Positions 1 to 64,000 of a DNA stretch of 64,000 bases are shown here, piece by piece; position 1 is the stretch's first letter, and every line of letters starts with the position of its first letter. Source of the DNA: Nocardioides sp. zg-1308 (lineage in GTDB: Bacteria > Actinomycetota > Actinomycetes > Propionibacteriales > Nocardioidaceae); the NCBI RefSeq assembly GCF_013155375.1, contig NZ_JABJQY010000002.1:496001-560000 (forward strand), given 5' to 3'. The notes beneath the pieces were generated by a model. That model did no database searches and was not told the origin of the DNA. It saw nothing but the letters and a program-made list of their open reading frames with translations. Made by a program: the position numbers and the translations under genes.

Positions 1-83
1 GGGACGATGCCCTCCTCCACCAGCTCGAAGATGGTGCGCAGGTACATCTCGGTGGTGTCGATCAGGTCACTCACACCGGTCAT
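1..83 (-). CDS. ideR: Iron-dependent transcriptional repressor, DtxR/IdeR family (5' end only)
   Basis: Only the first 27 codons are inside the window; the gene runs off the left edge. The N-terminus reads MTGVSDLIDTTEMYLRTIFE and continues LVEEGIV, closely matching the start of IdeR/DtxR proteins, where this helix precedes the winged HTH. Family members bind DNA when loaded with Fe(II) and repress iron uptake genes. The ATG at 83 was chosen because it gives the canonical N-terminus. The gene is divergent from the hotdog-like gene that begins about 65 bases away. The metal-binding and SH3-like domains cannot be seen, so IdeR rather than MntR or another paralog rests on the N-terminal match alone. 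Confidence 0.8.
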   Translation of the reverse strand, partial: MTGVSDLIDTTEMYLRTIFELVEEGIV

Positions 84-148
84 TGTGTCCCATGCGGCAA
101 CCGGCTCCTCCCACCCGCCCACCCGCCGGCCGTGGCACAGTGAGGCGG

Positions 149-943
149 GTGACCGAGATGATCGTGCCGCGCCGCTTCTGCGGGCCTCCCGACTCCGGCA
201 ACGGCGGCTGGACGGCGGGCGCCCTGGCCGCGCTGGTGGACGCCGGTCCCCCGGCCGACCGGTCCGACGGGTGGCCGGCGATCGAGGTGTCGCTGCGCCA
301 GCCCCCGCCCCTCGACACTCCCTTCGCCGTCAGTGAGGACGCCGGCGTGACGACCGCGGCCGTCGCCGGCGTGGCAGTGGCGACGGCGCAGCGGGTCGAG
401 CGAGCGCTGACCGAGGTCGAGCCGGTGGACCCGGCCACCGCGGCGGCCGCCGAGGCGTCGTACCCGGGCCACGACTTCCACCCCTTCCCCACCTGCTTCG
501 CCTGCGGTACGGCGCGGGAGGAGGGCGACGGGCTGCGGATCTTCCCCGGCCGCGTCGGCGCGGGCCCGGCGGGCGACCTCGTCGCCGCCACCTGGACGCC
601 ACACCGCAGCCTGCACGAGGACTGGCATGCGTACGTCGACGAGCACCCGCGCGCCTCCGTGGCCGCAACCTGGGCGTCCCTCGACTGCGTCGGCGGCTGG
701 GCCGGCGACCTCACCGAACGGTTGATGGTCCTCGGCCGGATGACCGCGCGGGTCGACACCCTGCCGGTGATCGGGGAGCCGCACGTCGTCGTCGGCGAGG
801 GCCGCGGCCGGGACGGCCGCAAGACCTTCACCGCCTCGACCCTCTACGACACGGACGGCCGGGTCGTCGCCACGGCCGAGCACACCTGGATCGCCGTGGA
901 CCCGGCGCTGTTCGGTGGGCGGACGCCCGTCTCCGGCAGTTGA
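149..943 (+). CDS. Hypothetical hotdog-like (thioesterase-superfamily-like) protein
   Basis: Conserved actinobacterial protein of about 264 residues without a signal peptide or membrane segment. The middle carries a FPTCFACGTAR motif followed by GDGLRIFPG, and both halves look like beta-rich hotdog repeats with a GNGGWTAG segment near the N-terminus. The substrate is unknown; thioesterase or acyl-binding is suggested only by the fold-like pattern. Several in-frame starts exist (GTG 140, GTG 149, ATG 158). GTG 149 is preferred because a CACAGT -10-like box lies 7 bases upstream and no Shine-Dalgarno is present, as in other leaderless genes here. The upstream region is shared with the divergent ideR. 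Confidence 0.65.
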   Translation: MTEMIVPRRFCGPPDSGNGGWTAGALAALVDAGPPADRSDGWPAIEVSLRQPPPLDTPFAVSEDAGVTTAAVAGVAVATAQRVERALTEVEPVDPATAAAAEASYPGHDFHPFPTCFACGTAREEGDGLRIFPGRVGAGPAGDLVAATWTPHRSLHEDWHAYVDEHPRASVAATWASLDCVGGWAGDLTERLMVLGRMTARVDTLPVIGEPHVVVGEGRGRDGRKTFTASTLYDTDGRVVATAEHTWIAVDPALFGGRTPVSGS

Positions 944-976
944 CCCGCTCCCGGTGCCTGTTGAGAGGATGACGGC

Positions 977-2563
977 ATGGCCGATTTGAACGATCCAAGG
1001 ACCTACTGGTGGCGCAACGCCGTCGTCTACCAGGTGTACGTCCGCAGCTTCGCCGACAGCGACGGTGACGGCGTCGGCGACCTGCCCGGCATCACCTCGC
1101 GGCTGCCGCACCTGGCCGAGCTGGGCGTCGACGCGCTCTGGATCACGCCGTTCTACACCTCGCCGCAGCACGACCACGGCTACGACGTCGCGGACTACAC
1201 CGACGTCGACCCGCTCTTCGGCACGCTCGCCGACGCCGACGACCTCGTCGCCCGGGCCCACGAGCTGGGCCTGCGCGTGGTCGTCGACCTCGTGCCCAAC
1301 CACACCTCCGAGGAGCACGCGTGGTTCCGGGCGGCCCTGGCTGCCGGGCCCGGCAGCCCGGAGCGTGCGCGCTACCTCTTCCGCGACAGCGAGGACGGCC
1401 CGCCCAACAACTGGAGCTCGGTCTTCGGTGGCTCGGCTTGGACCCAGGTCGACGACGGCCAGTGGTACCTCCACCTCTTCGACTCCACCCAGCCCGACCT
1501 CGACTGGCGCAACCCCGAGGTGCCGGCCATGTTCGAGGGCGTCCTGCGGTTCTGGCTGGACCGTGGCGTCGACGGCTTCCGCGTCGACGTGGCGCACGGC
1601 CTCTTCAAGGAGGCGAGCCTGCGCGACCAGGTCGTCGCGGAGGGCGCCACGGCGAGCTCGGGGCAGGTCAACACCGACCACTCGATGGTCGCCCGCGAGC
1701 TCAAGGACGAGCCGATGTGGGACCAGCCCGAGGTCCACGACGTCTACCGCTCGTGGCACGACATCCTCGACGAGGTGGGCCCGGACCGGATGGCCGTGGC
1801 AGAGGCGTGGACCCAGACGCCCGAGTCGACCGTCGCCTTCACCCGCCCCGACGAGCTCGACCAGGCCTTCAACTTCGCCTGGCTCCTCGCGGACTGGTCG
1901 GCCGCCGCCTTCTCCGAGGTCGTCACCAGCACGCTCGAGGCCGTGAAGCCGGTCGGCGCCTCGCCGACGTGGGTGCTCAGCAACCACGACGTCGTACGCC
2001 ACGTGACCCGCTACGGCGGCGGCGAGCAGGGCCTCGCGCGCGGCCGCGCCGCGACGCTCACCATGCTTGCGCTGCCCGGCTCGAGCTACCTCTACCAGGG
2101 CGAGGAGCTCGGCCTCGAGCAGGTCGACGTCGCCCCGGAGCACCGCCAGGACCCGTCCTACCTGCGCACCGGCGAGCCGGGGCGCGACGGCTGCCGGGTC
2201 CCGATCCCGTGGAGCGGCACTCAGGCGCCGTACGGCTTCGGGCCCGGGACGTCGCAGCCGTGGATCCCGCAGCCGGCGGACTGGGCGGCGCTCACCGTGG
2301 AGGCGCAGGCCGCTGACCCGTCGTCGACCCTGGCGTTCTACCGCGAGGCCCTGCGGGTGCGGCGCGAGTTCGCCTGGTCGGCGGGCGACGAGGTCGAGGT
2401 GCTCGACCTCGGCGCCGACGTGCTCGCCTTCCGGCGCGGTCTGCTCACGGTGGTGCTCAACTGCGGCGACGCTGCCGTCGAGCTCCCCGCGGGCGACCTG
2501 CTGCTGGCCAGCGGTCCGGTGGACGACAAGCTGCCGCCCGACACCGCCGCCTGGCTGCGCTGA
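977..2563 (+). CDS. GH13 alpha-glucosidase (oligo-1,6-glucosidase-like)
   Basis: Cytoplasmic glycoside hydrolase of 528 residues that should hydrolyse alpha-glucosidic bonds of maltose- or isomaltose-type oligosaccharides. The (beta/alpha)8 barrel signatures are intact: YQVYVRSFADSDGDGVGDL near residue 18, DLVPNHTS near 104, GFRVDVAH with nucleophile Asp204, AEAW with acid/base Glu276, and SNHDVVRH with the stabilising Asp338. Length suits bacterial GH13 alpha-glucosidases. The start has a GAGAGGA ribosome-binding site 7 bases upstream. It lies 33 bases after the hotdog-like gene and may be co-transcribed. Exact specificity (alpha-1,4, alpha-1,6 or sucrose) cannot be set from sequence alone. 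Confidence 0.9.
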   Translation: MADLNDPRTYWWRNAVVYQVYVRSFADSDGDGVGDLPGITSRLPHLAELGVDALWITPFYTSPQHDHGYDVADYTDVDPLFGTLADADDLVARAHELGLRVVVDLVPNHTSEEHAWFRAALAAGPGSPERARYLFRDSEDGPPNNWSSVFGGSAWTQVDDGQWYLHLFDSTQPDLDWRNPEVPAMFEGVLRFWLDRGVDGFRVDVAHGLFKEASLRDQVVAEGATASSGQVNTDHSMVARELKDEPMWDQPEVHDVYRSWHDILDEVGPDRMAVAEAWTQTPESTVAFTRPDELDQAFNFAWLLADWSAAAFSEVVTSTLEAVKPVGASPTWVLSNHDVVRHVTRYGGGEQGLARGRAATLTMLALPGSSYLYQGEELGLEQVDVAPEHRQDPSYLRTGEPGRDGCRVPIPWSGTQAPYGFGPGTSQPWIPQPADWAALTVEAQAADPSSTLAFYREALRVRREFAWSAGDEVEVLDLGADVLAFRRGLLTVVLNCGDAAVELPAGDLLLASGPVDDKLPPDTAAWLR

Positions 2564-2566
2564 GCC

Positions 2567-3010
2567 TCAGTCGTCGCTGAGCGCGGTGTTGTAGGTCGCC
2601 AGCTGGCGGGCGAACAGCGCCAGGTCGGCGTCGGTCCAGTCGGCGAGCCGCTCGTCGAATCGCTCGCTGCGGACCTGGATCATGTGCGCGAGCCGCTTGC
2701 GGCCCTCGTCGGACGCGTCGAGCAAGATCGCGCGCCGGTCCTCGGGAGCGGGCTTGCGCTCGACGAGGCCGAGGTCCACCAGCGTCTGCACCTGACGGCT
2801 CACGCCGCCCTTGTCCATGTCGAAGGCGTCGGACAGGTCGGCGCCGCGCATGGGGCCGTTGGCGGCCAGGTGGCTGAGGATGAAGTAGGTCATCGGGTGC
2901 AGGTCGGGGTGGACCTCGCGGGCCCGCTCCCCCATCACCCGTTTGACGCGGCGGATGAGGGTGCCGACCTCGGCCTCGATGCGACGCAGGTCGTCGGCGC
3001 GGGTGCTCAT
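2567..3010 (-). CDS. MarR family transcriptional regulator
   Basis: Winged-helix regulator of 147 residues, normal for MarR proteins. The recognition-helix region (MRGADLSDAFDMDKGGVSRQ, about residues 54-73) is followed by the wing RKPAPEDRRAILLDASDEG. Helices at both ends should form the dimer interface. The ATG overlaps the stop of the upstream MFS gene in an ATGA junction, so it is translationally coupled as the second gene of an efflux operon. It probably represses that operon by binding inverted repeats found just upstream of the MFS gene. The ligand is unknown. Confidence 0.88.
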   Translation of the reverse strand: MSTRADDLRRIEAEVGTLIRRVKRVMGERAREVHPDLHPMTYFILSHLAANGPMRGADLSDAFDMDKGGVSRQVQTLVDLGLVERKPAPEDRRAILLDASDEGRKRLAHMIQVRSERFDERLADWTDADLALFARQLATYNTALSDD

Positions 3011-4593
3011 CGCTGGGAGTCTGCCTCGGCCATGAGCTCATCCTCGCGCTTCACCGACGTGCGCAGGGGGACTTCCTTGATGAAGAGCACGGCGATGAGT
3101 GCACCGACGGCGAAGGGCAGCGCCACCAGGAAGATGTGACCGGTCGCGTCACCGAAGGCGCTCTCGAAGATGGCGCGGATGGGGGCTGGCATGTCCGAGA
3201 CGTCGGGGATGCCACCCGTGTCGTGGCCGGCCTGCGAGGCGAGCTCGGGGTGCTGGGCGACCAGCTTGCGCAGGCCGGACTCGACCGCGTCGGCGACCTG
3301 GTGGGCCAGCACGGCCCCCAGGGCGGCGATGCCGACCGAGCCGCCGAGCGAGCGGAAGAACGCCACCACGGAGGAGCCGGCGCCCATGTCGGACAGGGCG
3401 ATGGTGTTCTGCACGGCGAGGACGAGGTTCTGCATGGTGGCGCCGAGGCCCAGGCCGAGGACGGCCATGAAGAGCCCGGTGCGCCACAGCGGCGTGCTGG
3501 CGTCGATCGTCGAGAGCAGCGCGATGCCGGCGATGACGGCGACCATGCCGCCGACGAGCCAGCGCTTCCACACGCCGGTGCGGGAGATGATCCGGCCGCT
3601 CAGGATGCTCGAGACGAGCAGGCCGCCGACCATGCAGATCGACATGAGGCCGGCCCCGGTCGGGGTCATGTCCTTGGCGCGCTGGAAGTAGAGGCTGAGG
3701 TAGACCGTCGAGCCGAACATCGCGAGGCCGATCAGCACGGACGCGACGGTGGCGAGGGTCAGCGTGCGGTCGCGGAAGAGCCGCAGCGGGATGACCGGGT
3801 CGGTGGCGACGTTGGCCTCGACGTGCACGGCAGCGCCGATGACGACGATCGAGGCGGCGACGAGCAGGCCGCTGGTCCACGAGACCCAGTCGAAGCTCTG
3901 ACCGCCGAGCGAGACCCAGACCAGCAGGATCGAGATGCCGCCGACGAGCAGGAAGGCACCGAGGTAGTCGATGGAGACGTCACGCTTGACCACCGGCAGG
4001 CGCAGCGTCTTCTGGAGCACGACGAAGGCGAGAGCGGCGACTGGGAGCCCGGCGAAGAAGCACCAGCGCCAGCCGACGGTGTCCACCAGCACGCCGCCGA
4101 CGAGCGGGCCGCTCACCGTGGCGAGCGCGAACACGGCGCCGATGTAGCCGCTGTAGCGGCCGCGCTCGCGCGGGGAGACCATCGTGGCGATGACGACCTG
4201 GACGAGCGCGGTGAGGCCACCGACGCCGAGGCCCTGGACCACGCGGGCACCGATGAGCACCTCCATCGACGGCGCGAAGCCGGCGATGAGCGAGCCGATC
4301 GAGAAGATGACCAGCGCGGACTGCACGAGCAGCTTCTTGTCGAAGAGGTCGGCGAACTTGCCCCAGATCGGGGTGGTCGCGGTCATCGCGAGCATCGTCG
4401 CGACGACGACCCAGGTGTAGCCGGTCTGGCTGCCCTCGAGGTCGTCGACGATGGTCGGCAGCGCGTTGCTGACGATCGTGCTGGAGAGCATCGCGACGAA
4501 CATCGCGAGGAGGAGGCCGCTCAGGGCCTCGAGCACCTGGCGGTGGGTCATCACGCCGTTCTGCTCGGCGCTGACGGTGGGAGCCTGGGTCAC
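3007..4593 (-). CDS. MFS drug efflux transporter, DHA2 (14-TM) family
   Basis: Proton-driven exporter of about 528 residues. Motif A-like WGKFADLFDKK lies after TM2 and a motif C-like GPLVGGVLVD follows in the fifth helix; the hydrophobic pattern fits 14 membrane helices with a long extracytoplasmic loop before the last one, as in EmrB/QacA relatives. The GTG at 4593 was chosen over the longer reading because GAAGGA lies about 8 bases upstream and the protein then begins VTQAPTVSAEQNGVMTHRQ. It is the first gene of the operon with the MarR regulator. The exported compound cannot be predicted. Confidence 0.87.
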   Translation of the reverse strand: MTQAPTVSAEQNGVMTHRQVLEALSGLLLAMFVAMLSSTIVSNALPTIVDDLEGSQTGYTWVVVATMLAMTATTPIWGKFADLFDKKLLVQSALVIFSIGSLIAGFAPSMEVLIGARVVQGLGVGGLTALVQVVIATMVSPRERGRYSGYIGAVFALATVSGPLVGGVLVDTVGWRWCFFAGLPVAALAFVVLQKTLRLPVVKRDVSIDYLGAFLLVGGISILLVWVSLGGQSFDWVSWTSGLLVAASIVVIGAAVHVEANVATDPVIPLRLFRDRTLTLATVASVLIGLAMFGSTVYLSLYFQRAKDMTPTGAGLMSICMVGGLLVSSILSGRIISRTGVWKRWLVGGMVAVIAGIALLSTIDASTPLWRTGLFMAVLGLGLGATMQNLVLAVQNTIALSDMGAGSSVVAFFRSLGGSVGIAALGAVLAHQVADAVESGLRKLVAQHPELASQAGHDTGGIPDVSDMPAPIRAIFESAFGDATGHIFLVALPFAVGALIAVLFIKEVPLRTSVKREDELMAEADSQR

Positions 4594-4612
4594 TGCGTTC
4601 CTTCGATAGTGG

Positions 4613-4642
4613 TTGCGTACCGCAATGGTTGTATTCAACAAC
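4613..4642. promoter_or_regulatory. Candidate MarR operator: two adjacent inverted repeats
   Basis: Two perfect inverted repeats sit 20-50 bases before the MFS start: TTGCG-TAC-CGCAA (4613-4625) and GTTGT-ATTCA-ACAAC (4628-4642). MarR proteins commonly bind AT-richer 13-18 bp palindromes of the TTGnnnnnCAA type, and this patch is conspicuously AT-rich for the window. A TATAGT hexamer immediately upstream on the minus strand could be the -10 of the operon. Regulator assignment is by position only. Confidence 0.5.
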
Positions 4643-4717
4643 TATATGCCTGTCGTCGCGGCACCGCCAGCCGACTTCGGCGAGACCTGGGACACACCGT
4701 TGGGGCCGTCCTACGCC

Positions 4718-4876
4718 TTGAGTCGCCCAGAGACTCAACGTGCAGTCCGGGCGTGTCGCCGCGCTCCCTCGGCCCTGAGTCGTCCAGAGACTCAACGCGT
4801 AGCCCGGGGGTGTCGCGGCGTTCCCTCGGCCCTGAGTCGCCCAGAGACTCAACGCGTAGTCCGGGCGTGTCGCGGC
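4718..4876. repeat. Three 57-bp tandem repeats, each with an inverted repeat
   Basis: Three copies with an exact 57-bp period begin at 4718, 4775 and 4832; the last is partial. Each starts with a palindromic unit, TTGAGTC-7 nt-GACTCAA in copy 1 and TGAGTC/GACTCA arms in copies 2 and 3, followed by a conserved stretch (CGCGTAG-CCGGG-TGTCGCGGCG-TCCCTCGGCC with few substitutions). It lies in the gene-free stretch between the MFS operon and the candidate structured RNA. There are no unique spacers, so this is not a CRISPR array. It could be a protein-binding array, a transcription-stopping element or a dispersed repeat family of this genome. Confidence 0.85.
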
Positions 4877-4936
4877 ATACTCGGAGGCGGGCGACGGGGC
4901 GGAGGGCGGGCGAGGAGCGTGTACGTCCTCCGGACA

Positions 4937-5072
4937 TGCAGCGACCCGCAGGCCTGCTGCTCCTCGGGTGAGGAGCCCCGGGGGATGACACCGGGGGCCT
5001 GCGGGTCGGGTGGCTGCAGTGGATTCGCCGGCAGCTGTCGGCGATGCCGGGGCTGCCTAGCGGGCAGCCACC
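4937..5072 (-). ncRNA. Candidate structured RNA: three-way junction plus switch-like hairpins
   Basis: The gene-free stretch 4594-5174 contains dense perfect inverted repeats. CGACCCGCAGGCC (4942-4954) pairs with 4996-5008 over 13 bp; inside it GCTCCTC-GGGT-GAGGAGC (4959-4976) and CCCGG/CCGGG (4977-4995) form two abutting hairpins, giving a three-way junction. Next to it GGTGGCTGC (5009-5017) can pair with GCAGCCACC (5064-5072), or GGCTGCC (5051-5057) with GGCAGCC (5063-5069), but not both. Strand is inferred from the promoter and ribosome-binding site upstream on the minus strand. I do not recognise it as a known RNA family. Confidence 0.45.
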
Positions 5073-5095
5073 TCACTCATCCGAAAAGAACTCAT
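5057..5095 (-). CDS. 12-codon small ORF with very strong ribosome-binding site
   Basis: An ATG at 5095 opens a short frame encoding MSSFRMSEVAAR, ending in TAG. AAAGGAGGTG directly upstream (5105-5114) can pair with the whole anti-Shine-Dalgarno end of 16S rRNA; spacing to the ATG is about 11 bases, and a CCGAA/TTCGG hairpin overlaps the start region. The stop codon lies inside one of two competing hairpins. It may be a leader peptide or small protein whose translation governs folding of the RNA downstream. The peptide faintly resembles the first residues of excisionase-like HTH proteins, but no HTH follows in frame. Confidence 0.45.
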   Translation of the reverse strand: MSSFRMSEVAAR

Positions 5096-5126
5096 TCTTC
5101 GGACCACCTCCTTTCCGTGTGCCACC

Positions 5127-5155
5127 ACCGTACGTCGCCGAGCGGGGCCACTCAA
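5127..5155 (-). promoter_or_regulatory. Predicted sigma-70-type promoter for the small ORF/RNA unit
   Basis: On the minus strand TTGAGT (5150-5155) and TACGGT (5127-5132) are separated by exactly 17 bases, matching an actinobacterial housekeeping promoter with a TAnnnT -10. Transcription would start near 5120, leaving only about 25 bases before the small ORF. It lies downstream of the ABC exporter stop, so the RNA unit need not depend on read-through. Confidence 0.55.
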
Positions 5156-5174
5156 TGGGATATTCGCGCGGGCC

Positions 5175-7187
5175 TCAGCCCACCGCCTCCTCGGCCGGGG
5201 CCTCGAACTGGGAGCGGTGCAGCCGGGCGTAGGCGCCGCCCGCCTCGAGCAGCTCGTCGTGCGAGCCCTGCTCGACGATCGAGCCGTCCTCCATGACCAG
5301 GATCAGGTCGGCGTCGCGGATCGTCGAGAGCCGGTGCGCGATCACGAACGACGTGCGGTCCGAGCGCAGGGCCGCCATCGCCCGCTGCAGGAGCAGCTCG
5401 GTGCGGGTGTCCACCGACGAGGTCGCCTCGTCGAGGATCAGCAGCGCCGGGTCGGACAGGAAGGCTCGCGCGATGGTGACCAGCTGGCGCTCGCCGGCCG
5501 ACAGGTTCGAGCCGTCCTCGTCGATGACCGTGTCGTAGCCGTCGGGCAGCGAGTGCACGAAGCGGTCGACGAACGTGGCGCGCGACGCCTCGAGGATCTG
5601 CTCCTCCGTCGCGTCGGGCCGGCCGTAGGCGATGTTGTCCCGGATCGTCCCGGCGAAGAGCCAGGTGTCCTGCAGCACCATCCCGATCCGGCTGCGCAGC
5701 ACGCCGCGCGGGACGGAGGTGATGTCGACGCCGTCGATGAGGATCCGGCCGGCCTGGGGGTCGTAGAACCGCATGACGAGGTTCACCATGGTCGTCTTCC
5801 CCGCCCCGGTCGGGCCCACGATCGCGACGGTGCTGCCCGGTCGGGCCACCAGCGACAGGCCCTCGATGAGCGGGCGCTCCGGGTCGTAGGAGAAGGAGAC
5901 GTCCTCGAAGCGCACCTCACCCCGTGCCGCGGCGCCGGTGGCGGGCAGGCCGTCGGCGTCGGCCGACTCCTCCGGGGCGTCGAGCAGCTCGAAGACCCGC
6001 TCGGCGGACGCGACACCGGACTGCAGCAGGTTGAGCATCGAGGCGACCTGCGTCAGCGGCTGGGTGAACTGGCGGGAGTACTGGATGAACGCCTGGACGT
6101 CACCCAGCGACATCGTGCCGCTGGCGACCCGGAGCCCGCCGAGCACCGCGATGACGACGTAGTTGAGGTTTCCGACGAACATCATGATCGGCATGATCAG
6201 CCCGCTGACGAACTGGGCGCCGTACGACGCCTCGTAGAGCTCGTCGTTCTGCTCGGCGAACACCCGCTCGGACTCCGCCTGCCGGCCGTAGACCTTGACG
6301 ATGGCGTGCCCGGAGAAGGTCTCCTCGATGTGGGAGTTGAGCGTCCCGGTGCGGCGCCACTGCTGGATGAACATCCCCTGGGACCGCTTCATCACCGCGG
6401 CGGTGATGACCATCGAGATCGGCACCGACACGAGCGCCACCATCGCGAGGAGCGGCGAGATCCAGAACATCATCCCGAGCACCGCCACGACGGTCAGCAG
6501 CGAGTTGAGCATCTGGCTCATCGTCTGCTGGAGCGTCTGGCTGATGTTGTCGATGTCGTTGGTGACGCGGCTCAGCAGCTCGCCGCGCGGCTGCTTGTCG
6601 AAGTAGCCCAGCGGCAGCCGGTGGACCTTGTCCTCGACCTCCGAGCGCATCCGCAGGACGGTGCCCTGCACGACGTCGTTGAGCAGGTAGCCGCCGAGCC
6701 ACGCGAGCAGCGACGCGGCGACGTAGACCGCGAGCACCACGAGCAGCACGTCGGCGACGGCGGCGAAGTCGACGCCGTCGGTCAGCGTCATCGACTCGAG
6801 CATCTCCGCACGGTCGTCCTCGCCCTGCGCGCGGAGCGCCTCGACGGCCTGCTCCTGCGTGGCGCCGCCGGCGAGGACGTCCTTGCCGATGAGTCCCGCG
6901 AAGACGAGGTCGGTGGCCCGCCCGAGGATCCAGGGACCCACGGCGGTGGCGGCGACGCTGAGCACCGTTAGGACCAGGACGGCGTACGACTTGTGGCGCT
7001 CGGGGTGCAACCGGGCGAGCAGCCGCTTGAGCGAGGGCCAGAACGTGTCGGCCTTCTGCCCGATCATGCCGCCGCCCATCGGTCCCCGGCCGGGCCCGGG
7101 ACCGGACTGCACGCGCTCGGTCTCCTTCAGGGTGCCGGGCTGGGTGCCGGGCTGGGTGCCGGGCTTGGCCTCTGCGTCTGTGCTCAT
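5175..7187 (-). CDS. ABC exporter, membrane-ATPase subunit B (canonical ATP site)
   Basis: Half-transporter of 670 residues with a cytoplasmic Gln/Gly/Pro-rich N-terminus, six membrane helices and a C-terminal ATPase. Walker A is GPTGAGKTT, the signature is LSAGERQ rather than LSGGQ, and Walker B LLILDEATSSVD keeps the catalytic Glu. The N-terminal extension of about 45 residues (repeated PGTQ) is longer than usual. The start overlaps the previous stop (ATGA) and has GGAGGAGG upstream. It probably forms a heterodimer with the preceding gene product, resembling TM287/288-type multidrug or lipid exporters. The substrate is unknown. Confidence 0.9.
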   Translation of the reverse strand: MSTDAEAKPGTQPGTQPGTLKETERVQSGPGPGRGPMGGGMIGQKADTFWPSLKRLLARLHPERHKSYAVLVLTVLSVAATAVGPWILGRATDLVFAGLIGKDVLAGGATQEQAVEALRAQGEDDRAEMLESMTLTDGVDFAAVADVLLVVLAVYVAASLLAWLGGYLLNDVVQGTVLRMRSEVEDKVHRLPLGYFDKQPRGELLSRVTNDIDNISQTLQQTMSQMLNSLLTVVAVLGMMFWISPLLAMVALVSVPISMVITAAVMKRSQGMFIQQWRRTGTLNSHIEETFSGHAIVKVYGRQAESERVFAEQNDELYEASYGAQFVSGLIMPIMMFVGNLNYVVIAVLGGLRVASGTMSLGDVQAFIQYSRQFTQPLTQVASMLNLLQSGVASAERVFELLDAPEESADADGLPATGAAARGEVRFEDVSFSYDPERPLIEGLSLVARPGSTVAIVGPTGAGKTTMVNLVMRFYDPQAGRILIDGVDITSVPRGVLRSRIGMVLQDTWLFAGTIRDNIAYGRPDATEEQILEASRATFVDRFVHSLPDGYDTVIDEDGSNLSAGERQLVTIARAFLSDPALLILDEATSSVDTRTELLLQRAMAALRSDRTSFVIAHRLSTIRDADLILVMEDGSIVEQGSHDELLEAGGAYARLHRSQFEAPAEEAVG

Positions 7188-8917
7188 GCCACCTCCTCCG
7201 CGGTCAGCTGGGACCGGACGATCTCCTGGTAGGTCGAGCAGCTCTCGAGGAGCTCCTCGTGGGTGCCGGTGCCGACGACGGCGCCGTCCTCCATCACCAC
7301 GATCCGGTCGGCGTGGCGGATGGTCGCGACGCGCTGCGCCACGATCACCACCGTCGCGTCCCGGGTGACCGGTCTCAGCGCCGCCCGCAGCCGGGCGTCG
7401 GTCGTCAGGTCGAGCGCGGAGAACGAGTCGTCGAAGAGGTAGATGTCGGGACGGCGGATGACCGCCCGGGCGATCGCCATGCGCTGGCGCTGGCCGCCGC
7501 TGAGGCTCGAGCCACCCTGCGAGATCTCGGCGTCGAGGCGGTCGGGCATGGCCTCCACGAACTCCCGCGCCTGGGCGATCTCGAGGGCCGCCCACATCTC
7601 CTCCTCGGTGGCGTCGGGCTTGCCGTAGCGCAGGTTGTCGGCCACGGTGCCGCGGAAGAGGAAGGCCTTCTGCGGCACCAGCCCCAGGCGCGACCACAGC
7701 GTCTCCATCTCGATGCGGCGCACGTCGACGCCGCCGATGCGGACGGCACCGCCGGTGGCGTCGAACAGGCGGGGCACCAGGTTGACGAGCGTCGACTTGC
7801 CGGCGCCGGTCGAGCCGACCACGGCCACCGTCTCGCCGGGCCGGGCGGTCAGCCGGACGTCGCGGAGCACGGGCTCCTCCGCGCCGGGATAGGAGAACGT
7901 CACGCCGTCGAGCTCGAGGGAGAGCCGCTCGGGCAGCTCGCCGACCGGGTCGGCCGGCGGGACGACCGACGACTCGGTGTCGAGCACGTCGGTGATGCGC
8001 TCGGCGCAGACGGCGGCCCGCGGCACCATCATCAGCATGAACATCGCCATCATCACCGACATGACGATCTGCATCAGGTAGGAGATGTAGGCGGTCAGCG
8101 CGCCGACCTCCATGTGGCCACCCTCGACGCGGTGCCCACCGAACCAGACGACCGCGACCGTGGCGACGTTGGCGACGATCATCACCGTCGGGAACACCGC
8201 GGCCTGCCAGCGACCGGCCCGGATCGCCACGTCGGTGAGCTGCGCGTTGGCGTCGCCGAAGCGCCGCGCCTCGTGCTCCTCGCGGACGAACGCCCGCACC
8301 ACGCGTACGCCCGTGATCTGCTCGCGCAGCAGCCGGTTGACCTCGTCGATGCGCTCCTGCATCAGCCGGAAGCTCGGCACCATCTGGCGGACGATGAAGC
8401 CGATCGAGAGGCCGAGGACCGGCACGACGGCGAGCACCAGCCAGGAGAGGCCGAGGTCCTCGCGGGCGGCCATGATGATCCCGCCGACCATCATGATCGG
8501 GGCCGAGACCATCAGCGTGCCGCCCATCAGCACGAGCATCTGCACCTGCTGGACGTCGTTGGTCTCGCGCGTGATCAGCGACGGCGCACCGAACTGCTGG
8601 ACCTCACGGGCCGAGAAGGTGCCGACCCGGTGGAAGATCGCCGCGCGCAGGTCGCGGCCGAAGCCCATCGCGTTGCGCGCCGAGAACCACACCGCGGCGA
8701 TCGAGCAGACGATCTGCACCAGCGAGACGGCCAGCATCAGCCCGCCGTGGCTGATGATGAAGGCGGTGTCGCCGGTGACGACGCCACGGTCGATGATGTC
8801 GGCGTTGAGGCTCGGCAGGTAGAGCGCGGCCATCGTGCCGACGAACTGCAGCCCCACCACGGCGGCGAGCGGAGCGGCGTAGGGCCGCAGGTAGGTGCGG
8901 ACGAGACGCAGCAGCAT
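7184..8917 (-). CDS. ABC exporter, membrane-ATPase subunit A (degenerate Walker B)
   Basis: Half-transporter of 577 residues: six membrane helices (start MLLRLVRTYLRPYAAPLAA) then an ATPase with Walker A VGSTGAGKS and signature LSGGQRQRMA. Walker B reads YLFDDSFSALD, so the usual catalytic Glu is Asp. This predicts one weak and one active ATP site in the heterodimer with subunit B, a pattern known for asymmetric exporters such as TM287/288 and BmrCD. AAGGAG lies 6 bases before the ATG, and the TGA of the TetR gene shares one base with it. Co-expression with the TetR gene suggests inducible efflux. Confidence 0.9.
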   Translation of the reverse strand: MLLRLVRTYLRPYAAPLAAVVGLQFVGTMAALYLPSLNADIIDRGVVTGDTAFIISHGGLMLAVSLVQIVCSIAAVWFSARNAMGFGRDLRAAIFHRVGTFSAREVQQFGAPSLITRETNDVQQVQMLVLMGGTLMVSAPIMMVGGIIMAAREDLGLSWLVLAVVPVLGLSIGFIVRQMVPSFRLMQERIDEVNRLLREQITGVRVVRAFVREEHEARRFGDANAQLTDVAIRAGRWQAAVFPTVMIVANVATVAVVWFGGHRVEGGHMEVGALTAYISYLMQIVMSVMMAMFMLMMVPRAAVCAERITDVLDTESSVVPPADPVGELPERLSLELDGVTFSYPGAEEPVLRDVRLTARPGETVAVVGSTGAGKSTLVNLVPRLFDATGGAVRIGGVDVRRIEMETLWSRLGLVPQKAFLFRGTVADNLRYGKPDATEEEMWAALEIAQAREFVEAMPDRLDAEISQGGSSLSGGQRQRMAIARAVIRRPDIYLFDDSFSALDLTTDARLRAALRPVTRDATVVIVAQRVATIRHADRIVVMEDGAVVGTGTHEELLESCSTYQEIVRSQLTAEEVA

Positions 8918-9492
8918 CAGGACTCCTTCTTCAGCACGCCGTCGAGCAGCGTCCCGACGATCTGGGCGGGCGTGAGGACGTGGCCGTCGCTGATGTGGGG
9001 GTGGGTGCCGGAGAAGGTGAGCATCCGGAGCATGTGGACGAGCTGGACCGGGGTGCAGGTGAGGTGGTCGGCGTCGGTCTCGACCACGGCGACCATGATC
9101 TTCTCGGCCCGCCGGCGACCGTCCTCCATGTGCCGGTGCGCCTTGGGCGGTCCGACCATGCCCATCGCGCTCATCAGCAGGAACATGCCGCGGAACCGGT
9201 CCTGCAGGTGGGTGCAGAGCTCGGTGAGCCGACCACGCAGGTCCTGGTCGAGGTCGATCGACTCGAGGTCGGCGAGGAACGGCTCCATGTCCATGGCCTT
9301 CTCCACGGCCGCGGTGACCAGGTCGTCCTTGGAGTCGAAGACGCGGAAGATGGTGCCCTCGGCGACCCCCGCGGCGTCGGCGATCTGCTTGGTGGTGACG
9401 CTGCGCCCGTGCTCGTGGAGCAACGGGATCGTCGCGTCGACCAGCGCCTCGCGCCGGTCCTCGGGAGTCATGGGGCGGGCACGAGGGGTCAC
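8917..9492 (-). CDS. TetR family transcriptional regulator
   Basis: Regulator of 191 residues. The HTH is near residues 30-55 (VTTKQIADAAGVAEGTIFRV), followed by the typical FDSKDDLVTAAVEKAM helix and a variable ligand-binding domain. It heads a three-gene operon with the two ABC subunits. The GTG at 9492 is preferred because a TACCCT -10 ends 6 bases upstream and no ribosome-binding site exists, implying a leaderless mRNA; an ATG 7 codons downstream is the alternative. An 18-bp palindrome between the promoter elements is probably its own operator, so the operon should be autoregulated. Confidence 0.9.
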   Translation of the reverse strand: MTPRARPMTPEDRREALVDATIPLLHEHGRSVTTKQIADAAGVAEGTIFRVFDSKDDLVTAAVEKAMDMEPFLADLESIDLDQDLRGRLTELCTHLQDRFRGMFLLMSAMGMVGPPKAHRHMEDGRRRAEKIMVAVVETDADHLTCTPVQLVHMLRMLTFSGTHPHISDGHVLTPAQIVGTLLDGVLKKES

Positions 9493-9498
9493 CCGGGA

Positions 9499-9527
9499 AG
9501 GGTAGATGAGTGAGCACTCACTCACAA
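9499..9527 (-). promoter_or_regulatory. Promoter and TetR-type operator of the exporter operon
   Basis: On the minus strand a TTGTGA -35 (9522-9527) and TACCCT -10 (9499-9504) are 17 bases apart. The spacer and part of the -35 carry the palindrome TGAGTGAGCACTCACTCA (9507-9524; 8-bp perfect arms, 2-bp centre), a form widely seen for TetR regulators of actinobacteria. A bound repressor would block RNA polymerase directly. The predicted transcript begins at or next to the GTG start codon. Confidence 0.75.
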
Positions 9528-9553
9528 ACGGTTTTCGGCCGCACGTCCTCGGC

Positions 9554-10201
9554 TCAGGGTGCGAGGCGTACGACGTCCCAGCCGGCGCCGCTGCGCCGGT
9601 AGACCAGCCGGTCGTGCATCCGGCTGCGTCGGCCCTGCCAGAACTCCACGACCTCGGGCACCACCAGGTAGCCACCCCAGTCGGGCGGGACGGGCACCTC
9701 GCCGTCGCCGTCGTCGGCGCCGAAGCGCTCCTCCATCGCCGCGTACGTCGCCGCGAGCTCCGCGCGCGACCCGACCGGCCGGGACTGGGCCGAGGCCCAG
9801 GCGCCGAGCTGGGCGCCGCGGGGGCGGGAGTGGAAGTAGCTCTCCACGCGAGCGGCGTCGAGGAGCCCGGCGGTCCCCTCCACCCGCACCTGGCGCTCGA
9901 GCGGGTGCCACGGGAAGAGCAGTGCGCACTGCGCGTTGGCCGCGAGCTCCTCGCCCTTGCGCGAGGCGTGGTTGGTGAAGAACACGAACCCGTCCGGACC
10001 GACGCCCTTGAGCAGGACCATCCGGCTCGACGGACGCCCCTCGGGCGTCGCGGTGGCGACCACCATCGCGTTGGGCTCGTGCACCCCCGCGGCGACCGCC
10101 TGCTCGAGCCAGCGCTCGAACATCTCGATCGGGTCGTCGGCCAGGTCGGGGAGGTCGAGACCCCCGCGGCCGTACTCCTCGCGCAGTCCGGAGAGGTCCA
10201 T
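9554..10201 (-). CDS. pdxH: Pyridoxamine 5'-phosphate oxidase
   Basis: FMN-dependent enzyme of 215 residues that oxidises pyridoxine or pyridoxamine phosphate to pyridoxal phosphate. Family signatures are present: RMVLLKG, FFTNHASRKGEEL, RQVRVEG, SRPRGAQLGAWAS and the C-terminal FWQGRRSRMHDRLVYRR that binds substrate and FMN phosphate. Length is typical. The start at MDLSGLREEYG follows a TACCCT box by 7 bases with no Shine-Dalgarno, so leaderless expression is likely. An upstream in-frame start would add 15 residues and looks unnecessary. It is divergent from the citrate synthase gene. Confidence 0.93.
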   Translation of the reverse strand: MDLSGLREEYGRGGLDLPDLADDPIEMFERWLEQAVAAGVHEPNAMVVATATPEGRPSSRMVLLKGVGPDGFVFFTNHASRKGEELAANAQCALLFPWHPLERQVRVEGTAGLLDAARVESYFHSRPRGAQLGAWASAQSRPVGSRAELAATYAAMEERFGADDGDGEVPVPPDWGGYLVVPEVVEFWQGRRSRMHDRLVYRRSGAGWDVVRLAP

Positions 10202-10299
10202 GCCGCCGAGGGTAGCCGCCGGGGACCGGCCCGGGCGGTCGTGCACAATGAGCCGTCCCGTGCTGTTCTCCGGGACTCCCTGATCCCCGGAGGAGTGGC

Positions 10300-11406
10300 A
10301 TGAGCGAGATCCAGCACGGCCTTGAAGGCGTCGTCGCGTTCGAGACGCAGATCGCCGAGCCCGACAAGGAGGGCTCGGCCCTCCGCTACCGCGGCGTGGA
10401 CATCGAGGACCTCGTCGGCCGGGTGCCGTTCGAGAACGTCTGGGGCCTGCTCGTCGACGGCTCGTACGACCCCGGGCTGCCGCCCGCCGAGCCCTACAAC
10501 ATCTCCATCCACACCGGCGACGTGCGCGCCGACGTGCAGGCCGCGGTCGCGATGCTCGCGCCGATGCTGGGGATGGGCCAGACCTACGACATCTCCGACG
10601 AACAGGCGCGCCTGGACCTGTCCCGCGTCGCCGTCATGGTGCTGTCGTACGCCGCCCAGTCCGCGCGCGGCCTCGGCCGGCCGGTCGTCACCCAGTCGGA
10701 GGTCGACCAGGGCCGCACCCTCGCCGAGCGGTTCCTCATCCGCTGGCGCGGGGAGGCCGACCCCCAGCACGCCCACGCGATCGACGCCTACTGGTCCTCG
10801 GCGGCCGAGCACGGCATGAACGCCTCGACCTTCACCGCGCGGGTGATCACCTCCACCGGTGCCGACGTGGCCGCCGCCTTCTCCGGCGCGATCGGCGCGA
10901 TGTCAGGCCCGCTGCACGGCGGGGCGCCCTCGCGCGTCCTCGGGATGATCGAGGAGGTCGAGAAGCGCGACGGCGACGCGTCGTCGTACGTCAAGGAGCT
11001 GCTCGACAACGGCGAGCGCCTGATGGGCTTCGGCCACCGCGTCTACCGCGCCGAGGACCCGCGCGCCCGGGTGCTGCGGCGCACCGCCAAGGAGCTCGAC
11101 GCACCGCGCTACGAGGTGGCGGAGGCCCTGGAGAAGGCGGCCCTCGCGGAGCTCCGCGAGCGACGCCCCGACCGGGTGCTGGAGACCAACGTCGAGTTCT
11201 GGGCGGCCATCGTCCTCGACTTCGCCGAGGTCCCCCCGCACATGTTCACCTCGATGTTCACCTGTGCCCGCACGGGCGGCTGGTCGGCCCACATCCTGGA
11301 GCAGAAGACCACCGGCCGGTTGATCCGCCCGTCGGCGGTCTACGCCGGGCCGGGCACCCGACCGGCCAGCGAGGTCGACGGCTGGCACGAGGCCTGGGGC
11401 GCCTGA
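10300..11406 (+). CDS. Citrate synthase (CitA-like)
   Basis: Condenses acetyl-CoA and oxaloacetate to citrate at the entry of the TCA cycle. The 368-residue protein is the short actinobacterial type. Active-site histidines are seen in GPLHGGAP (His206) and GFGHRVY (His246). The third catalytic position, Asp in classic NVDF motifs, is Glu299 here (NVEFW), a variant I recall from the mycobacterial CitA group. GGAGGAG lies just upstream of the ATG. A second citrate synthase elsewhere in the genome is likely, and 2-methylcitrate synthase activity cannot be excluded. Confidence 0.88.
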   Translation: MSEIQHGLEGVVAFETQIAEPDKEGSALRYRGVDIEDLVGRVPFENVWGLLVDGSYDPGLPPAEPYNISIHTGDVRADVQAAVAMLAPMLGMGQTYDISDEQARLDLSRVAVMVLSYAAQSARGLGRPVVTQSEVDQGRTLAERFLIRWRGEADPQHAHAIDAYWSSAAEHGMNASTFTARVITSTGADVAAAFSGAIGAMSGPLHGGAPSRVLGMIEEVEKRDGDASSYVKELLDNGERLMGFGHRVYRAEDPRARVLRRTAKELDAPRYEVAEALEKAALAELRERRPDRVLETNVEFWAAIVLDFAEVPPHMFTSMFTCARTGGWSAHILEQKTTGRLIRPSAVYAGPGTRPASEVDGWHEAWGA

Positions 11407-11443
11407 GCGCCGGACCCGACAGCGCTCGGCCGGGTGGCACCGG

Positions 11444-11824
11444 TCAGCCGGCGGCCGGCCGGTCCTCGAGCTTGCAGGCGGGTGTGCCGCCGGGGAGCTT
11501 CTCGCGGTTGTCGGCCACCCAGCGGTAGGCGCGACGGGCGACGGGGTCCACGACCGGGGTGGTCATGATCCGGGAGACGACGCGCCACGGCAGCGGCCCC
11601 GTCCGCAGGATCGCGGCGAAGGCGCGGTGGCCGTAGTCGACCCGGCCGTCGGGGTGGACGTAGGGCATCTCGACCTGCGCCCGCTCCGGGTCGACGCCGA
11701 GGGCGTCGAGGTCCGCCGACTGCACCGTCGCGGCGTCGACGTCCACGCCCAGCCGGGGCACGAGCGCCGCGGTGCGCATGCAGAACCCGCAGTCGGCGTC
11801 GTTGAGCATCAGGCCGCGGTCCAT
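11444..11824 (-). CDS. DCC-family thiol-disulfide oxidoreductase-like protein (DUF393)
   Basis: Small protein of 126 residues with the defining DxDCxxC motif near the N-terminus (LMLNDADCGFCMR), a thioredoxin-like beginning and VDYGHRAFAAIL in the middle as in DUF393 proteins. The physiological partner is not known for this family. The ATG at 11824 is preceded by TACGCT at a 6-base distance and no ribosome-binding site, so it is probably leaderless. It is convergent with the citrate synthase gene. Confidence 0.8.
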   Translation of the reverse strand: MDRGLMLNDADCGFCMRTAALVPRLGVDVDAATVQSADLDALGVDPERAQVEMPYVHPDGRVDYGHRAFAAILRTGPLPWRVVSRIMTTPVVDPVARRAYRWVADNREKLPGGTPACKLEDRPAAG

Positions 11825-11859
11825 GCCTCGAGCGTACGTCGCCGGTCGTCAGCCGCTCG

Positions 11860-12507
11860 TCACACGGGCGGCGGCTGGGCGAGGTACCAGGACGTCAGGC
11901 CCTTCGCGCCCTTGCGGGTCAGCGAGATGTGCATGTGGTCGCGGTGGCGCAGCGTCGGGGAGCACGTGCGGCGGCTGCGGCAGCCCGAGCTGAGGTAGCG
12001 CTTGGGGACGAACGCGTCGTAGGAGGCGTACATCGTGTCGTCCCAGATGACGTACATGATGCCCATCCGGCGGGCCAGGGCGTGCGGCTGGCCGGTGTCG
12101 TCGGGGGCGAGGACCTCGTCGAGGAGCGCCGCGGCGAGGGCTTGGTCGAGCGGGTCGTCGGCGTCGAGGAGCCAGTCGAAGGCACGGGCCTCCTTGTGCT
12201 CGCTCCTGCTCGACCCGGAGCAGGACCGCCCGATGGGTCCGTAGCCGCCGCCGCGCGCGGTGAGCCACGCGGCGAGCGCCAGCACCCCGGCCCGGGGCGT
12301 GGGCTTGCAGCCCGTCTGCGGCTGGTAGCCGGCGTACGGCTCCACGGGCATGAGGTAGGGCGCCGACGACGTGACGGTCCCGCGCCGGCTGGCGGCGTCG
12401 TCCGCCGAGGCCGCGGGGACGGCGCCCAGCACCATCGCGAGGGTCAGCAGGAGCGCTCCCCGGAGTAGCCCGACAGCGCGCAGTGACGCTCCCACGAGTC
12501 GTCCCAC
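11860..12507 (-). CDS. Secreted M15-like protein (ARB-07466-like C-terminal domain)
   Basis: A Sec signal peptide covers about the first 36 residues (LLRGALLLTLAMVLGAVPAASA). The mature part resembles the D-Ala-D-Ala carboxypeptidase-like fold used by ARB-07466-type proteins: SEHKEARAFDWLL and HRDHMHIS supply the expected His/Asp/His metal-ligand pattern. It may act on peptidoglycan stem peptides outside the cell, though activity is not proven for this subgroup. A second GTG four codons downstream is an equally good start. Four cysteines in the mature region could form disulfides. Confidence 0.75.
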   Translation of the reverse strand: MGRLVGASLRAVGLLRGALLLTLAMVLGAVPAASADDAASRRGTVTSSAPYLMPVEPYAGYQPQTGCKPTPRAGVLALAAWLTARGGGYGPIGRSCSGSSRSEHKEARAFDWLLDADDPLDQALAAALLDEVLAPDDTGQPHALARRMGIMYVIWDDTMYASYDAFVPKRYLSSGCRSRRTCSPTLRHRDHMHISLTRKGAKGLTSWYLAQPPPV

Positions 12508-12547
12508 CCTTCACTGAGATCACACCTGACCCAGCGACCGTAGGGGG

Positions 12548-12562
12548 CGCCCGCAGCGGGCG
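12548..12562 (-). terminator. Short hairpin after the GNAT gene
   Basis: CGCCCG-CAG-CGGGCG forms a 6-bp GC stem directly after the acetyltransferase stop on the minus strand. No T-run follows, as is common for actinobacterial terminators, so the function is tentative. Confidence 0.4.
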
Positions 12563-13075
12563 TCAGGGGTTCTCGTGAACCACAGGACTGTAGTTCTCGA
12601 GCACCCGTCCGAAGCACCGGCTGAGCTCCGAGCCGCAGTAGTAGCCGTAGCCCGGGATCGGCTCGTAGCCCGAGGAGAGGTAGAGCGCGATGGCCTCGGG
12701 CTGCTTGAGCCCGGTCTCCAGGACGAGCGCCTCGATCCCGCTCGCCGCAGCCGTGGTCTCGAGGTGCGCGAGCATCCGGCGCGCGAGCCCGCGGCGCTGC
12801 GCCGCCGGGACGACGTACATCCGCTTGACCTCCGCGGTGACCTCGGCGCCGAGCGCCAGGACCGAGCTGCGCCGCCACGCGCCCGTCGCCACCGGGGCGT
12901 CGTCGAGGTAGCCGACGAAGAACTGCCCGAGCGGGTCCTCGAAGTCCGCGGGGTCGATCGGGGACTCGTCGCGACCGCCGTAGCGCTCGACGTACTCCTC
13001 CTGGACGGCCTCGATGAGCGCCTGCGCGTCGGGGTGGGTGATGGCGACCCGCTCGATGCGGAGGCCGGCGTTCAT
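12563..13075 (-). CDS. GNAT family N-acetyltransferase
   Basis: Acetyl-CoA-dependent acetyltransferase of 170 residues. The motif A region is VKRMYVVPAAQRRGLARRML (about residues 80-99), containing the Q/RxxGxG/A pyrophosphate-binding loop, followed by LETGLKQPEAIALYLSSGY typical of motif B. The acceptor is unknown. The start at MNAGLRIERV was chosen because GGGGGAT lies 5-10 bases upstream; longer readings enter the promoter. It is divergently transcribed from serC. Confidence 0.85.
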   Translation of the reverse strand: MNAGLRIERVAITHPDAQALIEAVQEEYVERYGGRDESPIDPADFEDPLGQFFVGYLDDAPVATGAWRRSSVLALGAEVTAEVKRMYVVPAAQRRGLARRMLAHLETTAAASGIEALVLETGLKQPEAIALYLSSGYEPIPGYGYYCGSELSRCFGRVLENYSPVVHENP

Positions 13076-13114
13076 CGGGGATCCCCCATCGTGAGACGAG
13101 CGTGGGCGGGTGAC

Positions 13115-14297
<1,183 letters not shown>

Positions 14298-14314
14298 GAC
14301 CCGTCCGGCGCCCG

Positions 14315-15310
14315 TCAGCCGGTGAGGAGCTTGAGCACCGCTCGCTCGAGCGCCGCCTGCCGGGCGTCGGAGGAGTCGTACTCGCCACGGACCGTGATGG
14401 TCTGACCGCGCTCGTAGGCCTCGACGACCCGCGGGTCGACGTAGGACGTGCGAGCCAGGGTCGGGGTGTTGCCGAGGAACTCCGAGACCTCCTTCATCGC
14501 GCTGGAGACGGCGCGCTTGCGCGAGGCCTTGCTCTGCCCCGGCTCGGAGGTGTCGGCGAGGGCGGCGGCCGCGATCACGGTGGCGTGCCAGGTGCGGAAG
14601 TCCTTGGCCGTCGCGTCGATGCCGAAGCAGCCGCGGATGTAGTCGTTGACGTCGCTCGACGACAGGTCGCGCCAGCGCTTGCCGTCCTTCCAGGCCAGCA
14701 GCTCGTCACCCCCGCCGCGCCGGCGTCGCATCACCTCGAGCGCCTCGATCGCCGACGGGTCGTCGATCTCGATGTTGTGCTCCACGCCCGACTTGCCGAC
14801 GAAGGCGAACCGCATGCGGTCGCCGTGCCGCGACACGTGCTCCTTGAGCAGCGTCGTCAGGCCGAAGGAGCCGTTGGTGTCGGTGTAGACATCGTTGCCG
14901 ATGCGGAAGTAGCCGAGGTCGAGCAGCCGCACCGCCACGGCGCACGCCCGCTCGAGCGACATCCCCTCGGCGCCGATGTCGGTGAGCACCCGCTCGCGCG
15001 CCTTGGACAGCGCCTTGCCGAAGTCGAGGATCCGGTCGAACTTGGCGGCGTCGCGGCTGGCGCGCCACTGCGGGTGGTAGAGGTACTGGCGCCGGCCGGC
15101 GTCGTCGGTGCCGACGGCCTGCAGGTGGCCGTGGGGATAGGGCGTGATCCACACGTCGCGCCAGGCCGGGGGGATGACGAGCGCCTTGCAGCGCGCGACC
15201 TCCTCGGGTCCCAGCTTGTCGCCGTGCTGGTCGAGGTAGGTGAAGCCCTTGCCCGAGCGGCGACGCGTCCAACCGGGCTGGTGGGGAGCCGTCCGCCGCA
15301 GTCGAGGCAT
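14315..15310 (-). CDS. DNA topoisomerase IB
   Basis: Bacterial (poxvirus-like) type IB topoisomerase of 331 residues that relaxes supercoils through a 3'-phosphotyrosyl intermediate. The N-terminal domain has GFTYLDQHG and LVIPPAWRDVWI; the catalytic domain has RLLDLGYFRIGND, LLKEHVSRHGD, FVGKSGV, FRTWHAT and the nucleophile Tyr290 in LARTSYVDPRV. Length is typical. The ATG sits 6 bases from a TAGGTT box, suggesting a leaderless message. It is convergent with serC, with only 17 bases between stops. Confidence 0.93.
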   Translation of the reverse strand: MPRLRRTAPHQPGWTRRRSGKGFTYLDQHGDKLGPEEVARCKALVIPPAWRDVWITPYPHGHLQAVGTDDAGRRQYLYHPQWRASRDAAKFDRILDFGKALSKARERVLTDIGAEGMSLERACAVAVRLLDLGYFRIGNDVYTDTNGSFGLTTLLKEHVSRHGDRMRFAFVGKSGVEHNIEIDDPSAIEALEVMRRRRGGGDELLAWKDGKRWRDLSSSDVNDYIRGCFGIDATAKDFRTWHATVIAAAALADTSEPGQSKASRKRAVSSAMKEVSEFLGNTPTLARTSYVDPRVVEAYERGQTITVRGEYDSSDARQAALERAVLKLLTG

Positions 15311-15400
15311 GCGGCGAACCTACTGGGCGCACGGTCGGCGACGTGCCACCCGGAGGGAGGGCATCGGTGGGGCCCACCGTCGGTCCGCCGACGCGGAGCA

Positions 15401-15477
15401 GCAGCGCCCCGGGTGTCCCGTCCGGGACGCCCGGGGCGCTGCCTCGCCGGTGGGTCCGCTCCGCTCGGGAGCGGACC
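15401..15477. terminator. Double hairpin terminator
   Basis: Two consecutive strong hairpins: GCAGCGCCCCGGG (15401-15413) pairs with 15430-15442 over 13 bp plus an inner GTCCC/GGGAC, and GGTCCGCTCC (15453-15462) pairs with 15468-15477 over 10 bp. They end 3 bases after the stop of the collagen-like gene on the minus strand and insulate it from the topoisomerase gene downstream. Confidence 0.8.
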
Positions 15478-15480
15478 GGA

Positions 15481-16530
15481 TCAGGCGCGGATCATGATGG
15501 TGCGGACGACCGTGCCGTTCTTCTTGATGGTCACGACGTGCGCGCCGGAGGCCTTGGCGGCGCGGGCGGACACGACGTCCTCGTCACCGAGGCCCTGGGT
15601 CAGCTCGGCCAGCTTCTCGCCGTCGAGCTTGACGACCCACCGGACCTTCTTGCCCACGACGTCACCGGCTGCGCCGTCGTTGGTGGTGAGCGTGACCTTG
15701 ACGCCGCGGTTCACCTTCGCGAACGAGAAGCGGCCCTCGGCGTCCACGACGGTGACGACACCGTTGGCGCCGGCCGGCCCGGTCGCGCCGGCCGGGCCCG
15801 CGGGACCGACCGCGCCAGCGGGACCGGCAGGACCGGCAGCACCGGCAGGCCCGGTGGCGCCGTCCTGGCCGTCCGTACCGTCCTGACCGTCCGTGCCGTC
15901 CACCCCGTCCTGCGCCTGCGCGAGGCTGGTGAACTCGTAGACGGTCGAGCCGTACTGCATCCGCTCGATGACGCCCTCACCCTTGACCCCCGAGCCCAGC
16001 GAGAACCCGCCGAACGCGACACGCGCCTGCGGCAGCGCGGCCTGCCACTCGGCCAGGGTGCCGTACCACTCCGAGCCCTGACCGCCGGCGGCGACGCCCG
16101 AGGGGTCGGCTGCCTTCGCGGTGGTGGACGACGACGACGTCAGCCACCACACGTTCCCGTAGACGGACTCGCCCACGAGGATGTTGTAGTCGTTGCCGTT
16201 GCCGGCGATGCCATCAGCGTCGAAGACCAGCTGCTTGCCGGGCTCGGGCTGGCTGCCGGCCCAGGTCATCGAGGCCGACGAGGGGATGCCGCCGGTGAGG
16301 GCGAAGTAGCCCGCGGCCTTGTCGGTGGACGTCGAGCCCTCGGTCCAGACGTGCAGGCCGTCGCGCAGGAACTCCACGTGTCCGGTGGCACGCGTGTCGG
16401 CGGTGTTGAGGTCGCCGGGACGGATGGTGGCCGAGGCGGCGTGGGCCGGGACGGTCGTCCCGGCGACGGCGATGGCCGCGGCGGTGGCAGTGGTGACGAG
16501 GGCCGCGAGACGGCGCGTGCGGGATGACAT
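15481..16530 (-). CDS. Secreted protein with collagen-like Gly-X-Y segment
   Basis: A Sec signal peptide (residues 1-31, ending PAHAA) is followed by about 180 residues without recognised domain, then a low-complexity stretch of repeated GTDGQD and GPAGPAGAV-type triplets (about 220-265), then a beta-rich C-terminal domain of about 80 residues. Gly-X-Y triplets can form collagen-like stalks, often with globular ends. No LPXTG anchor or C-terminal membrane helix is visible, so the product is probably released or held non-covalently. The start has GAAGGGG upstream. The function is unknown; the triplet number could vary between strains. Confidence 0.75.
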   Translation of the reverse strand: MSSRTRRLAALVTTATAAAIAVAGTTVPAHAASATIRPGDLNTADTRATGHVEFLRDGLHVWTEGSTSTDKAAGYFALTGGIPSSASMTWAGSQPEPGKQLVFDADGIAGNGNDYNILVGESVYGNVWWLTSSSSTTAKAADPSGVAAGGQGSEWYGTLAEWQAALPQARVAFGGFSLGSGVKGEGVIERMQYGSTVYEFTSLAQAQDGVDGTDGQDGTDGQDGATGPAGAAGPAGPAGAVGPAGPAGATGPAGANGVVTVVDAEGRFSFAKVNRGVKVTLTTNDGAAGDVVGKKVRWVVKLDGEKLAELTQGLGDEDVVSARAAKASGAHVVTIKKNGTVVRTIMIRA

Positions 16531-16748
16531 GAGTGGTTGACCCCTTCGAGGGCGAGCGGCACCGTGCCGCTGCGCTCGCACCACTGCGGGGCCTCGACGC
16601 CGAGGTCCACCGGCCAGGTGGTGCGGCGTCAAGGACACCCTGTCGTCTGCCACACCAGAGGCGCGTTCGGCCACTGCCCGTCCACCGTTCGACCACAGTG
16701 GACGTGTGCCTCCCGTGGGGATCGGCCACCCTCAGCGCGCGGTCTGCC

Positions 16749-18104
16749 TCAGCGCGCGGCCGGGCCGCCTCGCAGCACCCGCCGGGCGAGCTCGGCCTGG
16801 CTGGCGGACAACAGCTGCTCGGGGACGATGACCGGGGCGCGGCCCTCCACGACGAACGTGTAGGTGAACATGTCGGGCATCGGCGGCGTGCCCGTCGTCG
16901 GGGCCGTCACCACGGCCTCGTCGACCAGCGCGCGCAGGCCCGGCTCGACGGTGTCGTCGAGGTCGACCTCGACCGACTCCGTACGCCCGGCGAAGCCGCC
17001 GCTGCGCTCGACACGGAGCCGGCCCGCCGGCGCCCCCGCGGGCACCGGCTGCTCCGCCGGGGTCGACGCACCCGTCGGCGCCGCCGGCTCCACGCCGACC
17101 TGCGCCCACGCCTGCCGCACCGCGTCGGCGTGCTGCCCGGCGACCGCGACGGTCGCCGCGGCGAAGGTGGCGAAGTCGGAGTCCGTCGGGACGTCGCCGC
17201 TGACGAGGGCGTCGTACCAGATGCGGCCGGCGCCCTCGATCGTGCGGCCCCCGATCGCCACCGCGGCGAGCTGGAAGGTCTTGTTGGGGATCCCGGAGTT
17301 GAGGTGGACGCCGCCGTTGTCGTTGGAGGTCTCGACGTAGTCGTCCATGTGGCCGACCTGCGGGTCGGTGCCGAGATCGGGGTCGTCGTAGGCCGTGCCG
17401 GGAGCGGCCATGTCGCGCAGCGCCCGGGCCTGCACCGACGGCAGGAAGAGGCCCTCGCCGATGAGCCAGTCCCCCGCGTCGGCCGTCTGCTCGAGCAGCC
17501 ACTGCTTGAGGCAGGAGGCGAAGGCGTCGGCGACGGACTCGTTGAGCGCGCCCGACTGGTCCTGGTAGGCCAGGCCGGCGGTGTGCTCGATGACGGCGTG
17601 GGAGAACTCGTGGGCCAGCACGTCGACCGGCCTGGTGAAGCGCTCGAAGACCCGGCCGTCCCCGTCGCCGAAAACCAGCTGCGTGCCGTCCCAGAAGGCG
17701 TTGTTGTAGGCCTCGCCGTAGTGGACGGTGATGCTCACCGTGGCGCCCGCGTCGTCGTGGGAGTCGCGCTGGAGGGCCTCGGCGAACATCCGGAGCGTCT
17801 GCTCGATCCCCGTGGCGGCCTCGTCGACCGCCGTGTCGCCGGTCGCCGGCTGGTCCGCCTCTCGCGCCGGCGTGCCGGGCAGGGTCGTCGTCGATCCCGC
17901 GTCGTGGACGATCCAGTCCGGTCCCGTCGCCACCTCCGCGCCGGCCGTCGGTGTCGAACGCGCCTCGAGGGCCCGCCGCGCCCGGAGGGCCTCGTCGTGC
18001 GCCGCAGCCTCGGGTCCGTCGACGCGCTCGACGAGCCAGGGCGGGATGAAGGTGCACCGAGGTGCCGCGCCAACCAGGTCGGCGGAGGTGTCCCGAGGAG
18101 TCAT
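16749..18104 (-). CDS. M4 (thermolysin/protealysin-like) zinc protease with C-terminal emfourin-like domain
   Basis: The 451-residue protein lacks a signal peptide, as in protealysin-like M4 enzymes. A short N-terminal part with PPWLVERV fits a protealysin propeptide. Catalytic residues are intact: HEFSH (His165, Glu166, His169), third zinc ligand Glu189 in ALNESVAD, and proton-donor His267 in NGGVHLNSG. After a Pro/Ala linker (about 335-360) a domain starting [12 protein letters not shown] and containing FTYTFVVEG resembles emfourin, the protealysin inhibitor normally encoded as a separate neighbouring gene. The gene is divergent from typA. The protease assignment is firm; the inhibitor domain is by motif recall. 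Confidence 0.85.
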
Positions 18105-18296
18105 GGGACAGGTCTACCGCCTCGCTCCGACACCCGGTAGGCCCGCCACCCGCCGGACAGGCCGTCCTCCGGCGTCGGCCCCTCGCTCACGAAGTCTCGA
18201 TCTGACGCTGCGGCCACTAGACTTCTTGGCGCTGCGGCCCTGCTGGCCGCGCCCGGCCCCTGTGGCCGCCTCGTCTCCGCCCCGGAAGGCCCCTGC

Positions 18297-20189
<1,893 letters not shown>

Positions 20190-20199
20190 CCGAGGCGTC

Positions 20200-20868
20200 G
20201 TGACCTCCCGCCCCGACCAGCCAGCCCGTCCGCACGACGACGCGCTCGCCGGGCGGCTGGCTGCGTGGCTGGAGGGTCTCGGCCTCGCCGAGCAGCTCGG
20301 CGCTGCCGGGCTGCCGACCTACGAGCGCGACGAGGCGGGGGTCGTGCGCTGGCACGAGCCGGCGACCGGCGAGCCCCTCGACGCCGAGCGCCTCGAGGAC
20401 CTCGACCGGCAGCTGCGCTCGGTGGGTGACGACCCGACGCACGGGGTGCCGGTGGAGCTGGTGCGGCTGCGGCGCGAGGGCCGCGTCCGGGCGGCGCTGC
20501 TCGACGGCGGCTGGTCGTCCTACGCCGAGGTGGGCCGGATGCGAGGCGTCTCGGAGAACGCGGCCAGGTTCGCGCTGCACAAGGCCGCGGGGCGCCGTAC
20601 GGTCCTGCTGGTGCAGCACCAGGGCGAGACCCTGGTGCCGAGGTTCCAGCTCGACGACACCGGGGAGGTCCGCAGCGAGCTGCTGCCCGTCCTCGAGCCG
20701 CTGCTGGCCGCGGGCATCGACCCGTGGCGGGTGTGGGCCTGGCTCACCACTCCGGCGGCGCTGCTCGGCGGTGACGTGCCGCACGAGGTGGCCCGCGACC
20801 CCGAGGAGCTGTCGGTGGTGCAGCGCGCCGCCGTCGCGCTGGCCGAGCGGGCTCGCACGACGCGCTGA
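20200..20868 (+). CDS. HTH protein with MbcA/ParS-like C-terminal region
   Basis: Protein of 222 residues starting at a GTG 10 bases after typA. The central WSSYAEVGRMRGVSENAARF looks like a helix-turn-helix. The C-terminal part (ELLPVLEPLLAAGIDPWRVWAWLTTP-type helices, described in pieces) resembles the toxin-binding antitoxin domain of MbcA/Xre-ParS proteins, where a W..L.TP..LGG pattern is common. No RES-domain toxin gene adjoins it, so it may be a solitary DNA-binding protein instead of an antitoxin. Co-transcription with typA is likely. Function is not assigned. Confidence 0.65.
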   Translation: MTSRPDQPARPHDDALAGRLAAWLEGLGLAEQLGAAGLPTYERDEAGVVRWHEPATGEPLDAERLEDLDRQLRSVGDDPTHGVPVELVRLRREGRVRAALLDGGWSSYAEVGRMRGVSENAARFALHKAAGRRTVLLVQHQGETLVPRFQLDDTGEVRSELLPVLEPLLAAGIDPWRVWAWLTTPAALLGGDVPHEVARDPEELSVVQRAAVALAERARTTR

Positions 20869-20905
20869 CCTGCGGCCCCCTCCGGTGACGGAGGTGGCCC
20901 GCAGG
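20869..20905. terminator. Bidirectional hairpin terminator
   Basis: CCTGCGG (20869-20875) pairs with CCGCAGG (20899-20905), and inside it CCTCCG-GTGA-CGGAGG forms a second perfect stem. The element sits directly between the convergent HTH and metalloprotease genes. Confidence 0.75.
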
Positions 20906-20922
20906 CGCGTCGCCCCACGCGG

Positions 20923-23900
20923 TCAGTCGGTGACGACCGCGACGCCCTCGACCCGGACGGGGCCGCGAACCACGACGAGGCGCAGCTCGCCGGTGCGGGT
21001 CTTGCGGAGGTCGACCTTGCGCAGCGCCTGGGAGCGGTTCTTGCCCCGCAGGTTGACCGTCTTGATCCGCTTTTGGCCGACGTAGACGTTGAGCAGCGCC
21101 GGCTGCTTCGTCGTCGTCACCACGAGCACGACCCGCGTCGCGCGCCGCACCTTCTTCGACAGCTCCGCTCCGCGGTCCTGCGAGGCGACGTAGTCGTTGC
21201 CGTAGGCGTTGCGGTCCTTCACCCGCGTCCAGCGACCGGACTGCCGGAAGGCGCCGTCGTCGTGGGGACGCGTGAACGTCCGGCGCTCCGGGGTCGCGTC
21301 GGCGACACCGGCCGCGTTGACCGCGGCGACGACGAGCTCGTGGGTGCCGGGCTTGGCCTTCACCGTCAGGGACCCGTCCGCGCAGTCGACCTCCTTGCCG
21401 TCGAGCGTGCACTCGAAGGTGGCCGGTGCGGTGGAGCTGCCGAAGCGGAAGCGCTGCTTGCGCTCCAGCACGATGGCTCCGTCCTTCGGGCCCCTCTCGA
21501 CGGTCGTCTCCGGGCTCGGGACGGCGGCGAGCTTGAACGAGGCGTCGTTGACGTCGAAGAAGTAGTTGTCGACCGCCTCGATCTTGATGCGTACGTCGCC
21601 GCTGGTGACGTTGGGCATCGTCAGCCGCTCGGACCCGTCGTTGGGCGTGCTGGCCGCGAGCACGGTGCCGAACGTCGCCCCGCCGTCGGTCGACAGCGAG
21701 ACCTTCACGCTGGCCGCGAGCCGCTGGGTGTTGTTGACCGCCCAGGTCACCGGCACCGTGGCGCCGCCCGGGACCGTGGTCCCGGCCCCGGCCTGGGAGG
21801 TGACGAGGAACGGACCCGCGCCGGGGTCGATCCCGAGCGTGACGTCGTCGTGCGCCAGCCCCCCGCCGTTGGGGAACAGGTCGCGCGCCGTCAGCCGGAA
21901 CCTGATCGCCGGTGTCGTGTTGCCGAGGCTGCCGAGGTACTCGGCCCCGGGGAGGAACTCGGAGTAGCAGTCGAGGAGCGTGTCGGGCAGCTGCCGGTTG
22001 GGCAGGCCCGTGGCCGGCGGGCAGCTGCCCGTGGCGGCGTTGGTGTTGCCGGCGAGGATCTGCGCCATGTCGGGGAACACCCGCGTCGGGCTGCCGTCGG
22101 CGAGATTGATGCCCGGCGACGGGGACTTCAGGCTGTCCTCGTCGCTGACCACCGCGTCGTCGCCGAAGACGCGGAACAGCGGACCGTAGACCTTGCGGTT
22201 GTCGGGCAGGCTGGTGCCCGAGCCGAAGTCGGCCTGCTCCCAGAGGTAGACGAGCGGGTCGCCGTCGGCGTCGGTGCCGGACCCGGTCAACGCGAACGGC
22301 GTGCGGATCGGGATCGTCCTCGCAGCGGGCGCCGTCACCACCGGCGCCGTGTTGTCGGCGAGCTCGTCGGTCTGCGGCAGGTCGATGCCGTTGTTGTCGG
22401 CCGGCCCGCCCTTCTCGGTCTCACCGACGAACCCGCTGACGCCGGCGCTGCCGCTGGCCACCGTCAGCGGCGGCTGGTCGAGGTCGGAGGGCCCGCCCTC
22501 GAAGAACATCCGCGGCTCCTCGTTGAAGATCACCTGGAAGCCGCGGTCGTCGATCGGCTCGACCAGGGGGTTGCCGTCCTCGTCGGAGTTGAACACCTCG
22601 TCGTAGCCCCACTGGGCGATCGACACGTCCTGGCCGGTGAGGGTCTCGACGGCCGCCTCGACGCCCGCGTTGGTGTAGTCGGTGCCGCGGGTGAGGGTGA
22701 TCGGACCGGTGGCCCCCGGGAAGTCGAGGGTGATCGACTCGCCGTCGGCGTCGAAGCCGCGCAGCGACACCGTCTGCACCTCGATGACGTTGTAGGGCGT
22801 CGACTGGACGGCCTCGACCTCGTCGACGGTGAGGAAGGAGAAGTAGGGGTCGGTGTGCGGCTGCAGGTCGTCGCGTCCGCAGATGCCGGCGTAGGCCATG
22901 ACCGACGAGCCCGACCCCGGCTCGACCGAGGCCTCGGAGATGTTGTCGGCGCAGTTGCCGGCCGCTCCGTTGAAGGTGTGGTTGCCGCCGAACTGGTGCC
23001 CGATCTCGTGCGCGACGTAGTCGATCGCGAAGAAGTCGCCCTTGGGCTCCGCCAGCCCGGTGCAGCCGCCGCCCTTGTAGTCGCCGCCGACGACGCCGAG
23101 GTAGGCGACGCCGCCGCCGTCCTTGCCGAGCGCGATGTGGCCGACGTCGTAGCTGGAGGCGCCGATGAGCTGGCCCAGGACGGTGCGGTTCTGGCCGAGC
23201 GTGAGGATCGTGCAGCCGTCGAGGTCACCGGGGAGGTCGTCGTCCTCGGTGGTGGGGTCGCCCGGGTCGGCGACGTCGAAGCACGGGGCGGAGCCGCACG
23301 GTCCGTCGGGGCCGGTGGCCTCGGCCTCGGTGTCGAAGTTGAGCTTGTCGGTCTCGTTGACGAGGCGCAGCTCGGTGGCCAGGTCGTCGTTGTAGATCTG
23401 GTTGACGCGATTGATCAGCGTGACCTTCTCGGCCAGCACGTTGTCGGTGCCGAAGTAGGCCGCGTAGGACGGGTCGCTGGTGAGGGCGAGGCGGTAGAAG
23501 TGGCGGTCGACGCGCCTGCCGGCGTCCGCGTCCTTGGCCTGCGCCGCACGGACGGTGTCACGCAGCGCGGTGATCTCGCCCTCCGTGCGCTCGCGCTGCG
23601 GAGCCGGCAGGTCGGCGGAGAAGTAGCTCAGGTGCGCGGTGGAGCCGCGGCGGTTGTAGGCCGGGTCGACGTACCAGTCGCTGCGGCCACCGGGCGTGCG
23701 GACGAAGGCGTGGAAGCCCATCGGCGTGATGTCGAGCGCGACGGTGGCGCGCGGGTCGTCCACGCCGCGTCCCGACCAGGTGCGGATCTCGGGGTGCGCG
23801 CCCGCGAGCCCCGACTCCATGCGCTGGGTCTGCTCGACGCGGAAGGCCTGCAGGGAGCCGTCCGGGGCAGGGATCCGCACCACGGCGGAACCCTCGCCGG

Positions 23901-24117
23901 CCGGGAGCTCGTCGCGCAGCCCCGCGAGGTCGACCCGCGTGGCGGCGTAGGCCTTGGGCTCGACACGGATCTTGGACCCGCTGAGGTCGAAGCCTCGCAG
24001 CGGGGCGAAGGTGCGGTCGTCGGGCGCCGCCGTGGCGACCGGGACGGTCGCGACGAGCACCCCCGCTCCCAGGACGACGACGAGACTGGCGGCGATGCTG
24101 CGGATCCGGTGCGACAT
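20923..24117 (-). CDS. Secreted zinc metalloprotease, reprolysin-like (paralog 1)
   Basis: Exported protease of 1064 residues. A Sec signal peptide (1-31) precedes a propeptide and a metzincin catalytic domain with HEIGHQFGGNH (zinc ligands His370, His374, His380; Glu371) and the Met-turn SSVMAYAG (Met407), so it belongs with M12B-like enzymes. Beyond the protease lie Ig/cadherin-like beta regions (ADGDPLVYLWEQADF, VKVSLSTDGGATF) and a Lys/Arg-rich C-terminal beta domain of about 110 residues. It shares its whole architecture with the upstream neighbour gene, so the pair arose by tandem duplication. GAGGAG lies 5 bases before the ATG. It may degrade extracellular protein for nutrition. Confidence 0.9.
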   Translation of the reverse strand: MSHRIRSIAASLVVVLGAGVLVATVPVATAAPDDRTFAPLRGFDLSGSKIRVEPKAYAATRVDLAGLRDELPAGEGSAVVRIPAPDGSLQAFRVEQTQRMESGLAGAHPEIRTWSGRGVDDPRATVALDITPMGFHAFVRTPGGRSDWYVDPAYNRRGSTAHLSYFSADLPAPQRERTEGEITALRDTVRAAQAKDADAGRRVDRHFYRLALTSDPSYAAYFGTDNVLAEKVTLINRVNQIYNDDLATELRLVNETDKLNFDTEAEATGPDGPCGSAPCFDVADPGDPTTEDDDLPGDLDGCTILTLGQNRTVLGQLIGASSYDVGHIALGKDGGGVAYLGVVGGDYKGGGCTGLAEPKGDFFAIDYVAHEIGHQFGGNHTFNGAAGNCADNISEASVEPGSGSSVMAYAGICGRDDLQPHTDPYFSFLTVDEVEAVQSTPYNVIEVQTVSLRGFDADGESITLDFPGATGPITLTRGTDYTNAGVEAAVETLTGQDVSIAQWGYDEVFNSDEDGNPLVEPIDDRGFQVIFNEEPRMFFEGGPSDLDQPPLTVASGSAGVSGFVGETEKGGPADNNGIDLPQTDELADNTAPVVTAPAARTIPIRTPFALTGSGTDADGDPLVYLWEQADFGSGTSLPDNRKVYGPLFRVFGDDAVVSDEDSLKSPSPGINLADGSPTRVFPDMAQILAGNTNAATGSCPPATGLPNRQLPDTLLDCYSEFLPGAEYLGSLGNTTPAIRFRLTARDLFPNGGGLAHDDVTLGIDPGAGPFLVTSQAGAGTTVPGGATVPVTWAVNNTQRLAASVKVSLSTDGGATFGTVLAASTPNDGSERLTMPNVTSGDVRIKIEAVDNYFFDVNDASFKLAAVPSPETTVERGPKDGAIVLERKQRFRFGSSTAPATFECTLDGKEVDCADGSLTVKAKPGTHELVVAAVNAAGVADATPERRTFTRPHDDGAFRQSGRWTRVKDRNAYGNDYVASQDRGAELSKKVRRATRVVLVVTTTKQPALLNVYVGQKRIKTVNLRGKNRSQALRKVDLRKTRTGELRLVVVRGPVRVEGVAVVTD

Positions 24118-24187
24118 GCGTGCTCCTCAGTGGCGGTGGACGCAGCCTAGGGCCGCTCACCGACAGGGCGCCATACCTCCCGACGCG

Positions 24188-24226
24188 GACCGCCCTGCCC
24201 CCGACAGGATCGGGAGCAGGGCGGTC
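24188..24226. terminator. Hairpin between the two metalloprotease genes
   Basis: GACCGCCCTGC (24188-24198) pairs perfectly with GCAGGGCGGTC (24216-24226), with an inner CCGA/TCGG pairing. It follows the stop of the second metalloprotease by about 20 bases on the minus strand, suggesting the two proteases are separate transcription units. Confidence 0.75.
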
Positions 24227-24247
24227 GTGGGCGGTCGTCGTACGCGG

Positions 24248-27200
24248 TCAGCGGGTGGTGGTGATCGCCACGCCCTCGATGCGGACCTGCTTGTCCTCGG
24301 CCACCACGATCCGGAGGTTCCCGGAGGTCGCTCCGTCGAGGTCGACCGTGCGCACCTGCTTGGTCCTGCCCTTGCCGCGCAGCGCGAACGTCTTGACCAG
24401 GTCACGGCCGACGAAGACCTCGACCGGGCCGGACGTCCTGCCGGTGCTCACGACGAGGCTCACGCTCGTGGCCCGGCGCAGCCGGTGCGACAGGGTCGCG
24501 CCCTGCTGCCGGGAGCGCGCGTAGTCGCCGCCGAAGGCCTTCGCCGAAGCCACGCGCTTCCAGGCCCCCCGGCTCTTCAGGGCACCGTCGTCGAGCGGGA
24601 CGGTGAAGGTGCGCGTGACCGGGGTGGCGTCCACGTTGCCCGCGGCGTCGACGGCGGCGACGGACACGACGTGCGTGCCCGCGGACGGCTTCTTGACCTT
24701 GAGCGTGTCACCGCAGGCGATCGGCGCACCGTCCAGCGTGCACCTGAAGGTGGCCGGCGACTCGGAGGAGACCAGGCCGAACCGCGCCGTGCGCTTCAGC
24801 AGCACCGACCCGTCGGCCGGACCTGAGCCGATCGACGTGCTCGGCGCCGTGGTGTCGCCCGGGCCACCGGTCACGACCACCGTGAACGTGCGCTCCACCG
24901 GGTCGTTCGACCCGTCGGAGATCGTCACCGTGACGGGATAGGTCTCGGCAGCAGCGGTGACCTTGCCCCGCACCGCCCAGCGTGCCGTGGCGGGACGGAC
25001 CCCGTCGGCGGTGGCCTCGACCCGGTCCAGGGTCAGCCCGGTCGGCAGTCCCGACGCGGTGGCGCTGATGCTGTCGGCGTCCACGGCGCCCGTGGTGGCC
25101 GACAGCTCCACGGCCGGGCTCACGCCCTGGCCGTAGGCCGCGGTCGTGGTGGTGGCGCCGGGGCCGTCGACCGACAGCGAGGGCCGGATCGAGAAGTCGG
25201 CGTTGTTGATGTCGAAGAAGTAGTTGCCGACCGCCTCGATCTTGATCCGGGCCTGCGTCGTCCCGTTGTTGGGCCAGGTGACCGGCGCGCTGCCGTCGTT
25301 GGGCGTGCTCTCCACCAGCACCGTCGGGAAGGTCAGCCCGCCGTCGGTCGACAGGCTGATCCGGACGTCGGGTGCCATCGTCGGCGCGTTCGTGCCCGCC
25401 ACCGTCCAGGTCACGGTCTCGGTGCGACCGGCGACCGCGGCTCCGGGCGTGTTCTTGGAGTTCACCAGGAACGGGCCGGCGGCCTTGTCGAGGGTGAGCT
25501 TGACGTCGTCGTAGGCGTATCCGCCCGCCTCGGGGTCGAGGTCGCGAGCGGTGAAACGGAAGTTGAGCGACGGCTCGGTGTTGCCGGCCGCTGCCGACCC
25601 GACGTACGCCGCCGTGGGCAGCCACTCGGCGAAGCACTCCACCACGGGCACCGGCACGTTGCTCGCACCGCCGGTCGCCGGCGGCGCCGGCATCGGCGGG
25701 CACTCACCGCTGACGTTCGTGTTGTTGGCCGCGATCTGCGCCATGTCCGGGAAGGTGCGGCTGGGGTTGCCGTCCGCGATGTTCTCCCCGGGCGACTCGA
25801 TCTCGAGCGTGCCGGCCGGCGTCACCGGGGCGTACGCACCGAAGATGCGGAACAGCGGGCCGTCCGCCTTGGCCTGGCTGCCGAGGCGTACGCCGGTCGC
25901 GCCGCCCCTGTCGTTCTGCTCCCAGATGTGGACCAGGGCGTCGCCGTCGGGGTCGGTGGCCGAGCCGGTCAGCGTGAACGGCGTCCGGATCGGGATGGTC
26001 CTGTCCGCCGGCGCCGTGGCGACGGGTGCCCGGTTGGCCGTGGTCGTGACCTGCCAGCCGGCGTTGTCGATGGGGCCGCCCTTGGCGGTCTCGCCGACGA
26101 AGCCCGAGGCGTCGCCGCTGGCGACGGCCACCGAGAGCTGCGGCTGGTTGCCGCCGGCGAGGCCGGGGCCGTTGAAGGTCACCTGGAAGCCGGCGTCGGT
26201 GAGGTCGCCGGACCCGCCGAACGCGGCCACGGTGACGGTGCCGGCACCGGTGACGGCCTCGATGGCCGCGTCGATGGCGGCCGTGGTCCAGGTCGTGCCC
26301 CGGACGATGGGCGCGGTGGTCTGGCCGTTGAAGGTGAGGGTGATCGACTCGCCGTCCGTGTCGAAGCCGCGCAGCGACACGGTCTGCACCTCGTTGATGG
26401 CGGGGCGCGGGGTGAGGACGTAGGTGGTGAGGTCGGTGATGCTGCGCTGCGAGAAGTACGGGTCGGTGTGCGGCTGGAGGTTGTCCTGCTGGCAGATGCC
26501 GGCGTAGGCCATCACCGAGGTGCCCGAGCCGGGCTCCCACGGCGAGCCGTTGCGGTTGCCGCCGCAGTTGTACTCGGTCCCGTTGAAGGTGTGCGGACCA
26601 CCGAACTGGTGCCCGAGCTCGTGCGCGACGTAGTCGATGGCGAAGAAGTCGCCCTCGGGCGTCGGCAACCCGGTGCAGCCGGCCGCCTTGCGGTCGCCAC
26701 CGACGACGCCCAGGCCGGCGATGCCGCCGCCGTTGACGCCGAGGGCGACGTGGCCGACGTCGAAGCTGGACGCCCCGACGAGCTGGCCGAGCACGATGCG
26801 GTTGCGGCTCAGGGTGGAGCTGCCGCAGCTGGTGAGCTGGGCGGGGGTGAAGCACGCGGCCGCGCCGCACGGCCCGTTGGGCTCGGTCGCCTCGGCGGCC
26901 GTGTCCAGGTTGAGGGCGTCGGACTCGTCGATCAGCAGCATCCGGATCGCCAGGTCGTCGTTGTAGATGTGGTTGACCCGGTTCATCAGGGTCACCTTCT
27001 CGCTCAGCACGTTGGCGGTGCCGAAGTACGTCGCGTACGACGGGTCGTTGAGGAGGGCGAGGCGGTAGGTCCGCAGGCTCACCGCGGTGCCGGGCGCCTC
27101 GCCGGCGGCCTGCTCCTGGGCGAGGTCCTGGTGGAGGTCGTGGTCGAGCTCGGGCTCGACGAGGCCGCGCTGCGGCGCCGGCACGTCGCTGCCGCGGTAG

Positions 27201-27763
27201 GAGACGTAGAGGCTCTGGTCGCCGTTGTAGGCCGGGTCGACGTACCAGGCGGCCTTCTCACCGGCTCCGCGCACCGAGGCGTGGAAGCCCGTGCGGGTCA
27301 GGTCGAGGCGGATGGACGCGGTGGGGTCCTCGACCCCGCGACCGGCGTACGTCCGGAGCTCGGGGTGCGCGGCGGCGAGGCCGTCCTGCATGACGGGCGA
27401 CTCGGTGACGGCGAACTCCACGAGCTCGCCGGTCGGCGCCGGGACACGCACCACGACCGGGTCGGCGGAGGCGTCATCGGCGGGCGCCTGCTCGAGCCGC
27501 TGCGCGATCGCGGGGCGGTCGAGGGTGTAGGCCTCGTAGGCACGCGGCTGGACGCGGGCGTCGTTGCCGCCCTTCGCGCCGCGCTGCTGCTCGTTGGTGG
27601 AGGTCCAGTAGTCGTCTCCGGCTGCCGACGGCGCGGCTGGCGACGAGGTGGCCGGGGCGGTGAACGCCTGGAGGCCGGTGGCCGTCAGGACGACGGCGAG
27701 AGAGGTGGCGGCGATGGCGGCGGCTCTGCGCTGCGCCCGCCGGAGGGCGCGAGGGTAGGACAA
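24248..27763 (-). CDS. Secreted zinc metalloprotease, reprolysin-like (paralog 2)
   Basis: Larger sister of the downstream protease, 1171 residues. After an export signal (about 1-45) comes a propeptide, then HELGHQFGGPH (His381, Glu382, His385, His391) and a Met-turn TSVMAYAG. C-terminal to the catalytic part it shows the same beta-domains plus an extra immunoglobulin-like segment with TTTAAYGQGVSPAVELSA, which accounts for the added length. The start is a TTG with GGGAG upstream; no ATG nearby gives a signal peptide. Both paralogs end in a basic beta-rich domain, possibly for wall or polysaccharide binding (inference). Confidence 0.9.
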   Translation of the reverse strand: MSYPRALRRAQRRAAAIAATSLAVVLTATGLQAFTAPATSSPAAPSAAGDDYWTSTNEQQRGAKGGNDARVQPRAYEAYTLDRPAIAQRLEQAPADDASADPVVVRVPAPTGELVEFAVTESPVMQDGLAAAHPELRTYAGRGVEDPTASIRLDLTRTGFHASVRGAGEKAAWYVDPAYNGDQSLYVSYRGSDVPAPQRGLVEPELDHDLHQDLAQEQAAGEAPGTAVSLRTYRLALLNDPSYATYFGTANVLSEKVTLMNRVNHIYNDDLAIRMLLIDESDALNLDTAAEATEPNGPCGAAACFTPAQLTSCGSSTLSRNRIVLGQLVGASSFDVGHVALGVNGGGIAGLGVVGGDRKAAGCTGLPTPEGDFFAIDYVAHELGHQFGGPHTFNGTEYNCGGNRNGSPWEPGSGTSVMAYAGICQQDNLQPHTDPYFSQRSITDLTTYVLTPRPAINEVQTVSLRGFDTDGESITLTFNGQTTAPIVRGTTWTTAAIDAAIEAVTGAGTVTVAAFGGSGDLTDAGFQVTFNGPGLAGGNQPQLSVAVASGDASGFVGETAKGGPIDNAGWQVTTTANRAPVATAPADRTIPIRTPFTLTGSATDPDGDALVHIWEQNDRGGATGVRLGSQAKADGPLFRIFGAYAPVTPAGTLEIESPGENIADGNPSRTFPDMAQIAANNTNVSGECPPMPAPPATGGASNVPVPVVECFAEWLPTAAYVGSAAAGNTEPSLNFRFTARDLDPEAGGYAYDDVKLTLDKAAGPFLVNSKNTPGAAVAGRTETVTWTVAGTNAPTMAPDVRISLSTDGGLTFPTVLVESTPNDGSAPVTWPNNGTTQARIKIEAVGNYFFDINNADFSIRPSLSVDGPGATTTTAAYGQGVSPAVELSATTGAVDADSISATASGLPTGLTLDRVEATADGVRPATARWAVRGKVTAAAETYPVTVTISDGSNDPVERTFTVVVTGGPGDTTAPSTSIGSGPADGSVLLKRTARFGLVSSESPATFRCTLDGAPIACGDTLKVKKPSAGTHVVSVAAVDAAGNVDATPVTRTFTVPLDDGALKSRGAWKRVASAKAFGGDYARSRQQGATLSHRLRRATSVSLVVSTGRTSGPVEVFVGRDLVKTFALRGKGRTKQVRTVDLDGATSGNLRIVVAEDKQVRIEGVAITTTR

Positions 27764-27894
27764 GGACTGCTCCCGAGAGGGTCGAAGGGTGGCTCCAGCC
27801 CCTGTGACCGCTGGTGACAGTGGGATGGAAGCGTCAACCTAGATCCGCTCGCCCGGATTGGGAAGACGTCCACGTCCCATCGGGTGGGGCCCCG

Positions 27895-29253
27895 TCAGGC
27901 AGCCGGTGAGGCAGCCGTGCGGCGCAGGGTCGGTGCGAGCACGACCAGGCCCAGGAGCGGGAGGACCGCGAGCACGAGGAGCGCGCCGGGCATGCCGAGC
28001 GGACCGCTCAGCCCGGCGACCACGGCGGAGCCGATGCTGCCACCGATGAGGAAGAGCAGCGTCGAGACGCCGAGCGCGACGCCTCGTACGTCCTCGTGCA
28101 CGGCGTCGCCCACGACGGCGCTCAGCGCGGGCTGGCCGAGGCCGAAGGCGAAGGTGACCAGCACGATGCCGACGACGAGCACGGTCGCGCTGGCCCAGAA
28201 CGCGCCGGCGGTCGCCACGAGCAGCGCGCCCGAGGCGACGAGACCGGCGATCGCGAGCGAGCGGCTCGGCCCGATCCTGGTGAGCATCGGCCCCGTCACC
28301 TGCGGCACCAGCAGCGCGACGGCGGCGCTCGGCACCATGGCCAGGCCGACCTGCCACGCCTCCCAGCCCTCGGCGAGCAGCACGGCGGGCAGCGCGATGA
28401 GCATGGCGAACCACGAGGCGGGCACGGCGGAGGCCGCGATCGCGCTGCGCACGACGGTCGTGTTGCGGATCACCTCGACCGGCAGGAAGCCGTCGGGGCG
28501 TCGTCGTACGCTCGCGCGCACCGCGGGCACGCCGAGCACCAGCAGGACGGCGCCGAGGGCCGCGACGACCAGGCCGCCCGACGGGGACTGCACGAGCAGG
28601 ACCATGCCGGCGGAGGTCAGCGCGACGAGCACGGCGCCCACCACGTCGAGGCGGGCACCGCTGCCGCCGGTCGGCAGCGCGCGCCACAGCAGCGGCACCA
28701 CGAGGGCGCCGAGGATGGGCAGCGCCATCACGGCGCGCCAGCCGAAGGCCGCCTCGACGACACCGCCGATGAGCGGACCGAGGCAGCTGACGGCGGCCGC
28801 CACGCCGGCGAGCCGGCCGAAGGCGAGGCCACGCACCTCACCGCTGTAGCGCGCGGAGAGGATCGTCACGCCGAGCGTCGGTACGGCGGCGGCGCCTGCC
28901 CCCTGCAGCATCCGCGCGCCGAGCAGCACCTCGAAGGTGGGCGCGAGCGAGGCGACGAGCGCGCCGACCGACATCAGCACGAGCCCGGCGAGGAGGGGGC
29001 CGCGGACGCCGACGAGGTCGGAGATCCGGCCGTAGAGCGCCGTCGTCACCGCGAGCATCAGCACATAGAGGCTGATCGCCCAGGCGGCCAGGCCGGCGCT
29101 GACGCCGAGGTCCTCGCCGATCAGGGCGAGGGCGACCGCGGCGCTCGAGGAGCCCATGCCGGCGAGCCCGAACAGCAGCCCGAGCAGCATCGAGACGCGG
29201 CGGGAGTCGTCAGCCTGGTCGGTCGCAGGGTCGGTCTCGGTGGCGGAGGTCAT
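27895..29253 (-). CDS. MFS transporter (drug:H+ antiporter type)
   Basis: Membrane protein of 452 residues with a hydrophobic pattern fitting 12-14 helices. YGRISDLVGVRGP is motif A after TM2, and GPLIGGVVEAAFGWRAVM is a motif C-like segment in TM5. The substrate could be a drug or metabolite and cannot be assigned. A TTG directly before the ATG is an alternative start; neither has a clear ribosome-binding site. It lies upstream of the metalloproteases on the same strand, but 130 bases separate them. Confidence 0.83.
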   Translation of the reverse strand: MTSATETDPATDQADDSRRVSMLLGLLFGLAGMGSSSAAVALALIGEDLGVSAGLAAWAISLYVLMLAVTTALYGRISDLVGVRGPLLAGLVLMSVGALVASLAPTFEVLLGARMLQGAGAAAVPTLGVTILSARYSGEVRGLAFGRLAGVAAAVSCLGPLIGGVVEAAFGWRAVMALPILGALVVPLLWRALPTGGSGARLDVVGAVLVALTSAGMVLLVQSPSGGLVVAALGAVLLVLGVPAVRASVRRRPDGFLPVEVIRNTTVVRSAIAASAVPASWFAMLIALPAVLLAEGWEAWQVGLAMVPSAAVALLVPQVTGPMLTRIGPSRSLAIAGLVASGALLVATAGAFWASATVLVVGIVLVTFAFGLGQPALSAVVGDAVHEDVRGVALGVSTLLFLIGGSIGSAVVAGLSGPLGMPGALLVLAVLPLLGLVVLAPTLRRTAASPAA

Positions 29254-29310
29254 CAAGGAGCGACAACCGCCGGTGGGGCCGGGTTGTTCCCCGGGGGCCT
29301 CAGGCGGGGA

Positions 29311-30099
29311 TCAGCAGGGCTTGTAGTCGAACGTCAGGTCACTGAGGAAGATGCCCTGGTTCGTGTCGACGCCGCTGGAGAACTGGTTGGCCCAGTTCCA
29401 GTAGGTGATCGTGAACGACGAGATCGGGCCGGCGTAGCGGACGCGGATGTTGCCGGCAGTGCTCGAGACGTCGTTGAGCGCGTTGTTGGGCGACGTGTTG
29501 TAGTAGCGCTGCGTACCGTTCGGACCGTTGTTGTCGGACGTGATGGCCGACCCACGCGACTGCTCGACGTAGCCGGGCGTCAGCTCCAGGACGTCGTCGA
29601 AGTCGCCCGAGTTGGAGTCGACGTCCGTGACGGTGAAGGTCAGGTTGCTGACAGCCCGAGAGAACGAGAACGTGTAGGAACCACGGTCGTTGCGGCCCTG
29701 GGGGCTCGCGGACGTCGTCGACTGGACCAACGTCAGGGCCGAGGTACCCAGCCCACCAGCTGCGGAGACAACCTGCAGCGCGTTGCCGAAGGCGGTCTCG
29801 TTGCCGGGCTTCATGTTGCCGGCGTACGACGTCGACAGGCTGAGGGTCAGAGTGGGCACCGGGCCAGTGAGGTCGGGGTCGAAGGTCGCGGACCCGCTGC
29901 GACGGTCCGTCGCCCGTGTCCATGTCGTGTTGGCGCTGTCCCAGTCCAGGACCTGGTTCGTCCGAGGGTCGCACGGCGACGCGGCGAAGGCGGGCGCGGT
30001 CGTCGCAACAGCGACCACGGGAACCGTCCAGGCCGCACTGCGCACGATGGTGCGGCGAGAGGGGCGAACCCCTTCGAGCAAGCTGTTGTCGTTCGACAT
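29311..30099 (-). CDS. Secreted surface protein with Tat-like leader (paralog A)
   Basis: Protein of 262 residues from the ATG at 30099, which has GGGGGAT upstream. Its leader has SRRTIVRSAAW then a hydrophobic run ending APAFAAS, a twin-arginine-like export signal. The mature part is beta-rich with FSFSRAVSNLTFTVTDVDS in the middle and ends FLSDLTFDYKPC. This layout, with a calcium-binding-like Asp-rich loop, is seen in bacterial choice-of-anchor or adhesin-like domains, but I cannot name a family. It is paralogous to the next gene upstream. CCGGG-6 nt-CCCGG (29279-29294) downstream may terminate it. Confidence 0.7.
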   Translation of the reverse strand: MSNDNSLLEGVRPSRRTIVRSAAWTVPVVAVATTAPAFAASPCDPRTNQVLDWDSANTTWTRATDRRSGSATFDPDLTGPVPTLTLSLSTSYAGNMKPGNETAFGNALQVVSAAGGLGTSALTLVQSTTSASPQGRNDRGSYTFSFSRAVSNLTFTVTDVDSNSGDFDDVLELTPGYVEQSRGSAITSDNNGPNGTQRYYNTSPNNALNDVSSTAGNIRVRYAGPISSFTITYWNWANQFSSGVDTNQGIFLSDLTFDYKPC

Positions 30100-30169
30100 G
30101 TGACGCGATCCCCCGGTGACTCCTGCGACCCCCACGGTCGCTCGATGTCACGACGGTAGGTCGCGGCCA

Positions 30170-30185
30170 GTTACGGGACAGTAAC
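30170..30185. promoter_or_regulatory. Inverted repeat upstream of secreted paralog A
   Basis: GTTAC-GGGACA-GTAAC is a perfect 5-bp palindrome about 75 bases before the paralog A start. Part of it, GACAGTAACGA, recurs as GACGGTAACGA (31153-31163) at a similar distance before paralog B, hinting at a shared regulator. Confidence 0.4.
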
Positions 30186-30253
30186 GAGAAATACCCGTCA
30201 CCGACCCGGCTGGACCACGGATTCCACCGTGCCGCGTCGGCACGTGCGCCTGA

Positions 30254-31081
30254 TCAGCAGCCGATCGCCGTGAAGTTCAGGTCCCCGAGGAAGACGCGGT
30301 GGTACTGCGTCCCGCCAGCATTGTTCCAGTAGGTGATCGTGACGGTCTTCACGTCTGCTGCGCCAGTCGTCGTCGTCGGGAAGTTGACCTGCACCTGCGC
30401 TCCTCCGGCGTTCTCACCCACGTTGCTGTCTCCGGCCCGCAGCCACGGATCGCCATTGACACCGTTGCCCGTGACCCCGTCCTTGACGTTGGCGAAGCCG
30501 ACGATCGCTCCGGTGCCCGTGCGAGCAAGCACCTCGACCCGATCCGAGTAGGCCGGGTTGGTGATCGTGTCGATGTCGGTGACGTAGAAGCTGAGGCCCC
30601 GCACCGGTCGGGAGAACGTGATGGTGACCTCTTGCCGATTCCCACGACCGGGCGTGCTCGCCGCGTGGTAGAGCATCACGCCGCGCTCGCCTTGACGGCC
30701 GCCGAGGCTGGTGACCACCGGGTCCTGGGTGGTCCCCGTGCCAGTGTTCGCCGGCACCGTGAGGTTGCGCGTCTGGTCGGGGCGGTTGTTGCTCGTGGTC
30801 GTGTTGTTGACGACGTCGTTGCTGTAGCTGACGCTGGCGAACGAGACCGTCACAGCCGAGGAGTCCAGCGACGACACAGTCGCGGACGAGGCACGGAAGC
30901 TCGTGCGCGAGTACGGCGTCGTACCCCAGTTGAGCTGGTACGTGTACCGGTCGGAGCAGGGCGACGCGGCGAAGGCGGGAGCGGTCGCCGCCATCGTGAC
31001 CACGGGCACGCTCCATGCAGCGCCGCGGACGAGGGCGCGCCGCGACGTGCTCAGGGTGGGCGTGGTTCCGGTATCGGCCAC
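30254..31081 (-). CDS. Secreted surface protein with Tat-like leader (paralog B)
   Basis: Protein of 275 residues. The GTG at 31081 is chosen because GAGGA lies 8 bases upstream; a TTG seven codons earlier is the alternative. The leader SRRALVRGAAWSVPVV ending APAFAAS matches paralog A nearly residue for residue. The mature domain shares FSRPVRGLSFYVTDID with it and ends VTITYWNNAGG, HRVFLGDLNFTAIGC; both proteins end in a lone Cys. A small hairpin GTGCCG-CGT-CGGCAC (30229-30243) follows. Surface display is inferred from the leader only. Confidence 0.7.
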   Translation of the reverse strand: MADTGTTPTLSTSRRALVRGAAWSVPVVTMAATAPAFAASPCSDRYTYQLNWGTTPYSRTSFRASSATVSSLDSSAVTVSFASVSYSNDVVNNTTTSNNRPDQTRNLTVPANTGTGTTQDPVVTSLGGRQGERGVMLYHAASTPGRGNRQEVTITFSRPVRGLSFYVTDIDTITNPAYSDRVEVLARTGTGAIVGFANVKDGVTGNGVNGDPWLRAGDSNVGENAGGAQVQVNFPTTTTGAADVKTVTITYWNNAGGTQYHRVFLGDLNFTAIGC

Positions 31082-31317
31082 GGGAGTCGTCCTCAATTCC
31101 AAGGTTCGTCGAAGGTCGTTCGTAGGGAACGTTAAGCGGTCGTCATGAACGCGACGGTAACGATCGTGGGCGGCGATGGTGACGAAACTGCGGGTCGCCC
31201 TGTGTTCCGCCCCTCACTTCGGTGCAGGAAGCGGAACGGATTGGTCCCGAGCGAGAAACTTCCCGGGCCCTCCCCAAGCGCCTGCGGGCGACCGTGACGA
31301 CGACCTAGCCTTGCGCC

Positions 31318-31797
31318 ATGACGACGTCCCACGGCGCGGCACCGGGCGCCAGTCCCGGCGACGAGGACCTCCAGAGCGCGGACGCGGCTCGGGTCGAGGC
31401 CGTGCGCGACGCGCGCCTCGCCTCGGACGCCGAGCGCGAGCTGGTGTGCGAGGTGCTCAACGGGGCCTTCGGCGAGGGCCGGCTCACCGCGGCCGAGCTG
31501 GACGACCGGACCTCCCGTGCGTTGGCCGCGCGCACGCACGGTGACCTCGACGACGTGCTGGTCGGCCTGGCCGGACCGGGCGCGGCGATGCCGTGGGCGA
31601 CCCGGCCCGAGCGCGGCATCCTTCCCCGCCTGATGTTCTGGGTGGTCGGGATCCTCACGTCACCCTTCGTGTTCGTCGGCTCGATGTTCCTGCTGTTCGG
31701 CTCCGACGGGGGCGACCGCATCTTCGGCATCGTGCTGATGGCGCTCTTCCTGCCCGGGCTCGTCGCCCTCTACCGGTGGGCACACCCGCAGCGCTGA
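31318..31797 (+). CDS. DUF1707 (SHOCT-like) domain membrane protein
   Basis: Protein of 159 residues. The N-terminal half contains the actinobacterial DUF1707 domain: RLASDAERELVCEVLNGAF, GRLTAAELDDR, ALAARTHGDLDDVL. Two membrane helices follow (LMFWVVGILTSPFVFVG and IFGIVLMALFLPGLVAL). The family often occurs with envelope or septum-related genes, but no biochemical role is established. TAGCCT ends 6 bases before the ATG and no ribosome-binding site is seen, so the mRNA is probably leaderless. Confidence 0.8.
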   Translation: MTTSHGAAPGASPGDEDLQSADAARVEAVRDARLASDAERELVCEVLNGAFGEGRLTAAELDDRTSRALAARTHGDLDDVLVGLAGPGAAMPWATRPERGILPRLMFWVVGILTSPFVFVGSMFLLFGSDGGDRIFGIVLMALFLPGLVALYRWAHPQR

Positions 31798-31800
31798 CGC

Positions 31801-32847
31801 TCACGCCACGGCGCGGTCGAGGCGCCGGGGCAGGCCGAAGAGCCACGTCCACCCGAGGCGTTCAGCGCCGACGGCGAGGACGACCGGCACGACCACACCC
31901 AGCGTCGTCCCGGCCACGAGGTGCACCCACGGGTCGGTGACCCCGAGCTGCACCAGCACGATGCGGGTGCCCGACGCGACGACGATGTGCGCGAGGAAGA
32001 TCTCCAGCGACCTGCGCCCGATGAGGGCGACGGGTCCGGCGACCGGCGTGCGGGCGAGCAGGGCCGCGACGGCCAGGGTCGCGACCGTCCCGGCGCCGCA
32101 CCCCAGCACGCCGAGCAGGACCGAGTCGACCGTGCGCGAGCCGCCGCCGGTCGTCGGAGTGGTGGGAAGGGACGCCAGTCCGACCCACAGCCAGACGGTG
32201 GTGCCGACCACCGCCCCAGCCACGACGACGCCGCGCCGACGCGCGAGCGCGGCATGCCCTGACTGCGTGACGATGCAGCCGATGAGGAACGGGAACAGCA
32301 GCGCCCAACCGCGGGTGAAGGCGTACAACGGGTCGAAGCCCCACACGGCCACCGCCAGCAACCCGGCGAGGCCGAGCACGACGGCGGCCCTCGCCCGGCT
32401 CCGCCAGGGCTGCGTGGTCGCCGCGACGACGGTGACGCCGATGAGCCAGGGCAGGAACCAGAGCTGTCCCTCCGGTATCCACGCACGCGCGACGTCGCCC
32501 ACGGTGACCGGCGTGTTGGCGACGGATGACGCGGCGACCCGGACCGTCCCCTGGATGACGGTCCACAGGAGGTACAGCCAGACGAACAGCGTCACCCGCC
32601 GGGTGAGCATCTGCCGCGTTCCGTCCCGCTCGACCGCACGCTTCACGAACAGGCCGGAGAGGTAGGCGAACGTGGCGAGGTGGAACAGGTAGAGCAGTCG
32701 GTCGATCCCGAGCGCGGTCTCGAGCGGCAGCAGCGAGGCCGAGGCCAGGCCCCTCTCGACGTGGCCGAGCACGATCGCGACGATGGCGACACCGCGGGCC
32801 ACGTCGACGGACTGGTCGCGGGCGCTCGTCGGGGCCACGGATTCCAC
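31801..32847 (-). CDS. Acyltransferase-3 family membrane protein
   Basis: Integral membrane protein of 348 residues with about ten helices. RDQSVDVARGVAIVAIVLGH at the N-terminus carries the conserved Arg/His of acyltransferase-3 (OafA/NodX-like) enzymes, which transfer acetyl or succinyl groups to surface sugars. IGRRSLEIFLAH near the C-terminus is also typical. It stands near the polysaccharide locus, so glycan O-acylation is a reasonable guess. The start is a GTG. It is convergent with the DUF1707 gene, only 3 bases from its stop. Confidence 0.8.
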   Translation of the reverse strand: MESVAPTSARDQSVDVARGVAIVAIVLGHVERGLASASLLPLETALGIDRLLYLFHLATFAYLSGLFVKRAVERDGTRQMLTRRVTLFVWLYLLWTVIQGTVRVAASSVANTPVTVGDVARAWIPEGQLWFLPWLIGVTVVAATTQPWRSRARAAVVLGLAGLLAVAVWGFDPLYAFTRGWALLFPFLIGCIVTQSGHAALARRRGVVVAGAVVGTTVWLWVGLASLPTTPTTGGGSRTVDSVLLGVLGCGAGTVATLAVAALLARTPVAGPVALIGRRSLEIFLAHIVVASGTRIVLVQLGVTDPWVHLVAGTTLGVVVPVVLAVGAERLGWTWLFGLPRRLDRAVA

Positions 32848-32886
32848 GGGGCACCACTATGGAGCACGGACCGTACGATGCGGGCC

Positions 32887-33873
32887 ATGTCGTCGGCTCC
32901 CGTGGCAGCGCTCGTGGTCCTGCTGACGCTGGCCGCCGTGCTCGTCACGAGCGGGGTCGCCAAGGTCCGCGACCGCCGGGCGACCCGCGACGCGTTCGAC
33001 GCGCTCCGGGTGCCGCGAGTCGTGCCCGCTGATGCTCTGGCCCCGGCGCTGCCGTGGTGCGAGATCGCGCTCGGCGTCCTGCTCCTCGTCGCGCCGGGCG
33101 GCTGGCTCGTGCCTGTCGCGGCCGCCACGGTGGCACTCATGCTGGCCTACACCTGGGTCGTCGCTCGCGCCCTCGGGTTCGACGAGCCGGTCACCTGCTC
33201 GTGCTTCGGCAGCCTCGGCCGCCATGCCGTCGACCGCCTCACGCTCGTCCGCAACGTGCTCCTGTGCGTGCTGGCCGCGACCGCCCTGTGGCTCGCGCTG
33301 GACGGCGCGTCCGCGCCGTCCGCTGTCCGTGAGCTCGACCCCGGCGGCTGGTGGGCACTGCTCGCCACCGCGGCTGCGGCGGCGGTCGCCGTGCTGGTGA
33401 CCGGCGGAGGAGCCTCCACGCCGGTGGCGGACGAGGACCTCCTCGACTACGAGCGACAGGCCACCCCCTACGGCGCCCTCACGCTCCACGACGGCACGAC
33501 GGCGAGCCTCGCCGAGCTCACGGCGACGCAGGCCCGGCTGCTCGTCGTGCTCAACCCCGGCTGCGGCCCCTGCGTGCGGGTCGCGGAGCGGCTGGACGGG
33601 TGGGCGGCCGCGCTGCACCCGGTTGTGGGCGTCGTGGCCGTCCACCCTGACGAGTCCTCCGCACGTGCCCAGTCGCTGCACTCTCCCCAGCTCGCAGCCT
33701 GGGAGCCCGAGCTCAACATCCGCCGCGTCTTCTCGGTCGGCACCCCCTCGGCCGTCCTCCTAGGCGCAGACGGCCTCCTCGCCGGTGGGCCGGTGGCCGG
33801 CGAGACGTCCGTCACCGCCTTCGTCGCCGAGGTGCTCGACGCGGTCGCCGAGCAGCCGAGTCCGGCCGAGTGA
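32887..33873 (+). CDS. MauE-like membrane protein fused to a thioredoxin-like domain
   Basis: The first half (about 1-150) has four or more helices and a TCSCFG motif, as in MauE/DoxX-type proteins. The second half (about 190-328) is thioredoxin-like with an active-site CGPC in VLNPGCGPCVRVAERL and TPSAVLLGADG near the end. In methylamine dehydrogenase systems MauE and the thioredoxin-like MauD are separate proteins that help form disulfides; here they are one chain, suggesting a periplasmic-facing disulfide or reductase unit. ATG 32887 is chosen since TACGAT ends 7 bases upstream; ATG 32878 is the alternative. Confidence 0.8.
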   Translation: MSSAPVAALVVLLTLAAVLVTSGVAKVRDRRATRDAFDALRVPRVVPADALAPALPWCEIALGVLLLVAPGGWLVPVAAATVALMLAYTWVVARALGFDEPVTCSCFGSLGRHAVDRLTLVRNVLLCVLAATALWLALDGASAPSAVRELDPGGWWALLATAAAAAVAVLVTGGGASTPVADEDLLDYERQATPYGALTLHDGTTASLAELTATQARLLVVLNPGCGPCVRVAERLDGWAAALHPVVGVVAVHPDESSARAQSLHSPQLAAWEPELNIRRVFSVGTPSAVLLGADGLLAGGPVAGETSVTAFVAEVLDAVAEQPSPAE

Positions 33874-33899
33874 CCGGCACCGGCTCCTAGGATCGTCGC

Positions 33900-35744
33900 G
33901 TGCCCGACCCCACGCTCTCCGTCGTCGTGCCCACCCGCGGTGGGGCGCACCGGCTCCCGGTGCTGCTCGACGCGCTGGCGACCCAGGACCTCGCCGAGCC
34001 GTGGGAAGTGGTCGTCGTCCTCGATGGTGACGTCGACGGCAGCCGTGCCGTCCTCGAGGCGTACGCCGACCGGGTGCCGCTCCGGATCGTCCTGGGGGAC
34101 GGCGGCGGGGTCGCGGCCGCGCTGGCCGCCGGCTACGCCGAGGCGCGCGGCGAGATCGTCGTCCGCTGCGACGACGACCTGACGCCCTCGCCCAGGTTCC
34201 TGGCGGGCCACCTGGCCCACCACCGGTCCCGACCCGCTGGGGCGCCTCCGCTGGGACTGGTGTCGATGACGCGCGACGTCTTCGCCGACACCCCGTACGC
34301 CACCGCGTACGGCCGTCCCGCCAACGAGCGCCTGCTCGCGGAGGCCTACGCGCGACCGGCCTCGGAGCGGTGGCGGCACTGGGCCGCGTGCAACTCCGTG
34401 CCGAGGGCCGCCTACGAGGCGGTCGGCGGCTTCGACGTGGCGATGGGCTACCGCGAGGACTCCGAGCTCGGCCTCCGGCTGGCGGAGTCGGGCGTGGAGA
34501 TCGTCATCGACCCGGACCTCGAGGTCGAGCACCGCGGCCCCGCTCCCGACACGGCCAGCCGGGCGGCGCGGGCGTTCACGTCGGGCGCCTCGACCGTCGC
34601 GTTCGAGGAGCGGCACCCCGGCACGCACACCACTGCCCCGGCACCCGGCGGGGACCCGTGGAGCCGTGTGGTCCACGCCGCAGCGGCTCGGATCGGCTCG
34701 CGCGAGGACGCAGCGGCGCTCGGCCGGAAGGTCGACCGGCTCCTGCCCCGCCTCCCCGACCGTGCCCGCCCCAAGGCCGTGGCGTGGGCGGTGGAGGCCG
34801 CCGCCGTGGCCGGGCGACGCGTCGGCGACGCGGCCTGGGTGCGCGACGCCCCGGCGGCGACGGTCGGCACGGTCAGCGTCGTCGTCCCGCACCACGGCGA
34901 CCCGGCCCCGACGCTCGCGCTCGTCGACCAGCTGGCCGCCCAGACGCACCCGGTCCAGGTGATCGTCGCCGACGACGCCTCCCCCACGCCGTTCCCCGAG
35001 ACGGCCGGCGTCCGGATCGTCCGCCGCGCCGCCAACGGCGGCTTCGGCGCCAACGTCAACTCCGGCGCCGCTGCGGCGACGGGCGAGGCGCTGCTGGTCC
35101 TCAACAGCGACCTCACGCTCGAGCCGACGTTCGTCGCGGACATGGTCGCCGCTGCCCGGCAGCACCCGAGGGCGGTGCTGGCGCCGCGGATGGTCGACGA
35201 GCACGGCGAGGAGGCGTGGGTGGGACGCGACTTCCCGCGCATCCGGCACCACGTCGCCGCCTGGCTGACACCGCTCGCGCGCTTCCGCGGCACCGACGCG
35301 TGGCACCGCGCGGTCGGCCACGACGTGCGGGCCCGTCGCGCCGAGGTCGAGGTGGACTGGGTCGTGGGCGCCGCCATGTGGATCCCGATGGAGGACTTCC
35401 GGGCGGTCGGCGGCTTCGACGAGCGCTACTTCATGAACTCCGAGGAGATCGACCTGCAACGACGCCTGCGCGAGCGCGGCGTCGCCGTCGTCGCGCTGTG
35501 CTTCCCGACGGTCGTGCACGCCGGCGGCGGCTCGTCCCCGTCGGAGTCTCGGCGCAGGTGGCTCGTCGAGGGCATGCTGACGTACGCCGACACGTGGGGC
35601 TCGCGCCGGGCCCTGCAGGCCGCCCTCACCGCGGCGACCGGCGCCAACCTCCTCGTCAACGCCGCCCGGCGGGCGACCGGGCGGGACCTGCGGCCGCTCG
35701 AGGTCGCCCGGACCGAGCTGTCGCTGATCAGGGGCCGACGATGA
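33900..35744 (+). CDS. Two-domain GT2 family glycosyltransferase
   Basis: Cytoplasmic protein of 614 residues with two GT-A domains. Domain 1 (about 5-230) has SVVVPTRGG, RCDDDLTPS (DxD-like) and GYREDSELGLRL. Domain 2 (about 320-570) has SVVVPHHGD, LNSDLTLE and FMNSEEIDLQRRL. Each uses a nucleotide sugar, so the enzyme may add two sugars in turn. It is the first gene of a two-gene unit and marks the left side of the glycan locus. TAGGAT lies 6 bases before the GTG, indicating a leaderless start. It overlaps the next gene by 4 bases. Confidence 0.88.
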   Translation: MPDPTLSVVVPTRGGAHRLPVLLDALATQDLAEPWEVVVVLDGDVDGSRAVLEAYADRVPLRIVLGDGGGVAAALAAGYAEARGEIVVRCDDDLTPSPRFLAGHLAHHRSRPAGAPPLGLVSMTRDVFADTPYATAYGRPANERLLAEAYARPASERWRHWAACNSVPRAAYEAVGGFDVAMGYREDSELGLRLAESGVEIVIDPDLEVEHRGPAPDTASRAARAFTSGASTVAFEERHPGTHTTAPAPGGDPWSRVVHAAAARIGSREDAAALGRKVDRLLPRLPDRARPKAVAWAVEAAAVAGRRVGDAAWVRDAPAATVGTVSVVVPHHGDPAPTLALVDQLAAQTHPVQVIVADDASPTPFPETAGVRIVRRAANGGFGANVNSGAAAATGEALLVLNSDLTLEPTFVADMVAAARQHPRAVLAPRMVDEHGEEAWVGRDFPRIRHHVAAWLTPLARFRGTDAWHRAVGHDVRARRAEVEVDWVVGAAMWIPMEDFRAVGGFDERYFMNSEEIDLQRRLRERGVAVVALCFPTVVHAGGGSSPSESRRRWLVEGMLTYADTWGSRRALQAALTAATGANLLVNAARRATGRDLRPLEVARTELSLIRGRR

Positions 35745-36805
35745 CGAAGGCACTGATCCTGTCCGAGCACGACCTCGACGCCTGGGAGGAGCGGTTCCGG
35801 GCAGGTGAGGTGCCGGCACCACTGCCCTACGGCGTCGACGCACTCGCCGACCTCGGGTGGACGCTCACCGGTTCCCGGCGATCCGCCGCATCCCGTTGGA
35901 AGCGGTGGCGCGACGCCGTCGAGCACCGCGCCGGCTTCCCGGTCGAGCGAGCCGTTCGCGGCATCGGCGAGGCCCGCCGCAGCGACGTGGTGCTCGCGCT
36001 GCTCGAGCAGCAGGGCGCAGCAGCAGCGGGGCTGCGCCGCGCGAAGGTGCCGCCCTACGGGTCGACGCCGCTGGTGGTGTGGTCCTGCTGGCTCGCCGAT
36101 GACATCCGCTCGGCTGACCCCGCGCAGCGGCAGCGGCTGAAGCGACGCTTCGACGGGGCGGACCTCATCACCCACCTGTCACGGCACGAGACCGAGATCT
36201 TCACGGACCTCGGAATCAGCGAGGACCGGCTCTTCCCGGTGACCTACGGCGTCAGCCATGAGTTCTACGTTCCCGGCGACGGCCCGCGTGACGTCGAGCT
36301 GCTGGCCGTCGGGCAGGACCGTGGTCGGGACTACGGGACCCTCTTCGACGCCGTGCGCGGCACGGACCTGGTGCTCGACGTGGTCTGCAAGCCGGAGAAC
36401 CTGGCCGACCTCGCCGTGCCTGACAACGTGCGAGTGCACGGCGTCGTGCCGCTCACGGCCTACCGCGCCCTCCTGCAGCGTGCCCAGGTCGTCGTCGTAC
36501 CGACTCGCGACCTGGCCTATCCGACCGGCTCGAGCGTCGCCCTGGAGTCGGCGTCGTCGGGTGCCTGTGTCGCCGTCACCGGCACCCGGGCCATGCGCGA
36601 CTTCTTCACCGACGGTGTCGACTCGCGGCTGGTGGACGAGGGTGACGCCGACGGATGGCGCGAGGTGCTGACCGAGCTGCGGAGCGACGCCGAGCAGCGC
36701 CGACGGCTGGGGGCAGCGGCCCGGGCCAGCGTCGCCACGACGTTCAACGCGCGACACATGTGGACCGAGCTCGCGGACGTCATGCGGGAGCGCGGCCTCG
36801 TCTGA
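35741..36805 (+). CDS. Glycosyltransferase, GT4-like (GT-B fold)
   Basis: Protein of 354 residues. The C-terminal half shows the GT-B donor-binding features: LLAVGQDRGRDYGTLFDAV, VPLTAYRALLQRAQVVVVPT and SSVALESASSGACVAVTGT, with Glu positions typical of GT4. The N-terminal acceptor half is less conserved. The ATG overlaps the GT2 stop in an ATGA junction, so they are coupled. Its 3' end overlaps the oppositely oriented GT gene by 26 bases. Sugar specificity is unknown. Confidence 0.83.
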   Translation: MTKALILSEHDLDAWEERFRAGEVPAPLPYGVDALADLGWTLTGSRRSAASRWKRWRDAVEHRAGFPVERAVRGIGEARRSDVVLALLEQQGAAAAGLRRAKVPPYGSTPLVVWSCWLADDIRSADPAQRQRLKRRFDGADLITHLSRHETEIFTDLGISEDRLFPVTYGVSHEFYVPGDGPRDVELLAVGQDRGRDYGTLFDAVRGTDLVLDVVCKPENLADLAVPDNVRVHGVVPLTAYRALLQRAQVVVVPTRDLAYPTGSSVALESASSGACVAVTGTRAMRDFFTDGVDSRLVDEGDADGWREVLTELRSDAEQRRRLGAAARASVATTFNARHMWTELADVMRERGLV

Positions 36806-38015
36806 CCCAGGTCCGCCGGATCGTCTCGGCGAACCGGTCGCGGCCGTAGGTCTGCTGGGCCCACTTCTGCGCCGTGTCGGACCGTGACTGCGCGGGCCGC
36901 CCGTCGTCGAGCACCCGCGCCACGTGCTCCGCCAACACGGCCGGGTCGTCACTCGTCCCGGCGTACAGGTCGTCGCCCTCGATCCCTTCCGCGCCCACGG
37001 TCGTCGTCACCACCGGTACGCCGTGGCACAGCGCCTCGACCGTCTTGAACTTCACCCCGGCGCCCTGCAGCACGGGCACGAGCGCGACGGCGGCGCCGGC
37101 GTACTCCGCGCTGAGGTCGTCGACGAAGCCCGCCAGCTCGACACCGCTGCCGGGAGGCAGGCCCGCCACCCGGCTGCGGAGCTCGTCGGTCGCCCCACCC
37201 CCGACGAACCGGAGCACGGCGTCCGGCCGCGCCGACCGCACGTGCGGCCAGACCGTGTCGATCGTCCACAGCGCGGCCTTGTTGTTCTCGTCGCGCGCGA
37301 GGTAGGACACCACGACGACGACCGGCTCTGCGGCCGGCTGGTGCGGCGGCTCGTCCCCAACCGACAGCGGCGGGTGGACGACGGTGTGAGGCGGATCGCC
37401 GAGGAGCTCGGCGTCCTTGCGGCTGAAGACGAGCACCTCGTCGAGGCGCCGGATCATGTCCCGCTCGTGGGCGCGTGACCGGGCGGCGACCCCGCCCCAG
37501 TAGCGCCGGTCCTCCGGGGTGTGCTGCGGCTCCCGGGAGAACGACTGGCTCATCACGTCGTGGAACGTGCCGGTGATGCGAGTCCGGGGGTTCAGGCGGC
37601 GCAGCAGGCGTACGAGCCGGATCGACTCCGAGTACTGCAGGTCGATCACGTCGGCGTCCCTGATCGCCCGCCGGGCCTGCCGCGACCTCATCAGGCCCAG
37701 AACGAACGGCAGGGACGGCGCCCCGGGGTCGCGCCGACGCCACCTCGTGTCGGCGGTCAGCACCGCCCGGTTGAGGACCTTGCCCAGCAGGCCGCGGCCG
37801 CTCTCGTGGCCGAGGAGCAGCAGGGTGCGCGGCACGCCGGGCCTCGTCGCTGCCTCGTGGTTGAGCCGGTTGCCGACGGTCAGCATCGTCAGCTCGGTCT
37901 CGTCGTCGAGCAGGCGCTGCAGCTCGAGCAGGTAGCGACCACCTGCGTGCGGGACGCCCTCGTGACCGACGTACATGCTGATGAGCACCACGCGGGGACG
38001 AGTCACGAACCGCAT
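36780..38015 (-). CDS. Glycosyltransferase family 4 protein
   Basis: GT-B enzyme of 411 residues. The N-terminal domain begins PRVVLISMYVGHEGVPHAGG with a glycine-rich acceptor loop; the donor domain has VVVVVSYLARDENNKAALW, LRFVGGG, GAGVKFKTVEALCHGVPVV and a following TTVGAEGI, resembling GT4 proteins of polysaccharide clusters. The ATG at 38015 is preceded by GGAGGG. It is divergent from the PIG-L deacetylase gene with only 54 bases between them, and convergent with the GT4-like gene. Confidence 0.85.
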   Translation of the reverse strand: MRFVTRPRVVLISMYVGHEGVPHAGGRYLLELQRLLDDETELTMLTVGNRLNHEAATRPGVPRTLLLLGHESGRGLLGKVLNRAVLTADTRWRRRDPGAPSLPFVLGLMRSRQARRAIRDADVIDLQYSESIRLVRLLRRLNPRTRITGTFHDVMSQSFSREPQHTPEDRRYWGGVAARSRAHERDMIRRLDEVLVFSRKDAELLGDPPHTVVHPPLSVGDEPPHQPAAEPVVVVVSYLARDENNKAALWTIDTVWPHVRSARPDAVLRFVGGGATDELRSRVAGLPPGSGVELAGFVDDLSAEYAGAAVALVPVLQGAGVKFKTVEALCHGVPVVTTTVGAEGIEGDDLYAGTSDDPAVLAEHVARVLDDGRPAQSRSDTAQKWAQQTYGRDRFAETIRRTWVRRGRAPA

Positions 38016-38069
38016 CTTCCCAGACCCTCCGCCACCTAGACTTCCGTCCGTCCCGACGAAGGAGCACTG

Positions 38070-38690
38070 ATGCTGCGGCTGATCCTGGCCCCCCACATGG
38101 ACGACGAGGCCATGGGGTGCGGCGGCCTGATGGCCAAGCACCCCGACGAGTGCGTCGTGGTGGTGATGACCGACAGCGGCGAGGTCCGCGCCCGCGAGCA
38201 CGTCGAGGCGATGAAGATCCTCGGCGTCGCCGAGTCGCGCCAGCTGGACTTTCCCGACGGCCAGACGCCGCAGCACATGACGGAGATGGTCGGCGCCATC
38301 GACGAGATCATGGCCGAGCTCAAGCCGGAGGAGCTCTACCTGCCCTACCCCTCGCTGCACCAGGACCACATCGCGGTCTACGAGGCCGGCATGCGCTCGT
38401 GCCGGGTCTCGATGTCGCTCGACCACTGGTTCCCGCCGAGCGTCTACGTCTACGACATCGCGGTCTACGACGTGAACCTCTACCCGACCGACCTGCGCTG
38501 GAACGTCTTCGAGGCCCTCACGGAGGAGCAGATCACCGCCAAGGAAGCCGCGTGCCAGGCCTACCAGTCGGAGATCCCCACCGACGTCCACCCCATCAAC
38601 AGCGTGCGCCAGATCGCCGGCGCGCTCGGCCAGGTGCGGCTCGTCCCCTACGCCGAGCAGTACGCGCTGGTGCGGACGGTGCGCCGGTGA
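38070..38690 (+). CDS. PIG-L/LmbE family deacetylase
   Basis: Zinc-dependent N-deacetylase-like enzyme of 206 residues. The N-terminal HMDDE motif (His9, Asp11, Asp12, Glu13; AHPDDE in most relatives) and HQDH (His97, Asp99, His100) supply the metal site. Relatives remove acetyl from GlcNAc-containing substrates such as GlcNAc-PI or mycothiol precursors; in glycan loci they often trim amino sugars. GAAGGAG lies 5 bases before the ATG and TAGACT about 28 bases before it. It is coupled to the WbqC-like gene through a GTGA overlap. Confidence 0.87.
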   Translation: MLRLILAPHMDDEAMGCGGLMAKHPDECVVVVMTDSGEVRAREHVEAMKILGVAESRQLDFPDGQTPQHMTEMVGAIDEIMAELKPEELYLPYPSLHQDHIAVYEAGMRSCRVSMSLDHWFPPSVYVYDIAVYDVNLYPTDLRWNVFEALTEEQITAKEAACQAYQSEIPTDVHPINSVRQIAGALGQVRLVPYAEQYALVRTVRR

Positions 38691-39334
38691 AGGTCGCGAT
38701 CCACCAGCCGGACCTGCTGCCGTGGCCGGGCTTCTGGTTCAAGATGCTCAACAGCGACCGCTTCGTCCTCGCCGTGCACGACCAGCTGCAGAAGCACTGG
38801 GTGCAGCGCCGGGTGATGATGCGCGGGTCGTGGGTGACGCTGCCGCTGGAGACCAAGCCGCACCTCATCCCCATCAACGAGACGATCGTCAAGCCCGGTT
38901 GGCAGGACCACCTCGAGAGCTCGATCACCGGCCGCTACCGCGGGGCGCGGCACTGGAAGGACCGCAGTGACGACGTGCTCGCGATGATCCACGCGGTCGA
39001 CTCGCACAACCTCGCCGACATCAACCACCAGCTGATCCTCGCCATGCGCGACCACCTCGGCATCACCACCGAGGTGGTGGTCACCGACCCGCCGCAGGAG
39101 AAGGCCGCCGACCGGGTGCTCGAGCAGCTGCAGACGGTCGGCGCGACGTCGTACCTGTCCGGCACCGGGGCGCGCGACTACCTCGGCGACGAGGCGCAGG
39201 CCAAGTTCCGCGAGCTCGGCATCGGCCTGGAGTTCTCCGACCACCACAAGACCACCGGCGACTCGATCGTCACAGTCCTCATGGACGTCGACGACCCCAT
39301 GGAGATCGTGGCGAAGGCTGCCGCGCCGCACTGA
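38687..39334 (+). CDS. WbqC-like family protein
   Basis: Protein of 215 residues beginning VKVAIHQPDLLPWPGFWFKM, the hallmark HQPxxxPWxGxxxK motif of the WbqC family. Further conserved points are LPLETKP and ATSYLSGTGARDYL. WbqC proteins occur in O-antigen and surface-glycan loci and are thought to modify amino-sugar precursors; the reaction is not well established. Coupling to a PIG-L deacetylase suggests that the deacetylated amine is then acylated or otherwise modified (inference). Confidence 0.82.
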   Translation: MKVAIHQPDLLPWPGFWFKMLNSDRFVLAVHDQLQKHWVQRRVMMRGSWVTLPLETKPHLIPINETIVKPGWQDHLESSITGRYRGARHWKDRSDDVLAMIHAVDSHNLADINHQLILAMRDHLGITTEVVVTDPPQEKAADRVLEQLQTVGATSYLSGTGARDYLGDEAQAKFRELGIGLEFSDHHKTTGDSIVTVLMDVDDPMEIVAKAAAPH

Positions 39335-39337
39335 TCC

Positions 39338-40198
39338 TCAGTCGGGGAGCGCCCAACCCGTCGGGATGTCCCGCACGATGCTCCACCGCGGGTCCAGCTG
39401 CCACGCGGCTCCGCCGAGGTCCGTACGGATGTGGAACCACGGCGCGACCACCTGCTCCGGTCGACGGGACCGCCACGCGCTCAGGTACCCGCCCCAGTAG
39501 GAGAAGGTCGAGTTCGCCAGCACCAACCGGGACGCGTGGGCCAGGACGGCGAGGTGCACCTCGGGCGGCTGCCCGGTGTCCTCGAACTGGAGCGACTCGC
39601 AGTGCCCGGCGAGCCACGACAGGTGCTGCCGGCACCACTCGATGCCGTCAGACACGACGATGATGCGCCCGACGGGACCGCCCACCTCGACGCTGCGGGC
39701 GAGGGCGACGCGGAGGTAGTCGTCCACGTCGAAGCCGTAGTTGCGCCAGTTGGCCTCGTTGCTCACGTAGTCGCCGCGACGGACGTTGACCACGACGTCC
39801 TGCTCACCGGCACGGAGCGCCGTCGGGACCCGCTCGAGGTCGAGCATGCCGCTGGGCTCGAGGAACCCCTCGATGAACCGGGCCAGGTCCTGCTCGTCGA
39901 AGTGGGGACCGAACTCGTTGTGCAGCCCCTTCTCACGCCGGTCCGTCAGGCGTACGTCGCGCGCGTCCACGACCAGCTCGGCCGCGGCCGCTCCGAAGAC
40001 GGGCAGCCACCTGTCCATGGCCGGCGTCCGCAGGCAGACGACGTCCGCGCCGCGTCGGCGCATGTCCCAGGCGTGCATCCAGTCGTAGAGGAAGTTGCCG
40101 AGGTGGGCGGTCGGCTGGGTCCACAGCACCGTGCGGGGACCGCGGCGGACCCACCGGTCCTGGCAGCGGTCGAAGGCCTTGCGTGCGCGCCAGTGCAT
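39338..40198 (-). CDS. GT11 family (alpha-1,2-fucosyltransferase-like) glycosyltransferase, copy 1
   Basis: Protein of 286 residues with the GT11 signatures VVNVRRGDYVS (HxRRGDY-like motif binding GDP-sugar), RIIVVSDGIEWC and NSTFSYWGGYLSA. GT11 enzymes move fucose from GDP-fucose to the 2-OH of a sugar; other donors are possible. It is last of a three-gene minus-strand unit, starting 5 bases after the stop of a second GT11 gene. The two copies are clearly diverged, so they probably act on different acceptors. Confidence 0.82.
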   Translation of the reverse strand: MHWRARKAFDRCQDRWVRRGPRTVLWTQPTAHLGNFLYDWMHAWDMRRRGADVVCLRTPAMDRWLPVFGAAAAELVVDARDVRLTDRREKGLHNEFGPHFDEQDLARFIEGFLEPSGMLDLERVPTALRAGEQDVVVNVRRGDYVSNEANWRNYGFDVDDYLRVALARSVEVGGPVGRIIVVSDGIEWCRQHLSWLAGHCESLQFEDTGQPPEVHLAVLAHASRLVLANSTFSYWGGYLSAWRSRRPEQVVAPWFHIRTDLGGAAWQLDPRWSIVRDIPTGWALPD

Positions 40199-40203
40199 GC
40201 CGG

Positions 40204-41127
40204 TCAGCCCACGTCCGCCGCGGGATGGTCCTCGCCGGCGAGGACCCAGTCCGGCTGCCAGCCGCCGGGGAGGTCGTCGACGAAGCTCCACTGCTGGTCG
40301 TACTCGTAGCACCGCCCCGGCCCGTAGCGCTGCTGGAAGAACGCCGGCGCCCACACGCTCGTGCTCCCCAGCGCAGTGGCGGCCACGGCCGCTCCCCAGA
40401 TCGAGAACGTCGAGTTGGAGATGACGAGGCGTCGGGACGAGCAGACGTCGCGGAAGTTGTCGATCGGGCCGTCCTCCGCTGCCGGGAAGGTGACGTCGGG
40501 CGCCATGTCGCGCAGCCACGGCAGCCGTCGGCGACACCACGCGACGTCATCGGAGACGACGTGGATCCGGCGCACAGCGCCGTCGGACTCCAGTGCTCCC
40601 TCGACGGCGAGTCGCAGGTAGGCGGCGAGGTCGATGGCGAACTCGGGACGGTGGTGCGGGTTGCTGTAGTAGTCGCCGCGGCGGACGTTCACGGTGAGCA
40701 CGTCGCCCGTCGCGAGCTCGGAGTCGCGTACGGACGACAGGGCGGGCGCCGACAGCAGCCAGTCCGCGATGAACGCGGCACGGCTCGCGTCGGTGTAGCC
40801 GCGGCGGTCCCCCGCGTGCGCCACAGGGTCCGCCCAGAGGTGCGCTCGCTGGTCGAGCACACCGACGTCAGTCGGCTCCACCAGCCACGGGCGGACCGCC
40901 GGGAAGTGCGGGACCCAGTAGCGCATCTTGTCGATCACGAGCACGCGCGGCGAGGGCTGCTCGTCGCGGTGCGCGTGCGCCCACGCCCAGAGGTAGAGCT
41001 GGTTGCCGAACCCCATGAACTCAGGCGTCCAGTTGACGATCCGTCTGCCGAGGCGGCGTCTCGCGACGTCCAGGGCCGGCTCGGCCGTACGGCGCGCGAG
41101 CGCCTTGACGGTCCCGGCGGGGTTCAT
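40204..41127 (-). CDS. GT11 family (alpha-1,2-fucosyltransferase-like) glycosyltransferase, copy 2
   Basis: Protein of 307 residues with a more complete GT11 pattern: EFMGFGNQLYLWAWAHAH at the N-terminus (the GxGNQLFxYA-type motif), LTVNVRRGDYYSN, RRIHVVSDDVAWC and SNSTFSIWGAAVAAT. The ATG overlaps the stop of the GT4-like gene in an ATGA junction. No GDP-fucose synthesis genes are within the window, so the donor sugar either comes from elsewhere or is not fucose. Confidence 0.84.
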   Translation of the reverse strand: MNPAGTVKALARRTAEPALDVARRRLGRRIVNWTPEFMGFGNQLYLWAWAHAHRDEQPSPRVLVIDKMRYWVPHFPAVRPWLVEPTDVGVLDQRAHLWADPVAHAGDRRGYTDASRAAFIADWLLSAPALSSVRDSELATGDVLTVNVRRGDYYSNPHHRPEFAIDLAAYLRLAVEGALESDGAVRRIHVVSDDVAWCRRRLPWLRDMAPDVTFPAAEDGPIDNFRDVCSSRRLVISNSTFSIWGAAVAATALGSTSVWAPAFFQQRYGPGRCYEYDQQWSFVDDLPGGWQPDWVLAGEDHPAADVG

Positions 41128-42209
41128 CGGCGCCGAGCCTCGAGCCGGTCCAGCACCCGTCGGCCCGTGCGGCGAGCCATCACCCGCGCACGGTTGAGCA
41201 CGTCGGTGGCGGGCGCGTGCGCCTGGTAGTGCCGGAGCGTCACTGGATCGGGCAGCAGCGAGGTGGAGCCGGGCGCGGTGATGGCCTCGAACGCGACGCC
41301 CAGGCGTTCCCTCACCAGCCCTGCGCTGTGCCGCGACCTGACCCAGTCGCGCCCGCGGGCGGCGCGTTCGTCGAAGAGCGACCGGTCGTGCTCGAACCAC
41401 TCCATCGCCTCGAGCGTGCGGTCACACATGTCGACGACGTCGGAGTCCGCGATCACCGACGCGTGCTCGGGACGCATGTACTCCTTCGCACCGTCGCCGG
41501 TGAAGCCGACGACGTAGCACCCCGACGCCATGGCCTCTGCGCCCGGCAGGCCGACGCCCTCGCGCTCGGCCCCGAACAGGAAGATCGCGGCTCGACCGAG
41601 CTCCTCGGCCACCTGCTGCTGCGTCATGCCGTCGATGAGCACGATCTCCCAGTCGGCGAGCCGGCCCGAACGCCGGACGAGCTGCACCGCTCCCAGGAGG
41701 TCCTCCCGGCGCCGTCGTGGCATCAGGGCGATGCGTTTCTCCTTCGGTGACGGCGTGAACCAGTCCTCGATCTGCACCGGGACGTTGTGGATCGGGAAGC
41801 CGGGGTGGCACGCCCGTTCGAGGAACGTCTGGATGGCGTCCGACACCGCGATCGCCGCGGTGGCCTGCGGCCAGCCGGGGTAGGCGCCGGGCTCGTCGGT
41901 GAGGAAGTCCGAGCTGGCGAACACGAAGTCCATCCCCTGGCAGAGCATGACGACGGGCTGCCCCTCGGACAGGAAGCCCCACTTCGACCCGCCGGTCTCC
42001 GGCATGACCAGGACGTCACCGGCTGCGAAGTCGAGCTCGACGCCGGTGTCGACCGGGGCCGTCGACCCCCACGACTCGTAGGCGAACCCGGGGGTTCCGT
42101 GCCACACCCGCGCGTCGTGGCCCAGCGCCCTCAGGTGCTCGACGTAGCGGTAGATCACCTTGATGCCGCCGCTGGGAGTCGGCAGGTCGGGCGCCATGAA
42201 GCGGATCAC
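41124..42209 (-). CDS. Glycosyltransferase, GT4-like
   Basis: GT-B protein of 361 residues starting VIRFMAPDLPTPSGGIKVIY, where the PSGG loop binds the acceptor side. The donor half has RIALMPRRRREDL, AAIFLFGAEREGVGLPGAEAM and GCYVVGFTGDGAKEYM, with the E-x7-E-like pattern of GT4. It is first of the unit with both GT11 genes. The GTG at 42209 follows TTGAATCGTCGC, strongly resembling the leaderless promoter of the GT2 gene at 33900 (TAGGATCGTCGC); ATG 42197 is the alternative. It is divergent from the ABC flippase gene. Confidence 0.82.
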   Translation of the reverse strand: MIRFMAPDLPTPSGGIKVIYRYVEHLRALGHDARVWHGTPGFAYESWGSTAPVDTGVELDFAAGDVLVMPETGGSKWGFLSEGQPVVMLCQGMDFVFASSDFLTDEPGAYPGWPQATAAIAVSDAIQTFLERACHPGFPIHNVPVQIEDWFTPSPKEKRIALMPRRRREDLLGAVQLVRRSGRLADWEIVLIDGMTQQQVAEELGRAAIFLFGAEREGVGLPGAEAMASGCYVVGFTGDGAKEYMRPEHASVIADSDVVDMCDRTLEAMEWFEHDRSLFDERAARGRDWVRSRHSAGLVRERLGVAFEAITAPGSTSLLPDPVTLRHYQAHAPATDVLNRARVMARRTGRRVLDRLEARRR

Positions 42210-42249
42210 GCGACGATTCAAGCAGGAACCCACGGGGCGCGGACCCACC

Positions 42250-44142
42250 GTGCAAACTGTCCTCGTGCTCAGCCTGACGGGAAGACCGCTCCAGAGGTTG
42301 GCCGGCCTTCTCGGGTTCCCGCCCGGGACGGGCGAGCTGATCGACCAGCCGACCCGACGCCGGCTCGTGCTCTCGGTCGTGCTCTCGGTCGTGCTCGCCC
42401 TCCTCGACATGCTCGGGGTGGTCGCGATGCTGCCGATGATGCAGTACGTCACCGGCCAGCCCCTCGACTCCGGAGCCCTCGGCCGCGTCAGCGACCTGCT
42501 CGGGGACCCGTCGCCACGGACCCTCGTCCTCTCGATCGCCCTCATCATCTTCGGGACGTTCGTGGTCAAGGACATCGCCGCCCTGGTCGTCCGCCGGTGG
42601 CAGCTGCGCTTCATGGCCACGCAGAACGTCAAGATCTCGACCGCCCTGCTCGAGGGCTATCTCACCGCGCCGTACTCGTGGCACCTGCGTCAGAACACCG
42701 GCGACAAGCTCTGGACCGTGCAGGGAGCGGTGTCGATGGGTTACTCGGGTGGTCTGACCTCTGCGCTGTCGGTCCTCACCGAGCTCATGACGATCCTGTT
42801 CGTCTTCGGCTCCCTTCTCCTGATCTCCCCGGTGATCGCCATGGCGGCAGCCGCCTACTTCGGCGTGGCAGCCTTCATCGTGCAGCGCGTCATCCGTCCC
42901 AGGATCCAAGCGGCGGGCGAGGCGACCCGGACGGCCTCGCAGGCCGTGTCGAAGTCGAGCCTGCAGTCGTTGAGTGCCGTCAAGGAGATCCGCCTGCGTC
43001 GCGCCCACCAAGCCTTCGTCGACGAGTTCCGGGAGAAGAGCGCGGAGGGCGCCGACGCAGACGTACGGGCGTCGATCCTCACCTCGATCCCGTCCTACTT
43101 CCTCGAGATCGTCTTCGTCCTCGGCATCGGCGTCCTCGCCGCAGTCGCCACGACGGGCGGGTCCGCGGAGGAAGGCCTTGTCCTGCTGGGTCTCTTCGTC
43201 GCCGCGGGGACGCGGGTGCTGCCGAGCTCCGTCCGTCTCATCAGCGCGCTCGCCGGTGTGCGCTACGCGCACGCCCCGCTCGAGCACCTGGTCCGCGTCA
43301 GCCGCGCCATGCGCACCCACACCACGGAGGAGACGGCACGGGTCGTCACGCGAGAGGTCCCGTCGGGCGACGTCTCCATGACCGACCTCAGGTACGCCTA
43401 CCCGGACCGCCCCGACGTCGAGGTCCTCGCCGGCGTCGACCTCGACATCCCGCACGGCACCTCGCTGGCGGTGATCGGGATGAGCGGAGCGGGGAAGAGC
43501 ACCCTCGTCGACCTGCTGCTCGGACTGCACCTCCCCACAGCAGGCGACATCACGGCCGGGGGCGTCTCGGTGTTCGACAACCTGCCCGCGTGGCAGCGGC
43601 AGCTCGCCGTCGTGCCGCAGGAGGTCACCCTGCTCGACACGAGCATCAGCGAGAACATCGCCTTCGACGAGGAGCTGGACGCAGGCCGTCTGCAGGAGGC
43701 GATCAAGCGAGCCCAGCTCGACGACCTGATCGCCGACCTGCCCGATGGCCTCGACACCACCGCCGGCGAGCGGGGCATGCGGCTCTCAGGAGGGCAGCGG
43801 CAGCGGATCGGCATCGCGCGGGCGCTCTACCGCAACCCGTCCTTGCTCGTGCTCGACGAGGCGACGTCGGCGCTCGACAACGAGACGGAGCGCCGCATCA
43901 CCGAGACGATCGAGGGGCTGCACGGGTCGGTCACGGTCGTGGTCGTCGCGCACCGCCTGTCGACCGTCCGCCACTGTGACCGCCTCGTGTTCATGGAGAG
44001 CGGACGCGTGGCCACCTCGGGGACCTTCGAGCAGGTGCGCGCCACGAACGCGACGTTCGCGCGGCTCGTGCAGCTGGGGTCCCTCGACGTCCCCGGCGTG
44101 GATGCTCCCGCCGAACCGGTCAGCGGTAGTCCTCGAACCTGA
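42250..44142 (+). CDS. ABC transporter, PglK/MsbA-like flippase candidate
   Basis: Fused membrane and ATPase protein of about 630 residues. Six helices come first (VLSVVLALLDMLGVVAMLPM is the first), then Walker A GMSGAGKSTL, signature LSGGQRQRIG and Walker B LLVLDEATSALD, all canonical, so a homodimer is expected. Its position within a glycan locus that lacks a Wzx gene, and the PglK-like N-terminus, suggest it flips a lipid-linked oligosaccharide across the membrane. GTG 42265 (with CAAACT 6 bases upstream) and ATG 42196 are alternative starts. The 3' end overlaps the convergent gene by 23 bases. Confidence 0.82.
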   Translation: MQTVLVLSLTGRPLQRLAGLLGFPPGTGELIDQPTRRRLVLSVVLSVVLALLDMLGVVAMLPMMQYVTGQPLDSGALGRVSDLLGDPSPRTLVLSIALIIFGTFVVKDIAALVVRRWQLRFMATQNVKISTALLEGYLTAPYSWHLRQNTGDKLWTVQGAVSMGYSGGLTSALSVLTELMTILFVFGSLLLISPVIAMAAAAYFGVAAFIVQRVIRPRIQAAGEATRTASQAVSKSSLQSLSAVKEIRLRRAHQAFVDEFREKSAEGADADVRASILTSIPSYFLEIVFVLGIGVLAAVATTGGSAEEGLVLLGLFVAAGTRVLPSSVRLISALAGVRYAHAPLEHLVRVSRAMRTHTTEETARVVTREVPSGDVSMTDLRYAYPDRPDVEVLAGVDLDIPHGTSLAVIGMSGAGKSTLVDLLLGLHLPTAGDITAGGVSVFDNLPAWQRQLAVVPQEVTLLDTSISENIAFDEELDAGRLQEAIKRAQLDDLIADLPDGLDTTAGERGMRLSGGQRQRIGIARALYRNPSLLVLDEATSALDNETERRITETIEGLHGSVTVVVVAHRLSTVRHCDRLVFMESGRVATSGTFEQVRATNATFARLVQLGSLDVPGVDAPAEPVSGSPRT

Positions 44143-44983
44143 GCAGCATCCGGTCGTCGTGACGGACGTGCTCGAGGTGCTTCAGCGTCAACGGGTCGAG
44201 GATCCGGCCCAGCAGGTCGGTCCACGAGACCGGGTAGTCGGCGTCGTCGCCGAAGACACCACCCGGGTGGCGGGCGAGCGCCTCCTGCTTGCTCGTGAGC
44301 ACGGCATCCATCTGCGCCAGCCAGGCCGCGGTCAGCGGCGTGTGCGATCGCATCATGAAGCCGCCCTTGCCGAACATCAGCCGGTAGTGAACGAGGATGT
44401 CGAGGCCCAGGCGGCCGCGCAGCTTCCCGATCCAGTTGGCGTGGCTGGCTCGGTAGCTCGTCACCCATGCCTCGGGGTCGGCGCTCATCCGTTCCCAGCT
44501 CGGCCTCCACGACCCCAGGGGCTCCTTGACGTCGACGTACGCGCCGCCGTGGTGGTGCATGAGGTAGCCGCGGAGGTAGTCGGAGCGATGGATGAGCGAC
44601 AGGTGCTCGTAGGCCTCCGGGAGCGGGTGCCCGCTGACGATCCACCGCGGCAGCGTCGCAGGCGTGACCAGCTCGACTGGCAGGCCGATGCGGGTCCGTA
44701 TCCGATCGACGTTGGCCTGCCTGTTGGGCGACATGTCGTTGTCCCCCGTCCACACGACGAAGGCACGCGCGGGAAACTGGCTCGGTGCCTCCGGCGTGAC
44801 GTCTCGCGACAGGAACGTCCCGGAGTAGCGGGCCGGTCGGTACGCGTACGGCCTCACCCGCTCCACGTGCCTGAAGGCGACGGTGGACGCGTCGAACTTG
44901 AGCTGCTTGGCGCGTCGCACCCCTCTCTTCCGGACGACGAATGCGCCGTGCTTGGCCTCACGAGCCAGTGCTGTCAGTCCCAC
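44120..44983 (-). CDS. Glycosyltransferase with DxD motif (capsular polysaccharide synthesis-like)
   Basis: Protein of 287 residues. RAFVVWTGDND and IHRSDYLRGYLMHHHGGAYV followed by DVKEP carry the DxD sugar-nucleotide site of the Gly_transf_sug/Caps_synth group, a GT32-like fold. WTDLLGRILDP near the C-terminus is also family-like. It starts at a GTG overlapping the upstream GT2 stop by 10 bases, so the two form a unit. Donor and acceptor are not predictable. Confidence 0.78.
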   Translation of the reverse strand: MGLTALAREAKHGAFVVRKRGVRRAKQLKFDASTVAFRHVERVRPYAYRPARYSGTFLSRDVTPEAPSQFPARAFVVWTGDNDMSPNRQANVDRIRTRIGLPVELVTPATLPRWIVSGHPLPEAYEHLSLIHRSDYLRGYLMHHHGGAYVDVKEPLGSWRPSWERMSADPEAWVTSYRASHANWIGKLRGRLGLDILVHYRLMFGKGGFMMRSHTPLTAAWLAQMDAVLTSKQEALARHPGGVFGDDADYPVSWTDLLGRILDPLTLKHLEHVRHDDRMLLRFEDYR

Positions 44984-45981
44984 CCGGGCTCCAGGATCGC
45001 GTCGGGGTCCCACTCGCGGCTCCACGCGTCCAGCGCGACCGGGCGCAGCTCGCCGGCCGGGGACCACTCCAGCTCGGGGTGGCCGTGCCCCTCGAGCATG
45101 TCCCTCCAGATCGCGCCGAGCCGGTCCGACGACGACGCGCCCAGGTCTCGCCAGTGGTCGCCCCCGGCTCCGCCGCCGCGCGGTCCCACCAGCTGCAGGG
45201 CTGCGGCCCCGTTGGCGATCTTGCGCCGGAACTGCTCCTCGCTCCGCCACGGCATGTGCAGGATGCGGAGCGACTGGACGACACGGCCCGACCGGGAGAC
45301 GCCGTGGTTGCCGTGGTGCAGCGCGGCGAGAGCGCGCGTCCGGTAGGCCACCTTCTCGAGGCGTGCGGGCGCTGTGTCCACGCGCCAGCGGGTCGACTCG
45401 CGCGCGGACGCAGGAGGCGCGTCGGGGGACGGGAAGACGTTGTGGATCACAGCGGACGCGATCGGGGCGCGCGAGGTCCTGAGGGTGTCTGCGAGCGTTG
45501 CGTCGGCGCCGAACCACCACTCGTCGGCGTCGAACGGCACGATCCAGTCCGCCCCACGTCGGGCGGCCCAGCGAGCGAGCAGCTGCATCTTCGGGGCCTG
45601 GAAGTAGGCCGGCTCGCGGTCGTCGCCCACGAAGAGGAACGCGCCGTCCTCCTGAGCACGCAGCAGCTCGCGCGTGCCGTCGGTCGACCCGTTGTCGACG
45701 ACCAGGACGCCGTCCACCCCTTGCCGGCGGAGGTGGTCGAGCGTTCCGAGGATGACGTCGGCCTCGTTCTTGACCATGGCGACGGCCCACACCGAACCGG
45801 GCACCTTGCGGCGTGGTGGGGCGGTCGGCAGCACCATGCCGCGGGCCACCCTCCGACGCACGTCGCGACCGGCCGGGCTCCAAAGTCGGCTGGCCGCGTC
45901 GCGGGTGGCGCGGGCGTCCTTCAGCAGCAGCATCGACCGGTGCTTGGCCTGCTGCGCGACTCGCACCAGCGCCGTGGACAC
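44974..45981 (-). CDS. GT2-like glycosyltransferase
   Basis: Protein of 335 residues. A basic N-terminus precedes WAVAMVKNEADVILGTLDHL, VVDNGSTDGT and WIVPFDADEWW, the GT-A core with a DxD motif, matching the glyco_tranf_2_4 group that often lacks strong substrate hints. RTRALAALHHGNHGVSR follows. The GTG at 45981 is chosen because TAACCT ends 6 bases before it; a GTG two codons earlier is less likely. It is divergent from the large plus-strand glycan operon. Confidence 0.8.
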   Translation of the reverse strand: MSTALVRVAQQAKHRSMLLLKDARATRDAASRLWSPAGRDVRRRVARGMVLPTAPPRRKVPGSVWAVAMVKNEADVILGTLDHLRRQGVDGVLVVDNGSTDGTRELLRAQEDGAFLFVGDDREPAYFQAPKMQLLARWAARRGADWIVPFDADEWWFGADATLADTLRTSRAPIASAVIHNVFPSPDAPPASARESTRWRVDTAPARLEKVAYRTRALAALHHGNHGVSRSGRVVQSLRILHMPWRSEEQFRRKIANGAAALQLVGPRGGGAGGDHWRDLGASSSDRLGAIWRDMLEGHGHPELEWSPAGELRPVALDAWSREWDPDAILEPGWD

Positions 45982-46032
45982 CGCCACAGGTTAACCGCCC
46001 CGGGCGGCTCCTCGTGTGCCACACTGCCCGGC

Positions 46033-46824
46033 GTGCGAGTGACCGACGAGGACCTGGACGCCATCCCGGGGTGGTTCGATGCCATCGACCGCGAGCTGTT
46101 CCGATGGTTCCTCGGGCCGGGCAGGGCCATCTCCGGGCCGGGCAACCTGGCCGAGCTCGGCGTCTACATGGGTCAGTCGGCCGTGCTCCTCGGAGGCTTC
46201 CTCGAGAACGGTGAGGAGCTCACGGTCGTCGACCTGTTCGAGTCGGAAGCCGGCGACACGGCCAACGTGCGGGAGAACGCCGAGTCCTACCCGGGCTTGA
46301 GCCGAGAGGCGTTCGAGGCGAACTACACGCGCGTGCACCCGGACCTTCCCCACGTCCTGCAGGACTTCAGCGAACGGATCGTCGACCACGTCGCCCCGGG
46401 GAGCTGCCGGTTCGTCCACGTCGACGCGTCGCACCTGTTCGAGCACGTGCGCCATGACGTCGTGGCTGCCGAGCAGCTCCTGGGGACCGCCGGAGTCGTG
46501 ACGTTCGACGACTACCGAGCCGGCCACACCCCCGGCGTCGCCGCGGCCGTCTGGGAAGCGGTTGCCAACCAGGGGCTCCGCCCGATCGTCCTGAGCCCCA
46601 ACAAGCTCTACGCAACGTGGGGAGATCCGACGCCCTACCTGAGCGGGATCGCTCGGGAGACCCCGTGGTGGACGTCCGAGACGCAGTCCGTCGCTGGCGG
46701 GGAGCTCCTGGTGCTGTCACCGGTGCACCACGAGTCGTACCGCTGGATCAAGTACCTCCCGCCGGCGGCCGTCCCGCTCGCGAAGCGGGCCCGGGCCGGG
46801 CTGGCCACGCTGACCAAGCGGTAG
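46033..46824 (+). CDS. Class I SAM-dependent methyltransferase
   Basis: Protein of 263 residues of the Methyltransf_24-like type. LAELGVYMGQSAVLLGGFL contains the glycine-rich SAM motif, VVDLFES the acidic residue after strand 2, and RFVHVDASHLFEHVRHDVVA the metal-linked DASH/H region. Such proteins in glycan clusters often O-methylate sugars. It opens a near-continuous plus-strand run of twelve genes. CACACT lies 7 bases before the GTG, and no ribosome-binding site is seen. Confidence 0.8.
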   Translation: MRVTDEDLDAIPGWFDAIDRELFRWFLGPGRAISGPGNLAELGVYMGQSAVLLGGFLENGEELTVVDLFESEAGDTANVRENAESYPGLSREAFEANYTRVHPDLPHVLQDFSERIVDHVAPGSCRFVHVDASHLFEHVRHDVVAAEQLLGTAGVVTFDDYRAGHTPGVAAAVWEAVANQGLRPIVLSPNKLYATWGDPTPYLSGIARETPWWTSETQSVAGGELLVLSPVHHESYRWIKYLPPAAVPLAKRARAGLATLTKR

Positions 46825-46826
46825 CC

Positions 46827-47690
46827 GTGCCCGCCACCTGCTCCGTGGTCATCCCGACCTTCAACGCCGCCCACGTCATCGGGCACCAGCTGGGGGCACT
46901 GGCGGACCAGGTCGGCACACCTGCGTTCGACGTGGTGGTCGCGGACAACGGGTCGACGGACGACCTGGCGGGTGCCGTCGACCAGTGGACCGACCGCCTC
47001 GACGTGCGGGTCGTCGACGCCTCCCGCGGCCGGGGCGTGTCCGTGGCACGCAACGTCGGCATCGAGCGCGCGCAGACCGACCGCATCCTGATCTGTGACG
47101 CCGACGACGTCGTGGCCCCCACCTGGGTGCGAGCGTTCGCCGACGCCCTGGACGTCCACCACCTCGCCAGCGGCCCCGCCGAGACGGTCTCCCTCTCCGG
47201 CCCGTCGGCAGGGTGGGTCCCGATCGACCAGCTGAGCACCGGGCTCTACGAGACCTGGGGCGGCCGGACGTACGGACTGGGCGGCAACACGGCGATGCGC
47301 CGCGAGGTGTGGGAGCGCGTCGGCGGCTACGACGAGGGCTTCCCCGCCGGCGCGGAGGAGATCGACTTCGCCTGGCGAGCGTGGGACCTCGGCTACCGGT
47401 TCGCGTACGTGCCCGACGCGCTCCTGCACTACCGGATCCGCACCGACCTGCGCGGCGTGCTGCGCCAGCAGTACAACTCGGGTCGGGGGACGGCGACGCT
47501 CTACGCCAAGTTCCGCCCGCCCGAGGTCGTGCCGAAGTCCGCCCTGCGGCGGGCGCACCACGAGCTGCTGCTGCTCAGGCGGTTCCCGTGGCGTGGGAGC
47601 GGCGACGCTCGCCGGATGTGGTTGACCTTGATGGCGTTCGAGGCGGGGAAGCTCACCGAGGCTCGGCGGTTGGGCTGTCCTGCTCCCTGA
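46827..47690 (+). CDS. GT2 family glycosyltransferase
   Basis: GT-A enzyme of 287 residues. It begins VPATCSVVIPTFNAAHVIG, has VVADNGSTDD, ICDADDVV (DxD) and FPAGAEEIDFAWRAWDLGYR, the acidic catalytic motif. The GTG lies 2 bases after the methyltransferase stop, so it depends on coupled translation. The acceptor is probably a lipid-linked intermediate of the repeat unit (inference). Confidence 0.86.
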   Translation: MPATCSVVIPTFNAAHVIGHQLGALADQVGTPAFDVVVADNGSTDDLAGAVDQWTDRLDVRVVDASRGRGVSVARNVGIERAQTDRILICDADDVVAPTWVRAFADALDVHHLASGPAETVSLSGPSAGWVPIDQLSTGLYETWGGRTYGLGGNTAMRREVWERVGGYDEGFPAGAEEIDFAWRAWDLGYRFAYVPDALLHYRIRTDLRGVLRQQYNSGRGTATLYAKFRPPEVVPKSALRRAHHELLLLRRFPWRGSGDARRMWLTLMAFEAGKLTEARRLGCPAP

Positions 47691-47718
47691 CCGGTTCCGG
47701 CTCACTACAGTGACCGGT

Positions 47719-48264
47719 GTGACCCTCGCGCGGCGACTGACCGAGGCCCGGCCCAGCCTCCGCTGGCGGTCCGGACAGGCGCTCACGCGACTGCTCTACT
47801 CCCGGTCGTTCGGCAGCATCGGAGAGGGAACGGTCGTGGTGCGGCCGCACAAGCTCCAGGGTGTCGAGCGCATCCACCTCGGTGCCGGCTGCTCGGTCTT
47901 CGAGGGCGCCTGGCTGGCGAGCGAGCCGGGCGGTGGCGAGCTGCGGATCGGCGACCACACCTACCTGGGTCACGACGTCCACCTCCACGCGCTCGACCCG
48001 GTGACGATCGGCTCCCGCTGCGTCGTCGCCGACGGGGTCCTCGTGGCGTCCTCCGACCACGACGGCGAGGACCGGCACGCGGTCCACAGCACCGGCCCGA
48101 TCCACATCGGCGACGACGTGTTCCTCGGGCAGCGCTGCGTCGTCCTCGGCGGCGTGACGATCGGCGACGGCGCCACCGTCGGTGCCCATGCGGTCGTCAC
48201 CCGCGACGTCGCGCCCGGCCAGACCGTGGTCGGCATCCCGGCACGCCCGGTCGGTGGTGGCTGA
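47719..48264 (+). CDS. Hexapeptide-repeat (LbH) acyltransferase
   Basis: Left-handed beta-helix protein of 181 residues. Hexapeptide turns run from IHLGAG through IGDHTYLG, VTIGSRC, IHIGDDVFLGQRC, VTIGDGATVGAHAVV to VVGIPARPV, typical of O-acetyltransferases of the WcaF/NodL type. It should acetylate a sugar of the glycan. GTG 47719 is preferred to GTG 47710 because TACAGT (47706-47711) ends 7 bases before it, pointing to an internal leaderless promoter of the operon. Confidence 0.83.
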   Translation: MTLARRLTEARPSLRWRSGQALTRLLYSRSFGSIGEGTVVVRPHKLQGVERIHLGAGCSVFEGAWLASEPGGGELRIGDHTYLGHDVHLHALDPVTIGSRCVVADGVLVASSDHDGEDRHAVHSTGPIHIGDDVFLGQRCVVLGGVTIGDGATVGAHAVVTRDVAPGQTVVGIPARPVGGG

Positions 48265-49269
48265 GTGCGGGTGCTGCTGGTCAGCCCGGGCTTCCACGGC
48301 TACCACTCCTCCATCGCCGCGGCGCTGGCCGCGCGCGGCCACGAGGTCGCGACCCACGTCTACGACGACCACGGCGGCGTGGTCGGCCGCACGTGGCACC
48401 AGGTGCGGCACCAGCTCCCGCGCCGGATCGGCGCCGGCTCGTTGCGCCGGCTCGCGCGCGAGGAGACCGGCCGGGCAGCCGCAGCCGTGGCGCGCGCCCG
48501 GCCGCAGGCGGTCGTCGTGGTCAAGGGCGACACCCTCGGCCGGCAGTTCTGGGACGCCGTCGGCGGGCTGCCCCGGATCACGTGGCTCTACGACGAGGTG
48601 CGGCGCACCCGCTGGACCGCCGACCGGCTGGCCGGCGTCGGTCCCCTGGCGACGTACTCCGCGCTCGACGACGTCGACCTCGAGGCCGCCGGACTGGACT
48701 CGCGGCACCTGCCGCTGGCCTTCGACCACCGGCTCGTGGCCTCGCCGACGCCCGTGCGTCGGCAGCAGGTCAGCTTCGTCGGCGCCCGCTACCCCACGCG
48801 GGAGGACGTCCTCACGCTGCTGCACGACCACGGTGTCCCGGTCCGCGCCTACGGACGGGACTGGTCCTCGCACCCGGTCGACCGGTTGCGCACGTGGCGG
48901 GTCGGCACTCCGGCCGTCCCGGCCGGGCGCGACCTGACCCGCGCCGAGGCCTACGACGTCATGGCCTCGTCGAGCGCCACGCTCAACCTCCACGGCGACC
49001 AGGACGGGTTCACGATGCGCACCTTCGAGGCAGCAGGGGTGGGTGCGGTGGAGCTGGTCGACCGCACCGACGTCGCGACGCTCTACGAGCCCGGCGCCGA
49101 GGTCCTCGCCTTCACCACCGCCGAGGAGCTGGTCGAGCTCTGCGACCGGGTGGTCGGCGACCCGTCCTGGAGCGACCCCCTGCGCGCCGCCGCACGCGCC
49201 CGCACGCTCGCCGAGCACACCTTCGACCACCGCGTCGCGGTCCTGGAGGCCTCGTGGGACACGGTCTGA
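48265..49269 (+). CDS. CgeB-like glycosyltransferase family protein
   Basis: GT-B-like protein of 334 residues starting VRVLLVSPGFHGYHSSIAAA. The C-terminal half matches the glycosyltransferase group found in CgeB-type proteins: ATLNLHGDQDGFTMRTFEAA, VELVDRTD, EVLAFTTAEELVELCDRVV. CgeB of Bacillus decorates the spore surface, while relatives appear in capsule clusters. The GTG begins directly after the acyltransferase stop, with no gap. Confidence 0.78.
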   Translation: MRVLLVSPGFHGYHSSIAAALAARGHEVATHVYDDHGGVVGRTWHQVRHQLPRRIGAGSLRRLAREETGRAAAAVARARPQAVVVVKGDTLGRQFWDAVGGLPRITWLYDEVRRTRWTADRLAGVGPLATYSALDDVDLEAAGLDSRHLPLAFDHRLVASPTPVRRQQVSFVGARYPTREDVLTLLHDHGVPVRAYGRDWSSHPVDRLRTWRVGTPAVPAGRDLTRAEAYDVMASSSATLNLHGDQDGFTMRTFEAAGVGAVELVDRTDVATLYEPGAEVLAFTTAEELVELCDRVVGDPSWSDPLRAAARARTLAEHTFDHRVAVLEASWDTV

Positions 49270-50297
49270 GGCACCCCGGCGACCTCGTCGCCTGGCGGCG
49301 CTGGCACGAGTCGCGGCACCCCGTGCGCCGCGCGGTCCGCGGCGCACGCGCACGCGTCCGTCCGGCACCCGAGGACCTGGTGGACCTCCTCACGCCGGGA
49401 CCCGACGCCGACGTCCTGGTCGCCGTCGAGGCGACGCACACCAGCGTCGACCGGGCCGTGGTGGCCCCGCTGGCCCACCTCGCGCCGGAGCGGACGGCGG
49501 TCGTCGTCCCGGTCGGCTGGCAGCCGCCGCCGGCGTACGCCGCGCACCGGCGCCGCACCGCGACGCTCCCCGAGCTGTCCGGCCTGGTGGCGCCCCGCGC
49601 CGTGCTGGCGGCGGGCCACTACACGGGGATCGGCGCCGCCGCCTTCGCCGTCGCCGAGGAGCGCGACGCGTCGTTCCTCGTCGCCCAGCACGGTGCCCTG
49701 ACGCCGTTCGCCCCTCCCCTTCCCCGCTCCGCGCACCTGCTGGCGTGGACCGACCGCGACGGCGCCTTCTGGACGTCGGGTCGCCAGGACGTCACGGTGA
49801 CCGCGACCGGCAGCCAGCTGCTCTGGGACGCGGGCAGCAGCGGTGCGCAGGGAGGCCCAGCCGGCGGCGGGAGCCTCACCTACCTCGGTCAGGGGCACGC
49901 CGCGGAGGTCTCGCGCGCCCGCCTCGCCCACGCGGCGCTGGCCACGTGCCGCGAGCACCACGCGGTCTACCGTCCGCACCCGTCCGAGAAGGACGTCACC
50001 TCCCGCACGGTGCTCGCCGCCTACGCCCGCGCCGGGATCCGCGTCGACACCAGTGGTGTCCCGCTCGTCGACCTCGAGGCGCCCATCGTCAGCGTCTTCT
50101 CCACCGGCGTCCTGGAGGCGGCCGCCCGCGGGCGCGACGCCTGGGTCGACTTCCCCCGACCGCCCGCGTGGCTCGGCGAGTTCTGGGAGCGTTATGCCAT
50201 GCACCGTCTCGGCACCGCTCCCACCCCCGCACCCGACCGTCCCGCGCAGGAGCCCGCCCGCCGGATCGCCCACCTGGTGACGGAGGCCGCGTCGTGA
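49254..50297 (+). CDS. Unassigned GT-B-like protein of nonulosonate cluster
   Basis: Protein of about 347 residues overlapping the CgeB-like gene by 16 bases; GGAGG lies just before the GTG. It shows VVPLAHLAPERTAVVVPVG, FLVAQHGALTPFAPPLP, AVYRPHPSEKD and SVFSTGVLEAAARGRDAWVD, patterns shared with CDP-glycerol phosphotransferase-like and polysialyltransferase-like GT-B proteins. Directly before neuA, it is a candidate for transfer of the CMP-activated acid. I do not recognise an exact family. Another reading is a carbohydrate-handling protein without transferase activity. Confidence 0.6.
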   Translation: MGHGLRHPGDLVAWRRWHESRHPVRRAVRGARARVRPAPEDLVDLLTPGPDADVLVAVEATHTSVDRAVVAPLAHLAPERTAVVVPVGWQPPPAYAAHRRRTATLPELSGLVAPRAVLAAGHYTGIGAAAFAVAEERDASFLVAQHGALTPFAPPLPRSAHLLAWTDRDGAFWTSGRQDVTVTATGSQLLWDAGSSGAQGGPAGGGSLTYLGQGHAAEVSRARLAHAALATCREHHAVYRPHPSEKDVTSRTVLAAYARAGIRVDTSGVPLVDLEAPIVSVFSTGVLEAAARGRDAWVDFPRPPAWLGEFWERYAMHRLGTAPTPAPDRPAQEPARRIAHLVTEAAS

Positions 50298-50965
50298 CGT
50301 TGTGCGTGGTCCCGGCCCGCGGTGGCTCCAAGGGCGTGCCGCGCAAGAACCTGCTCGACGTGGGCGGCAAGCCGCTGATCGTGTGGACGATCGAGCAGGC
50401 GCTCGCCGTCCCCGGCCTCGACGTCCTGGTCTCCACCGACGACGAGGAGATCGCCGACGTCGCCCGCGCGGCCGGGGCGCGCGTGCCGTGGCTGCGCCCC
50501 GACGAGCTCGCCCAGGACACCACGCCCACCGAGCCGGTGGTGCGCCACGCCATCGACCGGGTGACGGCCGAGCGCGGCCGGCCCGACGCGGTGATGCTGC
50601 TGCAGGCCACGTCACCGGTGCGGCACGAGGGCACGCTCGCGCGGGCGCTGGCGGAGTTCGCCGACACCGGTGTCGACTCGATGGTCGGCGTCGTCGAGCA
50701 GCCGCCGTTCATCTGGCGGGCCGGCGACCCGCCCACCGCGGCGTACGACGTCGCGGCGCGACCGCGACGCCAGGACCTCACCGACGACATGCGCCGCTAC
50801 CGCGAGACCGGGTCGCTCTACCTCACCCGCACCGAGGTCTACGAGCAGCACGACAACCGCCTCGGCGGACGCATCGGCCTGTTCGTGATGGCCGAGGACG
50901 AGGGAGTCGACATCGACACCGAGCTCGACGTGGCGCTCGTGACCCGCCTGCTCGCCCCTCGTTGA
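50294..50965 (+). CDS. neuA: CMP-nonulosonate (acylneuraminate) cytidylyltransferase
   Basis: Enzyme of 223 residues activating a sialic-like acid with CTP. CVVPARGGSKGVPRKNL is the nucleotide-binding motif, PLIVWTIEQAL follows, then LLQATSPVR and RRQDLTDDMRRYRETGSLY typical of NeuA/PseF/LegF. The C-terminal DIDTELDVAL holds the metal-binding acidic pair. It overlaps the preceding gene in a GTGA junction and is paired with neuB. Which nonulosonic acid (Neu, Leg, Pse or Kdn) is used cannot be told by eye. Confidence 0.87.
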   Translation: MTLCVVPARGGSKGVPRKNLLDVGGKPLIVWTIEQALAVPGLDVLVSTDDEEIADVARAAGARVPWLRPDELAQDTTPTEPVVRHAIDRVTAERGRPDAVMLLQATSPVRHEGTLARALAEFADTGVDSMVGVVEQPPFIWRAGDPPTAAYDVAARPRRQDLTDDMRRYRETGSLYLTRTEVYEQHDNRLGGRIGLFVMAEDEGVDIDTELDVALVTRLLAPR

Positions 50966-51037
50966 GCGGAGTGCCCGCGCGACACCGATCCTCTGGCTAC
51001 GGTGGTCGCACACGTACTCGGACGGAAGGCCCCTGCG

Positions 51038-53311
51038 TTGATCATCGAGCGTGACCTCACGCCGTACGTCGTCTACTCGGGCGACCCGGTCCTGCGCGCC
51101 CTGGAGAAGATCACCGCCAACAAGGCCCGGGTCATCTTCCTCGTCGACTCGCACGGCCACCTCGACGGCGTGCTGTCCGACGGCGACTTCCGGCGCTGGG
51201 TGAGCACCGCCAGCAGCCTCACCGTCGACGTCCCCGCCCTGGAGGCCGCCAACACCTCGCCGCGCAGCCTGCCGATCGGCAGCAGCCCGGCCGAGATCAG
51301 CCACGCCTTCGGCTCGGGCATCGACCACGTCGCGCTCGTCGACGACCGCGGCCACCTCGTCGCCATCGCGATCAACCGCGCCGACGAGCTGCGCATCGGC
51401 CGTCACGTCGTCGCCCCGGACGCGCCGGCGCTGATGATCAGCGAGATCGGCATCAACCACCAGGGCGACGTGTCGCTGGCCAGGAAGCTCGTCGACCTCT
51501 CGGTCGAGGCGGGCGCCGACGTCGTGAAGTTCCAGATGCGCGACATGGAGTCGCTCTACCGGCAGGGGACGGCCGGCTCCGGCGGTGAGGACCTCGGCCC
51601 GCAGTACACCCTCGACCTGCTCGCGAAGTACGACCTCGGCGCCGACGGCCTCTTCGAGGTCTTCGACCACTGCCGCGACGTCGGCATCGACGTCATGTGC
51701 ACCGCGTGGGACCCGGTCAGCGTCGACCGGCTCGTCGACTACGGCATCACCTCCCTCAAGGTCGCCTCGGCCGACATGACCAACCACGCGCTGCTGCGGC
51801 ACATGGCGGCCAGCGGCACGCCGATGGTCATCTCGACCGGCATGTCGACCGAGGGCGAGATCCGCGAGACCGTCGACCTCGTCCGCAGCACCGGCATCGC
51901 GCACGCCTTCCTGCACTGCCAGTCGACCTACCCGGCACCGTTCAAGGACGTCAACCTGGCCTACCTGACCCGGCTCGCCGAGCTCACCCAGGCGCCCGTC
52001 GGCTACTCCGGGCACGAGCGCGGCTTCCACGTCGCCCTCGCCGCCGTCGCCCTCGGCGCGCGGATCGTCGAGAAGCACTTCACCGTCGACCGCGACCTCG
52101 AGGGCAACGACCACAAGGTCAGTCTGCTCCCGGGCGAGTTCGCCGAGATGGTGCAGCGCGTGCGCGAGGTGGAGGAGGCGCTCGGCACCGCGGCGCCGCG
52201 CGCCGTCTCCACCGGCGAGATGATGAACCGCGTCAACCTCGCCAAGTCGCTCGTCGCCGCCCGCCGGATCGAGGTCGGCGCCGTGCTCGGTGACGACGAC
52301 ATCGACATCAAGAGCCCCGGTCGCGGGCTCCAGCCCAACGCCTACGACCGGCTCGTCGGACGCACGACGACCCGTGCGCTGGAGCCCGGCGACTTCTTCT
52401 ACGCCACCGACCTCGGTGACGCGGCGCCGCGCGGGCGGGCCTACGAGTTCCGCCGGCCGTGGGGCCTCGCCGTCCGCTACCACGACATCGACGCGATGAC
52501 GAAGGACACCACTCCCGACTTCCTCGAGTTCCACTTCTCCTACAAGGACCTCGACCTGCCCGTCGCGGACGTCTTCGCGCGCTACGACGGCGGCCTGCCG
52601 ATGGGCTTCACCACGCACTCCCCCGACCTGTTCGCCGGCGACTTCCTGCTCAACCTCGCCTCCGAGGACGACGCACACTGGGAGCGCTCCATCCGCGAGC
52701 TCCAGCGGGTCGTCGACACCACCCGCGAGATGCAGGCGTTCTTCACCCGGGGCGCCGACGCGAAGGCCGGGACGGAGGGTCCGGTCGTCGTGGCCAGCCT
52801 CGGCGGCTTCACCACCGACGCCTTCGTGCGTCCCGAGCAGCGCGAGGCGATGTACGACCGGGTCGCGGCCGGCCTGGCGCGGGTCGACGACTCCGGCGTG
52901 CGCCTCTGCGCCCAGACGCTGCCGCCCTACCCCTGGTACATGGGCGGCCAGCTCTACTGCAACCTCTTCGTCGACCCCCGCGACACCGCCGACTTCGCCG
53001 CCCGCCACGACCGCCGGCTCTGCTTCGACGTCTCCCACTCCAAGCTGTCGGCCAACTACCTCGGCATGTCCTTCGCCGAGGCGACCGACCTCCTCGCGCC
53101 GCACACCGAGCACCTCCACCTCGTCGACGCCACCGGCGTCGACGGCGAGGGCGTGCAGGTCGGCGACGGCGAGATCGACTGGGCCGTGCTCGCGCAGCAG
53201 CTCGACGCGCTGTCACCCGGGGTGAGCTTCATCCCCGAGATCTGGCAGGGGCACGTCAACGACGGTGAGGGCTTCTGGATCGCCCTCGAGCGGCTGGAGC
53301 AATGGTTCTGA
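51038..53311 (+). CDS. neuB: Nonulosonate synthase fusion: CBS pair - NeuB - SAF - TIM-barrel isomerase-like
   Basis: Protein of 757 residues, about twice the normal NeuB length. Two CBS motifs form residues 5-120 (VIFLVDSHGHLDGVLSDGDF, VALVDDRGHLVAIAI). The NeuB TIM barrel (about 132-385) has ISEIGINHQGD, VKFQMRD, STGMST, GYSGHE and EKHFTVDR; SAF (about 402-462) has RIEVGAVLGDDDIDIKSPG. A sugar-isomerase-like TIM barrel (about 465-757) follows with EFHFSYKDLD, CFDVSHSKL, HLHLVDATG and FIPEIWQGH. NeuB condenses phosphoenolpyruvate with an N-acylmannosamine-like sugar; the extra barrel may make or adjust that sugar, and CBS may sense nucleotides. The TTG start has GGAAGG 8 bases upstream. Confidence 0.88.
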   Translation: MIIERDLTPYVVYSGDPVLRALEKITANKARVIFLVDSHGHLDGVLSDGDFRRWVSTASSLTVDVPALEAANTSPRSLPIGSSPAEISHAFGSGIDHVALVDDRGHLVAIAINRADELRIGRHVVAPDAPALMISEIGINHQGDVSLARKLVDLSVEAGADVVKFQMRDMESLYRQGTAGSGGEDLGPQYTLDLLAKYDLGADGLFEVFDHCRDVGIDVMCTAWDPVSVDRLVDYGITSLKVASADMTNHALLRHMAASGTPMVISTGMSTEGEIRETVDLVRSTGIAHAFLHCQSTYPAPFKDVNLAYLTRLAELTQAPVGYSGHERGFHVALAAVALGARIVEKHFTVDRDLEGNDHKVSLLPGEFAEMVQRVREVEEALGTAAPRAVSTGEMMNRVNLAKSLVAARRIEVGAVLGDDDIDIKSPGRGLQPNAYDRLVGRTTTRALEPGDFFYATDLGDAAPRGRAYEFRRPWGLAVRYHDIDAMTKDTTPDFLEFHFSYKDLDLPVADVFARYDGGLPMGFTTHSPDLFAGDFLLNLASEDDAHWERSIRELQRVVDTTREMQAFFTRGADAKAGTEGPVVVASLGGFTTDAFVRPEQREAMYDRVAAGLARVDDSGVRLCAQTLPPYPWYMGGQLYCNLFVDPRDTADFAARHDRRLCFDVSHSKLSANYLGMSFAEATDLLAPHTEHLHLVDATGVDGEGVQVGDGEIDWAVLAQQLDALSPGVSFIPEIWQGHVNDGEGFWIALERLEQWF

Positions 53312-54363
53312 CCCCACCCACCGCCCTGTGGGTGGTTCCGGTGAGCGACCTGGCCGGGGTGGCGCGTCACGTGCTGGACGTCGCCCGGATCGGCATCCCC
53401 GGGTGGCGGCTCACCGTCGTGGCACCGCCGGGCGCCCTCCCGGCGAGGCTGCGCGAGGTCGGCGCGTCCGTCGTCGAGGCGCCCTTCGGACCCGATCACG
53501 GACTGCGGTCGTCCGTCGCCGCGCTGCGTGACGTCGTACGCCGTGAGCGTCCGGCCGTGGTGCACAGCCACCTCTCCTACGCCGACATCGTCGTGGCGCT
53601 GGCCGCGGGCCGGCGTCCACGGCTGGTGACCACCGAGCACGGCATCGCGCGCGACGACGTCGTCTACCACCACTCCACCGCCAAGGCCCGCGTGATGGCG
53701 ACGGCGCACGCCGCCCGCCTCCGCCGCTTCGACGCTGCGATCGCCGTGAGCGCGGCGACCGCCGACGCCATGCGCGAGAAGTGGCGGCCCCGGGTGCCCG
53801 TGACCGTGGTGCCCAACGGCGTCGACCGGGTGGACGCTGCGCTGGCGGCACCGAGGCCCGGGCTCCGCGTCCTCTCGCTGGCGCGGCTGGCGCCGGAGAA
53901 GCGACTGGCGGCCCTGCTCGACGGGTTCGCCGAGCTGCGCGCCTCGCACCAGGAGGCCACGTTGACGCTGGCCGGGACGGGGCCGGAGGAGCCCGCGCTC
54001 CGGGCCCGCGTCGAGGCGCTCGGCCTCGCGGACGCGGTCGACATGCCGGGCTTCGTCGACCCCGACGCGGCGATGGCCGACCACGACGTGCTGGCGATGC
54101 TGTCGGTCTGGGAGAACTGCTCCTACGCCCTGCTCGACGCCGCGGTCCGCGGCATGGGCGTCGTCGCGAGCGACGTCGGCGGCAACCCGGAGATCCTGCC
54201 GCGCACCTCGCTGGTCGAGGCCGATGACGCCCGTGCGGTCGCCACGTCGCTGGCCGTGCAGGGCCAGGACCTCGACGCACGTCCGCGGCTGACCGGCTGG
54301 CCCACGGTGGCCGACATGTGCGAGCGGATCGCGGAGGCGTACGCCTCGACGGGAGCCCGCTGA
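53302..54363 (+). CDS. Glycosyltransferase family 4 protein
   Basis: GT-B enzyme of 353 residues overlapping neuB by 10 bases. Features: VVPVSDLAGVARHVLDVAR at the N-terminal acceptor loop, VHSHLSYADIVVALAA, AVSAATADAM, VVPNGVDR, LSLARLAPEKRLAALL and SVWENCSYALLDAAVRGMGV followed by GGNPE, which is the GT4 donor site. Its place between neuB and the polymerase suggests a role in repeat-unit assembly. Confidence 0.87.
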   Translation: MVLTPPTALWVVPVSDLAGVARHVLDVARIGIPGWRLTVVAPPGALPARLREVGASVVEAPFGPDHGLRSSVAALRDVVRRERPAVVHSHLSYADIVVALAAGRRPRLVTTEHGIARDDVVYHHSTAKARVMATAHAARLRRFDAAIAVSAATADAMREKWRPRVPVTVVPNGVDRVDAALAAPRPGLRVLSLARLAPEKRLAALLDGFAELRASHQEATLTLAGTGPEEPALRARVEALGLADAVDMPGFVDPDAAMADHDVLAMLSVWENCSYALLDAAVRGMGVVASDVGGNPEILPRTSLVEADDARAVATSLAVQGQDLDARPRLTGWPTVADMCERIAEAYASTGAR

Positions 54364-55514
54364 TGGCCCGCATCGACTCGCCGTGGAACCTTCCGGACAA
54401 GACGGTCGAGCGCGCCGACGAGGCGGACCGGGAGATCCGGATCACCGACTTCGCGCTGATGGCGTCCCTGCCGCTGCGCACCGTCGAGGTCGCCGGCTTC
54501 CCGCTCAACGAGCTCACCATGGCCGCCCTGATCGGCCTGTGCCTGCTGCGTCCGGCGCGCGGCGGGGCGCGGATCCCGGCGGCGGTCGTGCTCGTCCTCG
54601 CAGCGCTGTTCGGGCTGCTGCTCTACTCCGGCGTGGTCAACCAGGTCGACTGGACGCGGCGGATGGGCCACGTCGCGATCCTCGCCGGGCTGGTCTGGGC
54701 CTTCAGCACCGGCCGGGTGTCGCTGCGCTCGGCGGGGGCCGGGCTGGCGACCGGCCTGGTGGCGGTCATGGCCCTGGCGGTCGTCGGGATCGGCGGCGAC
54801 TACTACCCAGGGCGCCTCACGGGCTACCTCGGCGACCCCAACGCCGGGGCCTACTTCATCGCCGTGCTCGGCGTCCTCGCCGTCTTCTTCTGCGACGACC
54901 GCTGGAAGGTGCGTCTCGCCGTGGCGGTGCCCGTCGTCGCCGGGCTGGTGCTGAGCTACTCGCGCACCGGGCTCCTGGCCGGCGCCTTCGCCATCGTCTG
55001 GGTGCTGCTCGGGCGGCGGTTGGGCGCCGCCGGCGGTGCCGCGATGGCCTTCGGGCTGGTGTGGCTCGTCGACAACATCCCCCAGGGCCTGACGACCTTC
55101 GGCCCGTTCTCCGACCGGTCGGGCAGCGACGCCCTCCGCGACCGGATCGTCGCCCAGGAGCGCGTCGAGCTCGCCGCGGCCCCGTGGTACGGCAACGGCC
55201 CGGGCACCGCGACGGTCAACATCCGCGACCTCGAGTTCTTCTTCCACAACAGCTACCTCGCCACCCGCCAGGAGGGCGGCTGGGGCGCGCTGGTGCTCGT
55301 GCTCGCCCTCATGGTGCTCGCCTTCCTCCGACTCTCCCGGCAGGCCCGCGCCGGGGACCTCGCAGCCGCCGGCGCGCAGGCGGCGATCATCGCCGTCGCC
55401 GTCATGGCCGTGACGCTCGGCGAGGTCCTGCTCGACACCCCGATGGCCATCGCCGTCGGCTTTGCCCTGGGCCAGGCGCTCCGGGCCGCGCCCGAGGTCT
55501 CCGCCGATGGTTGA
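54363..55514 (+). CDS. O-antigen ligase/Wzy-like polymerase
   Basis: Membrane protein of 383 residues with about ten helices. A long extracytoplasmic loop lies between helices near residues 235-300 (FGPFSDRSGSDALRDRI, YGNGPGTATVN, FFHNSYLATRQEGG), where the Wzy_C/WaaL family keeps catalytic residues. LSYSRTGLLAGAFA is another family hallmark. It probably polymerises flipped repeat units or ligates them to an acceptor. Stop and start with its neighbours overlap by 1 and 8 bases. Confidence 0.84.
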   Translation: MARIDSPWNLPDKTVERADEADREIRITDFALMASLPLRTVEVAGFPLNELTMAALIGLCLLRPARGGARIPAAVVLVLAALFGLLLYSGVVNQVDWTRRMGHVAILAGLVWAFSTGRVSLRSAGAGLATGLVAVMALAVVGIGGDYYPGRLTGYLGDPNAGAYFIAVLGVLAVFFCDDRWKVRLAVAVPVVAGLVLSYSRTGLLAGAFAIVWVLLGRRLGAAGGAAMAFGLVWLVDNIPQGLTTFGPFSDRSGSDALRDRIVAQERVELAAAPWYGNGPGTATVNIRDLEFFFHNSYLATRQEGGWGALVLVLALMVLAFLRLSRQARAGDLAAAGAQAAIIAVAVMAVTLGEVLLDTPMAIAVGFALGQALRAAPEVSADG

Positions 55515-56532
55515 GCGGATCCACCTCGCCGCCAACAATCCCGACCTCGGCGGCGGGGAGCAGGTGCTCGTCCGGACCGCCGCCGCCCTCGTCGACCTGG
55601 GCCGAGCCGTCACCGTGGTGGCTCCGGACGCACCCACGGACGTCCTCGACGCCGCCTCCCGGGTGGGTGCCGACGTGGTGGCCATCCGGGCGGACGGGCG
55701 CCGCGACCACCTCCGGCGACTGCGTGCCTGGGACCGCGACGAGCGGGACGGGCTGCTGTGGTGCCACGGGCTCGTGCCCGCCCTCGCCACCGCGGGCCAT
55801 GGTCGTCGCGTCGTCCACCTCCACCAGCTGCCGCGCTCGCGCCCCCAGTGGGCGGCGCTGTCCGTGGCGAGGCGCGGCAGTGAGCGGCTCCTCGTCCCGT
55901 CGGCGTTCCTCGCCGCGGCCGTCCGTGGCGCCGAGGTGTGCGCCAACTGGACGGACGACGTCGACCTCCTGGAGCGTCCGTCCGCACGGCGCCGGGTGGG
56001 CTTCATGGGACGGCTCGCGACCGACAAGGGCGCCGACCTGGTCGCCCGGGCACTCGCCGCACCGGCCCTCGCCGGCACCGAGCTGGTCGTGGCCGGCGAC
56101 GACCGCTGGGTGCCGGCGGAGCAGCGGACCCCGGTGGCCGCTGCGCTGACCGCGCTGGGCCACGAGCGCGTACGCCGACTGGGCCGCGTCGCACCGGGGA
56201 CGTTCTTCGCCGAGGTCGACGTGGCTGTCTTCCCGAGCCGCGTCGCGGAGTCCTTCGGCCTCGTCGTTGCCGAGGCGATGGCGGCCGGGGTCCCCTTCGT
56301 GATCTCCGACGCAGGCGCGCTCCCCGAGGTCGCGGGTCCGGACCACCCGTGGGTGGCCCGCGCGGGCGACGAAGCGGACCTGTCGCGGGTGGTCGGCCTC
56401 GCGCTCGCCGCCGGCCCGGAGGAGGTCGACGCCGTGACGCATGCGGCGCGCCGACGTTGGGAAGTGCACTACTCACCGGAGGCGGGCCGCCTGCGGGTGG
56501 CGCGACTGTTGGCGGAGCTGGGGGTGGGATGA
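55507..56532 (+). CDS. Glycosyltransferase family 4 protein
   Basis: GT-B enzyme of 341 residues beginning MVERIHLAANNPDLGGGEQV, with the GGGE acceptor loop. Donor-side motifs are RVGFMGRLATDKGADLVARA, VAVFPSRVAESFGLVVAEAM and AAGVPFVISDAGALPEV with both conserved Glu residues. VVHLHQLPRSRPQW in the first half suggests a defined acceptor pocket. It overlaps the Wzy-like gene by 8 bases and the next GT by 4. Confidence 0.88.
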   Translation: MVERIHLAANNPDLGGGEQVLVRTAAALVDLGRAVTVVAPDAPTDVLDAASRVGADVVAIRADGRRDHLRRLRAWDRDERDGLLWCHGLVPALATAGHGRRVVHLHQLPRSRPQWAALSVARRGSERLLVPSAFLAAAVRGAEVCANWTDDVDLLERPSARRRVGFMGRLATDKGADLVARALAAPALAGTELVVAGDDRWVPAEQRTPVAAALTALGHERVRRLGRVAPGTFFAEVDVAVFPSRVAESFGLVVAEAMAAGVPFVISDAGALPEVAGPDHPWVARAGDEADLSRVVGLALAAGPEEVDAVTHAARRRWEVHYSPEAGRLRVARLLAELGVG

Positions 56533-57641
56533 GTCGGCCGAGAGTGGCGATCGCCCACGACTACCTCACCCAGCGCGGCGGCGCCGAGCGCGTCGTCCTC
56601 ACGTTGATGAAGGCCTTCCCCGAGGCCGCCGTGCACACCACGCTCTACGACCCCGAGGGGACCTACCCGGAGTTCCGCCAGGCCGAGGTGCGCACCTCGG
56701 CGCTCAACCGCATCGGGGCGCTGCGCCGCGACCACCGGCTCGCGCTGCCCCTGCTGGCGCCGGCGGCGTCCCGGATGCGCATCGACGCCGACGTGGTGGT
56801 CGCCTCGAGCAGCGGCTGGGCGCACGGCTTCGACACAGGAGGCAGGACACGCACGGTCGTCTACTGCCACAACCCGGCGCGCTGGCTCTACCAGACCGAC
56901 GAGTACCTCGGCGGGGCCGCGTGGCGCTCGCCGCTCGGACCGCCGCTGCTGGCGATGCGCCCCATCCTCAAGCGGTGGGACCGGCACCAGGCCGGCCAGG
57001 TCGACGTCTACCTCGCCAACAGCCGCGTCGTGCAACGGCGCATCCGGACGACGTACGGCCGCGAGGCCGAGCTGCTGCCGCCCCCGCACGGCATGGACGC
57101 CTCCGCCCCCCGTGAACCGGTGCCCGACCTCGCCGACTGGGACCCCGGCTACGCACTGGTGGTCTCGCGGCTCCTGCCCTACAAGAACGTCGACGCGGTG
57201 ATCGAGGCGGTGCGCGGCACCGGACGACGCCTCGTCGTCGTCGGCCGCGGACCCGAGGAGGCCCGGCTGCGGGCGACCATGCCCGACAACGTGCGGCTGT
57301 TCGGCGGGCTCAGCGATGCGCAGCTGCGCGCGGTGTACGGCGGCGCCGGCGTGCTGGTCGCGGCGAGCCACGAGGACTTCGGCCTCGCCCCGCTCGAGGC
57401 CGCCGCCTTCGGGGTGCCGGCGGTCGCGCTGCGCGGCGGCGGGTTCCTCGAGACCGTCCTCGAGGGTGAGACCGGGCTGTTCTTCGACCGGCCCGAGCCC
57501 GAGGAGATCGCCGCTGCCCTCACGACGTCCGACGCGCACGGCTGGGACGCTGACAGACTGCGGGCGCGGGCCGAGGAGTTCGGCGAGGCCCGGTTCATCG
57601 ACAGGATCCGATCGATCGCTCTCGGGGAAGGAACGACCTGA
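56529..57641 (+). CDS. Glycosyltransferase family 4 protein
   Basis: GT-B enzyme of 370 residues. VAIAHDYLTQRGGAERVVL at the N-terminus and VVYCHNPARWLYQTDEYL are typical of a well-conserved GT4 group from EPS clusters that often acts early on the lipid-linked sugar. The donor half has VVSRLLPYKNVDAVIEAV, VAASHEDFGLAPLEAAAFG and PAVALRGGGFLETV. It directly precedes the priming transferase gene, with one base between stop and start. Confidence 0.89.
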   Translation: MSRPRVAIAHDYLTQRGGAERVVLTLMKAFPEAAVHTTLYDPEGTYPEFRQAEVRTSALNRIGALRRDHRLALPLLAPAASRMRIDADVVVASSSGWAHGFDTGGRTRTVVYCHNPARWLYQTDEYLGGAAWRSPLGPPLLAMRPILKRWDRHQAGQVDVYLANSRVVQRRIRTTYGREAELLPPPHGMDASAPREPVPDLADWDPGYALVVSRLLPYKNVDAVIEAVRGTGRRLVVVGRGPEEARLRATMPDNVRLFGGLSDAQLRAVYGGAGVLVAASHEDFGLAPLEAAAFGVPAVALRGGGFLETVLEGETGLFFDRPEPEEIAAALTTSDAHGWDADRLRARAEEFGEARFIDRIRSIALGEGTT

Positions 57642-57642
57642 C

Positions 57643-59055
57643 GTGCGTCCCGACGGCATCCGCCTGCTCCCCTGGCTGATCGGCGCGGTGGACCTGCTGA
57701 TGATCACCGCGGCGACGATCCTCGCCATCCGCTTCCGGCTGACTCTGTCCGTCTTCGACACCGCGGGAGACGTCCTGCAGAACACGGCGCTCGCCAGCGT
57801 CTTCTTCATCGCCACGTGGCTGGTGATGCTCGCCTTCTTCGGCACCTACGAGCGGCACGTCTTCGGCGCCGGCACCGAGGAGTTCAAGCTCGTCGTCAAC
57901 GCGTCCTTCTTCACCGCGGCCCTCGTCGCCACGATGGCGTTCCTCATGCAGTACCCGCTGTCCCGCGGCTTCTTCGTCCTCTACTTCCCGATCGGCGTGC
58001 TCCTCCTGCTCGTCGGACGGCTGTTCTCCCGGCGCACCATCCAGCGCCTGCGCCGGGCCGGCCACTTCAACGAGCGGGTGCTGCTGGTGGGCACCCCCGG
58101 CTACATCGGCGAGATCTCGACCGTGCTCGAGCGCGAGTCCTGGTTGGGCTACCAGGTGATGGGCTGCCTCGTCCCGAGCGACTACGCCGGGCTGCAGATG
58201 ACCTCCGCCGGCATCCCCGTGCTCGGGCTGAGCGAGGAGGTCCGCGCGGTCGTCGACGAGGTCTCCCCCGACATCGTCTTCTTCACCGCGGGGGCGGTGA
58301 GCTCCTCGACCCAGCTGCGGCGGCTGGCGTGGGACCTCGAGGACCACGCCCACGTGCAGATCATCGTCGCGCCCAACGTCACCGACGTCTCCAGCGAGCG
58401 GGTCCGCATCCGACCGGTCGCCGGCCTGCCGCTCATGCACCTGGGCCGCTCGCGCTCGCAGCTGGCCACCAACGACGCCAAGCGGGCCTTCGACGTGGTG
58501 GGAGCACTCTCGATCCTCGCCCTGACCTGGCCGGTCCTGGCGTTCCTCATGATCTGGGTGAAGCGGCACGACGGCGGCCCGGCCCTCTTCCGCCAGACCC
58601 GCGTCGGCCGCGACGGGGCGGAGTTCACCTGCCTCAAGCTGCGCTCGATGTCCGTCGACGCCGAGGAGCGCCTCGCCGAGCTCGAGGCCCGCGACCACGT
58701 CCTGTTCAAGAGTGCCGAGGACCCGCGCGTGACCCGGCCGGGCCGGTTCATCCGCCGGTTCTCGCTCGACGAGCTCCCCCAGCTGTGGAACGTCGTCCGC
58801 GGCGAGATGAGCCTCGTCGGCCCACGACCGCCGCTGCCGTCCGAGGTCGAGCAGTACGAGGACGACATGCTGCGCCGGCTCAACGTGCTCCCGGGGATGA
58901 CCGGGCTCTGGCAGGTCTCCGGCCGTTCCGACCTCTCGTGGGAGGACACGGTGCGGCTGGACCTCTACTACGTCGACAACTGGTCGATGGTGCAGGACCT
59001 GCTGATCCTCGCCCGCACGGTCACCGCCGTGCTGGCCAGCCGCGGCGCGTACTGA
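57643..59055 (+). CDS. Polyprenyl glycosylphosphotransferase (WbaP/CpsE-like priming enzyme)
   Basis: Membrane enzyme of 470 residues that starts repeat units by moving a sugar-1-phosphate to undecaprenyl phosphate. Four or five N-terminal helices precede a Rossmann-like domain (RVLLVGTPGYIGEISTVL) and the catalytic PGT domain with KRAFDVVGALSILAL, FRQTRVGRDGAEFTCLKLRS, DELPQLWNVVRGEMSLVGPR and LPGMTGLWQVSGRS. GGGGAAGGAA lies upstream of the GTG. It closes the long operon. The transferred sugar (Glc, Gal or an amino sugar) is not clear. Confidence 0.92.
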   Translation: MRPDGIRLLPWLIGAVDLLMITAATILAIRFRLTLSVFDTAGDVLQNTALASVFFIATWLVMLAFFGTYERHVFGAGTEEFKLVVNASFFTAALVATMAFLMQYPLSRGFFVLYFPIGVLLLLVGRLFSRRTIQRLRRAGHFNERVLLVGTPGYIGEISTVLERESWLGYQVMGCLVPSDYAGLQMTSAGIPVLGLSEEVRAVVDEVSPDIVFFTAGAVSSSTQLRRLAWDLEDHAHVQIIVAPNVTDVSSERVRIRPVAGLPLMHLGRSRSQLATNDAKRAFDVVGALSILALTWPVLAFLMIWVKRHDGGPALFRQTRVGRDGAEFTCLKLRSMSVDAEERLAELEARDHVLFKSAEDPRVTRPGRFIRRFSLDELPQLWNVVRGEMSLVGPRPPLPSEVEQYEDDMLRRLNVLPGMTGLWQVSGRSDLSWEDTVRLDLYYVDNWSMVQDLLILARTVTAVLASRGAY

Positions 59056-59079
59056 GCCGACACCGACGACCGCGAGCGC

Positions 59080-60531
59080 TCAGGACCTGCCGACCTTGAG
59101 CGGCTTGCGGCGCCGGCCCTTGCCCGCGGTCGAGTACGCCTCGCGCGAGGCCTGCTCGGCCTTGTAGCCGCCGTAGCCCCCGTAGCTGCCGTAGCCGCCG
59201 CCGTAGGCGATCGCGGCCGCACCCTTGACCGGCGCCTTGTTGAGCACCACGCCGAGGAGGCGGCTGCCGACCTGGTCGAGGATGCGGCGGCACTGCTGGC
59301 TCTGCTCGATCTGGGTCTTGCCGGCCGCCTGCACGAGAAGGGCACCGTCGCAGAACGCCGACAGCAGGCCGGCGTCCGTGACGGGCAGGAGCGGCGGCGC
59401 GTCGAGGATGACGAGGTAGTCGTGGGACAGGTCGTCGATGAACTGCTTCATCCGCAGCGAGCCGAGCAGCTCGCTGGGGTTGGGCGGGATCCGGCCGGCG
59501 GCGAGCAGGCTGAGGTTGGCCATGCCCGAGTCGACGATCACGTCCCGCACATCGACGTCGCCGGCCAGCGCCTGGGTGAGGCCCACGGCCCCGTCGATCT
59601 CGAACGTCGTCGCCAGCGTGGGCCGGCGCAGGTCGGCGTCGACGAGCAGGACGGGAGTGCCCGCCTGCGCCACGAGCCGGGCCACGTTGGCCGCGACGGT
59701 GGACTTGCCCTCACCGGCGAGCGCGGAGGTCACCACGATGCGGCGCGGCTCGTTGTCGACGTCGACGAAGCGCAGGTTGGTGCGCAGCTGGCGGAACGAC
59801 TCGGCCGCACGCCCCAGGTCGCCACGGACGCCGCGGTGGGCGCGACCGAGCGACTCCTCCTGGGGGATGATCCCGAGCACGGCGGCGCCGGTGGCCTCCT
59901 CCACGTGCTTGGCCGAGCGGATCCGACGGTCGATCAGGCGCCGCCCGATGAGCACCGCGTAGGCCAGCCCGAGGCCGCCGATCGCGCCCTTCATCGCCGC
60001 GTTGCGGTAGTCGGGGGTGAACGGCGCGCCGGGCAGCTGCGCGGGCTGGAGCGGCACGATCCGCGTGAGGGGCGCCTCCTTCGGGTTGGCCTCCCCGGTC
60101 TCGATCTCCTGCGCGACGACGACCACGGCGTCGACGACCGCGTTGGCCAGGTCGCGCGCCTCCTCCGGCGTGCTGCCGATGGCGCTCACCGTCAGGGCGT
60201 TCACGGTGGCGTCGACCGAGGCGGAGAAGCGACCCGCGATCGCCTCCGGGGGCACGTCGAGGCCCAGGTCCTCGACGACCTGCTCCGCCACGGGCATCGT
60301 GGAGACGAGGAACGCGTAGAGGGTGGCCTTGTCCTCGGCGAGCTGCGAGTTGCCCTGCTCCTCGCCGGCGGTGGTCGCCTCGCCGACGCGGACCAGGCCC
60401 GACGAGGTGGCCGAGTAGAGCACCGGCTCGCGGGTCGTCTTGGCGATCATCAGGAGCGCTCCGAGGATCGTGCAGCCGATCAGCACCCACACGTAGGCGC
60501 GGCTCAGCCGTACGAAGTCCCCGAACGTCAT
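59080..60531 (-). CDS. Wzc-like tyrosine autokinase with chain-length determinant domain
   Basis: Protein of 483 residues. A Wzz-like part has two membrane helices (about 12-30 and 180-197), then a BY-kinase domain: Walker A SALAGEGKST (269-278), Walker A' LLVDADLRRP (295-304) and LVILDAPP. The tail has a tyrosine cluster (Tyr443, 447, 450, 453, 456, 466) spaced by glycines and ends in basic residues. Such kinases control polymer length and export by autophosphorylation. TAGACT lies 7 bases before the ATG (leaderless). It is convergent with the priming enzyme gene. Confidence 0.9.
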   Translation of the reverse strand: MTFGDFVRLSRAYVWVLIGCTILGALLMIAKTTREPVLYSATSSGLVRVGEATTAGEEQGNSQLAEDKATLYAFLVSTMPVAEQVVEDLGLDVPPEAIAGRFSASVDATVNALTVSAIGSTPEEARDLANAVVDAVVVVAQEIETGEANPKEAPLTRIVPLQPAQLPGAPFTPDYRNAAMKGAIGGLGLAYAVLIGRRLIDRRIRSAKHVEEATGAAVLGIIPQEESLGRAHRGVRGDLGRAAESFRQLRTNLRFVDVDNEPRRIVVTSALAGEGKSTVAANVARLVAQAGTPVLLVDADLRRPTLATTFEIDGAVGLTQALAGDVDVRDVIVDSGMANLSLLAAGRIPPNPSELLGSLRMKQFIDDLSHDYLVILDAPPLLPVTDAGLLSAFCDGALLVQAAGKTQIEQSQQCRRILDQVGSRLLGVVLNKAPVKGAAAIAYGGGYGSYGGYGGYKAEQASREAYSTAGKGRRRKPLKVGRS

Positions 60532-60613
60532 GGCCGCGAGTCTAGGCCGTGTGCCGCCCGGGCCGACCCGATTCGCCGAGACGGCGCCGGGGTCGGCTGG
60601 CACCATGGGGTCC

Positions 60614-61471
60614 ATGAGCGAGGACGCAGAGGGCCGCCACGCGCCCATCGCGGCCCGCGTCCACCTCGCCCACGCCGTCGTCCAGAAGCTCGCTGACGAC
60701 CACCGGGTCGACCTGCTCCACCTCAAGGGCCCGGCCGTCCTCCCCGGCCTGCGCGCCGAGGGCCGCAAGTCCAGCGACGTGGACGTGCTGGTCCGGCCCA
60801 GCCACCTGGACCGGCTGGTGACCGCGCTGGAGTCCGTCGGGTTCGAGCAGCGCACCGACTTCTCCACCGGCTCGGTGTTCGCCCACGCGGCCAACTGGTG
60901 GCACGACGACTGGGGCTGGGTCGACGTGCACGTCAGCTGGCCGGGGGTGACGCTCGACGCGGAGGAGGCCTTCGACGTGCTGGCCCGCGACTCGCAGCCG
61001 CACGCGATCGCCCACTGGCCCTGTGCGGTCCCCGACCCGACGGCCCAGCGGCTGGTGCTGGTGCTGCACTCCGCGCGATCGGGTGGGACCAGCGACGTCG
61101 ACCACGCATGGGGGGCCGCGACGCCCGGTGAGCAGGACGACGTACGGCGCCTGGCCGCGCGACTGGGCGCGGAGGTCGCCCTCGCGGCCGGGATCGGCGA
61201 GCTCGAGCTGCACCGCGGCGCCCCGACGTACGCGCTCTGGCACCACTTCCTCCACGGCGGCAGCAGGCTCGACGAGTGGCGCGCCCGGCTCGCCGCCGCT
61301 CCCACCGTCCGCGCCAAGGCGGCGCTCGTGACCGCCGCGATGCGGGTCAACCGCGACCACCTGCGCATGGAGCTCGGCCGGCCGCCGACCCGCGAGGAGG
61401 TCCGGGCCCGGCAGCGCGTGCGCGTCCGCAAGGCCGTCGACGAGGTGTCGAGGCGGGTGAGGCGCGCGTGA
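60614..61471 (+). CDS. Nucleotidyltransferase family protein (PF14907-like)
   Basis: Protein of 285 residues. LLHLKGPAVLPGLRAEGRKS followed by SDVDVLVRP is the nucleotidyltransferase-fold active site, with the paired Asp residues, and WGWVDVHVSW gives the third acidic residue. These uncharacterised nucleotidyltransferases are frequent beside PqqD-like and HprK-like genes in EPS loci. CACCAT lies 7 bases before ATG 60614; ATG 60605 is the other candidate. The stop overlaps the PqqD-like start. Confidence 0.78.
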   Translation: MSEDAEGRHAPIAARVHLAHAVVQKLADDHRVDLLHLKGPAVLPGLRAEGRKSSDVDVLVRPSHLDRLVTALESVGFEQRTDFSTGSVFAHAANWWHDDWGWVDVHVSWPGVTLDAEEAFDVLARDSQPHAIAHWPCAVPDPTAQRLVLVLHSARSGGTSDVDHAWGAATPGEQDDVRRLAARLGAEVALAAGIGELELHRGAPTYALWHHFLHGGSRLDEWRARLAAAPTVRAKAALVTAAMRVNRDHLRMELGRPPTREEVRARQRVRVRKAVDEVSRRVRRA

Positions 61472-61755
61472 CCTACCGCTACCGGATCGCCGACGACGTC
61501 GCGTGGGTCAGCCAGGAGGACCTCGACGGCGGCGACGCCCCCACGGCCTATCTCGCCCGCGTGCCGAAGGGCATGCCGATCCTGCTCGAGGGCTCGGGCT
61601 GCGTCGTGTGGCTGGCACTCGCCGAGGGCGGCACGCTGGAGGAGGTGACCGCCGCGGCGGCGGCGATGTCGGGCGCCGGGGCGGAGGACATCAGCGCGGA
61701 CGTGGCGGACCTCGTCGACCAGCTCGTCGTGATCGGTGTCGTCCGAGAAGAGTGA
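61468..61755 (+). CDS. PqqD-like protein
   Basis: Small protein of 95 residues with RIADDVAWVSQEDLDGG, then LEGSGCVVWLALAEGGTLEEV and DLVDQLVVIGVVREE, the winged-helix layout of PqqD/RRE domains that bind peptides for RiPP enzymes. It overlaps the nucleotidyltransferase gene in a GTGA junction. No obvious precursor peptide, radical SAM or lasso cyclase gene is next to it within the window. The last 65 bases overlap the convergent VanZ gene. Confidence 0.78.
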   Translation: MTYRYRIADDVAWVSQEDLDGGDAPTAYLARVPKGMPILLEGSGCVVWLALAEGGTLEEVTAAAAAMSGAGAEDISADVADLVDQLVVIGVVREE

Positions 61756-62140
61756 CCGCCACCGCGCCCACGAACGCGCCGGCCGTGTTGGCGACGACGT
61801 CGACGACCTCGCCGACGCGGGCGAGGAACAGCCACTGCACGACCTCGATCGCCGCCGACCCGAGCGCCGCCCCCAGCGTCACCCACCACCACGGCCAGCG
61901 GGCCACGAGCACGGCGACGACGCCGAGCGGCACGAACAGGACGACGTTGAGCAGCACGCCGTAGTGGTGTGGTTGCGCCCAGTCCGGCGCGACCGGCCAC
62001 TCGTAGCGGAAGAAGGCGTAGAGCCGGACGGTCAGCCGGTTGAGCTGCCACCCCCACGGGCCGCCCACGAGCACGACCAGGGCGAGGAGGTAGGCCGACC
62101 CGAGTGCCACCAGCACGCGCCGGTCGCGCCACCCACCCAC
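61691..62140 (-). CDS. VanZ-like membrane protein
   Basis: Protein of 149 residues with four membrane helices. LLNVVLFVPLGVVAVLVA and AAIEVVQWLFLARVGEVVDV followed by VANTAGAFVGA are the VanZ family signatures. VanZ gives low teicoplanin resistance in enterococci, while most relatives are of unknown role and frequent near surface-glycan genes. The GTG is 6 bases after a minus-strand TAGGGT, so it is leaderless. Its promoter overlaps that of the divergent HprK-like gene. Confidence 0.82.
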   Translation of the reverse strand: MGGWRDRRVLVALGSAYLLALVVLVGGPWGWQLNRLTVRLYAFFRYEWPVAPDWAQPHHYGVLLNVVLFVPLGVVAVLVARWPWWWVTLGAALGSAAIEVVQWLFLARVGEVVDVVANTAGAFVGAVAVTLLGRHRSRRAGRRGPPRPR

Positions 62141-62146
62141 GCGCCC

Positions 62147-62156
62147 ACCCTAGAGT
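62147..62156. promoter_or_regulatory. Overlapping divergent -10 elements (VanZ and HprK-PqqD genes)
   Basis: A minus-strand TAGGGT (62147-62152) sits 6 bases from the VanZ GTG, and a plus-strand TAGAGT (62151-62156) sits 6 bases from the GTG of the kinase gene. They share two bases, so only one polymerase can occupy the site at a time. Both messages would be leaderless. Confidence 0.6.
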
Positions 62157-62162
62157 GGACCG

Positions 62163-63221
62163 GTGACCTCCGAGCCGCGTGTGCCCGACGTGGTCGTCGA
62201 GGCGATGGGCGTGCCCGTCGGCATCCCCGTCACCGGGGCGGCGGTCGACCGGCTGCGCCACCAGTGGAGCCGCGCCCTCAGCGCCCGTGAGCCTGCGACG
62301 GTCGTCGGCCTCGAGGACCTCGACACCGACGACGACGTCGCCCACGACTACGCGGTCACCTCGCGCGTCACGCTGGCCGCGCTCGACGCCACCGCGGGAC
62401 GCCGGATCAACCTGCACGCGGGAGCAGTGGCCGACGAGGAGGGCCGAACGCTCGCCGTGATCGGGCCGTCCGGAGCCGGGAAGACCACCGCCGTCCGGCT
62501 GCTCGCCCAGCGCCTGGGCTACCTCTCCGACGAGACCACCTCCGTCGACGAGACGCTCACCGTCCACCCCCACCCCAAGCCGCTGTCCGTCATCACCGAC
62601 CGCGACGTGCCGCTGGCCAAGCACTCCCTCTCGCCCGACGACCTCGACCTGCTGCGCCCACCGGTCGCGTCGTACCTCCACCGCATCGTGCTGCTGCACC
62701 GCGGCGACGACGACGCCGGGCTCGTGCCGCTCTCGCCCGCCCACGCGATCGCCGAGATCGTCGCGCAGACCTCCTCGCTGACCCTCCTCGACCACCCCGT
62801 CCTGCGGCTCGCCGACACCATCGACGCGTGCGGCGGGGTGTGGGGGCTGCACTACCGCGAGCTCGCCGACTGGCTCGACGACCTCGTCGACCTCCTCGAC
62901 GCCGAGGGCCAGCCGCCGCCGCCGCGCCTGCACCACCCGGGGACCCCGGACGCAGGTCCCGCCGACGGCGCCTGGTCGCGCGTCCCGTGGCGTGACGCCG
63001 TGGAGTACGACGACGAGCTGGTGCTGATGGTCGAGGACCGGGTCCACGTGCTGGCCGGCCTCGGCGTCGTGGCGTGGCTCTCGCTCGAGACGCCGCGCAC
63101 GCTCGACGAGCTCGTGCAGGAGGCGGAGGCGCTGTGGGGCCCCCACCCCGAGGCCGCCGGGCTGGTTGCCGGCGCGCTCGAGGTGCTGGCGGGCGAGGGC
63201 CTGCTCCGGCCGCCTGGGTGA
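62163..63221 (+). CDS. HPr kinase-like ATPase fused to a PqqD-like domain
   Basis: Protein of 352 residues. The N-terminal 240 residues resemble HprK-related kinases: INLHAGAVADEEGRTLAVIG, P-loop GPSGAGKTT, YLSDETTSV and a late HRIVLLHRGDDD. A linker with Pro leads to a C-terminal PqqD-like winged-helix region (about 275-350): DAVEYDDELVLMVEDRVHV, GVVAWLSLETPRTLDELV. Related kinases in paeninodin-type lasso clusters phosphorylate the precursor peptide, and TIGRFAM HprK-related proteins occur in EPS loci. Here kinase and peptide-binding parts are joined. Substrate unknown. Confidence 0.78.
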   Translation: MTSEPRVPDVVVEAMGVPVGIPVTGAAVDRLRHQWSRALSAREPATVVGLEDLDTDDDVAHDYAVTSRVTLAALDATAGRRINLHAGAVADEEGRTLAVIGPSGAGKTTAVRLLAQRLGYLSDETTSVDETLTVHPHPKPLSVITDRDVPLAKHSLSPDDLDLLRPPVASYLHRIVLLHRGDDDAGLVPLSPAHAIAEIVAQTSSLTLLDHPVLRLADTIDACGGVWGLHYRELADWLDDLVDLLDAEGQPPPPRLHHPGTPDAGPADGAWSRVPWRDAVEYDDELVLMVEDRVHVLAGLGVVAWLSLETPRTLDELVQEAEALWGPHPEAAGLVAGALEVLAGEGLLRPPG

Positions 63222-63240
63222 TCGCAGTAACGTGCGAGCC

Positions 63241-64000
63241 ATGACCGCTCGCCGCCAGCTGCCCACCGACGAGGCCCGCGACCTGCTCGCCCTGACCCGC
63301 GAGATCGCGACCAAGGAGCTGGCGTCGCGCTCGACGGAGGCCGAGGCGACCGAGACCTTCCCCCGCGACGTCTTCCGGATGCTCGGCCGGGCCGGGCTGC
63401 TCTCGCTGCCCTACCCCGAGGAGCACGGCGGCGGTGACCAGCCCTACGAGGTCTACCTGCAGGTGCTGGAGGAGATCAGCGCGGTCTGGGCGTCCGTCGG
63501 CGTCGGCGTGTCGGTCCACGCGCTGTCCTGCTTCGGCCTGGAGTCCTTCGGCACCGACGAGCAGCGCGCCGAGTGGCTCCCCGACATGCTCGGCGGCGAG
63601 CTGCTGGGGGCGTACTGCCTCTCCGAGCCGCACGCGGGCTCCGACCCCGCCGCGATGCGGACGACCGCGCGCCGCGACGGCGACACCTACATCATCAACG
63701 GCGCGAAGGCGTGGACCACCCACGGCGGGCACGCCGACTTCTACAAGGTGATGGCACGCACCTCCGACGACGCTGGTGCTTCTCGGGGGGCAGGCATCTC
63801 CTGCTTCCTGGTGCCGGCCTCGGCCGAGGGCCTCACCGCCGACCCGCCGGAGCGCAAGATGGGACTGACCGGCTCCGCCACGGCGACGATGCGGTTCGAC
63901 GACGTCCGGGTCGACGCCTCGCGCCGGCTCGGCGCGGAGGGCGAGGGGCTGCGCATCGCCCTCGCGGGCCTCGACTCAGGCCGGCTCGGCATCGCGGCGG
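63241..64000 (+). CDS. Acyl-CoA dehydrogenase (3' end beyond window)
   Basis: The first 253 codons of a flavin-dependent acyl-CoA dehydrogenase that forms the 2-enoyl-CoA. The alpha-helical N-terminal domain (FPRDVFRMLGRAGLLSLPYP, EEHGGG) is followed by the FAD/substrate motif LGAYCLSEPHAGSDPAAM and INGAKAWTTHGGHADFY, then MGLTGSATATMRFDDVRV. The catalytic Glu would lie beyond the right edge. TAACGT ends 7 bases before the ATG, giving another leaderless start. It is unrelated in function to the glycan locus and marks its right boundary. Confidence 0.93.
   Translation, partial: MTARRQLPTDEARDLLALTREIATKELASRSTEAEATETFPRDVFRMLGRAGLLSLPYPEEHGGGDQPYEVYLQVLEEISAVWASVGVGVSVHALSCFGLESFGTDEQRAEWLPDMLGGELLGAYCLSEPHAGSDPAAMRTTARRDGDTYIINGAKAWTTHGGHADFYKVMARTSDDAGASRGAGISCFLVPASAEGLTADPPERKMGLTGSATATMRFDDVRVDASRRLGAEGEGLRIALAGLDSGRLGIAA

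Follow-up and report, generated by a model that had tools for sequence, protein, structure and literature searches.

Regulatory-type RNAs with an embedded open reading frame (ORF) are known as dual-function small RNAs (sRNAs), for example SgrS and RNAIII, and the same combination is present in Ms_IGR-5 (Rfam RF02471). In S. avermitilis, two stand-alone sRNA transcription units were reported to match Rfam, and Ms_IGR-5 is one of them, a unit of its own with a mapped transcription start site (TSS) and 3' end (PMC8780764). Support from RNA-seq is given for S. lividans (PMC8079986), and in M. smegmatis the RNA overlaps ncMSMEG15794c (PMC10454040). Ribosome footprints were found on the homologues of M. 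abscessus and M. smegmatis, and the authors caution that RNPs can mimic ribosome footprints (PMC4974804). In the available parts of the literature naming Ms_IGR-5, no mention was found of an ORF, a complement to the 16S tail or a mechanism, and a literature search with the peptide endings returned nothing relevant.

Identity and distribution of the RNA

The window, i.e., the whole stretch of 64,000 nucleotides that was analysed, gave a single match when it was scanned with Rfam. This match is a full-length RF02471 (model positions 1-184), and it occurs in one copy in the source genome:

4936..5120 (-): RNA Ms_IGR-5 (RF02471), from the predicted 5' end A5120 through the 3' hairpin, 185 nt; 106.5 bits against a cut-off of 45, fold z-score -5.2

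A preliminary description of this DNA, made from the letters alone, had pointed to a promoter, a Shine-Dalgarno (SD) sequence and a 12-codon ORF, which together form the 5' half of this 185-nt RNA. It had also stated that ordinary gene calling would miss the locus, which holds for gene callers, but the locus is a known Rfam RNA.

The Rfam model detected RF02471 in 59/59 genomes of the same genus, 98/121 of the family, 250/395 of the class and 57/296 of a phylum sample. A model made in this analysis from the first 69 positions of the element and trained on 42 sequences (R1) found the RNA in 115 of the same 296 genomes, nearly always as a single copy. About half of the family members in the phylum sample thus escape the current Rfam model. 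Ms_IGR-5 was absent from 13 of 148 genomes of a Mycobacterium-type genus and from 23 of the 121 family genomes, and is therefore not universally essential.

Several single genomes deviate from this pattern. The 13 Mycobacterium-type genomes devoid of the RNA include G814 and G864, several of them have 4.3-4.6 Mb, and a loss of the RNA in some of these lineages is possible. Two 3.3-Mb genomes of this type (G866 and G901; loci L282 and L283) gave weak matches lacking the SD motif, which might be decayed copies. At another Mycobacterium-type locus (L285, G923:C1:5086435-5087722), the RNA is interrupted directly behind the ORF stop codon, apparently owing to an inserted element, and its two parts lie about 1.1 kb from each other. 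Two copies, a rare case, are present in G736 (L311 and L312); both have an intact 13-codon ORF, and the assembly is 7% contaminated.

Other identities found no support. ARAGORN and a tmRNA model gave no match within the window. A likeness to Rfam CC2171 reached 18.5 bits against a cut-off of 75, was mostly limited to the stretch complementary to the 16S tail and was attributed to chance or convergence. A phage origin was also rejected, with a single match across all viral contigs and negligible phage carriage.

Promoter and layout of the locus

The elements of the 5' half are arranged as follows:

5150..5155 (-): -35 hexamer TTGAGT, seen in the sequence; 200/224 relatives have TTG 16-18 nt upstream of the -10
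5127..5132 (-): -10 hexamer TACGGT after a 17-nt spacer, seen in the sequence; TANNNT in 224/224 relatives
5101..5115 (-): extended SD GAAAGGAGGTGGTCC, 15-nt complement of the 16S 3' tail with one G.U; core near-invariant across the family
5057..5095 (-): 12-codon ORF ATG..TAG (MSSFRMSEVAAR); start and stop kept in relatives by comparison

Read along the minus strand, TTGAGT (5155-5150) is followed by 17 nt, TACGGT (5132-5127), 6 nt, the predicted TSS at A5120, ACACGGAAAGGAGGTGGTCC, GAAGA and the ORF, which runs from ATG (5095-5093) over 12 codons to TAG (5059-5057). The promoter that had been proposed at 5155-5127 is present and conserved. Counted over the 224 relatives with a 12-codon ORF and enough upstream sequence, TANNNT plus the upstream TTG occurs in 200 (0.2 expected). 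A generic sigma-70 scan made no call at this promoter, the -10 hexamer of which is GC-rich. The gap between promoter and SD had been given as about 25 bases; from the -10 hexamer to AAAGGAGGTG (5114-5105) it measures 12 nt.

Conservation of the short reading frame

For the ORF, 264 distinct elements were collected. In 261 of them, a start codon lies 8-13 nt after GGAGG and is followed by 12-15 codons and an in-frame stop (12 codons in 225 elements, 13 in 12, 14 in 21 and 15 in three). Start codons are ATG (138), TTG (89), GTG (18), CTG (9), ATT (4) and ATC (3), and stop codons are TAG (246), TGA (12) and TAA (3). Internal stops are found in 0/261 elements in the ORF frame versus 218/261 and 249/261 in the other two frames. 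A usable ATG/GTG/TTG ORF was present in 94%, compared with 8% after shuffling the loop between the SD and the GGAC of codons 5-6; since the compared loci are kin and relatedness is uncorrected in the ORF counts and shuffle controls, these counts are not independent events. Together with the promoter kept in relatives, this difference indicates that the block of promoter, SD and ORF did not arise by chance. Forty newly fetched loci served as a held-out set, of which 38 could be parsed, and 37 of these had start and stop where predicted, against 6.7 expected with shuffled loops. The remaining one, L293, has an in-frame TTG one nucleotide outside the preset spacing.

A shortened loop was found in the deep loci L275 and L279 and the held-out loci L297-L299, in which GAGGTG is read in another frame and a 10-codon ORF leads from a correctly spaced start to the same TAG. 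This short variant of the 5' domain (59 nt) occurs in few families only and shows no evident pseudoknot. Across the family, ORF length ranges from 10 to 17 codons.

The 12-codon ORF noted earlier is thus genuine and conserved in about 300 relatives compared, and the search in related actinobacterial genomes that had been recommended found the whole promoter-SD-ORF block conserved. The proposed comparison of synonymous with non-synonymous change had a different outcome for the peptide. Of the 864 single-base changes of codons seen between close relatives, 602 were non-synonymous and 262 synonymous, and the 10-codon form keeps start and stop in another frame; start, stop and open frame are therefore kept, but the peptide is not. 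Purifying selection on amino acids was not detected, and the codon table of the relatives contains no conserved run of regulatory codons as in amino-acid-sensing leaders. An intact ORF with a ribosome-binding site is under selection, as in coding sRNAs. By this comparative evidence, it is shown that the existence of the ORF is selected and its peptide is not, and that the ORF strand forms one side of the predicted helices P1 and P2a and of a pseudoknot (see below).

A small functional peptide, i.e., a conserved 12-residue micropeptide as the actual product, had been among the earlier proposals and is improbable on these data. The conserved start-stop frame would agree with it, as would a slightly higher synonymous share in frame (0.30 versus 0.22 and 0.18 out of frame) and the Glu-Val at codons 8-9, which is invariant among 12-codon forms. 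However, these invariant residues are encoded by GAGGTG, which is largely held by P2a and which the 10-codon form reads in another frame; 70% of the changes that separate close relatives alter the amino acid, and ORF length is variable. The converse, an sRNA that acts by ordinary base pairing and has an ORF only because the RNA itself is strongly conserved, would fit the conserved structure and the discovery and annotation of RF02471 as an sRNA. Start type, SD-start spacing, stop type and ORF length vary, though, while the frame stays open, and RNA constraint alone predicts otherwise, which makes this explanation extremely unlikely.

Complementarity to the 16S rRNA tail

A perfect SD complementary to the anti-SD had been claimed, and the match is real but extends further than described, over 15 nt. 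GAAAGGAGGTGGTCC (5115-5101) matches GGATCACCTCCTTTC of the 16S gene of the source genome (L254) with one G.U wobble; as RNA, the 3' end of the 16S rRNA, GGAUCACCUCCUUUC, is the pairing partner of GAAAGGAGGUGGUCC, with the same single G.U. In the genome, AAGGAGGTGRTCC occurs twice, at Ms_IGR-5 and antisense on the 16S gene, and the complement of the whole 16S tail is the only such site outside the rRNA locus.

In most members, the start codon lies 11-12 nt from GGAGG, which is a long spacing, but the extended complement ends 5-6 nt away from it. This position suggests that the SD extension is used. Weak starts (TTG, CTG, ATT, ATC) are common among members of the family. In S. aureus, extended SDs were reported to help weak start codons (PMC13009471).

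Conserved fold

The ORF and its surroundings are part of a predicted fold with the following elements:

5117..5119 (-): helix P1, 5' strand CAC, partner GTG 5076-5074, helix as long as 6 bp in relatives; compensatory changes
5074..5076 (-): helix P1, 3' strand GTG, inside ORF codons 7-8; compensatory changes
5079..5082 (-): GGAU strand in codons 5-6 of the ORF, partner of the 3' hairpin loop (pseudoknot) or alternatively of the SD tail (hairpin H1); covariation
5064..5072 (-): helix P2a, 5' strand GGTGGCTGC, ORF codons 8-11; covariation and fold
5009..5017 (-): helix P2a, 3' strand GCAGCCACC; covariation and fold
5052..5062 (-): helix P2b, 5' strand CGCTAGGCAGC, with the stop codon inside; minimum-energy fold, counterpart in the Rfam model
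5026..5035 (-): helix P2b, 3' strand GCTGCCGGCG; minimum-energy fold and Rfam model
4942..5008 (-): 3' hairpin H3, stem 5008-4996 / 4954-4942; minimum-energy fold and Rfam model
4983..4986 (-): H3 loop AUCC, pseudoknot partner of GGAU 5082-5079; AUCC in 19/20 GGAU relatives

The minimum-energy fold of the window RNA (-100.9 kcal/mol, z -5.2) contains P2a, P2b including the stop codon, a hairpin at the start codon (H1) and the 3' hairpin, in the loop of which CAUCC is left unpaired. A highly structured stretch had been expected behind the ORF; structure is indeed present, yet it is not separate, as the ORF is woven into the fold.

In P1, for example, 5' ends reading CAC, CGC, CCAG, CGGG, CUUC or CGUG pair with GUG, GCG, CUGG, CCCG, GAAG or CACG, respectively, the partner being the triplet to hexamer immediately before AGGUG inside the ORF. 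P2a is formed by GGUG plus five nucleotides of the ORF end with a downstream GCAGYCACC, and its strands covary (GCUGC/GCAGC, ACCGG/CCGGU, GCCGA/UCGGA, GCAGU/GCUGU). The pseudoknot pairs GGAC of codons 5-6 with GUCC in the 3' hairpin loop, and the two sides switch together: GUCC is present in 218/224 members with GGAC, AUCC in all but one of the 20 with GGAU. On alignment A1, 98.4% of the cells of the three helices are paired and nine pairs carry double changes; the double-changed cells number 41 versus 8.4 in shuffles, with 0/500 shuffles as high and kinship uncorrected. Pairing fell to 30-45% when the three helices were slid by 1-3 columns. In 31 sequences from deep branches, pairing in P1 and P2a amounts to 92.9%, and double-changed cells number 67 versus 25.8 in shuffles.

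Among held-out loci, the pseudoknot recurs with other letters (GUGACC/GGUCAC, AGACC/GGUCU, CGACC/GGUCG, GCGCGACC/GGUCGCGC, UGUGACG/CGUCACA), and the mean longest match is 5.3 nt compared with 3.5 nt with mismatched partners (highest control 4.2). This test is independent of R1, because the R1 model holds P1 only and lacks the downstream side of P2a and the loop side of the pseudoknot. As predicted from these comparisons, P1, P2a and the pseudoknot are three helices that are missing from the Rfam model and are new here.

Genomic neighbourhood

In the window, the RNA is flanked by a pair of ABC exporter genes and a DHA2-type MFS gene. At 91 diverse loci, a simple GC-by-codon-position caller, which makes individual neighbour calls rough, placed the following gene on the same strand 40 times and on the opposite strand 45 times, and the gene families varied between loci. 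No same-strand gene is conserved downstream. As neither neighbours nor orientation are conserved, Ms_IGR-5 is not a cis leader, and the leader peptide suggested earlier does not agree with neighbours that differ between lineages and a next gene that is opposite in about half. Regulation in cis of the MFS or ABC transporter genes was likewise rejected after the neighbourhood comparison.

A leader or attenuator, with ORF translation governing the transcription or translation of the following gene (in the window the DHA2-type MFS efflux pump), is thus very improbable. Short ORF, alternative pairing and terminator-like hairpin are parts of attenuators, and the MFS gene is next on the same strand in the window and in some relatives of the same genus. 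Besides the neighbours at the 91 loci, this reading is opposed by the separate transcription unit with its mapped 3' end described in S. avermitilis (PMC8780764) and by P2a and H3, which are not in competition with each other in the minimum-energy fold.

Two further elements were seen nearby. Just downstream of the RNA (4719-4852, minus strand), a unit with the palindrome TTGAGTCTCTGGGCGACTCA is repeated in three tandem copies with a 57-bp period; 12 copies occur in the genome at <=1 mismatch, several in tandem, which makes it a REP-like dispersed repeat. Directly upstream of the MFS efflux gene (4613-4660, minus strand) lies the short motif TTGTTGAATACAACCA, which looks like the operator of a regulator.

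Possible mode of action

Since start, stop, match to the 16S tail and pseudoknotted fold are kept but the peptide is not, the RNA probably works by being translated. A free RNA that has to be translatable, with an irrelevant peptide and an ORF that is one strand of the fold, is best explained by docking and passage of the ribosome. Of the three proposals made earlier, a translation-sensing RNA is the one that fits best, with its own promoter, exceptional SD, conserved mini-ORF and structure behind it. From the sequence comparisons, a stand-alone, structured, single-copy Ms_IGR-5 RNA with a function that depends on translation is regarded as probable, with moderate confidence.

A ribosome decoy has also been considered, in which the extended SD would hold 30S subunits in place or compete for the 16S tail, with the ORF serving only to release them again. 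It would account for a 15-nt complement that is unique in the genome and for weak starts combined with a very strong SD, especially ATT/ATC/CTG in deep branches. It leaves unexplained the conserved P2a and pseudoknot and the fixed relation of the ORF to both, and is considered rather unlikely.

Within the translation-dependent reading, H1 offers an alternative pairing. GGAC can pair with GUCC of the SD tail instead, and H1 is 90% paired on A1, with weaker covariation than the pseudoknot. As the main structure around the start codon, H1 was rejected: its pairs beyond GUCC/GGAC are not clearly above shuffles position by position, although the whole helix exceeds shuffles on A1, and it was therefore kept as an alternative state only. 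The core letters GA(C) match the SD tail, itself fixed by 16S, and are almost constant; the letters on either side, with the loop as their only partner, show free covariation, and this difference favours both pairings being in use. It suggests that the Ms_IGR-5 fold may act as a switch between H1 and the pseudoknot.

In such a switch, GGAC paired with GUCC of the SD tail would hide the start codon and part of the SD, and GGAC paired with GUCC of the 3' hairpin loop would free both. A 30S subunit would dock on the 15-nt SD, its binding to the SD tail would free GGAC for the loop, and the pseudoknot would hold the start site open. As GGAC has two competing partners, docking should promote the pseudoknot and the pseudoknot should promote docking. 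A ribosome elongating as far as the UAG in P2b would then unzip the pseudoknot, P1 and P2a. Translation or ribosome availability could thereby set the fold and, through the fold, RNA stability or activity in trans. Candidate downstream effects are a change in its own stability, exposure or hiding of part of the RNA, for example the conserved internal loop AAUCC, or the occupation of 30S subunits.

The full proposal is tentative and may well not hold. It takes Ms_IGR-5 as a stand-alone RNA switch that occurs throughout the phylum and is read by the ribosome: the 16S 3' tail and GGAC would compete for the SD tail, GGAC would then move over to the loop of the 3' hairpin, and the fold would be reset when a mini-ORF of neutral sequence is translated. 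A free RNA, and not a gene leader, would in this way measure 30S availability or the integrity of the 16S tail. If the translation-dependent reading is right, a free RNA kept translatable with an irrelevant peptide would offer natural access to ribosome availability in mycobacteria and in producers of antibiotics.

Comparison with known systems

An orphan sRNA found across much of Actinomycetota (Mycobacterium, Nocardioides, Cellulomonas and deep classes) gains an architecture and a testable mode of action. Ms_IGR-5 was already known as an sRNA; the selected ORF, the peptide that is not kept, the 16S-tail complement, the extra helices and the non-conserved neighbours are new. The element described here is a full-length member of RF02471, which is an sRNA in Rfam, and it shows P1, P2a and the pseudoknot that the Rfam model lacks.

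Leader peptides with attenuation resemble it in a very short ORF that overlaps alternative RNA pairings, but Ms_IGR-5 has no conserved downstream gene, run of regulatory codons or conserved peptide. In contrast to the dual-function sRNAs SgrS and RNAIII, the peptide sequence is not selected in Ms_IGR-5 and the ORF strand is part of the conserved fold. Extended SD-aSD sites of S. aureus (PMC13009471) share the pairing beyond the core SD, whereas the complement in Ms_IGR-5 spans the whole 16S tail and is located in a stand-alone structured RNA with a 10-15-codon ORF.
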